Below, one piece after another: positions 1-46,678 of a stretch of 46,678 bases of DNA. Source of the stretch: an uncultured Desulfobacterales bacterium (lineage in GTDB: Bacteria; Desulfobacterota; Desulfobacteria; Desulfobacterales; SpSt-501); assembly GCA_938048455.1 (NCBI GenBank), contig CALIUY010000044.1, positions 1 through 46,678 of the forward strand, in the 5' to 3' direction. Position 1 is the first letter of the stretch. Each line of letters opens with the position of its first letter. The translations under genes and the position numbers were made by a program. The notes under the pieces were generated by a model. That model saw nothing but the letters and a program-made list of their open reading frames with translations. It made no database searches and was not told the DNA's origin.

Positions 1-219
1 TGCGCGCTGGCCCGTTCGCTGAATCACCGCGCCCTGAACCAGCTTGCCAACATGCTCGAGCGCCACCGCTACGGCATCTTAAACCACGGTGACTACCCCG
101 TCCACACCGGCAAACTCGAAGGGGTCAACAACAAAATCAAACTCATCAAAAGAAAAGCATACGGCTTCCACGACTTGCGCTACTTTATCCTGAAAATCTT
201 CCAGGCTTGCTACAACTGA
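1..219 (+). mobile_element. ISL3-like transposase, C-terminal fragment (window edge)
   Basis: Frame 1 is open from the first base to a TGA at 217-219 and encodes 72 residues. The last part, with HTGKLEGVNNKIKLIKRKAYG then a Tyr/Phe-rich tail (FHDLRYFILKIF), is typical of the C-terminus of ISL3-family DDE transposases (DDE_Tnp_ISL3), where the LEG-x-N-N-x-I-K segment carries the last catalytic Glu. The rest of the gene lies outside the window, so whether the element is intact cannot be judged. I could not define a convincing terminal inverted repeat downstream. Family assignment rests on motif recall, not on a search. Confidence 0.8.
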
Positions 220-465
220 TTCGGAGAAGAACCCTTTTTCATTTTGCGAGACCTCCCCGAGGAAATATCGTGCCTGGTGCACGGGGCCTCTCTCAGAGGC
301 TTTAGATCCCTCGTTTCGGCCGAAAGCGAAAATTGCTTAAGTAATTTTTCGTCTTGGGGCATCTTTTGTGAAAAAGCCACAAGGGGGTAGGGCTTGAGCT
401 TTGCGGCAAGGAAAGGCTGATTGCAAAAGGCTGTAGGACAGAACCGCCTGAAGCCGACTCGTCCG
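220..465. other. Gene-free flank of the IS fragment with small palindromes
   Basis: No credible gene is visible here. The stretch holds two short perfect hairpins, CGTGC/GCACG near 269-283 and GCCTCT-CTC-AGAGGC at 286-300. It also holds an imperfect palindrome around CTTAAG at about 327-351, with arms CGAAAATT and AATTTTTCG. One of these may belong to the right end of the insertion sequence or act as a weak terminator for the transposase; none is followed by a clear T-run. Confidence 0.35.
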
Positions 466-948
466 TCAGGGGATGATCTTCCAGGCTTCCCAGTAGTCGA
501 CGCGCTCCCCGTAGGGCATCTCGATCGAACGGGGCTTGAGGATTTCGTAGCCGAGCTTGCGGTAGAACCCCTCGGAGGGAAGCGAGACGCTAAGGGTCAG
601 CGAACGCAAGCCGCGCAGCTTCGCATGGGACTCGAGAACGAACATGATTTCTTTGCCGAAGCCGCGGTCCTGATGGTCGCCGGCCACGAAGACGCCAAGG
701 ATTTCGTTTCCGACAAGCGAGCCGGTTGCAACCAGGCGGCCTTGTTTCTCTAAGACCAGCACGACGCCGTTTTGGATGCGCTCATAGATTTTCTCTCCGC
801 TGTGGTAGCGCTTGAAGAACTCGACGGCGCTGTCCGGATAGACACCGCGGTAGCTGAATTCGATCGTGTCGCGGATCAAGAGAAACAGGGCTTCGAGGTC
901 GGAATCGCGGGCGAACCGGAGATCGACGAAAGCAGGTGTCCGTCTCAT
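466..948 (-). CDS. GNAT-family N-acetyltransferase
   Basis: 160 residues from the ATG at 948 (a TTG three codons upstream is also possible). The protein shows the Gcn5-related acetyltransferase fold: an N-terminal helix-rich part, then a beta strand followed by the acetyl-CoA pyrophosphate-binding loop QDRGFG (motif A, Q/R-x-x-G-x-G/A). A C-terminal motif B ends in FYRKLGYE, the usual GNAT signature. It would transfer an acetyl group from acetyl-CoA to an amine; the substrate cannot be told from sequence. It is monocistronic, running toward the IS remnant and divergent from the 117-aa gene that starts at 1100. Confidence 0.85.
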   Translation of the reverse strand: MRRTPAFVDLRFARDSDLEALFLLIRDTIEFSYRGVYPDSAVEFFKRYHSGEKIYERIQNGVVLVLEKQGRLVATGSLVGNEILGVFVAGDHQDRGFGKEIMFVLESHAKLRGLRSLTLSVSLPSEGFYRKLGYEILKPRSIEMPYGERVDYWEAWKIIP

Positions 949-1099
949 GGGAGGCAAGGCTATTTGCGGCCCTCGGAGCCGGCAAGAGAAGAAAGCGCAC
1001 TTTTACACTTGCCGGAAAGTCCTTGTCGAGAGCCACGATGTGGCAAAGATGCTGATATCGCTAAAGTTTTTGCCGAAAGGGGCGATAATTGGAGTCTAT

Positions 1100-1453
1100 A
1101 TGGAAGAGTTCGCCCCTGAGCTTATCCGTCAAGCAGGCGAGGACCGCATCATCGAGAGCCTGGGCGAGTCTTTCGTCGTCAAGTGGTGGAACTTCTTCGG
1201 TGAGGAGCCCGAGCTCTCGGTCATCCAGGACATCCTCCTCGAGTCCGTCCAGCTCTGCCTTTCCGAGGAGTACTACTTCGGAGAAGAGGTCTCCATCGTT
1301 GCCCCCTCGATCCTCTGGAACCGCAAATTCCACATGTGCCTCACCGTGGACTTCTTCCAAAAGAAGGTCCTGGGATTTGCGACGCGGCGCGAACTGGACG
1401 AGATGACCGGCTGGAACGACCACCTGCACTACCGGCTGAAGCGGCTATCCTAA
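1100..1453 (+). CDS. Conserved-looking hypothetical protein, 117 aa
   Basis: I do not recognise this family. The ATG at 1100 is preceded by GGAG at 1091-1094 with a 5-nt gap, which makes it the best start; an in-frame ATG at 1049 has no comparable ribosome site. The product is acidic and soluble-looking, with no signal peptide or membrane segment. It has a hydrophobic core rich in Trp and Phe (KWWNFFGEE), an EEYYFGEEVS segment and a basic C-terminus. GC-rich third positions and clean spacing from the divergent GNAT gene support a real gene. It converges on the HD-domain gene with only 40 nt between stops. Confidence 0.6.
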   Translation: MEEFAPELIRQAGEDRIIESLGESFVVKWWNFFGEEPELSVIQDILLESVQLCLSEEYYFGEEVSIVAPSILWNRKFHMCLTVDFFQKKVLGFATRRELDEMTGWNDHLHYRLKRLS

Positions 1454-1493
1454 GGCAGGGCGGGCACGAACAGCGGGGCGTGGGAAGTCCGCT

Positions 1494-1916
1494 TCATGCT
1501 TCTTTAATCGCTTCCAGCGCCCGGCGGTATTTTTCGATCCGCTTGAAATCCCGCTCCGTAGGTTGGGCGATCCGGGAAAGATCGAGGTTGTCTTCGAGAT
1601 CGGCGATCTTCACCCGCCGGGCGATCGGGTTCGCCGCCGCCCTGCGGATGAAATCCTCATAGCTCTCTTCCTTCCTTCTCGTCAGGGCATCGACAGCCCG
1701 CACAACTTCCTCGGGGAAGCCCTCGGCCCTCAGCCTTTCTATCGTCAGGCCACAGTCTTCGACCACATCGTGCAGCATAGCCGCCATGCGCTCTGCAGTC
1801 GACTCCATCCGCAGCATGACCCGCAAGGGGTGGAGGATGTAGGGCGCCCCGGCCTTGTCTTTCTGGCCGGCATGCGCCCGGGCGGCGAGTTCGATGGCGT
1901 GTTCAAGGGTGCTCAT
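1494..1916 (-). CDS. Small HD-domain protein, RelA/SpoT-hydrolase (MESH1) like
   Basis: 140 residues. The N-terminal region carries AARAHAGQKDKAG-x-PYILHPLRV followed by LHDVVED. These are the two signatures of the metal-dependent HD hydrolase domain of SpoT and of single-domain alarmone hydrolases (MESH1/SAH): His near residue 14, a second His in ILHP, the HD pair in LHDVVED and a late Asp in VKIADLEDNL. The length fits a stand-alone hydrolase with no synthetase, TGS or ACT domain. Known members remove the 3'-pyrophosphate of (p)ppGpp (MESH1 also acts on NADPH); the activity here is inferred. No clear Shine-Dalgarno precedes the ATG. Confidence 0.8.
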   Translation of the reverse strand: MSTLEHAIELAARAHAGQKDKAGAPYILHPLRVMLRMESTAERMAAMLHDVVEDCGLTIERLRAEGFPEEVVRAVDALTRRKEESYEDFIRRAAANPIARRVKIADLEDNLDLSRIAQPTERDFKRIEKYRRALEAIKEA

Positions 1917-2445
1917 GGAGGTGCTAAAGCCTCAGGAGTTTGGCCTCAAAAAGGGGAAGCGGCGCCACTTCTGCATCCGAGGAAAGGGCGCCTCCTGGAG
2001 GAGAAAAGGGCAGAGGCGATTTCGAGTCTTCTCCGACGAAGTAAGCCCATGGAAGTGAACCCATGACATGGATCAAACTCTTGGCAGGGCAGCTCTTGCG
2101 TCAAGATGAGCGAATTTCAAGGATATGAGGCTTGGCTTCCGGTCTGATTTTTCGTAGCACAAAAATTGCGCAAATTTGCTCACAGTATTTGATTATATAG
2201 AGTACATGGGCATTCGAGGCTTCCCTCGGCACCAGCCGCCTCAGGGCTCAAACCGAATTGAGGTTAGAGCTTTTTTGCCTTTCCGTAACCTTTCGAAACT
2301 CCATCGAACGCCAGCGTTTTCCGTTTTCCTTGCGAGGTTAATGATATGACAATGGACGTCCCTTGATTTCCTTGATTTCCCTGTGTCACCTCCCTCGCGC
2401 CACAGGGCGGCGGCGTCCCCGGAAGGCGTCGGGGTGCCGCCATGT
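1917..2445. other. 529-nt gene-free region with AT-rich patch and short repeats
   Basis: No ORF here looks like a gene. The base composition is locally AT-rich around 2150-2210, unlike its surroundings. Visible details are a 10-nt perfect palindrome GCAAATTTGC near 2170, a TATATA run near 2194 that could be a weak -10, and a near-tandem repeat of CCTTGATTT around 2362-2384 next to GACGTCC at 2355-2361. The last segment, read on the minus strand (GGGACGTCCATTGTCATATC), resembles sequence I associate with the flanks of REP-associated Y1 transposases, but this is memory-based and weak. Confidence 0.4.
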
Positions 2446-3678
2446 TCATCTCCCCGGCCGCTTCAGGAACAGCGCCGCCCCGGCTCCGGCGAGCGAGATC
2501 CCGCCGGCGACGAGAAATGGAAGCGTGAAGGTGCCGCTCACGTCCGCGAGGTAGCCCCCGAGGGCGGGGCCTGCGGCCTGCCCGATCCCGAAGAAGAGCG
2601 TGATGAAACCCAGCCCCGCGGGCGCGAGCCGAGGCCCCACGAAGTCGCCGGCCGCGGCCGCCATAATGGTCGGGATGCTCCAGGCGGTCACCCCGAAGAG
2701 GACGGCCGAGAGGTAGAAGCCGGCCGGCGTCTTGACCAGGGCGTAGACGATGTAGGCGGCCGCGAGGACGAGGTAGGCGAGGGCCGCCCCGCGGCTGCGG
2801 CCGAGCCGGTCCGAAATCGCGCCCCAGAGGACCCCGCAGAAAGTGCTGAGCGCCCCCACCGCGGCCCACAGCCCCCCGGCGAAAGCTGGGGACATGCCGA
2901 TCTCTTTGACGAGGTAGGCCGCAAAGAAGGTCATGTAGATGATGTAGGAGGCGCCGTAGAAGAAGTACACGAGCCCCAAATACCACACGGCGCCTCGGCG
3001 GTAGACGGCCGACCAGTTCAAAGCGGAGACTTTCTCCCCAACGCCGGCGACGTCCGGGGTCGGCTCCGCGATCGCCCCGACCGGGGCAAGGCCCTTCTCC
3101 TCCGGCCGGTTGCGGATCAGAAAGGCGACCAGAAGGGCGATCGCCAAAGCGATTCCGCCCAGGAGCATCCAGGCCGTGCGCCATCCCTCGGCGCCCTGAG
3201 CGGCCAGGACGGGGGGGATCAAAAGCCCGGAGATCATCGTGCCTGCGCCGATTCCGCCGGAGACGATCCCCGTGGCGAACCCCCGGCGGCGCATCGCAAA
3301 CCAGGCCGAGCCCAAGGCCATGGCCGGAACATAGGCCGCCCCGTTGGCGAGGCCCGTGACGAAGCGCATGGCGAGGGCAAAAGTGAAGCTGTGGGCCAGG
3401 CCGGTCGCCATGAGCGAGAAGGCGAGCACAACCAGGGCACAGCCGATGACCAGGCGTGTACCGAACCGCGCCGCCAGGAATCCGCCCACGATGGCCATGC
3501 CGAGGTAGCCCACGAAGTTTCCCGTCCCGAGCAGCCCGAGCTGCGTGTAGTCGAATCGCAATCCATCCTTCATCGCCGGCAAGAGGATCGTATAGGCCAT
3601 ACGGCCGAAGCCGTGTGCGGCGATGGTCGTGAACATCCCCATGAAAATGACCACCCAGCCGTAATGGATCGTGTTCAT
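2446..3678 (-). CDS. Major facilitator superfamily transporter
   Basis: 410 residues with about 12 hydrophobic segments in two halves, separated by a charged loop near residues 190-215 (RNRPEEKGL). The start MNTIHYGWVVIFMG and the Gly-rich first half (GNFVGYLGMAIVGGFLAARFG, RFVTGLANGAAYVP) fit the YbfB/YjiJ- or OFA-like branch of MFS permeases. The second half repeats the signature in GAISDRLGRSRG. Secondary transport of a small organic solute is expected; substrate unknown. A small membrane-protein gene lies 70 nt upstream on the same strand and may be cotranscribed. No linked regulator or catabolic enzyme hints at the substrate. Confidence 0.88.
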   Translation of the reverse strand: MNTIHYGWVVIFMGMFTTIAAHGFGRMAYTILLPAMKDGLRFDYTQLGLLGTGNFVGYLGMAIVGGFLAARFGTRLVIGCALVVLAFSLMATGLAHSFTFALAMRFVTGLANGAAYVPAMALGSAWFAMRRRGFATGIVSGGIGAGTMISGLLIPPVLAAQGAEGWRTAWMLLGGIALAIALLVAFLIRNRPEEKGLAPVGAIAEPTPDVAGVGEKVSALNWSAVYRRGAVWYLGLVYFFYGASYIIYMTFFAAYLVKEIGMSPAFAGGLWAAVGALSTFCGVLWGAISDRLGRSRGAALAYLVLAAAYIVYALVKTPAGFYLSAVLFGVTAWSIPTIMAAAAGDFVGPRLAPAGLGFITLFFGIGQAAGPALGGYLADVSGTFTLPFLVAGGISLAGAGAALFLKRPGR

Positions 3679-3748
3679 GGCCCTGTTTTCCTCAAGGCGT
3701 TGTAAAAGCCGCTCGGGTGATCAGCGCTCGGGTCTCTGGTGGATGCAT

Positions 3749-3991
3749 TTATCTGCGACGCCGATCGGCCGGATGGAAGGCCACGGGGCCTTCGTCTTCG
3801 AAGCCTTCGAAGGGCCTGCTCCAGACGAATCCGGTGTGGGTATCCATGATGACGATCGCCTCTTCGTCGATATCCACGGCGACATAGCGGGCGTGTTTTC
3901 CCATGACGTCGTAGAGGACCCAAGAGAGGGTGAAAAGCGCGGCGGCGATCAAAAAAAAGGCAAGGGTCTTGAGACCTTCCAGCACGGTCAT
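3749..3991 (-). CDS. Small single-pass membrane protein, 80 aa
   Basis: Starts at the ATG at 3991. Residues about 8-28 (LKTLAFFLIAAALFTLSWVL) form one transmembrane helix. An acidic soluble tail follows with a beta-like repeat (YVAVDIDEEAIVIMDTHTG) and an Arg-rich end. I do not recognise the family. It sits between the CPFC membrane-protein gene (stop 4157) and the MFS gene, all on the minus strand, so it could be the tail of either unit. The hydrophobic segment in frame with good codon use supports it as a real gene; function unknown. Confidence 0.55.
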   Translation of the reverse strand: MTVLEGLKTLAFFLIAAALFTLSWVLYDVMGKHARYVAVDIDEEAIVIMDTHTGFVWSRPFEGFEDEGPVAFHPADRRRR

Positions 3992-4156
3992 TTTCGAGGC
4001 TCCCGAGTTCAGAGGTTGGAGGATTCGGCGGAACGCCTAACCGGCGGTCGCAGGCAAGCTATATGCCGCTTCCCGCAAGCGATCAAGAGGAGGCCCGTGG
4101 GCTCGGAATCTCCCGGAGTGCAACAAGGAGCGAAGGCGCTCGCCGGGATCGTCTTT

Positions 4157-5158
4157 TCAAAACTCGACCAGAATCAGGTTCGAGAAAAAAACAGACCCAA
4201 TCACGACGAGGGTCAGAAACCCCTGAGAGACAAGAGCTGCGGCGGCCAATCGGGCCTGCATACGGGGCACGATCTTTTCGAGGCCCGGCTGGCTTCGGTA
4301 ACGGGACAACAACGCCGTTCCGGCTGCGGCGAGAAACCCGACCAGGATCGAGGCGTAGATCGGGTAGCCGATGTAGCCGTATTCTTCCTGAAGGATACAA
4401 AAGGGGCAATGGTGGGTGGGGAGCTCGTAGATGTAAGGGGAGACGAAAGCGATCAACGCCGCCACGTTGAGCGGAAAGGACAGGATCCCCGACACAGCGA
4501 AGGCCTGGGCTCCTGTTCCTCGCCGAAGGATCAGCAAAGCCGCGGACAGGACAAAGATCATGGTTGCGAAGAAAAGGATCTGTAGGGGCAGGACCGGAAG
4601 GGAAGAGACCCAGCCGAGCACGCTTTTTCCCTCCGCGCTGAAGAGAACATCGCAGCAGGAGGTGAGCCTTTCGCCGCGGAGGCTTCGGAAGTAGTCCCAC
4701 TGGAGCTCCGCTTCGAAAGCGGAAAAAGGGATCATGCCGAGAAGCAGTTTACAGCGGGTGCGCAACAGAGGCAGTTGATCCGTCAGCCGGTCGGTGCGCT
4801 CGAGCAGGAGCCAGAGACCGCAGAAAATCGTATTCAAGATTTTCAGCGCGAGCGCCGGGTAGCCCGATTCGCCTGCATTCAGGCTGCCCGCGGCGCACAT
4901 GGCCCCCGGCAGGATGCGGTGCAGGCTGTCCGCGGTGTGGATGAAGAGAAAAAACGAAGCCCCTTGCGCCAGGCACACACGGGAGACGAGGGCCGAAACC
5001 AGCCAGGTCCGGCGCTCGAGGCGAAGCTGTTCCTCGGATGCGCTTTGCGGGTTCCAGCCCTCCAGAAGGCGGTAGGCCCAGAACCCCGCCCCGGCAAGAG
5101 AGACGAAGATCAGGGCGGAAAGCCCTTGGAGGACGAGAACTGCGGGCGAGGAGATCAT
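4157..5158 (-). CDS. Polytopic membrane protein with CPFC motif, NosL/ABC operon partner
   Basis: 333 residues from the ATG at 5158, which lies 4 nt after the stop of the upstream ATPase gene. Roughly eight hydrophobic segments are visible. Eight cysteines occur at about 62, 88, 113, 136, 168, 169, 251 and 254. The last two form HHCPFC next to a predicted membrane boundary, and 168-169 form an adjacent pair (SCCD). A CPxC near a membrane face plus a second Cys pair recalls DsbB/VKOR-type quinone-linked disulfide enzymes, but the overall sequence is not one I can assign to them. Metal or haem binding is equally possible given the NosL neighbour. Function unproven. Confidence 0.75.
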   Translation of the reverse strand: MISSPAVLVLQGLSALIFVSLAGAGFWAYRLLEGWNPQSASEEQLRLERRTWLVSALVSRVCLAQGASFFLFIHTADSLHRILPGAMCAAGSLNAGESGYPALALKILNTIFCGLWLLLERTDRLTDQLPLLRTRCKLLLGMIPFSAFEAELQWDYFRSLRGERLTSCCDVLFSAEGKSVLGWVSSLPVLPLQILFFATMIFVLSAALLILRRGTGAQAFAVSGILSFPLNVAALIAFVSPYIYELPTHHCPFCILQEEYGYIGYPIYASILVGFLAAAGTALLSRYRSQPGLEKIVPRMQARLAAAALVSQGFLTLVVIGSVFFSNLILVEF

Positions 5159-5162
5159 CGGC

Positions 5163-5840
5163 TTAACCCGCTTCGAGAATGCGCCCGTCGCGCATGGCCA
5201 GGATCCGCTCGACGAAGGACGCCTCGGCGACCAAGGGGTCATGGCTTGCGATCACGAGGGTTTTTCCGCCCGCCGGAAGCGAGGCGAGAAGGCTGATCAG
5301 CTCGGCCGCCCGCGCGGTGTCCAGATGAGCCGTGGGCTCGTCGGCGATCACGATCGGGGGATCGAGGATCAGCGCCCGCGCGAGCGCCGCCCGCTGGGCC
5401 TCGCCGCAGGAGAGGCTCTCGGCTCGGGCCTCGGCTCGGCATCCCAGACCGAGGCGTTCGAGAAGGCTTCGCGCCCGCTCCCGCAGGCCCTCTTCCGGAT
5501 CGCTCACCGGGAGCGCAGGCAGCAGAACGTTGTCGATCACCCGCAGCCCTCGCACCAAGTGCGGCTGCTGAAAGACGAAACCGAAGGTTCGGCGCCGGAG
5601 CAAAGACAGGCTCCTCTCGGGCATGCGGGTGAGATCCCGGCCCGCTACCTGTACCCGGCCGGAGGTGGGCCGGCAGAGCGCCCCCAAGATGGAAAGCAGG
5701 GTCGTTTTGCCCGAGCCGCTCGGCCCCATCAAGACGACCGTCTCGCCGGCGGCGATCGTGAGGCTGATCCCCGAAAGCGCCGTGAACTCCTCGGGGCGAC
5801 CGCGGTCGAAAATTTTGGTCACGCGGTCGACGACGATCAT
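5163..5840 (-). CDS. ABC transporter ATP-binding protein (MacB/LolD type)
   Basis: 225 residues. Walker A GPSGSGKTT near residue 38, Q-loop FVFQQPHLV, signature LSCGEAQR (a Cys variant of the usual LSGGE), Walker B PIVIADEP with the catalytic Glu, and the switch His in IASHD are all present. Size and short helical domain match the LolD/MacB/FtsE class that pairs with FtsX-like permeases. The start at 5840 overlaps the permease stop (ATGA at 5837-5840), so the two are almost certainly coupled. A longer upstream reading frame reaching 6248 lies inside the permease gene and is not coding. Confidence 0.92.
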   Translation of the reverse strand: MIVVDRVTKIFDRGRPEEFTALSGISLTIAAGETVVLMGPSGSGKTTLLSILGALCRPTSGRVQVAGRDLTRMPERSLSLLRRRTFGFVFQQPHLVRGLRVIDNVLLPALPVSDPEEGLRERARSLLERLGLGCRAEARAESLSCGEAQRAALARALILDPPIVIADEPTAHLDTARAAELISLLASLPAGGKTLVIASHDPLVAEASFVERILAMRDGRILEAG

Positions 5841-6973
5841 GCCTGCCTCAGCAGCTCGTCCGGCTCCGCCGCCGCCGCCCGCCAGCAGGGGATCCCCGTG
5901 GCGGCGAGGTAGGGGACGACGGCGACGGCGAAGAGAAGAACGATCTGGGGAAGATCGATTGCCGGAACGAGCGCAAAGCGCGGGTAGAGCACCGCCCAAC
6001 CCTGGAGCAGCGGGACGAAGAGAAAGGCGCCGGCGGAAAAGACGTGCACGTAAGCGAGGGACGTCCCGCACAGAAAACAAGCCAGGGCGATGATCAGGCT
6101 TTCCCAGGTTTTGAGAGCCAGCACCTCGGGCAGCTCCCAGCCGACGGCCTTCAACAGCCCGATTTCGCGCTTTTCCTCGCCGCCGATCATCGCCGCCTGG
6201 CTCCAGGCGAAAAAAAGAAAGGCGGCCGCCAGCGAGGAGAAGACCCAAAAGAGAAACCCAGCGCGCCAGTCGAAAAGTTCCTCGTAGGTCCGGGCGATGT
6301 CTTCGCGCAGGATCACACGGCTTTCCGGGATGAGATTGCGGACCTTGGCGGCGACGACGCGGCGCTCGTTTTCGTTTCCGACCCGCAGGGTGATGTCGGT
6401 GAAGAAACCTTCAGGCACGCCGAGGAGGAGACGCAAGTCTGCGACGGGCATTTCGATCAGATCCGCGGCGGCAAGCTCCGAGGCAGGGGAGAAAACCTCG
6501 GCGACGCGGATGGAGTGGACCTCCCCGTGGGGGTCGCGCAAAGAAATCGTCTGGCCGGGGTCCGCCCCGAGGAGGCGGGCGACCCCGCGGCCGAGCGCCG
6601 CCGTTCCCGGGGCAAGCCGGGAATCGTCCGCCGCGACCAGGGTGAGGTTCGCCCCCGTCGTCTCCTCGAAATGATAACCCCAGATCCGGCCCCGGACATG
6701 GCTCACTCCCGGGATAAGCCGCAGCGACTCGAGGTGATCGGCGGCGATGAGCTCCTGGCGCCCGGCCACCAGCCGTTGGACGATGATCTCGGGAGCCCCG
6801 CGGAGAAGCAGGCGCGCCTCGCGCTTCAGGGCCGCGGTGCAGAAGACGACCGAGGCGAAGACGAAAACGAGAGCGGTATACAACAGAACGAGGGGCAGGT
6901 TCCTCGAACGGCGACGGAGGATTGCGGCAAGGGCGAGGCCGAAGAGTCTTCGTTGGCGGGAGAGAATCTTCAC
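5837..6973 (-). CDS. ABC transporter permease, FtsX/MacB type
   Basis: 378 residues starting at a GTG that overlaps the preceding stop (GTGA). Topology is one N-terminal transmembrane helix (about 25-48), a periplasmic domain of about 200 residues, then three helices (about 240-265, 290-325, 335-365), as in FtsX-domain permeases of the MacB/LolC class. GEEKREIGLLKAVGW is the conserved FtsX-domain cytoplasmic motif. Such exporters usually act on periplasmic or membrane substrates by mechanotransmission rather than by classical transport. Its operon partners are a NosL-like protein and a CPFC membrane protein, which points to metal or redox cofactor handling (inference). Confidence 0.88.
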   Translation of the reverse strand: MKILSRQRRLFGLALAAILRRRSRNLPLVLLYTALVFVFASVVFCTAALKREARLLLRGAPEIIVQRLVAGRQELIAADHLESLRLIPGVSHVRGRIWGYHFEETTGANLTLVAADDSRLAPGTAALGRGVARLLGADPGQTISLRDPHGEVHSIRVAEVFSPASELAAADLIEMPVADLRLLLGVPEGFFTDITLRVGNENERRVVAAKVRNLIPESRVILREDIARTYEELFDWRAGFLFWVFSSLAAAFLFFAWSQAAMIGGEEKREIGLLKAVGWELPEVLALKTWESLIIALACFLCGTSLAYVHVFSAGAFLFVPLLQGWAVLYPRFALVPAIDLPQIVLLFAVAVVPYLAATGIPCWRAAAAEPDELLRQA

Positions 6974-7266
6974 GGTGTTCCAGGGGGCCGCGGCGGGCGA
7001 ACGAACATCCCCGTGGGATGGGGATCAAACGCGAGAGGGTGAAGACGAAATGCGGCGTGGCGGTCGACGACCGCGGGATGCCGCGTGTGGGGAGCTTCGG
7101 GGAAAAGGCAGAGGTCGGACAACTCGAGGCGCTCGATCAGGGAAAGGGTTTCCACGCGGTCTCTTCCCGCCGTTCGCTCAAGCCGGGCGGCGTGGAGCCA
7201 TACGGCGAAAATCACCGCGACGGCGGCCGAAAGGATCCAGGGGGCTGTCCGAGAGCGCCGGCGCAT
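6970..7266 (-). CDS. Membrane-anchored His-rich small protein in NosL/ABC operon
   Basis: 98 residues. A single hydrophobic segment at about 9-26 would anchor it with the C-terminal part outside. The exposed part has Cys53, Met87 and five His at about 60, 63, 70, 76 and 83, within the pattern HTRHP-x5-RHAAFRLHP-x3-FDPHP-x-GMF, suggestive of metal coordination. The ATG overlaps the stop of the NosL-like gene by one base (TGATG), and its stop overlaps the permease GTG, so it is translationally embedded in the operon. I do not know a named family for it; the metal role is an inference from composition and context. Confidence 0.7.
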   Translation of the reverse strand: MRRRSRTAPWILSAAVAVIFAVWLHAARLERTAGRDRVETLSLIERLELSDLCLFPEAPHTRHPAVVDRHAAFRLHPLAFDPHPTGMFVRPPRPPGTP

Positions 7267-7742
7267 CAGTCGAGAAGCTGGAGCGTATCCGAATCGATGC
7301 GTTCGAAGGGAAGGATTTCTTTTCCCCGGTGATCTTTTAGAAATTCGCGGGCGTCCGCCTCGCGCTCGAAGGGGATGAGCTCCTTACCCATCGGTCCCAG
7401 CACGTCGCTTCCGAGCACGTAAAACGCCCGGCGGCCGTCGATCAACTCGAGGCGGTAGTAATCGGTGACGTAGATGCGCTCGATGTCCTCCGGCTTTTTC
7501 CCGCGGCCGTAGCGGTCCATGCGGAAGCGGTATTTCATCATGTCCTTGACCCCGTCGAAGAAGACGGCCGAGCCGTCCGTGAAGACGACGGCGGCGACCC
7601 AATCCGGGTACTTGGCGACGAACATGCCGCAGACGGGACACTTGTCCTTCGGCCCGGGCTTCGGCGCCCGGGGCTCGGCCGCAAGGGCCGCAGCGGCGAT
7701 CGCTGCGGGCAGGGCGATGAACATCAGAGCACTTCTTTTCAC
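7266..7742 (-). CDS. NosL-like copper-binding protein
   Basis: 158 residues from a GTG at 7742 behind AGGAAGGA with a 7-nt gap; longer in-frame starts lack this. Residues 1-22 look like a signal peptide (KRSALMFIALPAAIAAAALAA). The mature protein opens with the hallmark CPVCGM (35-40), followed by the NosL fold (FTDGSAVFFDGVKDMMKY, YYRLELIDGRRAFYVLGSDV, KDHRGKEILPF). NosL proteins bind Cu(I) and help assemble nitrous oxide reductase. No nosZ or nosDFY is in view, and the usual lipobox Cys is absent, so this looks like a soluble periplasmic relative heading a MacB-type ABC operon. Confidence 0.88.
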   Translation of the reverse strand: MKRSALMFIALPAAIAAAALAAEPRAPKPGPKDKCPVCGMFVAKYPDWVAAVVFTDGSAVFFDGVKDMMKYRFRMDRYGRGKKPEDIERIYVTDYYRLELIDGRRAFYVLGSDVLGPMGKELIPFEREADAREFLKDHRGKEILPFERIDSDTLQLLD

Positions 7743-7815
7743 GGAGCGATCCTTCCTGTCCTTCAGGCAACGGCAGGGTGGCGCTCTGCATTCATGCATC
7801 AGGCGGGGCATCCGG

Positions 7816-8820
7816 TCAAGGCGTGAGAGCGCTTGCCTCCGCCGAACCTCCGCATGGCGAGCCGGAGGTTCGACTTTTCGCGGCTTTCTCCACCAGGAGC
7901 CGGGCCTCGGGGGTGGAGAGCCGCCGCAGAAGGGGGAAAAGCCGGCGGCAATCCTCGAGCGAAAGCCGCTCGACAAGCCGCGTGCAGAAGGCCTCATCGC
8001 GCAGGTGAGGCAATCCTGCCGGGTCCGCGGGCGACTCCTCCTTGAGCAGGATCTTGGCGTGGATTATGGCCCGTGCCGCAAGGAGCGGCTCGAGCCCGGA
8101 GTGGCGCGAATCGGGGCGGAAAAGGTAGCGAAGCGTGAGGCGGTCGCCGGGAGAGTAGGTGAACCCGCGCTCTCCGGCCGCGGACAGCGCCCGGAGCGGA
8201 AGCCGGACCGTGCGCACTTCGCAGCCGAAAGGCAGGTGGCGGCGGACAACGGCGGGGAGCCGGGCATGGATCCATCCGGCCTCCACGTACGCGCAGGGGT
8301 GCCGCACGAGCAGAGGGGCGAGCGCCTGGGCGCGGAGCGTGTCGCGCAACCGGAAACGGGCGGCATCCGCGCGGGCAAAGCGCATCGCGGCAAGGACGGC
8401 TTCCTCGAAGGTGCCTGCCGCCGCGGCGTGGTAGTAGGCGAGGAGCGTCGCCGTCGCCGCCCGCTCGGCCTGATAGACGAGATGCTCGATGCTATCGGGT
8501 GCGATTTCCGCAGGGCGGTGCCCTGCGGCGAAGAACTCGTGAAGGCCCAGAAGCACTTCCAAGAAGGGCTCGACCTGATAGATCGCCGTGCCCTCCGCAT
8601 GCAGCTTTTGCAGGAGAAGGCACATGTCGCGGCTGAACGCGGGGTACTCGCTGTCGATCGTCAAAAGGTACTCGGCGAGCGGAACCTCGCCTTGAAGCAT
8701 CCCGCGAAAGCCGGGGTCGGGAGGCTCCTCCAGGAAAACCGCCTCGTGACCCGCAATGGCTGCGGCGGTCCAGGGGACCATCTCCGGGCGGTGAAGCGAC
8801 AGGCCGATCGTTACCCGCAT
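7816..8820 (-). CDS. Hypothetical protein, 334 aa
   Basis: Starts at the ATG at 8820. I do not recognise the family. It looks cytosolic: no signal peptide, no transmembrane segment, Ala/Leu/Arg-rich and mostly helical. The N-terminus VTIGLSLHRPEMVPWTA and the segment VFLEEPPDPGFRGML suggest an alpha/beta opening, followed by a long helical region (EHLVYQAERAATATLLAYY). A basic Ser/Gly-rich tail closes the protein. It lies 74 nt upstream of the NosL-like start on the same strand and 21 nt downstream of the PEBP gene, so it may link these transcriptionally. Confidence 0.65.
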   Translation of the reverse strand: MRVTIGLSLHRPEMVPWTAAAIAGHEAVFLEEPPDPGFRGMLQGEVPLAEYLLTIDSEYPAFSRDMCLLLQKLHAEGTAIYQVEPFLEVLLGLHEFFAAGHRPAEIAPDSIEHLVYQAERAATATLLAYYHAAAAGTFEEAVLAAMRFARADAARFRLRDTLRAQALAPLLVRHPCAYVEAGWIHARLPAVVRRHLPFGCEVRTVRLPLRALSAAGERGFTYSPGDRLTLRYLFRPDSRHSGLEPLLAARAIIHAKILLKEESPADPAGLPHLRDEAFCTRLVERLSLEDCRRLFPLLRRLSTPEARLLVEKAAKSRTSGSPCGGSAEASALTP

Positions 8821-8840
8821 GCGGCCACATCCGTTTCCCT

Positions 8841-9299
8841 TCAGCGTCGGTATCTCCCCATCAGGATCGCCTGTTCCAGAATATGGCCTTTCATGGCCGT
8901 TTCGAGATCACGTTTTTTGATCCCCGGTTCGAGTGCGAGCAGGCAATCCAGGGCATAAAGCTTGAAGAAATAGCGGTGGGTGCCTGCCGGCGGGCAGGGG
9001 CCGCCGTAGCCGAGGCGGCGGAAGTCGTTGATGCCGTGAATGCCGCCTTCCTTCAACTTCGGATCCGGGGGCACGGCTTCGACAAGCCGAGTCAGCTCGG
9101 GCGGGAGGTTGAAGAGAACCCAGTGGACCCAGGTTCCGGCCGGGGCGTCGGGATCGTCGCAGATCAGGGCGAACGAACGGGTCCCGACCGGGGCTCCGCT
9201 CCAGCGAAGCTCGGGGGAGACGTCCTCGCCGTCGCAGGTGTGTTTGCGGGGGATCATCGCTCCTTCAAGAAAGCTGGGGGATTCGACCTTGAGCGTCAT
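8841..9299 (-). CDS. YbhB/YbcL-family Raf-kinase-inhibitor-like (PEBP) protein
   Basis: 152 residues from the ATG at 9299, which is preceded by an AAGGAG-type ribosome site. Conserved PEBP features: IPRKHTCDGEDVSPELRW at the N-terminus, the anion-pocket motif DDPDAPAGTWVHWVLFNLP, and GTHRYFFKLYALD. Bacterial YbhB/YbcL proteins are cytosolic or periplasmic; their ligand is unclear. No signal peptide is visible, so it is probably cytosolic. It lies 56 nt downstream of the hybrid kinase stop and could be cotranscribed with it. Confidence 0.92.
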   Translation of the reverse strand: MTLKVESPSFLEGAMIPRKHTCDGEDVSPELRWSGAPVGTRSFALICDDPDAPAGTWVHWVLFNLPPELTRLVEAVPPDPKLKEGGIHGINDFRRLGYGGPCPPAGTHRYFFKLYALDCLLALEPGIKKRDLETAMKGHILEQAILMGRYRR

Positions 9300-9355
9300 C
9301 TCCCTTTCTCCTTTCTTCTCTTCGGGCGGGACGGAAAAAGATTTGAAAACCACGT

Positions 9356-12214
9356 TCAGCCGCTCAGGGCGCGCCGGACGGCGACGTCGATCTCGTGGAC
9401 CAGGATCGGCTTCATCACCAGCGCTCGGATTCCTTTCTCGCGAGCGCGCCGCTCGTCGATGCGCTGGCTGTAGCCGGTGCAGAGGATGATCGGAAGGTCG
9501 GGGCGGATTTTCATCAGTTCCCGCGCGAGAACATCCCCCGTCATTCCGGGCATCGTCAGATCGGAGACCACAAGGTCGAAATCCAGAGGGCGTTTCTTGA
9601 ACAGCTCGAAGGCCTCAAGCGGGCTGGTGCGGGTGACGACCTCGTAGCCGAGCTTTTCGAGGATCTTGCCGCCGAGCTCGGCGAGCATCGCCTCGTCGTC
9701 CACGAAAAGGATCCGTCCCTTTCCGCCCAAGAGCGGAGCGGCCGGCTCCTCGTCCTGCGGCCGGGTGAAATCGATCTGCGGCAGCAGGATCTCGAATTCC
9801 GTCCCTTTGCCCGGCTCGCTTGCCACGCGCACGGCGCCGTTGGCTTTCTTCACGATCCCGTGAACGACGGCAAGACCCAGCCCGGTGCCCACGCCTTTTT
9901 CCTTGGTCGTGAAGTAAGGATCGAAGATCCGGTCCAGGATCGCCGCCGGGATCCCGTGTCCGTTGTCGCGTACGATGAGGCGCACGTAGCGGCCGGGATC
10001 GAGCTCCGGATATGCCTGGCGGCCGGATGGCTCGATCTCGCAGGGCTCGATTTCGATTTCGATCCGCCCCGCATTTTCGCCGATCGCGTGCACGGCGTTG
10101 GTGCAGAGGTTCATCAGGATCTGGTGGAGCTCAACGGAACTGGCGAGGACGGTGGCGGCGGTTTTTTCGCCCTTCAGCCGGATCTCGATCGTCGCCGGAA
10201 CACTGGCGCGCAGGAATTTTACGACCTCGCGGGTCACGAGGGCCACGCTTACCGGGACGCGTTCCTCATCCCCCTGACGGCTGAAGGAGAGAATTTGGCG
10301 CACGAGGTCTTTGGCGCGCCGGGCCGCCTTGAGCGACTCTCTCAGGTACTCGTCCGTTTTTCCTTCGCTCAGCAGGGCGAGTTCGGTAAAACCGATGATC
10401 GCCGAGAGGATGTTGTTGAAGTCGTGAGCGATCCCGCCCGCCAGGGCGCCGATCGCCTCCATCTTCTGGGCCTGGAGCAGTTGGGATTCGAGCCGGCGCT
10501 TCTCCTCGGCTTCCCTCTTGCGCACGGTGATGTCTTGGACCAAGGAGATGAAATAGAGAGGATGTCCCCGGCCGTCCCTCTGGAGGGTCGCCCAAATGTT
10601 CACCCAAACGACGGAGCCGTCGCGGTGCATGAAGCGTCGTTCCTGTTCGCCCGAGGCGAGCCTGCCCTCGACGAGCGCACGGACGAACTCCTCGCGTTTG
10701 ACGATGTCTTCCGGGAAAACGAAGTCGACGACCTTTTTTCCGATCAGCTCCTGCGGCTCATAGCCGAGCATGGCGGCCATGGCGCGGTTGACCTCGAGGT
10801 AGGTTCCTTCGAGATCCACCAGGGTGATGCCTACGGAGGCGTTTTCGAAAGCGGTGCGGAAACGGCGTTCACTTTCGCGCAGGGCATCCTCGGCCTGCTT
10901 GCGCTGAATCATCCGCCAGAGGTCCGTCAAAACGGCCTGCAACAAGCCGATGTCTCTTTCATCGTAGGGCTCGGCTTTGTCCATGAACCAGGCGACCAAA
11001 ACCCCCTGCCCGCGCTCGAAAACGGGGATTCCCAGAAGACGTCGGGCGGGGGCGATCGCCGGGAGAAAATTCATCGCCGGATCGCCTTCGTTCCCCTGGA
11101 GTTCCACGATCAGGTTGCGCCCCTGACGCAGCGGCTCGCACCATTCGCCTTCGACCTCCAGGCGGGAGTCCAGGATCACGGAGGAGGCCGCATCGCCGGA
11201 GGGAGTCCTTTCCGCGATCGAGGCCAGGCGGACGGCTCCGGTCTCCGGGCTGAGCAGGACGATTGCCCCCGCCCGGCTGGCGCTGAGAGACAAGCATCCT
11301 TCCGCCGCCCGCCGCACGATCGCCTCCAGCGGGGAATCGAGCAGGCGATTGAGGTCCAGGCTGATTTCCCGACGTTTATCCTCGAGGCGCACCCACTTCT
11401 CGGCCTGCACCTCGTGGCTGATGTCGCGGAAGATTCCCTGGATGAAATACTCGCCGCCGTGCCGGAAAGCGATGCCGGTCGATTCCACCGGCACCGCACG
11501 GCCGGTCAGGGTGAGGAGACGGTGTTTGCGGGGGGCGAGATGTCGATGCAGATCGCCGCCGGCCGCGGCAGGGTCGGCGGCGACAAGAAAGGCGCTTTCG
11601 ACACGGATCCCCGAGAGTTCACGGTCTTCCGGGTGAACGAGATCCAGGTAGAATTTGCCAACGAGTTTGTCCGGATCTTCCGCCTCGAGCAGACGCGCCG
11701 CCGCGGGGTTGGCCAGAGTGATCTTCCCCTGTCGGTCCCGAATCAGGATGGCCAGGGATGAAATGTTGAACAGCGCCCGGTACTTTTCCTCGGCTTCGGC
11801 GAGAAGGCGCTCGGTCAGCTTGCGCTCCGTGATGTCGCGCGTGATCGAAAGAATGACGCTGTGGCCCGCGATGGATAGAAGGCGGGCGGACATGAGACCC
11901 ACGCCGACCTCACCGTTCTTTCTGCGGAACTCGGCCTCGAAATTTTCGACGAATCCGAAACGGCGAAGCTGAACGACAAGCCGTTCGCGATCCCGGGGGT
12001 CATGCCAGATCCCGATCTGGAGCGAAGTCTTTCCCACCACCTCCTCGCGGGTGAAGCCGGTCAGACGGGTGAAGCCCTCGTTGATGTCGATGTAAAGGCC
12101 GTTTTCCGGCAGGTTCAGGTTGACGGCGTCGGGGCTGGCGAGGAAGGCCGTGCGGAAGAGTTCTTCGCTACGGGAGAGGGTTTCCTGGATCCGCTTCAGG
12201 GTTGCGGCATCCAT
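9356..12214 (-). CDS. PAS/GAF hybrid sensor histidine kinase with receiver domain
   Basis: 952 residues. Order: PAS (about 12-132), PAS (140-272), GAF-like (285-435), PAS-PAC (445-568), HisKA dimerisation domain with phosphoacceptor His597 in GGIAHDFNN, HATPase_c with N-box HQILMNLCTNA, DNGHGIP and GTGLGLA, then a C-terminal receiver (833-950). The receiver has acidic pair DD at 839-840, phosphorylatable Asp885 in VSDLTMPG and Lys935. No transmembrane helix or signal peptide, so it is a soluble sensor. The HDFNN variant and trailing receiver match the large class of PAS hybrid kinases that pass phosphate to an unlinked Hpt or regulator. No output gene is adjacent; the signal is unknown. Confidence 0.93.
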   Translation of the reverse strand: MDAATLKRIQETLSRSEELFRTAFLASPDAVNLNLPENGLYIDINEGFTRLTGFTREEVVGKTSLQIGIWHDPRDRERLVVQLRRFGFVENFEAEFRRKNGEVGVGLMSARLLSIAGHSVILSITRDITERKLTERLLAEAEEKYRALFNISSLAILIRDRQGKITLANPAAARLLEAEDPDKLVGKFYLDLVHPEDRELSGIRVESAFLVAADPAAAGGDLHRHLAPRKHRLLTLTGRAVPVESTGIAFRHGGEYFIQGIFRDISHEVQAEKWVRLEDKRREISLDLNRLLDSPLEAIVRRAAEGCLSLSASRAGAIVLLSPETGAVRLASIAERTPSGDAASSVILDSRLEVEGEWCEPLRQGRNLIVELQGNEGDPAMNFLPAIAPARRLLGIPVFERGQGVLVAWFMDKAEPYDERDIGLLQAVLTDLWRMIQRKQAEDALRESERRFRTAFENASVGITLVDLEGTYLEVNRAMAAMLGYEPQELIGKKVVDFVFPEDIVKREEFVRALVEGRLASGEQERRFMHRDGSVVWVNIWATLQRDGRGHPLYFISLVQDITVRKREAEEKRRLESQLLQAQKMEAIGALAGGIAHDFNNILSAIIGFTELALLSEGKTDEYLRESLKAARRAKDLVRQILSFSRQGDEERVPVSVALVTREVVKFLRASVPATIEIRLKGEKTAATVLASSVELHQILMNLCTNAVHAIGENAGRIEIEIEPCEIEPSGRQAYPELDPGRYVRLIVRDNGHGIPAAILDRIFDPYFTTKEKGVGTGLGLAVVHGIVKKANGAVRVASEPGKGTEFEILLPQIDFTRPQDEEPAAPLLGGKGRILFVDDEAMLAELGGKILEKLGYEVVTRTSPLEAFELFKKRPLDFDLVVSDLTMPGMTGDVLARELMKIRPDLPIILCTGYSQRIDERRAREKGIRALVMKPILVHEIDVAVRRALSG

Positions 12215-12292
12215 GCTCGTCTCACGCGCCTACGAATGGAAAAAGCGGTATGGTTGAAGTATCCTACGAATCGCGCCGGAAGACAAGCCGGG

Positions 12293-13666
12293 TCATGATT
12301 TTCGCGGCGGGCCGGGCTGCGAGAGAGCGTTCTCCGGTTCCCCTTCCTGGAGAGCAACGCCCTTCCCCTCCAGCAAGCGCTCCCCCGTGCCGGTGATCCG
12401 CACCCGGAGAAACCGGTTCATCCAGGAATCCTCTCCGGAAAACCGAACGCGGAGATAATTGCCGGAAATGCCGCGCAACAAACCGCTTTGCGGGTCACGG
12501 CTCGTTTCGGTCAGGACCTCGACTTCACGGCCGAGAAAGCGCCGGTGGAAGGAAAGTCGCTTTTGTCTTCCCAGGATGCGCAGCCGTTCGCAGCGGGCAC
12601 GGATCGCCTCCGGAGCGATGCGTTCGGGGAAGCCGAAGGCCGCCGTCCCCGGCCGCGGCGAAAAGGGAAACACATGAAGGTAGCTCAGCGGAAGACCATC
12701 GATCAGACGGAAGGTATTTTCAAAGGCTGCTTCGGTTTCGCCGGGGAAGCCGACCAAGACGTCCGCACCGATGGCAACATCGGGAAGGCGGTCGTGAATG
12801 GCGCCCACGACGCGCGCGAAATCCTTCGGGCGGTAGGGACGACGCATGCGCTCGAGAACGCCGGCGTCCCCGCTCTGAAGCGGAATGTGGAAATGGGGGC
12901 AGATGCGGCCATAAGCCTCTTGCGTGAGGTCGAGAATCTCGTCGGTCAACTCGAGAGGCTCGATCGAGCTCAAACGGATCCGCAGGGGGAGGGAAAGGCC
13001 AAGGATTTTGCGCAGCAGGCCGCTAAGCGAGCGGGGCGGAGAGAGATCCAGCCCGTAGCGCCCGATGTGCACCCCGGTCAGTACCACTTCCCGAAAGCCC
13101 AGCCCGGAGAGAAGGCGGATCCCTTCGAGAACCTCTTCGGCGCGGCGGCTGCGCGACGGTCCCCGGGCGTAGGGGACGATGCAGTAGCTGCAGAAGGCGT
13201 CACAGCCGTCCTGAATCTTGAAATGGGCGCGCGTTCTGCCCGCAAAAGGATCCCGCGCCTTCGAGGGAGCAGGAAAGGAGATTTCGCCATCGCCGCGGAA
13301 ATGAAAAGGACCCTGATGAGTGGGGGCTCCGAGTTGAGCGACGATCTCGGCAAGATGAACCTTGGCGGTGCGGTCGGCCACGGCGCCGACCCCGGGAATC
13401 GCCAGCACCGCCTGGGCATCGGTTTCGGCATGGCATCCGGTCACGACGACGAAGGCGCCGGGGTTCTCGCGAACGGCGCGGCGGATCGCTTGCCGCGACT
13501 GCATGGCGGCTTTCTCGGTGACCGTGCAGGTATTGACCACGACGAGATCGGCCGCTTCCCCCGGCTCGCAGGACCGCCAGGTATGCTCCGTCAGCCGGCC
13601 GGCCAGCTCGTCGGATTCGCACTGATTGAGCTTGCAGCCGAGGGTGACGAACTTGAAACATCGCAT
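12293..13666 (-). CDS. mtaB: tRNA t6A37 C2-methylthiotransferase MtaB
   Basis: 457 residues from the ATG at 13666. The N-terminal UPF0004 domain begins MRCFKFVTLGCKLNQCESDEL and holds three Cys for an auxiliary 4Fe-4S cluster (CKLNQC, NTCTV, GCHAE). The radical SAM core carries CDAFCSYC (CxxxCxxC), and a C-terminal TRAM-like domain follows. This enzyme methylthiolates N6-threonylcarbamoyladenosine at position 37 of ANN-decoding tRNAs. GCKLNQ and the length fit MtaB (YqeV) rather than MiaB or RimO. It starts 7 nt after the mnmA stop, making a two-gene tRNA-modification unit. Confidence 0.93.
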   Translation of the reverse strand: MRCFKFVTLGCKLNQCESDELAGRLTEHTWRSCEPGEAADLVVVNTCTVTEKAAMQSRQAIRRAVRENPGAFVVVTGCHAETDAQAVLAIPGVGAVADRTAKVHLAEIVAQLGAPTHQGPFHFRGDGEISFPAPSKARDPFAGRTRAHFKIQDGCDAFCSYCIVPYARGPSRSRRAEEVLEGIRLLSGLGFREVVLTGVHIGRYGLDLSPPRSLSGLLRKILGLSLPLRIRLSSIEPLELTDEILDLTQEAYGRICPHFHIPLQSGDAGVLERMRRPYRPKDFARVVGAIHDRLPDVAIGADVLVGFPGETEAAFENTFRLIDGLPLSYLHVFPFSPRPGTAAFGFPERIAPEAIRARCERLRILGRQKRLSFHRRFLGREVEVLTETSRDPQSGLLRGISGNYLRVRFSGEDSWMNRFLRVRITGTGERLLEGKGVALQEGEPENALSQPGPPRKS

Positions 13667-13673
13667 GGGGTCC

Positions 13674-14765
13674 TCAGGAATTTTCGGAAAGCGACGGTAC
13701 CGCGGTCGTCGGATAGGTCGATTCGATAAAGCCCCCCCCCAGAACCTCATCCCTGTCGTAGAAAACGGCCGCCTGGCCCGGGGCGACGGCGGCCTGGGGC
13801 GTATCAAAGAAAAGGTCCAGAATCGAGGAATCGGGGCGGCAAGGAACGAGGCGTGCAGGAGTCTCCGGGCTGCGGTAACGCAGACGGATTCGGGCGGGGC
13901 GCGGGCCTTCCGGAGGCGGCGCGATCCAGTTCACCTGCACCACACGGCAGCCTGCGGCGTAGAGATCCTCGCGGTGTCCGACGACCAGACGCCGGGTGTT
14001 GGGTTCCTTGCCCACGACGTAATAGGGGGCGGCGGCGGGGCATTGGATGCCGCGCCGCTGGCCGATCGTGAAGGCGGCGATCCCGGGGTGTTCACCGATG
14101 ATCCGTCCGCCGGGGGTGACGATCGGTCCCGGCTGCAGGATTCCCGGCTCGAAGCGCTCGAGAAAGGCCGTGTACTCTTCCCCGGAAATGAAGCAGACAT
14201 CCTGGCTTTCGGTTTTCTCCAGGGGAACGAGCCTCTGTTCGGCGGCAAACCGGCGGACTTCCTCCTTGGTCATTGGCGACAGCGGAAAACAGGCCCGGGC
14301 GAGCTGCTGCTGGCGGAGAGCAAAGAGGAAATAGGACTGGTCTTTGGCGGCGTCTTTGCCCTTGAAAAGGCGGAACCGGCCGGAAGGGTCGCGACGCACG
14401 GCGGCGTAATGCCCGGTCGCCAGCCGCTCGGCCCCGTGGCGACGGGCGCGATCCAGAAGCACGCCGAACTTGATCTGCGGGTTGCAGACGACACAGGGGT
14501 TGGGGGTTAGACCCGCACGGTAGCCGGAGATGAAGTAGTCGACCACGATTTGTTTGAATTCGCTACTGACATCTTCAAAGTACACCGGAATCGCAAGCCG
14601 GCCGGAGAGCGCCTCGGCCTTGGCACGGCTTTGGGAGGCGGGATAGGGCTCAAAGCCCGTCCGGAAGTGAAGGCCGATGAGGTCCTCCTCGCGTTGCCGG
14701 AGAAGAACGGCCGCGGTCAGCGAATCGATCCCACCGCTTAGGGCGACGGCGATTTTTGATTTCAA
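13674..14765 (-). CDS. mnmA: tRNA-uridine 2-sulfurtransferase MnmA
   Basis: The product adds sulfur to U34 of tRNA Glu, Gln and Lys using ATP. The PP-loop VALSGGIDS opens the protein, the Cys-containing loop TPNPCVVCN and the second catalytic Cys in ESQDVCFI are present, and FTIGQRRG and the C-terminal beta-barrel are intact. I favour the TTG at 14765 because GGAGAA lies about 9 nt upstream and the protein then begins, as in most homologues, a few residues before the PP-loop. A GTG at 14813 in the same frame is the alternative and would give 379 residues. It is first in an operon with mtaB. Confidence 0.92.
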   Translation of the reverse strand: MKSKIAVALSGGIDSLTAAVLLRQREEDLIGLHFRTGFEPYPASQSRAKAEALSGRLAIPVYFEDVSSEFKQIVVDYFISGYRAGLTPNPCVVCNPQIKFGVLLDRARRHGAERLATGHYAAVRRDPSGRFRLFKGKDAAKDQSYFLFALRQQQLARACFPLSPMTKEEVRRFAAEQRLVPLEKTESQDVCFISGEEYTAFLERFEPGILQPGPIVTPGGRIIGEHPGIAAFTIGQRRGIQCPAAAPYYVVGKEPNTRRLVVGHREDLYAAGCRVVQVNWIAPPPEGPRPARIRLRYRSPETPARLVPCRPDSSILDLFFDTPQAAVAPGQAAVFYDRDEVLGGGFIESTYPTTAVPSLSENS

Positions 14766-14829
14766 AGCGATCTTCTCCGCTCCGATCGGGCGACTGCGAG
14801 GGAGGCTTCCCACGCCCTCAGGCCGCAGG

Positions 14830-14859
14830 AAGGTAGCGACCCAGGGCCGGCGCTGTCAA
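14830..14859 (-). promoter_or_regulatory. Candidate sigma-70 promoter for mnmA-mtaB
   Basis: On the minus strand a perfect TTGACA (14854-14859) is followed after 18 nt by TACCTT (14830-14835), which matches the -10 consensus at 3 of 6 positions. It points at mnmA and would start transcription near 14823, upstream of both candidate start codons. The strong -35 and position support it; the -10 is poor. Confidence 0.45.
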
Positions 14860-14975
14860 CGGATGCGACCGAAGCTGCAGGAAAAATTCCGCACGCTCGT
14901 TTTTCGCAGGGTTTTCGTATTCATTTAAGAATCTAATTTTTTTCAGAAAAAGCATCTTTTCCGCAGCCTCTGTTT

Positions 14976-15004
14976 TTGACACCCGGGATGGCCTCCGGTA
15001 AAAT
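14976..15004 (+). promoter_or_regulatory. Near-consensus sigma-70 promoter for the RHH gene
   Basis: TTGACA (14976-14981), a 17-nt spacer and TAAAAT (14999-15004) match the sigma-70 consensus at 11 of 12 positions with optimal spacing. Transcription would start near 15011, about 26 nt before the RHH start codon. Confidence 0.85.
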
Positions 15005-15036
15005 GCGTTAAAAGAGAGACTTCCGCACGAGGAGAG

Positions 15037-15216
15037 ATGAAAGAGCCCATGAGCGTGGAAGCGGCCGGCAAACGCAGGATGTACAACACGACGCTGGATG
15101 CCGAGCTGATCCGCAAGATCAAAATCCTTGCCGCCCAGCTCGAAAAGCGTCAGAACGATCTTCTCGAGGAGGCGATCCGGGATCTCCTCCAAAAATACGG
15201 CCTTTCGACCGGCTGA
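15037..15216 (+). CDS. Ribbon-helix-helix DNA-binding protein, 59 aa
   Basis: A short basic protein whose body RMYNTTLDAELIRKIKILA then helix AQLEKRQNDLLEEAIRDLL matches the beta-helix-helix layout of MetJ/Arc (RHH/CopG-like) repressors. The strand would insert in the DNA major groove. The start may be the ATG at 15037, very close to AGGAG, or the in-frame ATG at 15049 with GAGAG/AAAGAG upstream. No toxin-like gene follows; the next gene, 40 nt downstream, is a double PilZ protein. It could be an autoregulator or regulate the PilZ gene. No obvious operator repeat was found. Confidence 0.8.
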   Translation: MKEPMSVEAAGKRRMYNTTLDAELIRKIKILAAQLEKRQNDLLEEAIRDLLQKYGLSTG

Positions 15217-15256
15217 TGGGGTTTGCACCTCACGCTCGCGGTGCCCCAAAAAGGTC

Positions 15257-15856
15257 ATGGAAGAGGAAAACGCCGAAAAACGCTCACGCACACGTTTTGA
15301 ACACCGGGGCCCGGTGCGGTTGGAGGGATTCGCCTTCGAATCCTCGCCCGAGGCCCGCATGGGGAACTTTAGCGAAAAGGGGATCTATTTCGAGTCCGAT
15401 TTCTACCTCGTTCCGGGAAGCCGGGTGCTGATCGGAATTCCGGCTTCTCCGCTGGCGGAGGGGGAGCAGGTCTACGAGTGCTACCGCGCGGTCATCCGCT
15501 GGCGACGTTTTCTCGAGGATTCGGTCTTTGATTACGGCTACGGGGTCGAACTCGAGGAGAAGATCGCCCGAAACGGGGCGGAGGCTCCATCGCGCCGGAG
15601 GGAGAGCCGCGCTCATCCCCGCAAGGATTGCTCGATTCCCACCCTCATCCGAAGCAGCCGGGGCAACCTACGCGGAACGATCGCCAACGCTTCTGCCGGC
15701 GGTGTGCTCATCCGTTGCGCCGAGCCTCTGGAGAAGGGCCAACGCGTTCTGCTGAACATTCCGCTGCGCCAGAAAAAGAAGATCGTCTCCCGTTCCGGTA
15801 CGGTCGTCTGGGCGGAACGGGACCGCGTCGGCATCCGCTTCGACCGCCGAGCCTGA
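15257..15856 (+). CDS. Tandem PilZ-domain (c-di-GMP-binding) protein
   Basis: 199 residues from the ATG at 15257. Two PilZ domains are visible. The first has RFEHR (13-17) and NFSEKG (37-42); the second has RAHPR (118-122) and NASAGG (144-149). Each pair matches the c-di-GMP-binding RxxxR and D/N-x-S-x-x-G motifs. There is no catalytic, membrane or other output domain, so it probably acts as an adaptor that changes partner binding when c-di-GMP is present. It follows the RHH gene by 40 nt and may share its strong promoter. Downstream it converges on the sigma-54 activator with 83 nt between stops. Confidence 0.88.
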   Translation: MEEENAEKRSRTRFEHRGPVRLEGFAFESSPEARMGNFSEKGIYFESDFYLVPGSRVLIGIPASPLAEGEQVYECYRAVIRWRRFLEDSVFDYGYGVELEEKIARNGAEAPSRRRESRAHPRKDCSIPTLIRSSRGNLRGTIANASAGGVLIRCAEPLEKGQRVLLNIPLRQKKKIVSRSGTVVWAERDRVGIRFDRRA

Positions 15857-15939
15857 AATCACCTCCACCCGCCCGATCGGCTGTCCGAAAATCCGCCGCT
15901 TTGAGGTTTCCTCGACTTTCGGCTTTTGCGACGCAAGAT

Positions 15940-17295
15940 TCAGCGCGCTTCGCCATCCAAGGCAAGACGCTTGAGACGTTTCCAGAGGGTGACGCGGCTG
16001 ATCCCCAGCAGCCGGGCGGCCTCGGTCCGGTTTCCCCCCGTTTGCCGCATCGCCTGAAGGATCCGGTCCCGATCGGAAACGGGGACATGCGTGCGCGGCG
16101 GGGGGCAGGGGCACGTGGCGGAGGTGATTTTCGCGGGCAGGTGCTCGGGTTGGATCTCGCCGTTCGGACAAAGAACCAGGGCGTAGTCGATCGCATTGCG
16201 CAGTTCGCGCACGTTTCCCGGCCAGCTGTAGGCCGTCAGGAGGCGTATGGCCTCGGCGGAGATCCCCATACCCCCGGGGGGATTGCGCAGCCGTTGCTGG
16301 GCGAGAAAATGGCGCACGAGGATCGGGATGTCCTCGGGGCGCTCGCGAAGCGGGGGCACGAGGATCGGAAAAACGTTGATCCGGAAAAAAAGGTCCTCGC
16401 GGAACAGGCCCCGGGAGATTCGTTCTTCGAGGTTGCGGTTCGTGGCGGTGATCACGCGGACGTCGACGGCGACGGGGGTGTGGTCCCCCACGCGCTCGAC
16501 CTCTTTTTCCTCGAGAACGCGCAGGAGCTTCACCTGGAGGGAGAGGGGGATGTCGCCGATTTCGTCGAGAAAGATGCTCCCTCCATGGGCGGCCTCGAAC
16601 CTTCCGATGCGGTTGCGTTCGGCCCCCGTGTAGGCCCCACGTACGTGACCGAAGAGCTCGCTTTCGAGAAGGTTTTCGTTCAGCGCGGCGCAGTTCACCT
16701 TGATGAAGGGCTTGGCTTCGCGCGGACTCGCCCAGTGGATCGCGCGCGCCACCCTCTCCTTTCCCGTACCGCTTTCGCCGTGGATCAGAACCGGTGTCTC
16801 CGATCGCGCGACGTGTCGGATGAGCTCGTAGAGCCGCTGCATGGGGGCGGAGCGTCCGACGATGCCGAAGAAATGATCGTCCAGCTCGAGCGTCCGGCGC
16901 AGGCTGAGGATTTCCTCCTGCTGGCGGACGATCTCGCTGATGTCGGAGAGGGTTTCGACGGCGCCGATGATCTTGCCGCGCGCGTCCCGCAGGACGGTCG
17001 CGTTTTTGAGGATGCACACGCTGCGCCGGGCCTTGTGGGCGATGAGGCACTTCTTGGCTTGCACCGCACCGTCGCGGAAAAGCTGACACCAGGCCGCCCC
17101 GGATCCGCGGCCGTAGATCGTGCAACCCGTGCACTCGAGGATACGGCAGTTTTTTCCGACCAGCTCGGAGGCGCGATATCCGGTGATGGCCTCGGCCGCC
17201 GCGTTCAAGGCGAGGATCGTCCCACGCGGGTCCACGATCAAGACCCCTTCGTTCAGGGTGTTGATGATCGGTTTCCAGAAGGGCGAAAGGTCCAT
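15940..17295 (-). CDS. Sigma-54-dependent activator with Cys-rich PAS domain
   Basis: 451 residues from the ATG at 17295, behind GGAGGA with a 6-nt gap. Residues 10-125 form a PAS domain with six cysteines (50, 55, 58, 70, 83, 94; C-x4-C-x2-C then spaced singles), suggesting a redox or Fe-S/haem sensor. The AAA+ core has Walker A GESGTGKE (173-180), GAYTGA (220-225, Tyr in place of the usual Phe, a known tolerated variant), Walker B IFLDEIGD and the arginine-finger region. A Fis-type helix-turn-helix closes the protein (GGNRTEAARLLGISRVTLWKRL). No receiver domain, so it senses its own signal. Target genes are not evident nearby. Confidence 0.93.
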   Translation of the reverse strand: MDLSPFWKPIINTLNEGVLIVDPRGTILALNAAAEAITGYRASELVGKNCRILECTGCTIYGRGSGAAWCQLFRDGAVQAKKCLIAHKARRSVCILKNATVLRDARGKIIGAVETLSDISEIVRQQEEILSLRRTLELDDHFFGIVGRSAPMQRLYELIRHVARSETPVLIHGESGTGKERVARAIHWASPREAKPFIKVNCAALNENLLESELFGHVRGAYTGAERNRIGRFEAAHGGSIFLDEIGDIPLSLQVKLLRVLEEKEVERVGDHTPVAVDVRVITATNRNLEERISRGLFREDLFFRINVFPILVPPLRERPEDIPILVRHFLAQQRLRNPPGGMGISAEAIRLLTAYSWPGNVRELRNAIDYALVLCPNGEIQPEHLPAKITSATCPCPPPRTHVPVSDRDRILQAMRQTGGNRTEAARLLGISRVTLWKRLKRLALDGEAR

Positions 17296-17443
17296 CGGAT
17301 TCCTCCGGTGAAAGCGCGAGCACCGTGTGGGGAGTCTACGGCAGGGGCTTCCGTTTCGCAACAGGGCAAACGGCGAAGGAAGCGGCGGGGAAGGTTTTCA
17401 CCGGTGGCTTGAGAGGGGCCCGGAGGGTGTGTTAAGAGACGGC

Positions 17444-18370
17444 ATGCCTTCGTCCGAGCCTGACCTCACTTCCGATCTCGGCGGCCTTGTCCTTCAAAAC
17501 CCTGTCATGACCGCTTCCGGAACCTTCGGGTACGGGCGGGAGTTCGCCCCTTTTCTGGACCTTCGTCGTCTCGGGGCGATCGTGGTGAAGGGCCTGGCGC
17601 TTCACCCCGTCGCCGGAAACCCGCCGCCGCGCATCGTCGAGACCCCCTGCGGCATGCTCAATGCGATCGGTCTGGAAAATGTGGGCATCGAGGCTTTCGA
17701 GGCGGATAAGATGCCCTTCCTGCGCACCCTCGGCGTTCCCGTGGTCGCCAACATCTACGGCACCTCGGTCGAGGAATACGCCGCGCTCGCCGAACGAGTG
17801 GAGGCGATCGAGGGGGTGGCCGGAGTCGAGGTCAACATCTCCTGCCCGAACGTCAAAGCGGGCGGCGTCGTCTTCGGCGTCGACCCCGTGGCCGCCGCGC
17901 GCGTGGTCGCCGCGGTACGGCGCAGGACCCGCAAGTTCCTCATTTGCAAGCTCTCCCCCAACGTCACCGATATCACCCTGATCGCCCGCAGCGCGGAGCA
18001 GGCCGGCGCCGATGCGCTTTCGCTCATCAACACGATCACCGGCATGGCCGTGGATGTCGAATCCCGACGTCCGCTGCTCGCCAACGTGACCGGCGGGCTC
18101 TCGGGCCCGGCGATCAAACCGATCGCGCTGCGGATGGTGTGGCAGGTATGCCGGTCGGTAGCGATTCCCGTGATCGGCATCGGCGGCATCCGCAGCGCGC
18201 GCGACGCCCTCGAATTTTTGATCGTCGGCGCACGCGCCGTCCAGATCGGCACGGCCAATTTCATCCACCCGGCCGCGGCCTTGCAGGTGATCGAAGACCT
18301 TCGGGACTACCTGGCCCGCCACGGGATCGATCGGATCTCCCGCCTCGTCGGCAGTCTTGAGACTCCTTGA
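17444..18370 (+). CDS. pyrD: Dihydroorotate dehydrogenase, class 1B catalytic subunit
   Basis: 308 residues from the ATG at 17444. It oxidises dihydroorotate to orotate in pyrimidine synthesis using FMN. Class 1 features are visible: NPVMTASGTFGYG near the start, KGLALHPVAGNPPPRI, the active-site loop NISCPNVK with catalytic Cys (class 1B; class 2 enzymes have Ser), GLSGPAIKPIALRMV, and IGIGGIRSARDA for phosphate binding. No membrane-anchoring N-terminal helix, consistent with a cytosolic 1B enzyme. Its usual partner pyrK (FAD/2Fe-2S subunit) is not adjacent. It is divergent from the sigma-54 activator and convergent with leuA, 18 nt between stops. Confidence 0.93.
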   Translation: MPSSEPDLTSDLGGLVLQNPVMTASGTFGYGREFAPFLDLRRLGAIVVKGLALHPVAGNPPPRIVETPCGMLNAIGLENVGIEAFEADKMPFLRTLGVPVVANIYGTSVEEYAALAERVEAIEGVAGVEVNISCPNVKAGGVVFGVDPVAAARVVAAVRRRTRKFLICKLSPNVTDITLIARSAEQAGADALSLINTITGMAVDVESRRPLLANVTGGLSGPAIKPIALRMVWQVCRSVAIPVIGIGGIRSARDALEFLIVGARAVQIGTANFIHPAAALQVIEDLRDYLARHGIDRISRLVGSLETP

Positions 18371-18388
18371 CCCCCCGGGCATCCGATC

Positions 18389-19927
18389 TTACAAACCCGC
18401 CGCTTCCTCCGGGGGGTGGGCTTTGAGGAATTCGAGCCGGTTCAGGCCGTTTACGAAGGCCTTGGCGCTGGCGGTGATGATGTCCGGATCGGCCCCCTTG
18501 CCGAGGGCGATCAGGCCGTTTTCGCGCAGGCGCACGGTGACCTCGCCCATGGCGTCGGTGCCGCCGGTCAGCGCGCTGATCGAAAATCGCAGCAGCTCCG
18601 AGTGGGTGCCGGTCAGCTGGGCGATCGTGTTGTAGGCCGCATCGATCGGCCCGTTGCCGTAACCCGCCCCTTGCACCAAACGGCCGTTGATCTTGAGCCG
18701 CACGCTCGCCATGGGAAGGACCGTGGTGCCTGCGGTCACGTGCAGGTAGTCCAGGGCGAAGACCTCCGAGGTGCGCAGGATCCCCTCGGTCACGATCGCC
18801 TCGAGATCCTCGTCCATCACCTGCTTTTTCTTGTCGGCGAGCTCCTTGAACTTCGCGAAGACGAGGTTCAACTCCTCATCCGAGAGGTCGTAGCCGAGGT
18901 CCTTGAGCTGGCTGCGGAGAGCGTGTCTCCCCGAGTGCTTGCCGAGCACGAGGCGGTTGGCGCTCAAGCCGACCGTCTCCGGCCGCATGATCTCGTAGGT
19001 CATGGGGTTCTTCAGCACGCCGTCCTGATGGATTCCCGCTTCGTGGGCGAAGGCGTTCGCCCCCACGATGGCCTTGTTCGGCTGGACGAGCATGCCGGTG
19101 ATCATGCTGACCAGGCGGCTGGTCGGGTGGAGGAGCTCGGTTTTGATGCCGGTCGTCAGGCCGATCCGCGAAGCACGGGTGTGCAAGGCCATGACCACCT
19201 CTTCGAGAGAGGTGTTGCCGGCGCGTTCGCCGATGCCGTTGATCGTGACCTCGGCCTGGCGGGCCCCGTTCTGCAGCGCAACCAGGGTGTTCGCCGTGGC
19301 CAGTCCCAGGTCGTTGTGGCAGTGGACGCTCAGGACGGCCTTGCCGATGTTGGGCGTGTGGCTGCGGATGTAGCGCACGAGATCGGCGAACTCATCGGGG
19401 ACGGCATAGCCGACGGTGTCCGGCAGGTTGACCGTCGTCGCCCCCGCTTCGATCGCCGCCTCAAAGACGCGGCAAAGAAAATCCCGGTCGCTGCGCGAGC
19501 CGTCCTCGGCGGAGAATTCGACGTTGGGCGTCAGGGATTTCGCGTGACGCACGGCCTCGATCGCCGCCGCCAAGACCTCCTCGCGGCTCAGGCGCAGCTT
19601 GTACTGCAGGTGGATGTCCGAGGTCGCGATGAAAGTGTGGATGCGGGGGCGAGCGGCATGGCGCACGGCCTGCCAGGCGCGGTCGATGTCGTTGCGGTTC
19701 GCCCGCGCCAGCCCCGCCACTTCGCTTTGCCGGATGCGGGCGGCGATCTGGGAGACCGAGTCGAAATCGCCTTCCGAAGCGGCGGGAAAACCCGCCTCGA
19801 TCACATCCACGCCGAGCTTCTCGAGCTGCACGGCGATGCGCAACTTCTCGGCCGCGTTCATGCTGGCCCCGGGGCTCTGTTCGCCGTCTCGCAACGTCGT
19901 ATCGAAAATCAACACCCGTTCGTTCAT
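18389..19927 (-). CDS. leuA: 2-isopropylmalate synthase
   Basis: 512 residues. Condenses acetyl-CoA with 2-oxoisovalerate in the first committed step of leucine synthesis. The HMGL-like TIM barrel starts with [16 protein letters not shown], metal ligands are in [13 protein letters not shown], and [17 protein letters not shown] is conserved. HEAGIHQDG marks the linker before the C-terminal allosteric LeuA dimer domain (about 390-505), so leucine feedback inhibition is expected. Its ATG overlaps the cimA stop by 4 nt (ATGA at 19924-19927). It is the last gene of the ilvB-ilvN-ilvC-cimA-leuA operon and falls under the upstream attenuator. Confidence 0.95.
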
Positions 19928-21564
19928 GAAAGGCTTCCTCCTTGGGGATCCGGCCCGTCGGCGGCCGCCGTGGCCGCGGCCGGCTGTGCTGCGGAGCGAA
20001 AGGCTTTCTCGCGTGCGAGCTTCACCTGAAAACTGTCGGCCAACGCCTGCCAGCTCGCCTCGATGATGTCTTCGGAGACCCCGATCGTGCTCCAGATGCC
20101 CTCGCGATCGCGCGAGTCGATCAGGACCCGGACGCGGGCCGCCGTACCCCGGTCGCCGTCGATGACCCGCACTTTGAAATCGGTGAGGCGCATGGTGTCG
20201 AGGTCGGGGAAGAAACGGCCGAGCGCCTTGCGCAGCGCATTGTCGAGGGCGCTCACCGGGCCGTAGCCCTCGGCGGCGGTGATCTCCTTTTTGCCGTTCA
20301 CGGAGATTTTCACCGTGGCATGGGCTTGACAGGGAAAATCCCGGTCTTTTTCGATGGTGACGCGGAAGGATTCGAGCTCGAAGTGCGGCTCGAATCGCCC
20401 GGTCAGCTTTTCGAGCAGGATCTGCAGCGAGCCGTCGGCGACATCGAACTGATAACCTTCTTGCTCGAGCTGTTTGATTTCCTCGACGATCCGACGGGAG
20501 TCCCCCGGCTTTCCCACGAGGGGGACGCCCAACTCGCGCGCCTTGTAGGCGATGTTGCTCCGGCCGGCCAGGTCCGAGACCAGCACCCGGCGGGTGTTGC
20601 CGACGAGCTCGGGGTCGATGTGCTCATAGGCTTCCGGGGCCTTCATCACCGCGCTCACATGAACGCCTCCCTTGTGAGCGAAGGCGCTCCGGCCGACGAA
20701 GGGGCGCGTGTGCAGCGGCACCATGTTCGCCGTCTCGGAGACGAAGCGCGAGACCGATTTCAGCTGACGCAGATCGCAAGCCGTCGGCCGTCCCATTTTC
20801 AGGGCGAGGATCGGCACGACGCTCGTCAGGTCGGCATTGCCGCAGCGCTCGCCGTAGCCGTTGATCGTCCCCTGGACGAGGCTTGCTCCGGCTTCGACCG
20901 CGGCGAGGGAGTTGGCGACGGCGAGCCCGCAGTCGTTGTGAGCGTGAATGCCGAGGCGCAGTCCGCCCAGCCGCCGAGCGGCGGCCTGCATGCCGGAGGC
21001 GATCTCTCCGGGAAGGGAGCCGCCGTTGGTGTCGCAGAGGACGATGCCGTCGGCCCCGCCTTCCGCGGCGGCCGAGACCGTCTCGAGGGCGTAGGCGGGG
21101 TTTCTGCGGAAGCCGTCGAAAAAATGCTCCGCATCATAGATCACCTCGAGACCGCATCGCTTGAGGTGGGCGACCGTCTCGCGGATCATGGCGAGGTTTT
21201 CTTCGAGCGTCGTCTCCAGGATGCGGGTGACGTGGAGATCCCAGCTCTTTCCGAACACCGCCGCTACGGGGGCCCCGCTCTGCAAGAGCGCGGTGACGTG
21301 GGGGTCATGCTCCACGTCGCCGCCCGGCTTGCGCGTGCAGCCGAAAGCCGCGAGGCGGGCGTGACGCAGGCGGACGGAACGGGCGATTTCAAAGAAGCGC
21401 AGGTCCCGGGGGTTGGAGCCGGGCCAACCGCCCTCGATGTAATCGATGCCGAAATCGTCCAGCCGCAGGGCGATTTTGAGCTTCTCCTCGGCGCTGAAGG
21501 AGATGGTTTCGCCCTGCGTGCCGTCGCGCAGGGTGGTGTCGTAGACCAGGACGGGATCGTTCAT
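19924..21564 (-). CDS. cimA: Citramalate synthase (LeuA2/CimA type)
   Basis: 546 residues from the ATG at 21564. Condenses acetyl-CoA with pyruvate to (R)-citramalate, the threonine-independent entry to isoleucine. The start [18 protein letters not shown] with GGWPGSNP is characteristic of the CimA family and distinguishes it from LeuA (which has GEQSPG). The metal site [27 protein letters not shown] and the linker [11 protein letters not shown] are present, and a C-terminal regulatory domain (about 400-515) is retained. The start overlaps the ilvC stop (ATGA at 21561-21564). Placement inside an ilv-leu operon supports the role in isoleucine supply. Confidence 0.93.
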
Positions 21565-22613
21565 GATTTGCGGTTTTCCGGACGCAGCGAGCGCACGACG
21601 GCGCCCGCGCGCCACATTTCGGAGTTGTGCATGGCGGCGAGCTCACGGTTGAGCTTTTCGCGGTAGTCCGGGGCGCTGTTCGCCTCGAGGACGCGACGGG
21701 TTTCCTCCCCGCTCTGGACCCGGCGGTAAAGCTCCTCGAAAAGCGGAGCGACGGCGTCGCGGAATCGCGGCGCCCAGTCGAGGGCCCCCCTCTGGGCGGT
21801 CGTCGAGCAGTTGGCGAACATCCAGTCCATGCCGTTTTCTCCGACGAGCCGGATCAGGCTCTGGGTCAGTTCCTCGACGGTTTCGTTGAAGGCCTCGCTC
21901 GGACTGTGGCCGTGGCGGCGAAGCAGCAGGTATTGGGCTTCCATGACCCCCGCAAGAGCCCCCATCAGGATGCCGCGTTCGCCGGTCAGATCGCTGTAGA
22001 CCTCGCGTTCGAAGGTCGTGGGGAAAAGGTAGCCCGAGCCGATGGCGATTCCGAGCGCCAGGGCCTTTTCGCGGGCACGGCCCGTGTAGTCCTGGAAGAC
22101 GGCGAAGCTCGCGTTGATCCCGCTGCCGTCGAGGAAGTTGGTGCGCACCGTGCGTCCCGAGCCTTTCGGCGCGACCAGCACGACATCGATGTTCGGCGGG
22201 GGGATGATGCCGGTCTGCTCCTTGTAAACGATCCCGAAGCCGTGGGAGAAGTAGAGGGTGTTTCCTTCCTGGAGGCGGGGCTTGATGTTCGGCCACATGG
22301 CGACCTGGCCGGCATCGGAGAGGAGGTACTGGATGACGGTGCCCCGCTCGACCGCCTCTTCGGGGGAGAAGAGGGTTTCCCCGGGGACAAACCCGTCGTT
22401 CACCGCCCGCTCCCAGGAGGCGCCGCCGCGGCGCTGCCCGACGATGACGCGGATGCCGTTATCGCGCATGTTCAGCGCTTGGCCCGGGCCCTGGACGCCG
22501 TAGCCGATCACGGCGACGGTCTCGTTCGCCAGCACTTCGCGCGCCCGCTGCAGGGGAAATTCGTCCTCGGTCACCACCTCTTCGATCACGCCGCCGAAAT
22601 CCAGAGTCGCCAT
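21561..22613 (-). CDS. ilvC: Ketol-acid reductoisomerase
   Basis: 350 residues. NADPH- and Mg-dependent conversion of acetolactate or acetohydroxybutyrate to dihydroxy acids in valine, leucine and isoleucine synthesis. The Rossmann fold has VAVIGYGVQGPGQALN with GQRRGGASW following, then FSHGFGIVYKEQT and APKGSGRTVR. The knotted domain carries the metal ligands in SDLTGERGILMGA. The length is close to class I enzymes with one knotted domain. It starts 84 nt after ilvN; cimA overlaps its stop. Confidence 0.95.
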   Translation of the reverse strand: MATLDFGGVIEEVVTEDEFPLQRAREVLANETVAVIGYGVQGPGQALNMRDNGIRVIVGQRRGGASWERAVNDGFVPGETLFSPEEAVERGTVIQYLLSDAGQVAMWPNIKPRLQEGNTLYFSHGFGIVYKEQTGIIPPPNIDVVLVAPKGSGRTVRTNFLDGSGINASFAVFQDYTGRAREKALALGIAIGSGYLFPTTFEREVYSDLTGERGILMGALAGVMEAQYLLLRRHGHSPSEAFNETVEELTQSLIRLVGENGMDWMFANCSTTAQRGALDWAPRFRDAVAPLFEELYRRVQSGEETRRVLEANSAPDYREKLNRELAAMHNSEMWRAGAVVRSLRPENRKS

Positions 22614-22697
22614 AGCCGCCTGTCTCCTTTCCTTCTTGGTTCCCTTTTGGGGTTCGACCGCCGCTCCGGAAGAGAGGGGAGCGCGCGATAACGGTGC

Positions 22698-23186
22698 TTA
22701 TTTGGGTTCACGGATCAGTCCGATCGGGCCGGTTCGGGCGAGCTTTTTGATGCCGTAGGGCTCGAGAAGGTGGATCGCCGTCTGCACCTCCTCTTGTTCT
22801 CCGGAGACCTCGACGATCAAATGGCTCAGACCTGCGTCCGCCACCCGTCCGCCCAGCAGATCGACGATGCGCAGGACTTCGGCGCGCTGCTCGGGCTTCA
22901 CGGCGATGCAAACGAGGGCGAGCTCCCGGCGCACGCAGTGCGGTCCGTTCAGGCTGCGGAGCTTGAGCACGTTTACCAGCTTGCGGAGCTGTTTTTCGAT
23001 CTGCTCGATGACCGGGGGGTCGGCGCGGGTGACGATGGTGATGCGCGAGACCTCCGGGTTGTGCGTGGGGCTGCCGCAGATGCTCTCGATGTTGAACCCC
23101 TTGCCGCTGAACAGGCCGGCGACACGGGAGACGACGCCGGGCTCGTTGTCGACCAGCATGGTCATGATGTGTTTCTGAGGCTTCAT
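22698..23186 (-). CDS. ilvN: Acetolactate synthase small (regulatory) subunit
   Basis: 162 residues from the ATG at 23186; upstream in-frame codons overlap ilvB and are not needed. An N-terminal ACT domain (MTMLVDNEPGVVSRVAGLFS, then RGFNIES-like GKGFNIESI) binds valine. The C-terminal ALS_ss_C half follows (VRRELALVCIAV to YGIKKLARTGPIGL). It stimulates IlvB and confers feedback inhibition. It lies 23 nt after ilvB. Confidence 0.95.
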   Translation of the reverse strand: MKPQKHIMTMLVDNEPGVVSRVAGLFSGKGFNIESICGSPTHNPEVSRITIVTRADPPVIEQIEKQLRKLVNVLKLRSLNGPHCVRRELALVCIAVKPEQRAEVLRIVDLLGGRVADAGLSHLIVEVSGEQEEVQTAIHLLEPYGIKKLARTGPIGLIREPK

Positions 23187-23209
23187 GGGCTCTCCTGTTG
23201 AAAGCCGGT

Positions 23210-24895
23210 TCACACCAGAAGCATCTCCGTGATCGGGGCGCCGGCCGGCACCATGGGGTAGACGCACTCCTCGGGGGTGACCCGGAAGTCCAGGATGGCC
23301 GGACCGACATGGGCGAGGCCACGCTCAAGCACGGGGCGCACTTCCTCGGGACGCTCGGCGCGAAGGCCCAGGGCGCCGTAAGCCTCGGCGAGTTTCACGA
23401 AGTCCGGTGCGGTGTTGTCGCAGGTGGCGCTGTAGCGGCCGCCGTAAAAGAGTTCCTGCCACTGGCGGACCATGCCCAGGCAGCCGTTGTTGAGGATGAC
23501 GATCTTGACCGGAAGCCGGTATTGCACGGCGGTCGCCATCTCCTGGATGTTCATTTGAATGCTGCCGTCGCCGGCGATGTCGACGACGGTTTTCTCGGGG
23601 CAGGCGATCTGCGCCCCGATGGCGGCCGGCAAACCGAAGCCCATCGTGCCGAGACCGCCCGAAGTGATGAAGTGACCCGGACGGCGCACGCGGTAAAACT
23701 GGGCGGCCCACATCTGGTTCTGGCCGACCTCGGTGGTGATGATCGCTTCGCCCCGGGTGAGCTCATAGAGCTCTTCCACGACCTGCTGCGGCTTGATCGT
23801 GCCGTCGCTGCGGTAGCAGAGGGGACGCTGCGCCTTCCACTCCTCGATCTGCGCGAGCCACTGCCGGCGGCTGGATTCGAGCTCCTCTCCGGGCGGATCG
23901 GCCAAAAGCCCGTTCAAGCGCTCGAGGCTTTCGCGACAGTCGCCCACAAGCGGCACGCGGACGGGGACGTTCTTGCGGATGGAGGTGGGGTCGATGTCGA
24001 TGTGCACGATCGTCGCCTGGGCGGCGAAGGCGTCGGTTTTTCCCGTGACCCGGTCATCGAAGCGCACCCCCACGGCGAGAAGCAGATCGCAAGCTCCCGT
24101 ACTCATGTTGGCGGCATAGGTCCCGTGCATGCCGAGCATTCCGAGGAACAGAGGATCGTCGCCGGGAAAGGCCCCCAGACCCATAAGGGAGGCGGTGACC
24201 GGGATGCGGAAGCGGCGGGCAAGTTGCGTGAGGGCTTCGGAGGCCCCGGAGCGGATCACGCCGCCGCCGGCGAAGATCAGGGGCCGACGGGCGGAGCCGA
24301 TGAGCCGTGCCACCGCCCGCAGCTGTCCGGCATGCGGCTCGGGCGTCGTCGCATAGGGACGGCTGCGCAAAGCGCCGGGGGGACGGAAACGTATGCGGGC
24401 GCTCTGGACGTTCTTGGGAATATCCACGAGCACAGGGCCGGGGCGGCCGCTGCGCGCGAGGTGAAAGGCTTCCTTCAGGATCGGTGCCAGCTGCTCGATC
24501 GAGGACACGAGGTAGTTGTGTTTGGTGCAGGGCCGGGTGATGCCGACGATGTCGACTTCCTGGAAGGCGTCGTTTCCGATCAGGTGCGTGGGCACCTGAC
24601 CGGTCAGAACGACGAGGGGAATCGAATCGGCGTAGGCCGAGGCGATTCCGGTGACCGTGTTGGTGGCGCCCGGGCCGGAGGTGACCAGGCAGACGCCGAC
24701 CCTGCCTCGGGCGCGGGCGTAGCCGTCGGCGGCGTGCACGGCGGCCTGCTCGTGCCGGACCAGAATATGGCGGATGGGGGAGCGGGCGAGCTCGTCGTAG
24801 ATGTCGATCACGGCCCCGCCGGGGTAACCGAAAAGGGTGTCCACGGACTCTTCCTCGAGAATCCGCAGAAGGATCTGGGCTCCGGTCAATTCCAT
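23210..24895 (-). CDS. ilvB: Acetolactate synthase large (catalytic) subunit
   Basis: 561 residues. Thiamine-diphosphate enzyme that makes acetolactate or acetohydroxybutyrate. The N-terminal PYR domain has FGYPGGAVIDIYDEL with RHEQAAVHAADGYAR (catalytic Glu nearby). The central FAD-binding domain and C-terminal PP domain follow, with the ThDP/Mg motif GDGSIQMNIQEMATA ending in NNGCLGMVRQWQ. The FQEVDIVG-x-TRPCTKHNY segment is the conserved acetohydroxyacid synthase signature. It is the first structural gene after the attenuator, with its ATG about 30 nt beyond the terminator T-run. Confidence 0.96.
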   Translation of the reverse strand: MELTGAQILLRILEEESVDTLFGYPGGAVIDIYDELARSPIRHILVRHEQAAVHAADGYARARGRVGVCLVTSGPGATNTVTGIASAYADSIPLVVLTGQVPTHLIGNDAFQEVDIVGITRPCTKHNYLVSSIEQLAPILKEAFHLARSGRPGPVLVDIPKNVQSARIRFRPPGALRSRPYATTPEPHAGQLRAVARLIGSARRPLIFAGGGVIRSGASEALTQLARRFRIPVTASLMGLGAFPGDDPLFLGMLGMHGTYAANMSTGACDLLLAVGVRFDDRVTGKTDAFAAQATIVHIDIDPTSIRKNVPVRVPLVGDCRESLERLNGLLADPPGEELESSRRQWLAQIEEWKAQRPLCYRSDGTIKPQQVVEELYELTRGEAIITTEVGQNQMWAAQFYRVRRPGHFITSGGLGTMGFGLPAAIGAQIACPEKTVVDIAGDGSIQMNIQEMATAVQYRLPVKIVILNNGCLGMVRQWQELFYGGRYSATCDNTAPDFVKLAEAYGALGLRAERPEEVRPVLERGLAHVGPAILDFRVTPEECVYPMVPAGAPITEMLLV

Positions 24896-24924
24896 CGCCA
24901 GGCGCTCCTGGTTGACGTTCGGGC

Positions 24925-24968
24925 AAAAAAAAGATCCGTTCCGCCTCGGGGGTCGGTAACGGATCTTT
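24925..24968 (-). terminator. Attenuator terminator hairpin before ilvB
   Basis: On the minus strand an 11-bp perfect stem, AAAGATCCGTT (24958-24968) with AACGGATCTTT (24930-24940), encloses a 17-nt loop and runs directly into a T-tract of eight (24925-24932, shared with the stem end). This is a textbook intrinsic terminator lying between the leader peptide and ilvB. It is mutually exclusive with the antiterminator pairing that uses 24948-24959. Confidence 0.92.
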
Positions 24969-25032
24969 GAGTTTCTTTGCTTTGGGTGTTTTAGGCCATT
25001 ACCGACCCCCCGTCATCATCGCCGATGATGAC
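24948..25032 (-). promoter_or_regulatory. ilv attenuator: pause hairpin and antiterminator pairing
   Basis: Two alternative structures are visible on the minus strand. A pause hairpin, GTCATCATC-GGC-GATGATGAC (25012-25032), sits over leader codons 18-24. The antiterminator pairs GGGGGTCGGTAA (24999-25010) with TTACCGACCCCC (24948-24959), 12 perfect pairs extendable to 15 with one G-U. A ribosome stalled at the Ile/Leu/Val codons would break the pause hairpin and free the antiterminator arm. A ribosome that reaches the stop codon at 24991-24993 would cover that arm and let the terminator form. The mechanism is inferred from geometry; it matches the his/trp/ilv attenuation model. Confidence 0.88.
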
Positions 25033-25083
25033 CCGGACGATAATCAGCAGAATCAGTACGGAAAGGACGATAAGGGCGTTCAT
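24991..25083 (-). CDS. ilv operon leader peptide, 30 aa
   Basis: A 30-codon ORF (ATG at 25083, TAA at 24991-24993) opens MNALIVLSVLILLIIVRVII and ends in a Gly/Asp-rich tail. Of 30 residues, 16 are Ile, Leu or Val, and 15 of the 17 codons between 4 and 20 are. This is the composition expected for a leader peptide that senses charged tRNA Ile, Leu and Val. It precedes ilvB and overlaps the pause and antiterminator structures as attenuation requires. The Shine-Dalgarno is weak. A membrane micropeptide would look similar, but the RNA structures make the regulatory role far more likely. Confidence 0.9.
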   Translation of the reverse strand: MNALIVLSVLILLIIVRVIIGDDDGGSVMA

Positions 25084-25113
25084 CGATTGAGTCACAAGCG
25101 CTTTAGTTGGTCT

Positions 25114-25143
25114 ACACTACCCTTTTCATCTTCTTCCTGTCAA
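25114..25143 (-). promoter_or_regulatory. Promoter of the ilv leader and operon
   Basis: Minus strand TTGACA (25138-25143), an 18-nt spacer and TAGTGT (25114-25119, 3 of 6 matches). Transcription would begin near 25107, about 24 nt before the leader ATG. The perfect -35 and its position between the topA stop and the leader support it; the -10 is imperfect. Confidence 0.65.
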
Positions 25144-25151
25144 GCCCTTTT

Positions 25152-27434
25152 TCACTCCACGCGCTCGCGGAAACCGCAATCCGGGTTCGGGCAGCGGTGC
25201 TCGGTTCCCAGCCGCTTGGTGACCCGCTCCACGAGGTACTTCGACCCGCAGGCGGGGCAAGCGCGGGCGACCGGCTTGTCCCAGGAGGCGTACTTGCAAT
25301 CGGGGTAACGGTTGCAGGCGTAGAAGATCTTGCCGCGCTTGGAGGTCTTCTCGACGATCTCTCCGGTGCAACCCTCTTGCGGGCAGGGGACCCCGATCGC
25401 TTTCGCCGAGCCGTTCGCCAGCGACTCGGTGTGGCGGCACTGGGGATAGGCGCTGCAGGCGAGGAAATCGCCGAAGGGACCCCGTTTGGCGACCATCGGC
25501 TGGCCGCATTTGGGGCAGGCCTTGCCCGTCGCCTCGGGCGTCGGCGGTTGCACCGGCTGGATGTTTCCCTTTTCGTCGCGGCCGTAGTCGGTGGAGTAGG
25601 TGCAGTCGGGATAAGCGCTGCAGGCGAGGAAATGGCCGTTTTTGCCGATCTTGATGTGAAGCGGTTTCCCGCACTGCGGACAGCTCAGGCCGGCGGGGAC
25701 GCCCACTCCCTTGAGGCTGACCATGTTCCGGGCGGCGGACTCGAGATCGCGACGAAAGGGCTGGTAGAACTGGTTCAGGACCTCCAGCGCGTTCACCTCG
25801 CTCGACTCGATGCGATCCAGGCTCTCCTCCAAGCGGGCGGTGAATTCGACATCCAGGATGTCGGGAAAGTTCGCCACCAAGAGATCGTTCACCAGGAAGC
25901 CCAGCTCGCTCGGGCGGAAGTAGCCCCGATGCATCTCGACGTAGCCCTTGTCGCGGATCGTCGAGAGGATGGCGGCATAGGTGCTCGGCCGGCCGATCCC
26001 GTTTTCTTCGAGTTCTTTGACGAGCGAGGCCTCGGAGAAGCGCGGCGGGGGTTGGGTGAAATGCTGCTTCGGCTCGAGGCTCCGGAGCGCGAGGGTTTCG
26101 CCCTCGGAGAGATCGGGCGGGAGGATTTTGTCTTTCGCGCCGTTTCCTTCTCCGCCTTCCTCGTCTTCCGTCGTACGATACAAGGCCATAAATCCAGGGA
26201 AACGCACCGTGGAGCCGGTGGCCGTGAAGCCGTAGGGGCCCGCTTGAATGGAAACCGTCACCTGGTCGATCACCGCCTCCTGCATCTGGCTGGCGATGAA
26301 ACGCTGCCAGATGAGCTGGTAAAGGGCGAACTGGTCGGCGGTGAGAAACGGGGCGACGACATCGGGCGTGTGGGCGACCGAGGTCGGCCGGATCGCCTCG
26401 TGGGCGTCCTGGGCCTGCTTGCTGTTGCGGTAGTGGCGCGGTTTCTCCAGCGAGTAATCGGGGCCGAACCGCTCGCGGATGAGTTGCTGCGCCTCGGCCG
26501 CGGCCGATTCGGCGATGCGGGTCGAATCGGTGCGCATGTAGGTGATCAAGCCGACCGGCTCTCCCGGGCCGAGCTCGATTCCCTCGTAGAGCTGCTGGGC
26601 GAGCATCATCGTTTTCTTGGCCGTGAACCGCAGTCTCCGGATGGCGTCTTGCTGCAGCTTGCTCGTGGTAAAGGGCGGGGGAGGCGTTTTGCGGACGGTC
26701 CGGCGCTGCACCTTCTCCACCCGAAAGGAGAGCTGGCCGAGTTCCTCGACCACGGCACGGGCCGCGGCTTCGTCGGAGAGCTCGATCTTTTCGTCGTTCT
26801 TGCGGACGAGCTTGGCGGGAAAGACCGGCGGTTTTGCGCCTTCCAAGTGGGCCGTGATCGACCAGTATTCCTGAGGCACGAAAGACTGGATCGCACGTTC
26901 GCGCTCGCAGATGATCCGCAGGGCCACACTCTGGACCCGGCCCGCGCTCAACCCTCCCTTGACCTTGCGCCAGAGAAGCGGGGAGATCTCGTAGCCGACG
27001 AGGCGGTCGAGGATGCGCCTTGCCTGCTGGGCCTCGTAGCGGCTGCGGTCGAGCTCGCGCGGCTCGCGCATGGCCCGCAGGATCCCTTCCCGGGTGAGCT
27101 CGTGAAACAGGACGCGGTGGAAACGACGGCCCTTTTTCTGCAGCACCTCGGCCGTGTGCCAGGCGATGGCCTCGCCCTCGCGGTCGGGGTCGGGGGCGAG
27201 GAAGACGTCGGTGGCATCGGCGGCGGCCTTTTTCAAAGCCTGAATCACCTTCTGCTTGCCGGGGATCCAGGTGTAGCGCGGCGCAAATCCGGCTTCGATA
27301 TCGATCCCCATTTCGCGCTCGGGCAGATCCTTGATATGGCCGACCGTGGCGGCGACCTGGTAGTCGTTTCCCAGGACTTTCTGGATGGTCCGCACCTTGG
27401 CCGGGGATTCCACGACCACGAGAGGTTTTCCCAT
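25152..27434 (-). CDS. topA: DNA topoisomerase I
   Basis: 760 residues from the ATG at 27434; a GTG at 27455 overlapping the dprA stop (GTGA) would add seven residues. Relaxes negative supercoils through a 5'-phosphotyrosine. The Toprim domain has Glu9 in VVESPAK and the acidic triad DPDRE (82-86). The active-site Tyr299 is in GLITYMRTDST, and ENGIGRPSTYA is conserved. Four C-terminal zinc-ribbon modules (CPQC, CPKC, CPQEGC, CPAC with paired downstream Cys) begin at about residue 585, a common number for type IA enzymes of this group. Very likely cotranscribed with dprA. Confidence 0.96.
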   Translation of the reverse strand: MGKPLVVVESPAKVRTIQKVLGNDYQVAATVGHIKDLPEREMGIDIEAGFAPRYTWIPGKQKVIQALKKAAADATDVFLAPDPDREGEAIAWHTAEVLQKKGRRFHRVLFHELTREGILRAMREPRELDRSRYEAQQARRILDRLVGYEISPLLWRKVKGGLSAGRVQSVALRIICERERAIQSFVPQEYWSITAHLEGAKPPVFPAKLVRKNDEKIELSDEAAARAVVEELGQLSFRVEKVQRRTVRKTPPPPFTTSKLQQDAIRRLRFTAKKTMMLAQQLYEGIELGPGEPVGLITYMRTDSTRIAESAAAEAQQLIRERFGPDYSLEKPRHYRNSKQAQDAHEAIRPTSVAHTPDVVAPFLTADQFALYQLIWQRFIASQMQEAVIDQVTVSIQAGPYGFTATGSTVRFPGFMALYRTTEDEEGGEGNGAKDKILPPDLSEGETLALRSLEPKQHFTQPPPRFSEASLVKELEENGIGRPSTYAAILSTIRDKGYVEMHRGYFRPSELGFLVNDLLVANFPDILDVEFTARLEESLDRIESSEVNALEVLNQFYQPFRRDLESAARNMVSLKGVGVPAGLSCPQCGKPLHIKIGKNGHFLACSAYPDCTYSTDYGRDEKGNIQPVQPPTPEATGKACPKCGQPMVAKRGPFGDFLACSAYPQCRHTESLANGSAKAIGVPCPQEGCTGEIVEKTSKRGKIFYACNRYPDCKYASWDKPVARACPACGSKYLVERVTKRLGTEHRCPNPDCGFRERVE

Positions 27435-27451
27435 GAGAGACTTTTTCCCTG

Positions 27452-28597
27452 TCACGTCCGGCCGCCCGGCGGGCGGAAAGCCGCGGTGTAGTACTTTCCC
27501 GGCTGGCTCGACGCGAGGCCCTTGAGCTCAAGCTGCAACAGCAGGGCGGAGAGCGTACCGGCATCTTTGCCCAACGATCGGCCCAGCTCGTCGATATGCA
27601 AGGGGTAAGGACCCAAGGCCTGCAGAACCTCGTTCTCCTCCGGGGTCAGGGGCTCCGCCGCCGCGGGAGGCCGCGTGCCGGAGGCCGGTAGGCCGGCCCC
27701 CTCCTTCGGGCTCGGAAAGCCCAACTCGACCAGGATGTCCCCGATGTTTTCGACCAGTTTGGCCCCTTGCTTGATCAGGCCGTGAGTTCCGGCGCTCCGG
27801 GGGGACTGCACGCTGCCGGGGACGGCGAAAACCTCGCGGCCCTGGTCAGCGGCAATCCGCGCGGTGATCAGGGCTCCGCTGCGCGCTCCGGCCTCGACCA
27901 CGACACAGCCGAGGCTGAGCCCGCTGATGACCCGGTTGCGGACCGGGAAGCGCCAGGCCTCGGGTGCGGCTTCCGGTTCGAACTCCGAGAAGAGTGCTCC
28001 TCCCTCCTGGATTCGTCGCGCCAGAGATCCGTGTTCCGCCGGATAGATCCGTTCCAGTCCGCTTCCCAGGACGGCCACCGTTTTCCCTCCAGCGGCGAGG
28101 GCCCCTTGGTGGGCCGCGGCGTCGATCCCGAACGCCAGCCCGCTGACGACCGTGAAGCCGTGGCGGGCGAGATCTCCGGCCAGCCGGTGAGCCATGTCCC
28201 GCCCGTAGCGCGTCGGCTGCCGCGAGCCGACGACGGCCAAGGGCAAAGAGCCCAGGGCCGAGGGATTCCCCCGGACAAAGAGAACCGGCGGCGGATCCGG
28301 GATTTCCCGCAGCAGCGGAGGGTAATCGCGGTCAACGAGCGTCATGATGCGAATCCCCTTCATCTGCCAGGCAAGGATCGCCTGCCGCAACTCCGGATCC
28401 GGCATGCGTCGACGCCGCAGCGCATCCATCGCGCGGCCGTTCATCCCCTCGACCTCTTTCCAGGCTTCCGGGTCGGCTTGCAAGACGGCCGCCGCCGTGC
28501 CGAAGCGGTCGATCAAACGTTTGTAAAGCAGGTTCCCCACCCCCGGAAGCCGCTGGAGGTGCAGCCAGGGGAGAATCTCCTCGGCGGTCGCCGTCAT
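27452..28597 (-). CDS. dprA: DNA-processing protein DprA
   Basis: 381 residues. Loads RecA on single-stranded DNA during natural transformation or recombination. An N-terminal helix-hairpin-helix/SAM-like part (LPGVGNLLYKRLIDRFG) is followed by the extended Rossmann fold with VVGSRQPTRYG, VSGLAFGIDAAAHQGAL, VLGSGLERIYP, FPVRNRVISGLS and EAGARSGALITAR. A C-terminal winged-helix domain (about 315-375) ends with GLASSQPGKYYTA. The full domain set matches complete DprA proteins. topA follows, overlapping by 4 nt if its GTG start is used; secF lies 95 nt upstream on the same strand. Confidence 0.95.
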   Translation of the reverse strand: MTATAEEILPWLHLQRLPGVGNLLYKRLIDRFGTAAAVLQADPEAWKEVEGMNGRAMDALRRRRMPDPELRQAILAWQMKGIRIMTLVDRDYPPLLREIPDPPPVLFVRGNPSALGSLPLAVVGSRQPTRYGRDMAHRLAGDLARHGFTVVSGLAFGIDAAAHQGALAAGGKTVAVLGSGLERIYPAEHGSLARRIQEGGALFSEFEPEAAPEAWRFPVRNRVISGLSLGCVVVEAGARSGALITARIAADQGREVFAVPGSVQSPRSAGTHGLIKQGAKLVENIGDILVELGFPSPKEGAGLPASGTRPPAAAEPLTPEENEVLQALGPYPLHIDELGRSLGKDAGTLSALLLQLELKGLASSQPGKYYTAAFRPPGGRT

Positions 28598-28692
28598 GAC
28601 GCGGGATTCCTTGGGCGCCTCAACGCCACGCCCCCTGCCGGAGCAAGGGGCGCGAGGAAACAGCCGCTTGAGCGTTCCTTAGGGGTCCGTGA

Positions 28693-29727
28693 TCACTTCC
28701 GCGAGCGTTCCTGCCAGGCGAGGAGGATCGAGCCGGCGACATAGATCGAGGAATAGGTCCCGACGATGATGCCGACAAGCAAAGCAAAGGCGAAGTCGTG
28801 GATGATGTCCCCGCCGAGGAAGAACAGCGCCAAAACGACCAGCAGGGTCGTTCCCGCGGTGAGGATCGTCCGGCTTAGGGTTTCGTTCACGCTGCGGTTG
28901 ATGATCTCGGCCAACGGGGAGCGCGAGAGTTTTTTCAGGTTTTCCCGGATTCGGTCGAAGACGACGATCGTGTCGTTCAGGGAGTAGCCGATGATCGTGA
29001 GCAGTGCGGCGACGACGGGCAGCGTGAATTCCTTTTCCAGGACGGTAAACAGCCCGATCGTGATCGAGACGTCGTGGATCAGCGCGAGAATCGCCCCCAG
29101 GGCGTACTTCAGTCCCAGGACCCAGAACAGGATAAGCGTCCCCAGGAGCGCCACCCAGATCAGGACGATCAGGCTGAAGCCGAGAGTGTAGACGGCATAG
29201 ACCCCGCCTCCCAGCCCCGCGGCGACAAGCGCGCTCTGCCACCATTTGAACTCGAACCGCCCCGAGATGTAGATGGCGATGAAGATCAGGGCGAAAAACA
29301 TCGCCAGCAGCGCCTTCTCGCGCAAATCCGTGCCCACCTGCGGGCCGACCGTCTCCACGCGGCGGATTTCCACCTCCTGGCCGGTCGCGGCGGCCAGCCG
29401 CGACCGAAGATCGGCCTCGAGGGAGCCGGCCTGGCCCGGGGAGATCTCGGTGCGGATCAGGAACTCGTGGTCCTTTTTCTCGCCGACGTTTTGAACGGTG
29501 GCGCCGTCGATTCCCAGCGCGCGCAATCCCTCCTTGACGGCCGCGACCGTGACCGCCCCGGAAAAGCGCAGCTGGATCAACGAGCCGCCGGCAAAGTCGA
29601 CCCCGTATTTCGGACCTTTCAGGAAAAAGGCGAGGAGGCTGAAGAGGACGAGCGCGGCCGACACATAGAAGGCGAACCGGCGTTTGCCGATGAAATCGAT
29701 GTTGATTCCGGGTTTGATGAATTCCAT
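28693..29727 (-). CDS. secF: Protein translocase subunit SecF
   Basis: 344 residues. One N-terminal transmembrane helix near 20-35 (RFAFYVSAALVLFSLLAFF), then the conserved YGVDFAGGSLIQLRF of the first periplasmic domain, and five clustered C-terminal helices from about 150. SecD/SecF signature motifs: GYSLNDTIVVFDRIREN and RSVNETLSRTILTAGTT. With SecD it uses the proton-motive force to complete export through SecYEG. It starts 44 nt after secD, forming yajC-secD-secF. Confidence 0.96.
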   Translation of the reverse strand: MEFIKPGINIDFIGKRRFAFYVSAALVLFSLLAFFLKGPKYGVDFAGGSLIQLRFSGAVTVAAVKEGLRALGIDGATVQNVGEKKDHEFLIRTEISPGQAGSLEADLRSRLAAATGQEVEIRRVETVGPQVGTDLREKALLAMFFALIFIAIYISGRFEFKWWQSALVAAGLGGGVYAVYTLGFSLIVLIWVALLGTLILFWVLGLKYALGAILALIHDVSITIGLFTVLEKEFTLPVVAALLTIIGYSLNDTIVVFDRIRENLKKLSRSPLAEIINRSVNETLSRTILTAGTTLLVVLALFFLGGDIIHDFAFALLVGIIVGTYSSIYVAGSILLAWQERSRK

Positions 29728-29771
29728 GACCGAGCGTCCTTCCGGGTTGCTCCCTCGGGGTCGCAGGCTTT

Positions 29772-31364
29772 TTAAATGCTGAGGCGCTTGATCCTGCGGA
29801 CATCCAGAAAATAATTGAACACGACGCGCGAGACGACGATGGCCGTGAACATGCTGGCGACGACCCCGATGCTCAGCGTGACGGCGAACCCTTTGATCGG
29901 GCCGGTGCCGAACTGGAACAGGACAAGCGCGGTGATCAGCGTGGTGATGTTCGCATCCAGGATGGTCGTGGTCGCGCGCTCGAATCCGGCATCGACCGCC
30001 CCGCGCGGCGTCTTGCCGTTTCTCAATTCCTCCCGGATTCGTTCATAGATCAGGACGTTGTTGTCCACGGCCATGCCGATCGTGAGGATGATGCCGGCCA
30101 GCCCGGGAAGGGTGAGGGTCGCCCCGAAGGCCGCAAGCCCGGCGCAGATGATCAAGAGGTCGAGGAAAATTTCGATGTTGGCGAGCATCCCGGCCCATTT
30201 GTAATACAGGATCATGAAGGCGATGACGAGAAAGCCGCCGACCAGGATGGAAACGATTCCGGCACGGATCGAATCGGCGCCGAGCGAAGGGCCGACGGTG
30301 CGCTCCTCGAGCACCGTCACGGGGGCGGGCAAAGCGCCCGCCCGCAGCACGATCGCCAGATCGCGGGCCTCGTCCAGGGTGAAGCGACCGGTGATGCGCG
30401 CCTTGCCGCCGGAGATCTTCTCCTGAATCACGGGGGCGGAGTAAACCTTGTTGTCGAGCACGATAGCGAGCCGCTTGCCGGTGTTTTCTCCGGTGACGCG
30501 CTCGAAGATGCGGGCCCCCTTGCGGTCGAACTCGATCGCCACGTAGGGCTCCCCGTACTGCGAGTCGAGCTGCACCCGCGCATCGGTCAGCGAGGCTCCG
30601 GTCAGAAGCGCCGTCTTTTTCAGCAGAAACGGTGTGCGCGTGGTACGGCGCGTGGCGGGGTCCTCCTCCACCTTATAAAGGATTTCGCTCCCCGGGGGGA
30701 GGGTGCCCTGCAGGGCGGCCTGGACGTCGTGCGCCTCGTCCACGAGTTTAAACTCGAGCAGGGCGGTGCGGCCGATCAGTTCCTTCGCCCGCTGGGTGTC
30801 CTGGATTCCGGGGAGCTGGACGAGGATGCGCCGGTCGCCCTGGCGGCGGATGTCGGGCTCGGCCACGCCGAACTGGTCCACCCGGTTGCGGATGGTCTCG
30901 AGCGCTTGATCGACGGCCATCTTGCGGATCTGCTCCGCCTCGGCGTCGGGCAGATCGAGGGTGATGTGGTAGCGATCCGGCTCATCGGCGATGCGACCGA
31001 TTCGGAGATCGCGGAACTCCTTGTCCAGCATTTCCTTCAATCGGCCGACGTTTTCGGCCCCCTGGGCCTGCAATTCGATTTTGAAGGGGGAGGGCCTCTC
31101 GATTTTCAGGTTGACGATCTGCTTCTTGCGGGCGGCCTCGCGCAACTCCTGCTGGGTCCGTTCGATGGCGTTTTCCACCACCTTGGTCGTGTCGACTTCG
31201 AGCACGAGATGCATCCCGCCTTGCAGGTCGAGTCCGAGGCTGACTCGTTTGCGGTCGAACCACTCCCAGGGCAGGCGCCCCGGGAAAAAGGTCGGCAGGC
31301 AAAAGAAAACCGCCGCCGCAAGCACGGCGGCGACGATCGCCGTTCGCAGAGAGAGTCGTTTCAA
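29772..31364 (-). CDS. secD: Protein translocase subunit SecD
   Basis: 530 residues starting at a TTG (31362-31364) with AAGGGAT about 7 nt upstream. Helix 1 (about 7-25) is followed by the large periplasmic P1 domain beginning GLDLQGGMHLVLEVD. LVQLPGIQDTQRAKELIGRT and the second periplasmic segment ending ITGRFTLDEARDLAIVLRAG follow, then five C-terminal helices with GMAVDNNVLIYERIREE. It pairs with SecF. The non-ATG start is shared with yajC upstream. Confidence 0.96.
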   Translation of the reverse strand: MKRLSLRTAIVAAVLAAAVFFCLPTFFPGRLPWEWFDRKRVSLGLDLQGGMHLVLEVDTTKVVENAIERTQQELREAARKKQIVNLKIERPSPFKIELQAQGAENVGRLKEMLDKEFRDLRIGRIADEPDRYHITLDLPDAEAEQIRKMAVDQALETIRNRVDQFGVAEPDIRRQGDRRILVQLPGIQDTQRAKELIGRTALLEFKLVDEAHDVQAALQGTLPPGSEILYKVEEDPATRRTTRTPFLLKKTALLTGASLTDARVQLDSQYGEPYVAIEFDRKGARIFERVTGENTGKRLAIVLDNKVYSAPVIQEKISGGKARITGRFTLDEARDLAIVLRAGALPAPVTVLEERTVGPSLGADSIRAGIVSILVGGFLVIAFMILYYKWAGMLANIEIFLDLLIICAGLAAFGATLTLPGLAGIILTIGMAVDNNVLIYERIREELRNGKTPRGAVDAGFERATTTILDANITTLITALVLFQFGTGPIKGFAVTLSIGVVASMFTAIVVSRVVFNYFLDVRRIKRLSI

Positions 31365-31478
31365 GAGGATATCCCTTCCCGCCGCGGGTTGTCGCTCGTC
31401 TTTTGCGCCGTCCTCCCGCAGGACGCAAAACCTCTCTTCCGGTCGGACTGCGGAAAGGCGGCGACGGGAGCCCGCGGA

Positions 31479-31823
31479 TTATCCTTCCTTGGTTTCCGGT
31501 GCGCCGAGGGGGGCGGACTGGAGGATGCCGGCCACGTTGCCGCGGTTGATCTTGACGCGCACCTTGTCGGCGATCTCGACCGTGAGGGTCGTCTCGTCCA
31601 GACCCGTGATGCGCCCGTGCAGACCCCCGGTGGTGACGATCCGATCGCCCTTCTTCAGGTTGGCGATCATGTTGCGATGTTCGCGATTTCGTTTCTGCTG
31701 CGGCCGAATGAGCAGAAAATAGAAGATCACGAACATCAGGATGAGCGGAATGAAACTGGCAAAACCGGAGGCTCCGGCGTCCGGCGCCCCTCCCTGTCCC
31801 ATCGCGTATGCGGTATCGATCAA
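31479..31823 (-). CDS. yajC: Sec translocase accessory subunit YajC
   Basis: 114 residues. I chose the TTG at 31823 because AAGGAGG sits exactly 5 nt upstream; an ATG seven codons later lacks such a site. A short Gly/Ala-rich N-terminus leads into one helix (about 22-42) ending with the conserved FYFLLIRPQQKRNREH, and a soluble beta domain (LKKGDRIVTTGGLHGRI) follows. YajC associates with SecDF. It is first in the yajC-secD-secF unit. Confidence 0.95.
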   Translation of the reverse strand: MIDTAYAMGQGGAPDAGASGFASFIPLILMFVIFYFLLIRPQQKRNREHRNMIANLKKGDRIVTTGGLHGRITGLDETTLTVEIADKVRVKINRGNVAGILQSAPLGAPETKEG

Positions 31824-31892
31824 CGGTTCCTCCTTGTACGCCGGTGTTTTGTTGCGGAAACTTCTCGGATTGCGCCCCTTGCGGCGTGCCCC

Positions 31893-31921
31893 CTGATAGC
31901 GGAATCCGTGAAGGGTGTCAA
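31893..31921 (-). promoter_or_regulatory. Promoter of yajC-secD-secF
   Basis: Minus strand TTGACA (31916-31921), 17-nt spacer, TATCAG (31893-31898, 4 of 6 matches). Predicted start near 31886 gives a leader of about 63 nt before the yajC TTG. It lies in the gap after the RNase gene stop at 31999. Confidence 0.7.
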
Positions 31922-31998
31922 CCGCGGCGGACGGCCAAGGACGCCGGGAAAACGGCCTTTGCGGTCGGTCGGGGACGTTTTGCGGCTTGCCGGGCCTT

Positions 31999-33462
31999 TC
32001 ACGCGGCGGTTTCGATGCGGCTTTCCGCAGGCAGCAGCCCCGGATCGCCGTGAATTTCGATCGTGATCCGGTGGCGGCTCTCCAGCTCGACGATCGAGCG
32101 GCGCTTGCGGTTGAGGAGATAGTCGGCCACCTCCGGAGGCACGATCCCGATCAGCCGGGAGACCCCTTCTTTCGCTCCCTCGATGCTGAGCCGGCGCAGA
32201 AAACCGATGCCGAGCGTCTCGGTGGTGGGAACCCGCCCTTTGCCCTCGCAATGGCGGCAAACGGCGTGACTGGCGAATTCGACCGTGGGGTGGATGCGCT
32301 GGCGGGACATTTCCAGCAGCCCGAACTGCGAAATCCGGCCCACCCGCGTGCGCGCCTTATCGAGCTTGACCTCGGTCTTCAGCTTGCGCTCGACCTCGGT
32401 GCGGTGGCGCGCCTCGCGCATGTCGATGAAATCGATGACGATCAGGCCGCCGAGATCCCGCAGGCGGAGCTGTCGGGCGATCTCCTCGGCGGCCTCGAGA
32501 TTGGTCTGAAAGGCGGTCTGTTCCACGTTTTTTTCGTGGGTGGATTTTCCGGAGTTGACATCGATCGCCACCAGCGCCTCGGTCGGGGAGATGACGACCG
32601 AGCCGCCCGATTTGAGCTCGACGCGGTTGCGGAAGATCGAGGCGATCTGCTCCTCGAGGTGGAAGGCCTCAAAAAGCGGCGTGGGTTCCTGGTAGAGGCG
32701 GACGTTCTGGAGCTGCTTGCTCGCGAAGACCTCGACCCACTGGCAGGCTTCCTCGTAGATCGCGGGGTCGTCGATCAGGATTTCGGAGACCTCGGGGGAG
32801 AAGGAATCGCGGATCGAGCGCAGGAAAAGGGCCTGTTCCTTATAGAGCAGAGCGGTGGGTTCCGGCTGGGCCACCTTGGCCTTGATGCTCTTCCAGAGCC
32901 GAAGCAGGTCTTTCAGATCCTTGGCGAGCATCGTCTTGCTGCCACCGGTCCCGGCGGTGCGCACGATCAGGCCGAAGTTCTCCGGAACCTCGAGCTCGTG
33001 GGCGATCTGCTTCAACCGCGCGCGCTCGGCCTCGTCCTCGATTTTGCGGGAAACGCCGCGCACGCCGTGCCCGGGCATGAGGACCACATAGCGGCCGGGC
33101 AGCGAGATGAACGTCGTCAGCATCGCCCCTTTGGAGCCTGCGGGGTCCTTGGTCACCTGCACCATGACGCCCTGGCCGCGCTTGACGAGTTTCTGCAGCG
33201 GCAGGTTCCCGGGGTCCTCCTCCTGGAAATAGTCCGGATGGATGTCCTGTTTCTGAAGGAACCCGTTTCGCTCCGCGCCATAGTCGACGAAGGCCGCTTG
33301 GAGGCTGGGCTCGACCCGGGTGACGACTCCCTTGTAGATGTTCCCCTGGGTGATCTCTTTGCCCGTGCGCTCGATACGGAAGGACTCCAGCCGCCCGTCC
33401 TTCATCGTCGCCACGCGGATCTCTTCGGGGTCGCTTGCGTTGATCAGAATCTGGGTCGTCAT
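31999..33462 (-). CDS. rng: Ribonuclease E/G family protein (RNase G like)
   Basis: 487 residues. An S1 RNA-binding domain (about 35-125: GNIYKGVVTRVEPSLQAAFVD) precedes the RNase H-like and 5'-sensor regions. Catalytic Asp residues are in ALVAIDVNSGK and LIVIDFIDM. The Zn-link Cys pair is in CRHCEGKG, which dimerises the enzyme. There is no long C-terminal degradosome scaffold, so the length is that of RNase G rather than E. It would make endonucleolytic cuts in AU-rich single-stranded RNA (rRNA, mRNA). Divergent from leuS with 189 nt between starts. Confidence 0.93.
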   Translation of the reverse strand: MTTQILINASDPEEIRVATMKDGRLESFRIERTGKEITQGNIYKGVVTRVEPSLQAAFVDYGAERNGFLQKQDIHPDYFQEEDPGNLPLQKLVKRGQGVMVQVTKDPAGSKGAMLTTFISLPGRYVVLMPGHGVRGVSRKIEDEAERARLKQIAHELEVPENFGLIVRTAGTGGSKTMLAKDLKDLLRLWKSIKAKVAQPEPTALLYKEQALFLRSIRDSFSPEVSEILIDDPAIYEEACQWVEVFASKQLQNVRLYQEPTPLFEAFHLEEQIASIFRNRVELKSGGSVVISPTEALVAIDVNSGKSTHEKNVEQTAFQTNLEAAEEIARQLRLRDLGGLIVIDFIDMREARHRTEVERKLKTEVKLDKARTRVGRISQFGLLEMSRQRIHPTVEFASHAVCRHCEGKGRVPTTETLGIGFLRRLSIEGAKEGVSRLIGIVPPEVADYLLNRKRRSIVELESRHRITIEIHGDPGLLPAESRIETAA

Positions 33463-33651
33463 CCGATGTGCCTGCCGGCCTGGAAAAAAATGCTGACCTG
33501 AAACCCGCTCTCTTTAGGTGAGGACCGCTCGGAAGTCAAATGCTTTCTCTGCGGCTTGCACTGCCTGCCGTCCTGTGGCATGGGATAAAATTCTTATCCG
33601 GGATGCTTCGGCGCGATGTCTGCCGCTCCCGGCCGGAAAGGAGTTTCGCCG

Positions 33652-36246
33652 ATGGAAGAGCGCTACAATCCACACGAGATCGAACCCCGCTGGCAGCGCT
33701 TTTGGGAGGAGCAGCGGCTCTTCCGGGTCGAGGCCGATCCCGGCCGCCCGAAATACTACCTCCTGGAGATGTTCCCTTACCCCTCCGGAAACATCCACAT
33801 GGGCCACGTCCGCAACTACACGATCGGCGACGTCGTGGCCCGCTACAAACGCATGCAGGGTTTCAACGTCCTTCACCCCATGGGATGGGATGCCTTCGGC
33901 ATGCCGGCCGAAAACGCGGCCATCGCCAACCGCACCCACCCGGCCCGCTGGACGTACGCGAACATCGACAACATGCGCTCCCAGCTCAAGCGACTCGGCT
34001 TCAGCTACGACTGGGAGCGCGAGATCGCCACCTGCCGTCCGGACTATTATCGTTGGGAACAGTGGCTCTTCCTGCGCATGCTCGAGAAGGGGCTCGCCTT
34101 CCGGCGCGAGGCCTTCGTCAACTGGTGCGAGACCTGCCAGACGGTGCTGGCGAACGAGCAGGTCGAAGCCGGCCAGTGCTGGCGTTGCGGGCAGGCCGTG
34201 CGCCAGAAAAAGCTCTGGCAGTGGTTTTTCCGGATCACCCGGTACGCCGAGGAGCTGCTGGAATACTGCGACCGTCTTCCCGGATGGCCCGAAAAGGTGC
34301 TCACGATGCAGAAAAACTGGATCGGCAAGAGTCACGGGGCCGAAATCCGGTTTCCCCTCGAAGACGGCCGGGGGGAGATTTCCGTCTTCACGACTCGCCA
34401 CGACACGGTATGCGGTGCGACCTTCCTTTGCCTCGCCCCGGAGCATCCTCTCGTGCCGGAACTCAGCCGCGGCACCCCTCAGGAAGCCGCGGTGCGCGGG
34501 TTCATCGAGCGGGTCTCCCTCCAGGACCGCACGTCCAAGGCCCTCGAACGCTACGAAAAGGAAGGCGTCTTCACCGGTGCCTGGTGTCTCAACCCCGTGA
34601 ACGGCAAACGCATTCCCGTCTACACCGCCAATTTCGCGTTGATGGAGTACGGGACGGGAGCGGTCATGTCGGTACCGGCGCACGATCAGCGCGATTTCGA
34701 GTTTGCCCGGAAGTACGGGCTGCCCATCGTCGTCGTCGTTCAGCCGGAGGACCGGCCGCTTGCCGCCGAGGACCTCGAGGAAGCCTATACCGGAGAAGGG
34801 GTGCTCGTGAATTCGGGTGCCTTTGACGGCATGCCCAATCGCCGGGCGATGGAGGCGATTGCCGACTTCCTCGAACGCAACCATCGCGGCGGACGGACGG
34901 TCAGCTTCCGCCTGCGCGACTGGGGGATCTCGCGTCAGCGCTACTGGGGGGCGCCCATCCCGGTCATCCACTGCCAACGCTGCGGCATCGTGCCCGTTCC
35001 CGAGGCGGAGCTTCCGGTGGTTCTGCCCGAGGACGCCGACCTTCTCGAGGGGGGGCGCTCGCCGCTTCCCGAGCTCGACTCCTTCCGCAAGGTGACCTGC
35101 CCGGCCTGTGGGGCGGCGGATGCCCGTCGCGAAACCGACACCATGGACACCTTCGTCGAGTCGTCCTGGTACTTCGAGCGCTTCTGCAGCCCGGATTGCG
35201 AAACGGCCATGTTCGACCGGACGGCGGTCGACTATTGGATGCCCGTGGACCAGTACATCGGCGGGGTGGAGCACGCCATCCTGCACCTTCTCTATTCCCG
35301 TTTCTACACTCGCGTGCTGCGCGACGAGGGGCTGGTGTCCTACGCGGAACCCTTCACCCGGCTGCTCACCCAGGGGATGGTTTGCCACGAGACCTACCAC
35401 TGTGAGGAGCACGGCTATCTCTTTCCCGCCGAGGCCCGCCCGGAGAGCGGCAAGCGGCTTTGCGCCCACTGCGGCCGCGAGGTGACGGTCGGGCGGGTCG
35501 AAAAGATGTCCAAGTCCAAAAAAAACGTCGTCGACCCCGGCGCGCTGGTGGAACGCTATGGCGCCGATACGACGCGTCTCTTCTGTCTTTTCGCCGCTCC
35601 CCCCGAAAAGGACCTCGAGTGGAGCGAGCAGGGGGTCGAGGGCGGTTTCCGGTTTCTCAACCGGCTCTGGAGACTGGCCGCCGACTGGGTGCCCCATCTC
35701 CAGGGGATTCCGCCGCACCCGGGAGGGTTGGAGGGCTTGGAGGAGCCGCTTCGGAGCCTGCTCCGCAAAACCCACGAAACGATCCGCCGCGTCACACGCG
35801 ATATCGAAGACCGCTTTCACTTCAACACCGCCATCAGCGCGGTCATGGAGCTCGTCAATACGCTCTCCGACCTCGAGCCCGCAAAGGCCCCGTCGGCCGC
35901 CTGCCGCGCCGTCGTCCGCTTCGCGCTCGAGAGTGTCGTGCTGCTTCTTTCGCCGATCGTCCCTCACCTCGCCGAGGAGATCTGGAAGGCGCTCGGTCAC
36001 AACGAAAGCGTTCTTCTCTCCCGCTGGCCCGCCTTCCGCGAGGATGCCCTGGAGCGGGAAACGGCGCTCGTCGTCATCCAGGTGAACGGAAAGCTCCGCA
36101 GCCGCATGGAAGTTCCCGTCGGCCTCGCCGAGGAAGAGCTCAAGCGGAAGGCCCTGGCGGATGAGACGGTGCAGAAATTCATCGCCGGCAAAACGGTGCG
36201 TAAGGTGGTGGTTGTCGGCCAGAAACTCGTCAACGTGGTTGCCTGA
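33652..36246 (+). CDS. leuS: Leucyl-tRNA synthetase
   Basis: 864 residues from the ATG at 33652, behind AAAGGAG with an 8-nt gap. Class Ia synthetase: HIGH-type motif in [13 protein letters not shown], a CP1 editing domain (about 225-420, with the Thr-rich VFTTRHDT and [12 protein letters not shown]), [13 protein letters not shown], a zinc-knuckle region with Cys clusters, the KMSKSKKN loop, and a C-terminal anticodon-binding and LeuRS-specific tail. Full length for the bacterial family. lptE follows 13 nt downstream. The product charges the tRNA Leu that the ilv leader peptide would monitor. Confidence 0.97.
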
Positions 36247-36259
36247 AAGGAGAGGGAGC

Positions 36260-36787
36260 TTGGGCGGATCCTGGTGGATCGCTCCGGGGCGGATGGTTGC
36301 GGGGTGGCTGGCGCTTCTTTTTTTGACGGCAGGCTGTGGATATCGTTTTCCCGGCGAGATGGTGCTTCCCGGCGGCGCCCGCGCGGTTCGCGTCGAGTTG
36401 TTCGAAAATCGAACCGGCGAGCCCGGATTGGAGTCGATCGTCATGCAGGCCTTCGCTTTCGAGCTGAGCCGGCGTGGGCGAAGTGCCCAAAAAGGGGAGG
36501 GAAAGGATGCGCTGCGTTTGCAGGGCGTGATCCGGTCCGTCGAGGTGCGATCGGTTTCCGCCGCGCGGCGGGGAAGCGGCGGCGAACGGCAGGCCACGCT
36601 GACGGTCGATCTGCGGCTGCTGGGGGAGGAGGGGGTCGTCTGGTCGGCCGACAGTCTCTCCGCAAGCGAAATCTACGTCATCGACACGGAGAAGCTCTTT
36701 GAGGAGGATCGCCGCCGCGCCGCTTTCAGCATCGCCGCCCGGCGGCTTGCCGAAACCCTGGTCAACCGTTTAAGCGACGATTTTTGA
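36260..36787 (+). CDS. lptE: LPS-assembly lipoprotein LptE
   Basis: 175 residues from a TTG at 36260, behind AAAGGAG with a 7-nt gap; an ATG at 36293 is the alternative and would shorten the signal peptide. A lipoprotein signal peptide ends in the lipobox LTAGC followed directly by GYRF, the usual LptE start. RAVRVELFENRTGEPGLE is conserved. LptE plugs the LptD barrel in the outer membrane, so the cell has an LPS-bearing outer membrane. In many relatives holA follows lptE; here the next gene is rpsT on the other strand, with 27 nt between stops. Confidence 0.85.
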   Translation: MGGSWWIAPGRMVAGWLALLFLTAGCGYRFPGEMVLPGGARAVRVELFENRTGEPGLESIVMQAFAFELSRRGRSAQKGEGKDALRLQGVIRSVEVRSVSAARRGSGGERQATLTVDLRLLGEEGVVWSADSLSASEIYVIDTEKLFEEDRRRAAFSIAARRLAETLVNRLSDDF

Positions 36788-36814
36788 GCGGGCGGTCGGC
36801 TTGCAAAAGGGGGG

Positions 36815-37084
36815 TCAGGCGGTTTTCAGCCGGTTGACGAGCCGGGCCAGGCGCGAGACCTTGCGGGCCACCGTCCGCTTGTGAAGCGTGCCCTTTTTGG
36901 CGGCCTTGTCGAACAAGGCCTGGGCTTGCTTGAGTTTTGCGACGGCGGTTTCCGGATTCTGGGCGACGACTTCCTGCCGTACCGCCTTGGCGACATGCTT
37001 CAGGCGGGTTTTGGTCGTCCGGTTGCGCAGCCGGCGGGCTTCGTTCTGGCGGGCGCGTTTGAGCGCGGAGGCATGCTGGGCCAC
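36815..37084 (-). CDS. rpsT: 30S ribosomal protein S20
   Basis: 89 residues, GTG start at 37084 with AAAGGAT upstream. The Lys/Arg/Ala-rich helical sequence is S20: HASALKRARQNEARRLRNR at the N-terminus, KGTLHKRTVARKVSRLARLV at the C-terminus. Binds 16S rRNA early in 30S assembly. Single gene with its own strong promoter; convergent with lptE. Confidence 0.96.
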   Translation of the reverse strand: MAQHASALKRARQNEARRLRNRTTKTRLKHVAKAVRQEVVAQNPETAVAKLKQAQALFDKAAKKGTLHKRTVARKVSRLARLVNRLKTA

Positions 37085-37121
37085 GAGCGAGATCCTTTCT
37101 TAAACTGTGTAATAAACATCC

Positions 37122-37150
37122 TTTATACCGACCAACATCCACTCTGTCAA
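37122..37150 (-). promoter_or_regulatory. Promoter of rpsT
   Basis: Minus strand TTGACA (37145-37150), 17-nt spacer, TATAAA (37122-37127): 11 of 12 consensus matches at ideal spacing. Start expected near 37115, about 31 nt before the rpsT GTG. Confidence 0.88.
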
Positions 37151-37185
37151 CCCATTTTGAGTTCAAATGATGCGATGCGGTCGCA

Positions 37186-37215
37186 TTGACCGCCGCCGGC
37201 CTTCCATACTATAGT
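37186..37215 (+). promoter_or_regulatory. Candidate promoter for the ftsB-like gene
   Basis: Plus strand TTGACC (37186-37191), 18-nt spacer and TATAGT (37210-37215): 10 of 12 matches. It is divergent from the rpsT promoter with 35 nt between the -35 boxes, and lies about 100 nt before the ATG at 37315. Confidence 0.6.
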
Positions 37216-37314
37216 TGAAGAATCCGTGGATTTCGGAATCCCTGCACCGCGGGTGGAACGATCGCGTTATGCTTTTCCCGGGAAAGTGCCGGCCGATTTG
37301 AGCCCTGACCGCCG

Positions 37315-37617
37315 ATGAATCCCAAACAGCCTCTCGCCCTTGCCGGTGCCGTCTTCCTGATCCTCTTGGTGGGTTTTTACATTCTCTTCAGCGAACGCGG
37401 GCTTGCCGACCTGCAACGCCTGATCGCCGACCGCAATCAGCTCGCGGAACAGAACCAGCGGATCGTTCGCGAAAACATCGCCTTGGGCGAAGAGATCGAC
37501 CGGCTCAATCACGATCCCGCCTACGTCGAACGCATCGCCCGCAAGGAGCTCGGCATGATCCGGCAGAACGAAATCGTGATTAAACCGCAACGGGCCGTCG
37601 AACCGGACGGGAAATAG
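37315..37617 (+). CDS. FtsB/DivIC-type septum formation initiator protein
   Basis: 100 residues. One transmembrane helix at about 8-25 (LALAGAVFLILLVGFYILFS) is followed by a coiled coil (GLADLQRLIADRNQLAEQNQ to LGEEIDRLNHD). The family-specific end DPAYVERIARKELGMIRQNE closes it. This is the FtsB/DivIC layout: a short bitopic protein that joins FtsL and FtsQ at the division septum. It lies 4 nt before the next ORF. Confidence 0.9.
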   Translation: MNPKQPLALAGAVFLILLVGFYILFSERGLADLQRLIADRNQLAEQNQRIVRENIALGEEIDRLNHDPAYVERIARKELGMIRQNEIVIKPQRAVEPDGK

Positions 37618-37621
37618 GGCG

Positions 37622-37879
37622 ATGACGAAATCGATCTGGACGGCGACGCTGGCCAGGCTTTATGCGCGACAGGGGCTCTGGGAGCAGGCGGCCTGCGTTT
37701 ACCGCGAACTCGTGGCGAAGGATCCCGAGCGCCGGGATCTGCGTGCGGAGCTTGCCCAGGTGGAAGCGCATCTTTCCGCAGGGCGGATGGAGAAGCTTCT
37801 GCAGCGCTGGATCGAACTGCTCACTTATTACCGACATCTCCGGGATCTTCGTCGGCTCCATCTGCGGCGGAAAAGCTAG
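37622..37879 (+). CDS. Small TPR-like protein, 85 aa
   Basis: Starts 4 nt after the ftsB-like stop. Residues 7-40 (LARLYARQGLWEQAACVYRE, then LVAKDPERRDL) match a tetratricopeptide repeat, and the following helix RAELAQVEAHLSAG may be part of a second. The tail is basic. Too short for a named family; probably a cytosolic protein-interaction module cotranscribed with the division gene. Its stop codon and that of the convergent lptA gene share the palindrome CTAG (37876-37879). Confidence 0.7.
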   Translation: MTKSIWTATLARLYARQGLWEQAACVYRELVAKDPERRDLRAELAQVEAHLSAGRMEKLLQRWIELLTYYRHLRDLRRLHLRRKS

Positions 37880-38499
37880 TTGCCCGGCGATTTCGCACCG
37901 GCCGAAGTTTTTTTCCTTTCTTCCCCCGCTTCGGCGTGAAAGCGGGCTCTCACCTTCCCGGCAGGCCCTCCTTCGGCTTCCGCTTTCCCTTCGGTGCGGT
38001 GGAGAACGATCCGTGAGCCGGTGAGGGTATTTCCGGCACTGGTCACGGAGGCGGGGCGACCGGTCAAAACCAAGCGATCGGCGGCGGGGTCGTAATCGGC
38101 CTCCTCGGCGTCCGCCACATAGGTCCCGCTGACGATGTGGACGCGTCCCGTGGCCACCAGCTTGCGGATCGCATCCAGGGGGGAGCTCCCGGCGGCAGGG
38201 TTCAGGAGATCGCCTTCGTAGTAAATCCGGAGTTTTTCCGAGGTCATGATCAGGTCCCCGCGGGTGAGCCGCACGGAACCCAGAAAATCAGCCCATTTTT
38301 CGACATTCTGGACGAACAGGCGATCGGAGACGATTTCGATGGGACCGGCGGTCTGACCAGCGGGCGAAGACCCCGGAGCAGCGGCGAACAAGGGCGGCGC
38401 AACGCCGATAGCAGCCGAAAAAGCGGTCGCAAGCGCAAGCATCCCCAAGTAAGAACAGGCCATTTTTCTTCGTCCTTGGTTGGCGGGGTGTTTTTTCAT
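37876..38499 (-). CDS. lptA: LptA/OstA-like periplasmic LPS transport protein
   Basis: 207 residues. A signal peptide spans about 1-40 (basic start, then LGMLALATAFSAAIGVAPPLFAA by position). The OstA/LptA domain follows: IEIVSDRLFVQNVEKWADFLG, GSVRLTRGDLIMTSEKLRIYY, GRVHIVSGTYVADAEEADYD, RLVLTGRPASVTS. LptA bridges the inner and outer membranes for LPS. Its ATG overlaps the stop of the SpmA-SpmB gene (38496-38499). It is not next to kdsC/lptC/lptB as in many genomes but ends a macAB-like operon. Confidence 0.85.
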   Translation of the reverse strand: MKKHPANQGRRKMACSYLGMLALATAFSAAIGVAPPLFAAAPGSSPAGQTAGPIEIVSDRLFVQNVEKWADFLGSVRLTRGDLIMTSEKLRIYYEGDLLNPAAGSSPLDAIRKLVATGRVHIVSGTYVADAEEADYDPAADRLVLTGRPASVTSAGNTLTGSRIVLHRTEGKAEAEGGPAGKVRARFHAEAGEERKKTSAGAKSPGN

Positions 38500-39785
38500 G
38501 GGCCTCCGAAAAAAAATCGGCAGGCGACGACCGAGGCCAGAATGCCCGTCAAGTCAGCGAGGAGCGCGGGGGCGAGCGCATAGCGCAGGCGATGCACCTG
38601 CACCGCCCCAAAATAAACCGCAAGCACGTAAAACGTCGTTTCCGTACTTCCTTGGATCGTCGAAACGAGCAGCCCGGTGTAGGAGTCCGGGCCGATCGCG
38701 GGATCTTTCAGGATGGAGGCCAAAATGGCGAAAGAGCCCGAACCCGAAAGCGGTCTCGTCAAGGCTACGGGAAGCGCATCGGCGGGAAGCCCGATCGTTC
38801 CGGTCCAGCGGCCGATCAGGTTGACCAGGACTTCGAGCGCTCCTCCGGCACGCAGCATGTCTACCGCGACGAGGATGGCGACCAGGTAGGGAAGAATCCG
38901 AACGGCCACCTCGAATCCGCCGCGTGCCCCTTCGATGAAAGCCTCGTAGACCTTCACCCCCTGGATCCAGCCGTAAAGAAGAAAGCCCACCATCAACGAG
39001 GGAAGGATCCAGGGAGAAGCCGAGCGTCCGGCAAGGAGCAAAAGGGCGATAACCGCGACCAGAGCGAACAGGGAAACAACCCCCACCCGGAGAGGCAATG
39101 GGGGGGGCAAGGGCGGGGCTTCGGGTTCGCCCGCCCCTGCACCTTCCGGGGCAGAGGGCGCCGGGGCTTTTCCCCTCGGTTTCTTGCGTCTGGAGCGGGC
39201 AAACAGTTTGGCCGCACCGATCGCCGCCGTCGTCGAGCAGGCGGTGGCAAGAAGCGTCGTGGGGAGGATCGCCGCGGGATCCGCCGACCCGGCGGCCGCC
39301 CGCAAGGCGATGACGCCGGTCGGAAGCAGGGTGAGGCTCGAGGTGTTGATGGCCAGAAACAACACCATAGCGTCGGTGGCCGTGCCGGGATTGGGATTGA
39401 GACGGTTGAGCTCCTGCATGGCCCGGATCCCGAAAGGGGTGGCCGCGTTGCCGAGACCGAGGATGTTCGCGGACAAGTTGAGGACCATCGCCCCCATGGC
39501 CGGGTGACCGGCGGGGATCTCGGGAAAAAGCCGCTGCAGGAGCGGCTGGAGCACGCGGGCGACCCAACGCAGAAGCCCACCGTTTTCGGCGACCTTGACC
39601 AGGCCGAGAAAGAGGGTCATCGCCCCGATCAGGCCGAAGGCGAGCTGAACGGCCGCGGCCGCCGAGTCGAGCATGGCCCGGGAGAGCGCTTCCATGGGGG
39701 ATCCGGCGTCTTCCGGCCTGAAAAGTTCGCGGAAGGCCGCGGAGCCGAAGGCGGTGAAGACGAGGAGCGCGAAGATCCGGTTCAT
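38496..39785 (-). CDS. Fused spore-maturation-type membrane protein (SpmA-SpmB)
   Basis: 429 residues from the ATG at 39785. Two nucleoside-recognition (Gate) domains are fused. The SpmA-like half (about 1-190) carries GLVKVAENGGLLRWVARVL, NLSANILGLGNAATPFGI and FLAINTSSLTLLPTGVIAL. The SpmB-like half (about 245-429) carries FIEGARGGFEVAVRILPYL and LPVALTRPLSGSGSFAIL. Separate spmA and spmB occur in Firmicutes spore dehydration; fused versions are common in non-sporulating Gram-negatives, where the role is unknown. A Pro/Ala-rich charged linker joins the halves. It starts 5 nt after the MacB permease gene. Confidence 0.9.
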   Translation of the reverse strand: MNRIFALLVFTAFGSAAFRELFRPEDAGSPMEALSRAMLDSAAAAVQLAFGLIGAMTLFLGLVKVAENGGLLRWVARVLQPLLQRLFPEIPAGHPAMGAMVLNLSANILGLGNAATPFGIRAMQELNRLNPNPGTATDAMVLFLAINTSSLTLLPTGVIALRAAAGSADPAAILPTTLLATACSTTAAIGAAKLFARSRRKKPRGKAPAPSAPEGAGAGEPEAPPLPPPLPLRVGVVSLFALVAVIALLLLAGRSASPWILPSLMVGFLLYGWIQGVKVYEAFIEGARGGFEVAVRILPYLVAILVAVDMLRAGGALEVLVNLIGRWTGTIGLPADALPVALTRPLSGSGSFAILASILKDPAIGPDSYTGLLVSTIQGSTETTFYVLAVYFGAVQVHRLRYALAPALLADLTGILASVVACRFFFGGP

Positions 39786-39790
39786 CGGCC

Positions 39791-41020
39791 TTATTCCCTG
39801 CGCAGCGCTTCGATCGGATCCAGACGCGAGGCTTTGCGTGCCGGGTAAAATCCGAAAAAGATCCCCACCGCGGCCGAGACGAGAAAGGCCACCGCGACCG
39901 AAGCGGGTTGGATCACCGCCGGCCAGCTTCCCAGATGAGAGAAGGCGAGCGAGCCGCCGATACCGAGCAGGATTCCGATCAGGCCCCCGATGAGCGAAAG
40001 GGCGACGGCCTCGGTCAGAAACTGGGCGAGGATATCGCGCCGGCGGGCCCCGACCGCCATTCGCAGTCCGATTTCCCGGGTGCGCTCGGTCACCGAGACG
40101 ATCATGATGTTCATGATCCCGATCCCCCCGACCACGAGCGAAACCGAGGCCACGGCGGCCAGCAGAAGCGACATCGTGCGCGAAGACTCGGCCCGGGTTT
40201 CCAAGGCCTCGGTCTGGTTGCGGATCCAGAAGTCGTTTTCCTGGTTGGGCCGCAGGCGGTGGCGCTGTCGGAGCAGCTCGCGGATTTCTTTTTCCGCCTC
40301 GGCGACTCGATCGGGGGAGCGAGCTTTGACGGCGATCCCGTTCACGAGCCTGCCGCTGAGCGCCCTTTCCCCTAAAACCTTTTTGCGGGCGACGGCAAGG
40401 GGAACGAGAACGAGGTCGTCCTGGTCCCAGCCCCCCATGGCGAACCCCTTGGCCTGGAGCACGCCGGCCACGCGGCAGGGAACGCGGTTGATGCGCACGA
40501 TCGCGTCGATGGGCGGCTGATCGGGAAAGAGATTTTGCGCGACCGTGCGCCCGATCACGACCACGCGGGCATTGCCCCGGAAATCCTCGGCGGCGACGGC
40601 ATGTCCCCCCTCCAGGTTCCATTCCCGGGCTTCGAAGTACTCCGGCGTCACCCCGAGAATCGTGGTCGACCAGTTCTGGTTGCCGGATATCACCTGGCCG
40701 CGTCCTCGGAGGTACGGTGCGGTCACCCGCACGGCGGGAACCTCGCGGAGGATCGCTTCGGCGTCGTCCTCGGTCAGGGTGGGGGTGGTGCCGGCCCCGA
40801 GCCGCACGCGTGTGGCCGGGGAACCGGGGAAAACGTAAAGCAGATCGGCGCCCATGTTGTTGATCATTTCGGCGACTTGAAGCTGGGCGCCGGTGCCGAC
40901 CGAAACCATGACGATCACCGCCCCCACACCGATGATGATGCCGAGTGTGGTCAGCACGCTGCGCAGCAGGTTGGCCTGAAGGGCGCGGAGCGCATCCCGG
41001 GCGGGCTCAAGGACCATCAT
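39791..41020 (-). CDS. MacB-type ABC transporter permease
   Basis: 409 residues. Helix 1 at about 20-45 (VLTTLGIIIGVGAVIVMVSVG) is followed by a periplasmic MacB_PCD domain to about 270 and three C-terminal FtsX helices. VTERTREIGLRMAVGARRRDILAQF and the end FYPARKASRLDPIEALRRE are hallmarks of the MacB/YknZ class. The ATPase is a separate gene just upstream rather than fused as in E. coli MacB. With the adaptor it forms a tripartite efflux or mechanotransmission pump. ATGA overlap with the ATPase (41017-41020). Confidence 0.93.
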   Translation of the reverse strand: MMVLEPARDALRALQANLLRSVLTTLGIIIGVGAVIVMVSVGTGAQLQVAEMINNMGADLLYVFPGSPATRVRLGAGTTPTLTEDDAEAILREVPAVRVTAPYLRGRGQVISGNQNWSTTILGVTPEYFEAREWNLEGGHAVAAEDFRGNARVVVIGRTVAQNLFPDQPPIDAIVRINRVPCRVAGVLQAKGFAMGGWDQDDLVLVPLAVARKKVLGERALSGRLVNGIAVKARSPDRVAEAEKEIRELLRQRHRLRPNQENDFWIRNQTEALETRAESSRTMSLLLAAVASVSLVVGGIGIMNIMIVSVTERTREIGLRMAVGARRRDILAQFLTEAVALSLIGGLIGILLGIGGSLAFSHLGSWPAVIQPASVAVAFLVSAAVGIFFGFYPARKASRLDPIEALRRE

Positions 41021-41724
41021 GCCGCTGGATGCTCCATCGAAGGCTTTTCCCCCGAGACCAAGCGACCGTCGCGGAAGCGCAGGGCGCGGACGGCGAAGGC
41101 GGCGATGTCGGGCTCGTGCGTGACAAGGACGATCGTGATGCCCTGTTCGTTCAGGCGCCGGAGCAGTTCGAGGATTTCGATGCTCGTCCGCGTATCAAGC
41201 GCCCCCGTCGGTTCGTCGGCCAGGATCAAGACCGGGGAGTTGGCGAGGGCACGGGCGATCGCCACGCGCTGTTGCTGCCCGCCGGAGAGCTGCGAGGGCA
41301 GGTGACGCCAACGATCTCCAAGCCCCACGGCTTCCAGCATCTCGCGCGCGCGGCGGTGCCTCTCCGCACGCGAAAGGCCGGCGTAGCGCAACGGAAGCTC
41401 CACGTTCTCGAGCGCCGTGGTGCGCGCCAGCAGGTTGAAGGTCTGAAAGACGAAACCGATCTTGCCGTTGCGGACGGCGGCGAGTTCGTCGGCCGAAAGA
41501 TGCGACACGTCCCGACCGTCCAGAAAATAAGCCCCGGCGGTCGGGGAGTCGAGGCAGCCGAGCAGGTTGAGGAAAGTGGATTTCCCGGATCCCGAGGGCC
41601 CCGTTACGGCCACGAATTCGCCCCGTCCGATCTCCGTGTGCACATCTTGCAGGGCGTGCACCTCCTCGACGCCGAGGCGGTAGATCTTGGAGAGCCCCAC
41701 GGTGCGGATCAGCGGCGAGGTCAT
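41017..41724 (-). CDS. MacB-type ABC transporter ATP-binding protein
   Basis: 235 residues from the ATG at 41724, 4 nt after the adaptor stop. Walker A GPSGSGKST, Q-loop FVFQTFNLLARTTALENVELP, signature LSGGQQQR, Walker B VLILADEPTGALD and switch His in VTHEPD are all intact. LEDENV-like length and FNLL segment match the LolD/MacB class. Pairs with the permease encoded downstream. Confidence 0.95.
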   Translation of the reverse strand: MTSPLIRTVGLSKIYRLGVEEVHALQDVHTEIGRGEFVAVTGPSGSGKSTFLNLLGCLDSPTAGAYFLDGRDVSHLSADELAAVRNGKIGFVFQTFNLLARTTALENVELPLRYAGLSRAERHRRAREMLEAVGLGDRWRHLPSQLSGGQQQRVAIARALANSPVLILADEPTGALDTRTSIEILELLRRLNEQGITIVLVTHEPDIAAFAVRALRFRDGRLVSGEKPSMEHPAA

Positions 41725-41728
41725 GGGA

Positions 41729-43357
41729 TCAAAAGGCGAAGCGACGCGCGGGTCGCGCCGCGTTTGCGTCGGCGGGGCGATCGATGCCGATGATGACGCG
41801 GCTTCCTTCGCCGAGCGCCCCTCCGGCAAGCTCGGTGAAGGTGCCGTCGCTGATGCCGAGAACGACGGGGACGGCCCGGGGTTTTCCGGCTTCATCCAGC
41901 ACGTACACCCGGCCTCGCTGGGTGTGGCCGCTGTCTTGAGCGGCAAGAAATTCGAGGTAACGCGCCCGTTGCTCGGCGCTGAGAATCGAGGCGATCGCTT
42001 TGCGCTGGGCCTCTCGTTGCGCCTGGGCCTCGCGCCGGAGGTCCTCGGGGGGGCTCTCCGGGCCGCGGGGCACGGCCTTCCTCGCCTCGGCTTCGGAGAG
42101 AATCAGGGCGAGCTGGTTTTTTTGGGCTTCGCTCAGCCGAAGCATCGCGGTGAGTCGCTCGAGCGTCTCTTCGGCCGTCGTGGCCGAGGAAGTTCCCCCG
42201 CCGGGGCGCGCGGAAGAAAAAGGGGCGTCCTCGTTTCCCTCGGGTTTGAAACGCAGCGCGACGTTGGGAATTTTCAGGGCATCGCGCCGTTCGTCGACGA
42301 TGATCTGGATCGTCGCCGTCATGCCGGGAAGCAGTCTGAGGTCGTCGTTTTCGGCGGAGACGAGGACGGTGTAGGTTACAACGTTCTGAAGGATACGCGG
42401 GGCCTTGCGGATTTGCCGCACGCGGCCGTGGAACTCTCTTCCGGCATAGGCGTCGACGGTGAAAATCACCTCCTGGCCCTCGCGCACACGGCCGATGTCG
42501 GCCTCGTCCACGTCGGCCTCGACCTGCATGCGCCGGAGATCCTGGGCGATGACAAAAAGCTTCGGCGCCTGGAAACTCGCGGCGACCGTCTGGCCGATGT
42601 CCACGGTGCGCTCGATCACGATCCCGTCGACCGGCGATCGGATCAGCGTGTTTTCCAGGTCCACCTCGGCCTGCTGCAGCATGGCCTCTTTCTGGCGCAC
42701 CTGCTCGAGGGCGTAGGCGACCTGGGCCCGAGCGCTTTTCAGTGCCGCCTCGCGCGTGGCCACCTGCGACTCGGCGGCCAGCCGGTCGGCCTCGTCGCTT
42801 CGCAGTTGCGCGACCAGCTGGTCGTGAAGGTTTTGCGCATCGTCGATCTGGCTTTCGGAGACGGCCCCGCGCTCGAAAAGGGCGCGTCGGCGTTCGAGAT
42901 TGCGCCGGGCGTTGTGGAGGTTCACTTGGGTTTTTTCGGTCCGGGCCGCAGCACTTTTGAGTGCGGCCAACGCATTGGCGAGCTCCTTGGCGGCGCGTTC
43001 CACTCCGGCTTCCTGAATGCGCACATTGGCACGGGCGACCTCGAGTTCGGCTCTCGCCTGGCGAACTTTGGCCTCAAAAGATTCGGGATCAATGCGCGCG
43101 ATGATCTGCCCGGCTTGCACCGGTGAGTTGAAATCGACCAAAAGCTCTTTGATTTGCCCCGAGACCTGGGAGCCGACCTGGACCGAGACGACTGCCCCTA
43201 ACGTGCCGGTGGTGGAGACCGTGCTCACGATCGCTCCGCGTTCGAGGATCGCGGTGCGGTAGCGGGGGCCTTCCGGACGGTTTTTCCCGAGAAGAAAAAA
43301 AACCAGAACGGCGGCGGCTAAACCGAGAACAACGAGTAAGCTTTTCGGGCGGCGCAT
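41729..43357 (-). CDS. MacA/HlyD-like efflux adaptor with Spy-like insertion
   Basis: 542 residues from the ATG at 43357, behind AGGGG. Helix 1 at about 6-24 anchors it. The order is the MacA one: barrel-sandwich half (VQVGSQVSGQIKEL), a coiled-coil hairpin (about 92-235), the second lipoyl half (NTLIRSPVDGIVIERTVDIG) and the beta barrel (to about 370). Residues 398-475 are then an insertion rich in charged helices, with LRLSEAQKNQLALIL and IASILSAEQRARYLEFL, resembling LTxxQ repeats of Spy/CpxP. The membrane-proximal strand resumes at about 480. MacA homologues are usually about 370-400 residues, so the insertion explains much of the extra length. Confidence 0.88.
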   Translation of the reverse strand: MRRPKSLLVVLGLAAAVLVFFLLGKNRPEGPRYRTAILERGAIVSTVSTTGTLGAVVSVQVGSQVSGQIKELLVDFNSPVQAGQIIARIDPESFEAKVRQARAELEVARANVRIQEAGVERAAKELANALAALKSAAARTEKTQVNLHNARRNLERRRALFERGAVSESQIDDAQNLHDQLVAQLRSDEADRLAAESQVATREAALKSARAQVAYALEQVRQKEAMLQQAEVDLENTLIRSPVDGIVIERTVDIGQTVAASFQAPKLFVIAQDLRRMQVEADVDEADIGRVREGQEVIFTVDAYAGREFHGRVRQIRKAPRILQNVVTYTVLVSAENDDLRLLPGMTATIQIIVDERRDALKIPNVALRFKPEGNEDAPFSSARPGGGTSSATTAEETLERLTAMLRLSEAQKNQLALILSEAEARKAVPRGPESPPEDLRREAQAQREAQRKAIASILSAEQRARYLEFLAAQDSGHTQRGRVYVLDEAGKPRAVPVVLGISDGTFTELAGGALGEGSRVIIGIDRPADANAARPARRFAF

Positions 43358-43402
43358 GAACAGCCCCTGCCGACGGAGGGGAATCAATATAAGGACGATC
43401 CC

Positions 43403-43432
43403 ATTATTAGGCGGAAGGGGAGTGCATGTCAA
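43403..43432 (-). promoter_or_regulatory. Promoter of the macA-like operon
   Basis: Minus strand TTGACA (43427-43432), 18-nt spacer, AATAAT (43403-43408, 5 of 6). Predicted start near 43396, about 39 nt before the adaptor ATG. It should serve the adaptor, ATPase, permease, SpmA-SpmB and lptA genes. Confidence 0.78.
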
Positions 43433-43484
43433 TTCAAAACCATAGAATTTATTCTGATTTTAGACTCTTATGGTGATCATCCCC

Positions 43485-43523
43485 AAAAGAGCGCCCCGTT
43501 TCCGCCGTCATGGGAAACGGGGC
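43485..43523 (-). terminator. Intrinsic terminator after the 107-aa gene
   Basis: Minus strand stem GCCCCGTTTCC (43513-43523) pairs perfectly with GGAAACGGGGC (43493-43503) across a 9-nt loop, followed by GCTCTTTT (43485-43492). It lies 30 nt after the stop of the 107-aa gene and separates it from the adaptor promoter. Confidence 0.85.
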
Positions 43524-43552
43524 GTGATGAAGAATCGTTCGGGGGGCCGCTT

Positions 43553-43876
43553 TCAGCGCTGCGCCGAGCGCGGCTCTTTGCCGGCAAGCGGGTTGTAGAG
43601 CTTCATGATGGCCACTTTCATCACGTCGATCACTTTCATCTGCGCGATGACATCCAGAAGCTTCTTTTCGGCATCCGGCGGAAGGACACAGGCGTTTGAG
43701 GCATCAAACGCCAGATCGGGATAACCTTTCACCAGTTTTTTTTGCTCTTTTTCGCTCAAGGGGACCTGGATCGCCTTTTTGCCGTCGATCTCTTTCACCT
43801 GACTTGCGAGGCCCGCCGTTTCGACGATCTTCATTTTTTCATCATCCAAGAAGACATTGATCCGGTAGTCCGCCAT
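43553..43876 (-). CDS. Hypothetical protein, 107 aa
   Basis: ATG at 43876 preceded by AGGAGG with a 5-nt gap. I do not recognise the family. The sequence is a small charged alpha/beta protein: YRINVFLDDEKMKIVETAG, then DGKKAIQVPLSEKEQKKLV, a single Cys in NACVLPPDAEKK, and a hydrophobic helix LLDVIAQMKVIDVMKVAIMKL. No signal peptide. It has its own candidate promoter and a strong terminator, so it is a free-standing, probably well-expressed gene. Confidence 0.75.
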   Translation of the reverse strand: MADYRINVFLDDEKMKIVETAGLASQVKEIDGKKAIQVPLSEKEQKKLVKGYPDLAFDASNACVLPPDAEKKLLDVIAQMKVIDVMKVAIMKLYNPLAGKEPRSAQR

Positions 43877-43931
43877 GGGCTCCTCCTGTCTTGAGGGATG
43901 GGATGGAAGGTGATGGGACGCGATCGAGAAC

Positions 43932-43960
43932 CTCCTATGAGGATTTGGGATTTCTGTCAA
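43932..43960 (-). promoter_or_regulatory. Candidate promoter of the 107-aa gene
   Basis: Minus strand TTGACA (43955-43960), 17-nt spacer, TAGGAG (43932-43937, 3 of 6). The -35 box overlaps the 3' end of the phosphatase gene. Ideal spacing and -35, weak -10. Confidence 0.4.
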
Positions 43961-45666
43961 GATGCCTTTCGGTTCGCTTGGGAGATTCGGATGTCGGGCA
44001 GGGGGTCTTTTTGAGCGCGGATGGCCCGGACCGCCTGCAGGGGGAGATAGACTTTTCCGGTGTCGGGCGCCCAGACCACGACGCCTTCGAGGGATAGGGT
44101 CTTTCCCTGCCGCCGCAAGAAATTCTTGTTGACCGGAAGCTCGGCCTGCGTTCCTTCGTGGGTGATGCGGACGACGGGGTTTTGCGGTGAGCCTCGGTCG
44201 AGCTGTACCTGCTCAGCACCGAAGACTTCGATGGCGTCCACGAAAAGCCTCCGGTTGAGCGCCTCGAGGTCCAGGCCCATGGCCCGGGCGCAGATTTTGG
44301 CAATTTCCGGGGCATCGATCACCCCGCCGGAAGGCCTGCCGGGGCCGAAGGCGTGCAGCGGCACATCTCCCCCGCAATGTCCGAAGGAGGTCCAGCCGAT
44401 ATAGGTGTGACGCGGAGAGAGAACCTTGCCGATGGCCGAGGAAGCGTTGTCCTTGAGGGAGGAGGCTTGGGCGATGATTTCGGAAACCTCCTCATCGGTG
44501 ATGGAAAGGCCCCAGCCTTCCTGGACGGCCGTCTTGACGCGGGTCGGCGAAGGATCGTTGCTGATCCGGCTCCAGATGGCGGAGGCCGAGGATTTCATCC
44601 GCCGCACAGGGCCTACGAGATCGTCGATGCTGATCTTCGGATAAATGCCGCTTGAGGCGTAATTGCCGATGGAGAAGCCGCCCGTGTTGTGATCGGAGAG
44701 CGCGAGGACGAGCGTTTTTCCGTCGCGCCGGGCGAACTCCAGAGCGACCCCTACGGCCTCGTCGTAAGCGAGGAGATCGTGCACCATGTAGGCCGGATCG
44801 TTCGCGTGACAGGCCCAGTCGACCTGGCTTGCCTCCACCATGAGAAAGAAGCCGTTCGGGTTTTTGGAGAGCAGGGCGATCGCCCGCGAGGTCATTTCGG
44901 CGAGCGTCGGCTGTTGGGGATTTTGCCGGGGACGATCGATTTCCGGGTCCATGTGGTTGTCGGCGAACATGCCGAATACCCGTCCCTCGTGGATCGCCAT
45001 CAGCGCCTCACGTGTCTCCGGCAAGCGGTAGCCCCAGCGCAGGAGATCTTCTCTCAAATTTTCTCCGTCCTTGCGCCGCCCCTTCATCTCCGGCGGAAGC
45101 AAATGCCGTTTCCCGCCGCCCAGCACCACGTCGAGGCCTTGGTGGACGGTTTGCTCTACGATGTCATCTTCCAGGTCCCGGGATGGGACATGCGCCACAT
45201 ACGCCGCCGGTGTCGCGTGGCTCACCCGGGAGGTGGCCACGATGCCGGTTGATTTGCGGAGCAATTTCGCTCCCTCCAGAACCGTGGCGAAAGGCCGGTA
45301 GCGGTCGGCCTCGGCCGGGGGTTTGACCGCGGTGAGCGTTTTTGCATGGGGACCGACGGAGATGTGCTTGTCGCTTGTGCGCACCCCCGTGGCGAAGGCG
45401 CTCGCTGCCGGGGCCGAATCGGCGATGACGGAGTCGGCGATGTAGGTTGCCACGGCACCAATGCGGTAGGGGTCGAAGGAGAGAGGTGCCCCTTTGAACC
45501 AGCGGGCGAAGGTATACTGCTCGGATGAGCAGCCGTCCACGATCAGGACGATCACATTCCGCGCTGGGCCGGGAACGTCGCCGGATGCCTGGCTCGGGCA
45601 TAGGATCCCGACAAACAGAAAAATGCCCAACGAAAGGGTCCCGAGGGACGAAAGTCTTTTGAACAT
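43957..45666 (-). CDS. Periplasmic alkaline phosphatase (PhoA type) with C-terminal extension
   Basis: 569 residues from the ATG at 45666, behind GGAGG. A signal peptide covers about 1-28 (ends PSQASG). The catalytic domain has Asp44 in VIVLIVDG, the phosphoserine Ser84 in IADSAPAASAFATG, VSHATPAAYVAHV, FLMVEASQVDWACHAND, LALSDHNTGGF and a late Zn-ligand region GHCGGDVPLHAFGP. It hydrolyses phosphomonoesters using Zn and Mg. The last 90-100 residues (FVDAIEVFGAEQVQLDRG to VYLPLQAVRAI) are an extra beta-rich part not found in E. coli PhoA, recalling copper-amine-oxidase N-terminal-like stalk domains. No Pho box was seen upstream. Confidence 0.9.
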   Translation of the reverse strand: MFKRLSSLGTLSLGIFLFVGILCPSQASGDVPGPARNVIVLIVDGCSSEQYTFARWFKGAPLSFDPYRIGAVATYIADSVIADSAPAASAFATGVRTSDKHISVGPHAKTLTAVKPPAEADRYRPFATVLEGAKLLRKSTGIVATSRVSHATPAAYVAHVPSRDLEDDIVEQTVHQGLDVVLGGGKRHLLPPEMKGRRKDGENLREDLLRWGYRLPETREALMAIHEGRVFGMFADNHMDPEIDRPRQNPQQPTLAEMTSRAIALLSKNPNGFFLMVEASQVDWACHANDPAYMVHDLLAYDEAVGVALEFARRDGKTLVLALSDHNTGGFSIGNYASSGIYPKISIDDLVGPVRRMKSSASAIWSRISNDPSPTRVKTAVQEGWGLSITDEEVSEIIAQASSLKDNASSAIGKVLSPRHTYIGWTSFGHCGGDVPLHAFGPGRPSGGVIDAPEIAKICARAMGLDLEALNRRLFVDAIEVFGAEQVQLDRGSPQNPVVRITHEGTQAELPVNKNFLRRQGKTLSLEGVVVWAPDTGKVYLPLQAVRAIRAQKDPLPDIRISQANRKAS

Positions 45667-45753
45667 GGCGTGCCTCCGAGAAGTTGCGGGTGGAAATTCG
45701 ATGAATTCGGCATATTGGGTAGCCGAACCGGTCAGCGGGGTCAATGACGGCCT

Positions 45754-45781
45754 TTGATTTGTCGTCGATTTGCGCTAAGAT
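45754..45781 (+). promoter_or_regulatory. Weak candidate promoter for the 144-aa secreted protein
   Basis: Plus strand TTGATT (45754-45759), 16-nt spacer, TAAGAT (45776-45781): 8 of 12 matches. Position, about 50 nt before the TTG start, is reasonable. Low certainty. Confidence 0.35.
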
Positions 45782-45833
45782 AGAAATGCATGTAAGGCGT
45801 CACGGGCGCCGAAATCATAGAAGGGGGCTTTCC

Positions 45834-46268
45834 TTGAGACGCGCTTTCCATCTTCTGGTTGTGGGGGCGGTGATGACGTTCATTTTTGCCGCCACGGATT
45901 CTTTTCGAGAGGTTTCGGCCCAAGGAGGGTCAATCTCCATCCAGTGGGGAGACCAGGGCAAAGGAGCTCCTCCGCCGCAGGGCAAGGGAAAGAAGGGAGG
46001 CCCCCCGCCTCATGCCCCAGCCCACGGATACCGGGCTAAATACGAGTACCGCTATTATCCCTGCTGCCGGGTCTACCATGATACGGCGCGGGGAGTATGG
46101 TTCTACATCAAAGGCGGGGACTGGGCTTTCGGAGCCTCGCTTCCGGCGAACCTGCAGGCGGAGCTGGGCCACTATGTCAACCTCAGCATGGACACGGAGC
46201 GTCCATTTGAGTTCAACGACGAGCACCGCCGGCAGTTCCCGCCCGAAAAATTTAAAAAGAACAAATAA
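45834..46268 (+). CDS. Secreted hypothetical protein with Gly/Pro/Lys-rich linker
   Basis: 144 residues from a TTG at 45834 with AAGGGGG 6 nt upstream; an ATG at 45786 is in frame but would add a basic extension before the signal peptide. Residues 1-28 are a signal peptide (LRRAFHLLVVGAVMTFIFA to VSA). A low-complexity linker of Gly, Pro, Lys and Gln (GKGAPPPQGKGKKGG) follows. A compact domain then has YEYRYYPCCRVYHDTARGVWF, GGDWAFGASLP and YVNLSMDTERPFEF. The aromatic-rich domain resembles small secreted proteins of Geobacter-type bacteria, but I know no function. The adjacent Cys pair is notable. Confidence 0.72.
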   Translation: MRRAFHLLVVGAVMTFIFAATDSFREVSAQGGSISIQWGDQGKGAPPPQGKGKKGGPPPHAPAHGYRAKYEYRYYPCCRVYHDTARGVWFYIKGGDWAFGASLPANLQAELGHYVNLSMDTERPFEFNDEHRRQFPPEKFKKNK

Positions 46269-46297
46269 AAACGAACGGTTGAGATAGTGAGCGAGGC

Positions 46298-46326
46298 TTG
46301 ACAGGAATCATGTGGTCGGCTATTGT
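46298..46326 (+). promoter_or_regulatory. Promoter of the 106-aa membrane protein gene
   Basis: Plus strand TTGACA (46298-46303), 17-nt spacer, TATTGT (46321-46326, 4 of 6). Start near 46333, about 25 nt before the ATG at 46358. Confidence 0.72.
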
Positions 46327-46357
46327 CAAGATTGCACAACTACCACCTTGAGTGACC

Positions 46358-46675
46358 ATGATGGCTGACGCCGGCAAGGATCAGGAAGAAACCCGCTCGA
46401 TTTTCGCCGTTGCCGGCCGGTGCATGATTGCCTTGCTGCTCGTTTTGTTGACGGCGGCGACCTTAATCGCCGCCGCCGACATGTGTCGTGCGGCGGCAGG
46501 CAACCCGAGCCTTTTTCGTTCGATAGTCCTCTCCGCCCAGAAGTGGGTCGATTCCCTTCGCGATCCTGCGCCCTCCGAACAGCTGCTCCGTCAGGAGCGG
46601 TTGGTCATGGATGCTTTCCGCAACGAAAAGCAGCGCTGGCAGCAGATGAAACACGAGCCTGCCAGCCGCCGCTGA
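46358..46675 (+). CDS. Single-pass membrane protein, about 105 aa
   Basis: The ATG at 46358 is followed directly by another ATG; a GTG at 46352 is also in frame. No good Shine-Dalgarno is present. One hydrophobic segment at about 22-42 (MIALLLVLLTAATLIAAADM) is followed by a charged helical tail (LLRQERLVMDAFRNEKQRW), suggesting a bitopic protein with a coiled tail. I do not recognise the family. The strong promoter upstream and its unbroken frame to a TGA at 46673-46675 support a real gene. Confidence 0.6.
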   Translation: MMADAGKDQEETRSIFAVAGRCMIALLLVLLTAATLIAAADMCRAAAGNPSLFRSIVLSAQKWVDSLRDPAPSEQLLRQERLVMDAFRNEKQRWQQMKHEPASRR

Positions 46676-46678
46676 ATT

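Follow-up and report, generated by a model that had tools for sequence, protein, structure and literature searches.

NosL is known as an accessory protein of nitrous oxide reductase, and a NosL gene in a genome in which the TIGR04246 model finds no nosZ raises the question of what such a protein might serve. The gene in question lies in a window of 46,678 nucleotides (the whole stretch of DNA analysed) from an uncultured Desulfobacterales bacterium. It belongs to one minus-strand operon of five adjacent genes, which encode a NosL-family protein, a small one-helix protein, an FtsX-type ABC permease, an ATPase and the membrane protein CPFC. All five reading frames were found where an earlier note on this DNA had placed them, and the junctions derived from the coordinates, in operon order a 1-nt overlap, two 4-nt overlaps and a 4-nt gap, agree with its description (Table 1). 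We conclude that copper handling on the outer side of the inner membrane is the probable task of the five genes; the interpretation offered in that note, taken as a whole, is partly supported.

Table 1. Genes of the operon, in operon order, and consensus of the small-protein family.
Feature	Coordinates	Strand	Start codon	Basis
NosL-family protein, 158 aa	7266..7742	-	GTG	Pfam NosL
Small protein (98 aa) with a single N-terminal helix and short exposed tail	6970..7266	-	ATG	
FtsX/LolCE-type ABC permease, 378 aa	5837..6973	-	GTG	profile A3 matches
LolD/MacB/FtsE-type ATPase, 225 aa	5163..5840	-	ATG	ABC_tran
CPFC protein, 333-aa membrane protein	4157..5158	-	ATG	alignment A1, model
Small-protein family consensus: TDLCLFTEARYTRHPS..D....FQD.P...EHFPSG				alignment A4

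The arrangement is kept well beyond this genome. CPFC loci were found by an alignment scan of genome contigs (a scan with the single protein gave 64 pattern matches, none of them confirmed), and 80 named loci, the best-scoring among 564 confirmed ones and picked by the pattern GAMC, were compared. Permease, ATPase and CPFC lie on one strand within 6 kb at 72 of these best 80 loci, and all five genes occur in order at 56. Because the order is kept across related loci, the gene set is no accident of the window's genome, and the claim of a separate conserved system, with genes that remain neighbours in related genomes, has held both in the 80 loci and in 24 CPFC loci of relatives. Exceptions among these 24, all with long upstream flanks, are L042 and L051 (the latter holds N), where all four partners are missing, L046, where a weak NosL match is the sole trace of a partner, and L032, which lacks a permease nearby. 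Gene order in remoter relatives may be looser than in the best 80 of the 564. Carriers of the set are found in Geobacteraceae, Desulfobacterota, Nitrospirota and Holophagaceae, groups that include many reducers of metals or sulfate.

Some loci carry additional genes. COX2-like cupredoxins stand between CPFC and the permease at L034, and a DsbD_2 protein adjoins the set at L041. Three or four NosL-like genes lie beside the set at both L037 and L036, together with an ABC-2 (NosY-like) permease at the former and with Fe-S proteins, which we take to be NosG/NosH-like, at the latter.

The first gene product belongs to the NosL family. It matches Pfam NosL (PF05573) with 111.9 bits (E 3.6e-32) at a cut-off of 24, and carries the motif C35-P-V-C38-G-M40 announced by the earlier note as well as a second conserved methionine, Met118; C35, C38, G39, M40 and M118 are present in 62 of 62 rows (61 of 61 reference rows were kept, rows with N or without a start near the expected place being dropped). 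CXXCXM is described as the clade II NosL motif (PMC6530538), and the protein has both this motif and the second invariant methionine. Its N-terminus is signal-like and holds no lipobox cysteine, the first cysteine being Cys35 of the motif, so that it lacks a lipoprotein anchor, a feature which the Pfam family does not require. Among solved structures, the NosL profile matches 7og7 (E 1.5e-18) and the NosL chain in 7osf-7osj (E 1.3e-16); the family alignment, A5, comprises 18 chosen rows, one of which (L099) represents a second kind of NosL.

Across genomes, NosL goes with CPFC. Among 96 relatives CPFC occurs in 22 and NosL in 23, with 22 in common (Fisher 8.6e-21, for relatives that are not independent); the one NosL genome lacking CPFC has a match below the cut-off, and NosL at cut-off is thus confined to CPFC genomes (22 of 22). 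A phylum sample of 198 genomes, which overlaps the former in at least seven genomes, gives CPFC in 30, NosL in 32 and both in 26 (Fisher 9.4e-23, the relatives again not independent). Here NosL gives no match in four of the 30 CPFC genomes and CPFC is missing from six genomes with NosL; all 18 genomes with a best NosL match of E < 1e-25 carry CPFC. Of the 96 relatives, a single one gave a NosZ-specific match in the search with TIGR04246. TIGR04246 matches in 13 of 14 genomes were rejected as nosZ, covering only the C-terminal cupredoxin part; in G080 the end of a contig also carries an N-terminal fragment, 87 positions long.

The ABC pair is of a known kind. As a single sequence the permease scores 23.1 bits with Pfam FtsX, just below the cut-off of 25.5, and its alignment profile (A3, 25 chosen rows; 73 of 74 reference rows kept for conservation) matches LolF (E 3.4e-9), LolC (4.7e-8), YtrF (7.4e-8), LolE (3.7e-6) and MacB (0.0054), the LolF match running over profile positions 33-376. 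This places the permease in the FtsX (Lol/MacB/FtsX mechanotransmission) type; by profile it is nearer to LolF, LolC and LolE than to MacB, so that the earlier label of an FtsX/MacB permease is not supported. The ATPase matches ABC_tran (111.6 bits, E 5.6e-32) and has the Walker A sequence GPSGSGKT; its signature reads LSCGE where the family has LSGGE, position 145 being Gly in 97% of 78 rows. Its best NCBIfam model is LolD (TIGR02211; 185.3 bits against a cut-off of 307.75), and the permease reaches 30.7 bits (E 1.5e-7) against 362.45 with the lolCE model TIGR02212, so that neither attains the equivalog cut-off of LolCDE proper. ABC proteins of the FtsX/Lol type often drive periplasmic work and not transport across the membrane, for which reason the earlier description of the pair as a pump is unproven and finds no support here. 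The likeness to Lol permeases and to LolD would also suit a common Lol-like exporter of lipoproteins or drugs beside which NosL lies by chance. We disfavour this explanation as very improbable, given the linkage of NosL and CPFC across genomes, the fixed gene order, the scores far under the Lol equivalog cut-offs and the absence of a lipobox cysteine in NosL.

The small protein has no Pfam family or NCBIfam match and no sequence relative in the PDB (one chance match, E 0.42). Its conservation was read from 69 rows (68 of 68 reference rows kept; alignment A4 has 22 chosen rows), in all of which D51, R62, D68, P77 and P84 are present. Of its histidines, 25, 60, 63, 70, 76 and 83, five follow the N-terminal helix, as had been noted. 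Their expected conservation fails: H63 is kept in 87% of rows, H70 in 62% and H76 in 68%, while 94% of rows have Tyr at position 60 and 97% have Phe at position 83, which leaves H63 alone well kept. We therefore rejected the designation 'His-rich' for this family.

The fifth protein, CPFC, belongs to no named family. It has eight cysteines, the number given earlier (62, 88, 113, 136, 168, 169, 251 and 254), and its model shows eight long helices (pLDDT 89.9, pTM 0.88). Five of the cysteines are conserved: 88, 168, 169 and 251 occur, together with His 249 and 250, in 81 of 81 rows, and 254 in 96%, being replaced by Asp at L030 and L031; 62, 113 and 136 are not conserved (79 of 80 reference rows were kept, by the rule applied to NosL). 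The five lie in three loops, GAMC88, SCC168-169 and HHC251PFC254, all predicted to be periplasmic by loop charge and model. As GAMC served to select the 80 loci, the invariance of G85-A86-M87-C88-G91 in them is by construction; in the 23 members of alignment A1, which were found without this pattern, G85, A86, C88 and G91 are invariant and M87 nearly so.

The conserved cysteines and the two histidines beside them, together with a weak VKOR signal, make a disulfide- or metal-active CPFC plausible, and raise the alternative that CPFC is a VKOR-related membrane thiol oxidoreductase, with the set making or guarding disulfides or thiols and copper being secondary. The window protein matches no Pfam family, VKOR included, and has no PDB sequence relative at E up to 10. 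Pfam VKOR (PF07884) touches two of the 23 A1 members (E 0.014 and 0.024), with scores of 16.0 and 15.2 that are below its cut-off of 27.5, and the unrelated ADD_DNMT3 touches as many; DsbB is absent among the 15 Pfam families listed for these members at E up to 1. Profile comparison of CPFC with VKOR gave a score of 34.3 (probability 49.8), above the controls: at most 20.6 when CPFC or VKOR was set against four other membrane families (eight comparisons), 18.9 for reversed CPFC and at most 25.0 in 40 column shuffles. By this weak alignment and the helix map the four-helix order and cysteines of VKOR agree with CPFC, Cys169 of SCC falling on the first VKOR loop cysteine and Cys251/Cys254 on the VKOR CXXC, and yet VKOR is absent among the fold matches listed. 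Foldseek returned nothing for the whole model at E up to 0.001, and the 50 fold matches listed for it include no VKOR. They cover mainly residues 1-163 with four-helix arrangements, such as a designed protein (Z 14.3, rmsd 2.9, 140 aligned) and cytochrome bo3 chain C (Z 11.1, rmsd 3.2, 132 aligned), which share only a common arrangement and were rejected as relatives. For residues 126-300 alone (pLDDT 80.2; best Z 6.3, rmsd 3.4, 75 aligned) the matches listed hold neither VKOR nor DsbB, which does not argue against a relationship. For the comparison with DsbB/VKOR called for earlier, neither the Pfam scores nor the fold matches listed establish membership. By prediction CPFC would share with VKOR/DsbB a periplasmic CXXC just before a helix and a cysteine-bearing loop after the first of four helices (TM4-TM7); it differs in its eight helices, its extra loop cysteine (GAMC), its adjacent SCC and its weak profile score; C168 and C169 are neighbours, and the alignment offers no VKOR residue to pair with Cys88. 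TlpA/ResA genes near 10 of the 80 loci speak for a thiol function; VKOR itself shows no link with CPFC, occurring in 8 of the 22 genomes that have it and in 26 of the 74 others. On balance we judge this alternative unlikely.

The surroundings of the set elsewhere point to copper independently. CusA was found at 21 of the 80 loci, CusB at 20, a multicopper oxidase at 13 and SCO1 at 12, and in 40 control stretches of 20 kb at 0, 1, 1 and 0, TlpA/ResA being likewise absent from the controls; the control stretches were taken from two genomes, and it was the same 80 loci that supplied the neighbour profiles. At 37 of the 80 loci, including the nearest named relative (L078), the stretch examined has no copper or TlpA neighbour. 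Neither two-component genes (26/80 loci vs 16/40 controls) nor multihaem neighbours, counted as frames with at least three CxxCH (9/80 vs 3/40), are enriched; judged by these multihaem counts, the idea that an octahaem copper sulfite reductase is the client in general has no support. With the clade II motif of NosL, the CusA/CusB, multicopper oxidase and SCO1 neighbours bear out the earlier proposal of copper as the likely substrate.

Which way the copper would go is less evident. The set may collect periplasmic Cu(I) for CusBA efflux or a multicopper oxidase, with the ABC pair powering release from NosL. Such detoxification would explain the CusA and multicopper oxidase neighbours, and the window's genome fits it: CusA is over cut-off, with CusB- and TolC-like frames adjoining by eye, while nosZ (TIGR04246), SCO1, COX2, Cu-oxidase_3 and the neighbour-type multicopper oxidase gave no match. 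This Cus-type operon is, however, on a contig other than that of the set, across whole genomes CusA over cut-off has no significant association with CPFC (13/22 CPFC genomes vs 29/74, p 0.14; counts from 42 of 43 matching genomes), and the SCO1 and cupredoxin neighbours favour supply; we regard detoxification as possible though not probable. Alternatively the set might be dedicated to one enzyme of the periplasm or outer membrane and load its CuA, CuZ or blue-copper site, in the way that NosLDFY serves NosZ. On the earlier question of co-occurring periplasmic enzymes, multicopper oxidase is tied to CPFC (6 of 7 such genomes among the 96 have it, Fisher 0.0005, including all five with strong matches). 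CusA and SCO1 (E <= 0.001; 5/22 vs 9/74, p 0.30) are not enriched genome-wide. The large multicopper oxidase beside the set, the COX2-like cupredoxins at L034 and the nos-like neighbours at L037 and L036 would agree with dedicated maturation. Against it, no single enzyme goes with the set, and the window's genome and G003 have no match for any cuproenzyme family searched, these being nosZ (TIGR04246), COX2, Cu-oxidase_3 and the neighbour-type oxidase. Its probability, too, we put on the low side.

With moderate confidence, we favour a periplasmic Cu(I) relay in which NosL would act jointly with ABC machinery of the Lol type and with a membrane protein active in thiol chemistry. The secreted NosL-like chaperone would bind Cu(I) through CXXCXM, and the permease and ATPase of the Lol (mechanotransmission, 'type VII') kind would use cytoplasmic ATP to drive movements of periplasmic parts, together with the small anchored protein. 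The three predicted periplasmic cysteine loops of CPFC, if they come together, could form a Cu(I) hand-over site or else a membrane thiol-disulfide relay that keeps the cysteines of NosL and of a client in the right redox state. Copper would then pass to whichever acceptor the host has, be it CusBA efflux, a multicopper oxidase or a cupredoxin, and in rarer cases a nos system. What the data display directly is the operon and how well it is kept, the membership of its products in the NosL and ABC families, the conserved cysteines with the membrane side predicted for them, the linkage of NosL and CPFC across genomes, and the copper genes nearby. Copper as substrate of the five proteins, their physical interaction, the order of copper transfer, the redox role of CPFC and the direction of copper handling (supply or detoxification) we infer.

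Comparison with known systems shows what may be new. As in NosL-NosDFY, a chaperone of the NosL family bearing the clade II motif adjoins an ABC ATPase and permease, likely for an ATP-driven copper hand-over. Unlike there, the permease is of the Lol/FtsX and not the ABC-2 (NosY) type, neither NosY nor periplasmic NosD is among the five genes, two further families are present, NosL lacks the lipobox cysteine of classical NosL, and the window's genome has no nosZ match (TIGR04246). In the portions of the sources available, a NosDFY-NosL locus without nosZ is reported in Parageobacillus (PMC13068155) and nosL/nosY genes are listed beside sir sulfite reductase genes in Shewanella oneidensis (PMC5955497); these loci likewise join NosL to an ABC transporter whose client is possibly other than NosZ, but their ABC parts are of the nos type, and those portions do not mention CPFC or the small protein. 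With LolCDE/LolF, MacB, FtsEX and YtrF the set shares an FtsX-type permease and a LolD-like ATPase, while differing in its scores below the curated Lol cut-offs and in its partners, NosL and CPFC. The combination of NosL, a Lol-type ABC pair and CPFC was not found in the open-licence papers searched, and a literature search for MccA/MccL gave nothing relevant. NosL and the Lol-type parts are known kinds, and their combination with CPFC may be the new element.

Should the set prove to be a copper machine, it would give a function to two unannotated protein families, explain NosL genes in genomes without nosZ and offer a way to study periplasmic copper movement in the carrier groups. We tentatively speculate, knowing the idea to be doubtful, that NosL in Desulfobacterota and several other phyla might primarily be the copper carrier of an unnamed machine with CPFC at its core, in which CPFC would act as a VKOR-like thiol relay, possibly linked to quinone, and be coupled to a mechanotransmission ABC complex of the Lol type. 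ATP and membrane redox would then jointly charge periplasmic proteins with Cu(I) or remove it from them. Were this true, NosL machines would come in two kinds, one of them the NosDFY system that is linked to NosZ.

The phylogenetic profile of NosL and the CPFC protein, an eight-cysteine membrane protein named after its HHC251PFC254 motif, is the strongest result of the analysis. Of 96 genomes from the same genus and order, 22 contain a CPFC relative, and NosL (PF05573) is found in 23, namely in these 22 and in G068, where the match lies under the family cut-off. A NosZ-specific match, in contrast, is present in a single one of the 96 (G080, as a fragment). In a wider sample, of 198 genomes from the phylum, 30 encode CPFC, 32 NosL and 26 both, with CPFC alone in four and NosL alone in six; at E < 1e-25, NosL is found in 18 genomes of this sample and CPFC accompanies it in all 18. 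Fisher's tests give 8.6e-21 for the relatives and 9.4e-23 for the phylum sample, values that are descriptive, ignore shared descent and come from samples with at least seven genomes in common. NosL and CPFC lie about 45 kb apart on one contig in G048 and more than 2 Mb apart in G059, and their link is therefore more than adjacency.

In the window, both proteins belong to one minus-strand set, and the frames at 7742-4157 confirm the tightly packed five-gene operon described in the earlier note, in which three junctions overlap by 1, 4 and 4 nt and the fourth leaves a gap of 4 nt. For the small protein and CPFC, Pfam gives nothing at E ≤ 1 and NCBIfam no match above cut-off. The permease belongs to the FtsX/Lol type, because a profile built from 25 permeases hits the sequences of solved LolF (E 3.4e-9), LolC, YtrF and LolE, and marginally that of MacB; of its former label, FtsX/MacB, the first half is retained and the second gives way to the stronger LolF match. 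Curated Lol cut-offs are reached by neither the permease nor the ATPase. The ATPase reads LSCGE where the signature is LSGGE, a position occupied by Gly in 97% of 78 rows. One relative, G078, has its FtsX permease spread over two open frames (L030, 9424-10998), attributable to a frameshift, a misassembly or a broken gene, and carries a second, divergent set at L050.

Genes of the set in the window, and DsbD_2 family members near the set at three other loci
Feature	Position	Strand	Remark
NosL-family protein		minus	first gene of set; Pfam 111.9 bits
Small protein, 98 aa, one helix		minus	second gene, between NosL and permease
Permease		minus	third gene; FtsX/Lol type by profile
ABC ATPase	5163-5840	minus	fourth gene
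CPFC protein, eight Cys	5158-4157	minus	far end of set
DsbD_2 family member	L041 11167-11988		Pfam applied to this locus only
DsbD_2 family member	L044 3408-4184		
DsbD_2 family member	L049 11218-12027		

The conserved co-occurrence of the five genes, on which the earlier reading depended, is borne out in a wider collection. Here at least 594 pattern matches yielded at least 564 confirmed CPFC relatives, the best 80 of which were analysed. The order NosL, small protein, permease, ATPase, CPFC on one strand recurs at 56 of these best 80 loci, and permease, ATPase and CPFC stand together at 72; six of the eight exceptions are short contigs or have the match less than 1 kb from an end (L085, L096, L111, L132, L134, L143), and two (L098, L154) are not of this kind. 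By record title, the 80 come mostly from Deltaproteobacteria/Desulfobacterota and Geobacteraceae, and also from Nitrospirae, Holophagaceae (Geothrix), Lentisphaerae, Marinimicrobia and a Methylococcaceae bin. The first NosL is often preceded by one of a second kind (CxxCGMD..F.HSR). The relatives have 24 CPFC loci, of which six sit on pieces under 8.7 kb and three contain N; close by and in the same orientation, sensitive profiles detect the ATPase at 20 of them, the permease at 18 and NosL at 17, including one weak match (L046). With these profiles, none of the partners is found near CPFC at L042 and L051, neither ATPase nor permease at L046, and no permease at L032. In a divergent branch (L039, L040, L044, L045, L047-L050), a different-looking small one-helix protein, recognized by eye and without a profile match, replaces the small His protein; members of a DsbD_2 (CcdA-like) membrane protein family lie near the set at three divergent-branch loci.

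Recurrent neighbours of the 80 loci, named by NCBIfam and Pfam on representatives, comprise a CusA/CzcA-type RND pump (1049 bits, cut-off 701.45), a CusB/CzcB-type adaptor, a large multicopper oxidase (Cu-oxidase_2), SCO1/SenC and a ResA/TlpA-type thioredoxin. They were counted with profiles built from these 80 loci themselves, against 40 control stretches of 20 kb: CusA occurs at 21/80 loci versus 0/40 controls, CusB at 20 versus 1, the oxidase at 13 versus 1, SCO1 at 12 versus 0 and the thioredoxin at 10 versus 0. Since the controls come from only two relatives, the contrast outweighs p-values. Two-component genes, counted in the same way, show no enrichment (26/80 versus 16/40). At least one of the five families is present at 43 loci and none at 37, while CusA/B, oxidase or SCO1 occur at 36. 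Across the 96 relatives, the large oxidase is found in seven genomes, six of them with CPFC, and CusA and SCO1 show no genome-wide tie to CPFC. At L034, two COX2/cupredoxin-domain proteins lie between CPFC and the permease. Extra NosL genes adjoin the set at L036 and L037, accompanied by Fe-S proteins and an ABC-2 permease (verified at L036 and L037, respectively), surroundings that we take to resemble part of a nos cluster.

Several further observations concern these neighbourhoods. SCO1-type genes adjoin a family of about 570 aa at L093, L094, L112, L146 and L155, with one CxxCH in the parts read and a weak periplasmic-binding-protein match at L155, the one locus compared; a large multicopper oxidase and, by eye, an FKBP-like gene lie near this pair at L112 and L146. 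At L054-L077, the end of the NosZ model is matched by cupredoxin-type sequences, many of them within frames about 640-680 aa long; except for G080 (L071), their genomes have no other NosZ match. One such protein, at L034, also bears a Fer4_5 domain.

The predicted model of CPFC contains eight long helices (pLDDT 89.9). Its conserved-Cys loops (88; 168-169; 251 and 254) probably face the periplasm, because all lie on the side poorer in Lys and Arg (means of 0.6, 1.7 and 0.8 per loop versus 2.1 to 3.5 on the opposite side, 23 sequences). Cys 88, 168, 169 and 251 and His 249 and 250 are invariant in 81 rows and Cys 254 is kept in 96%, the GAMC part being preselected by the scan pattern; of the eight cysteines stressed earlier, these five are conserved and the other three (62, 113, 136) are not. 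Kinship with VKOR remains a lead. In its favour, a profile-profile comparison against 30 VKOR domains drawn from this genome set scores 34.3 (probability 49.8), versus at most 25.0 for four other membrane families, a reversed profile and 40 shuffles, and pairs Cys169 with a VKOR loop Cys and Cys251/254 with the VKOR CXXC. In the model, TM4 to TM7 of CPFC are compatible with the VKOR order of a helix, a Cys loop that includes a short helix, two further helices, the CXXC and a last helix. Pfam VKOR touches two of 23 members under cut-off, between the SCC loop and the CPFC motif, and an unrelated family likewise touches two. No VKOR appeared among the fold-search matches listed, and we therefore keep the VKOR reading as a lead.

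The window's own genome (96.5% complete, 64 contigs) holds two NosL genes, the second (L052) beside NarG- and NarI-like frames identified by eye. It has no match to nosZ (TIGR04246), SCO1, COX2, Cu-oxidase_3 or the large oxidase; the set is thus unexplained by any cuproenzyme searched, and we therefore lean toward copper homeostasis, a reading limited by the incompleteness of the assembly. CusA is above cut-off in this genome, adjoined by CusB- and TolC-like frames (L234, by eye). This Cus-type efflux operon lies about 48 kb from the second NosL on the same contig (C12).

According to one paper, NosL relays copper to the NosD of a NosDFY complex, and NosL-ABC loci without NosZ had already been pointed out, with nos-type ABC parts (PMC13068155); a 2019 NosL paper instead regards NosDFY as a likely supplier of sulfide (PMC6530538). 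Unlike NosL-NosDFY, the present set has a putative Lol-type machine in place of NosFY, and contains CPFC and the small protein in addition. Movement powered by ATP would, by analogy, free Cu(I) from NosL for an acceptor, and CPFC may act as a hand-over site or a thiol relay. Copper could flow toward detoxification or toward supply, and we give both equal weight. What stands is a strongly conserved and copper-linked set, the chemistry of which we infer, around a core protein without an assigned function.
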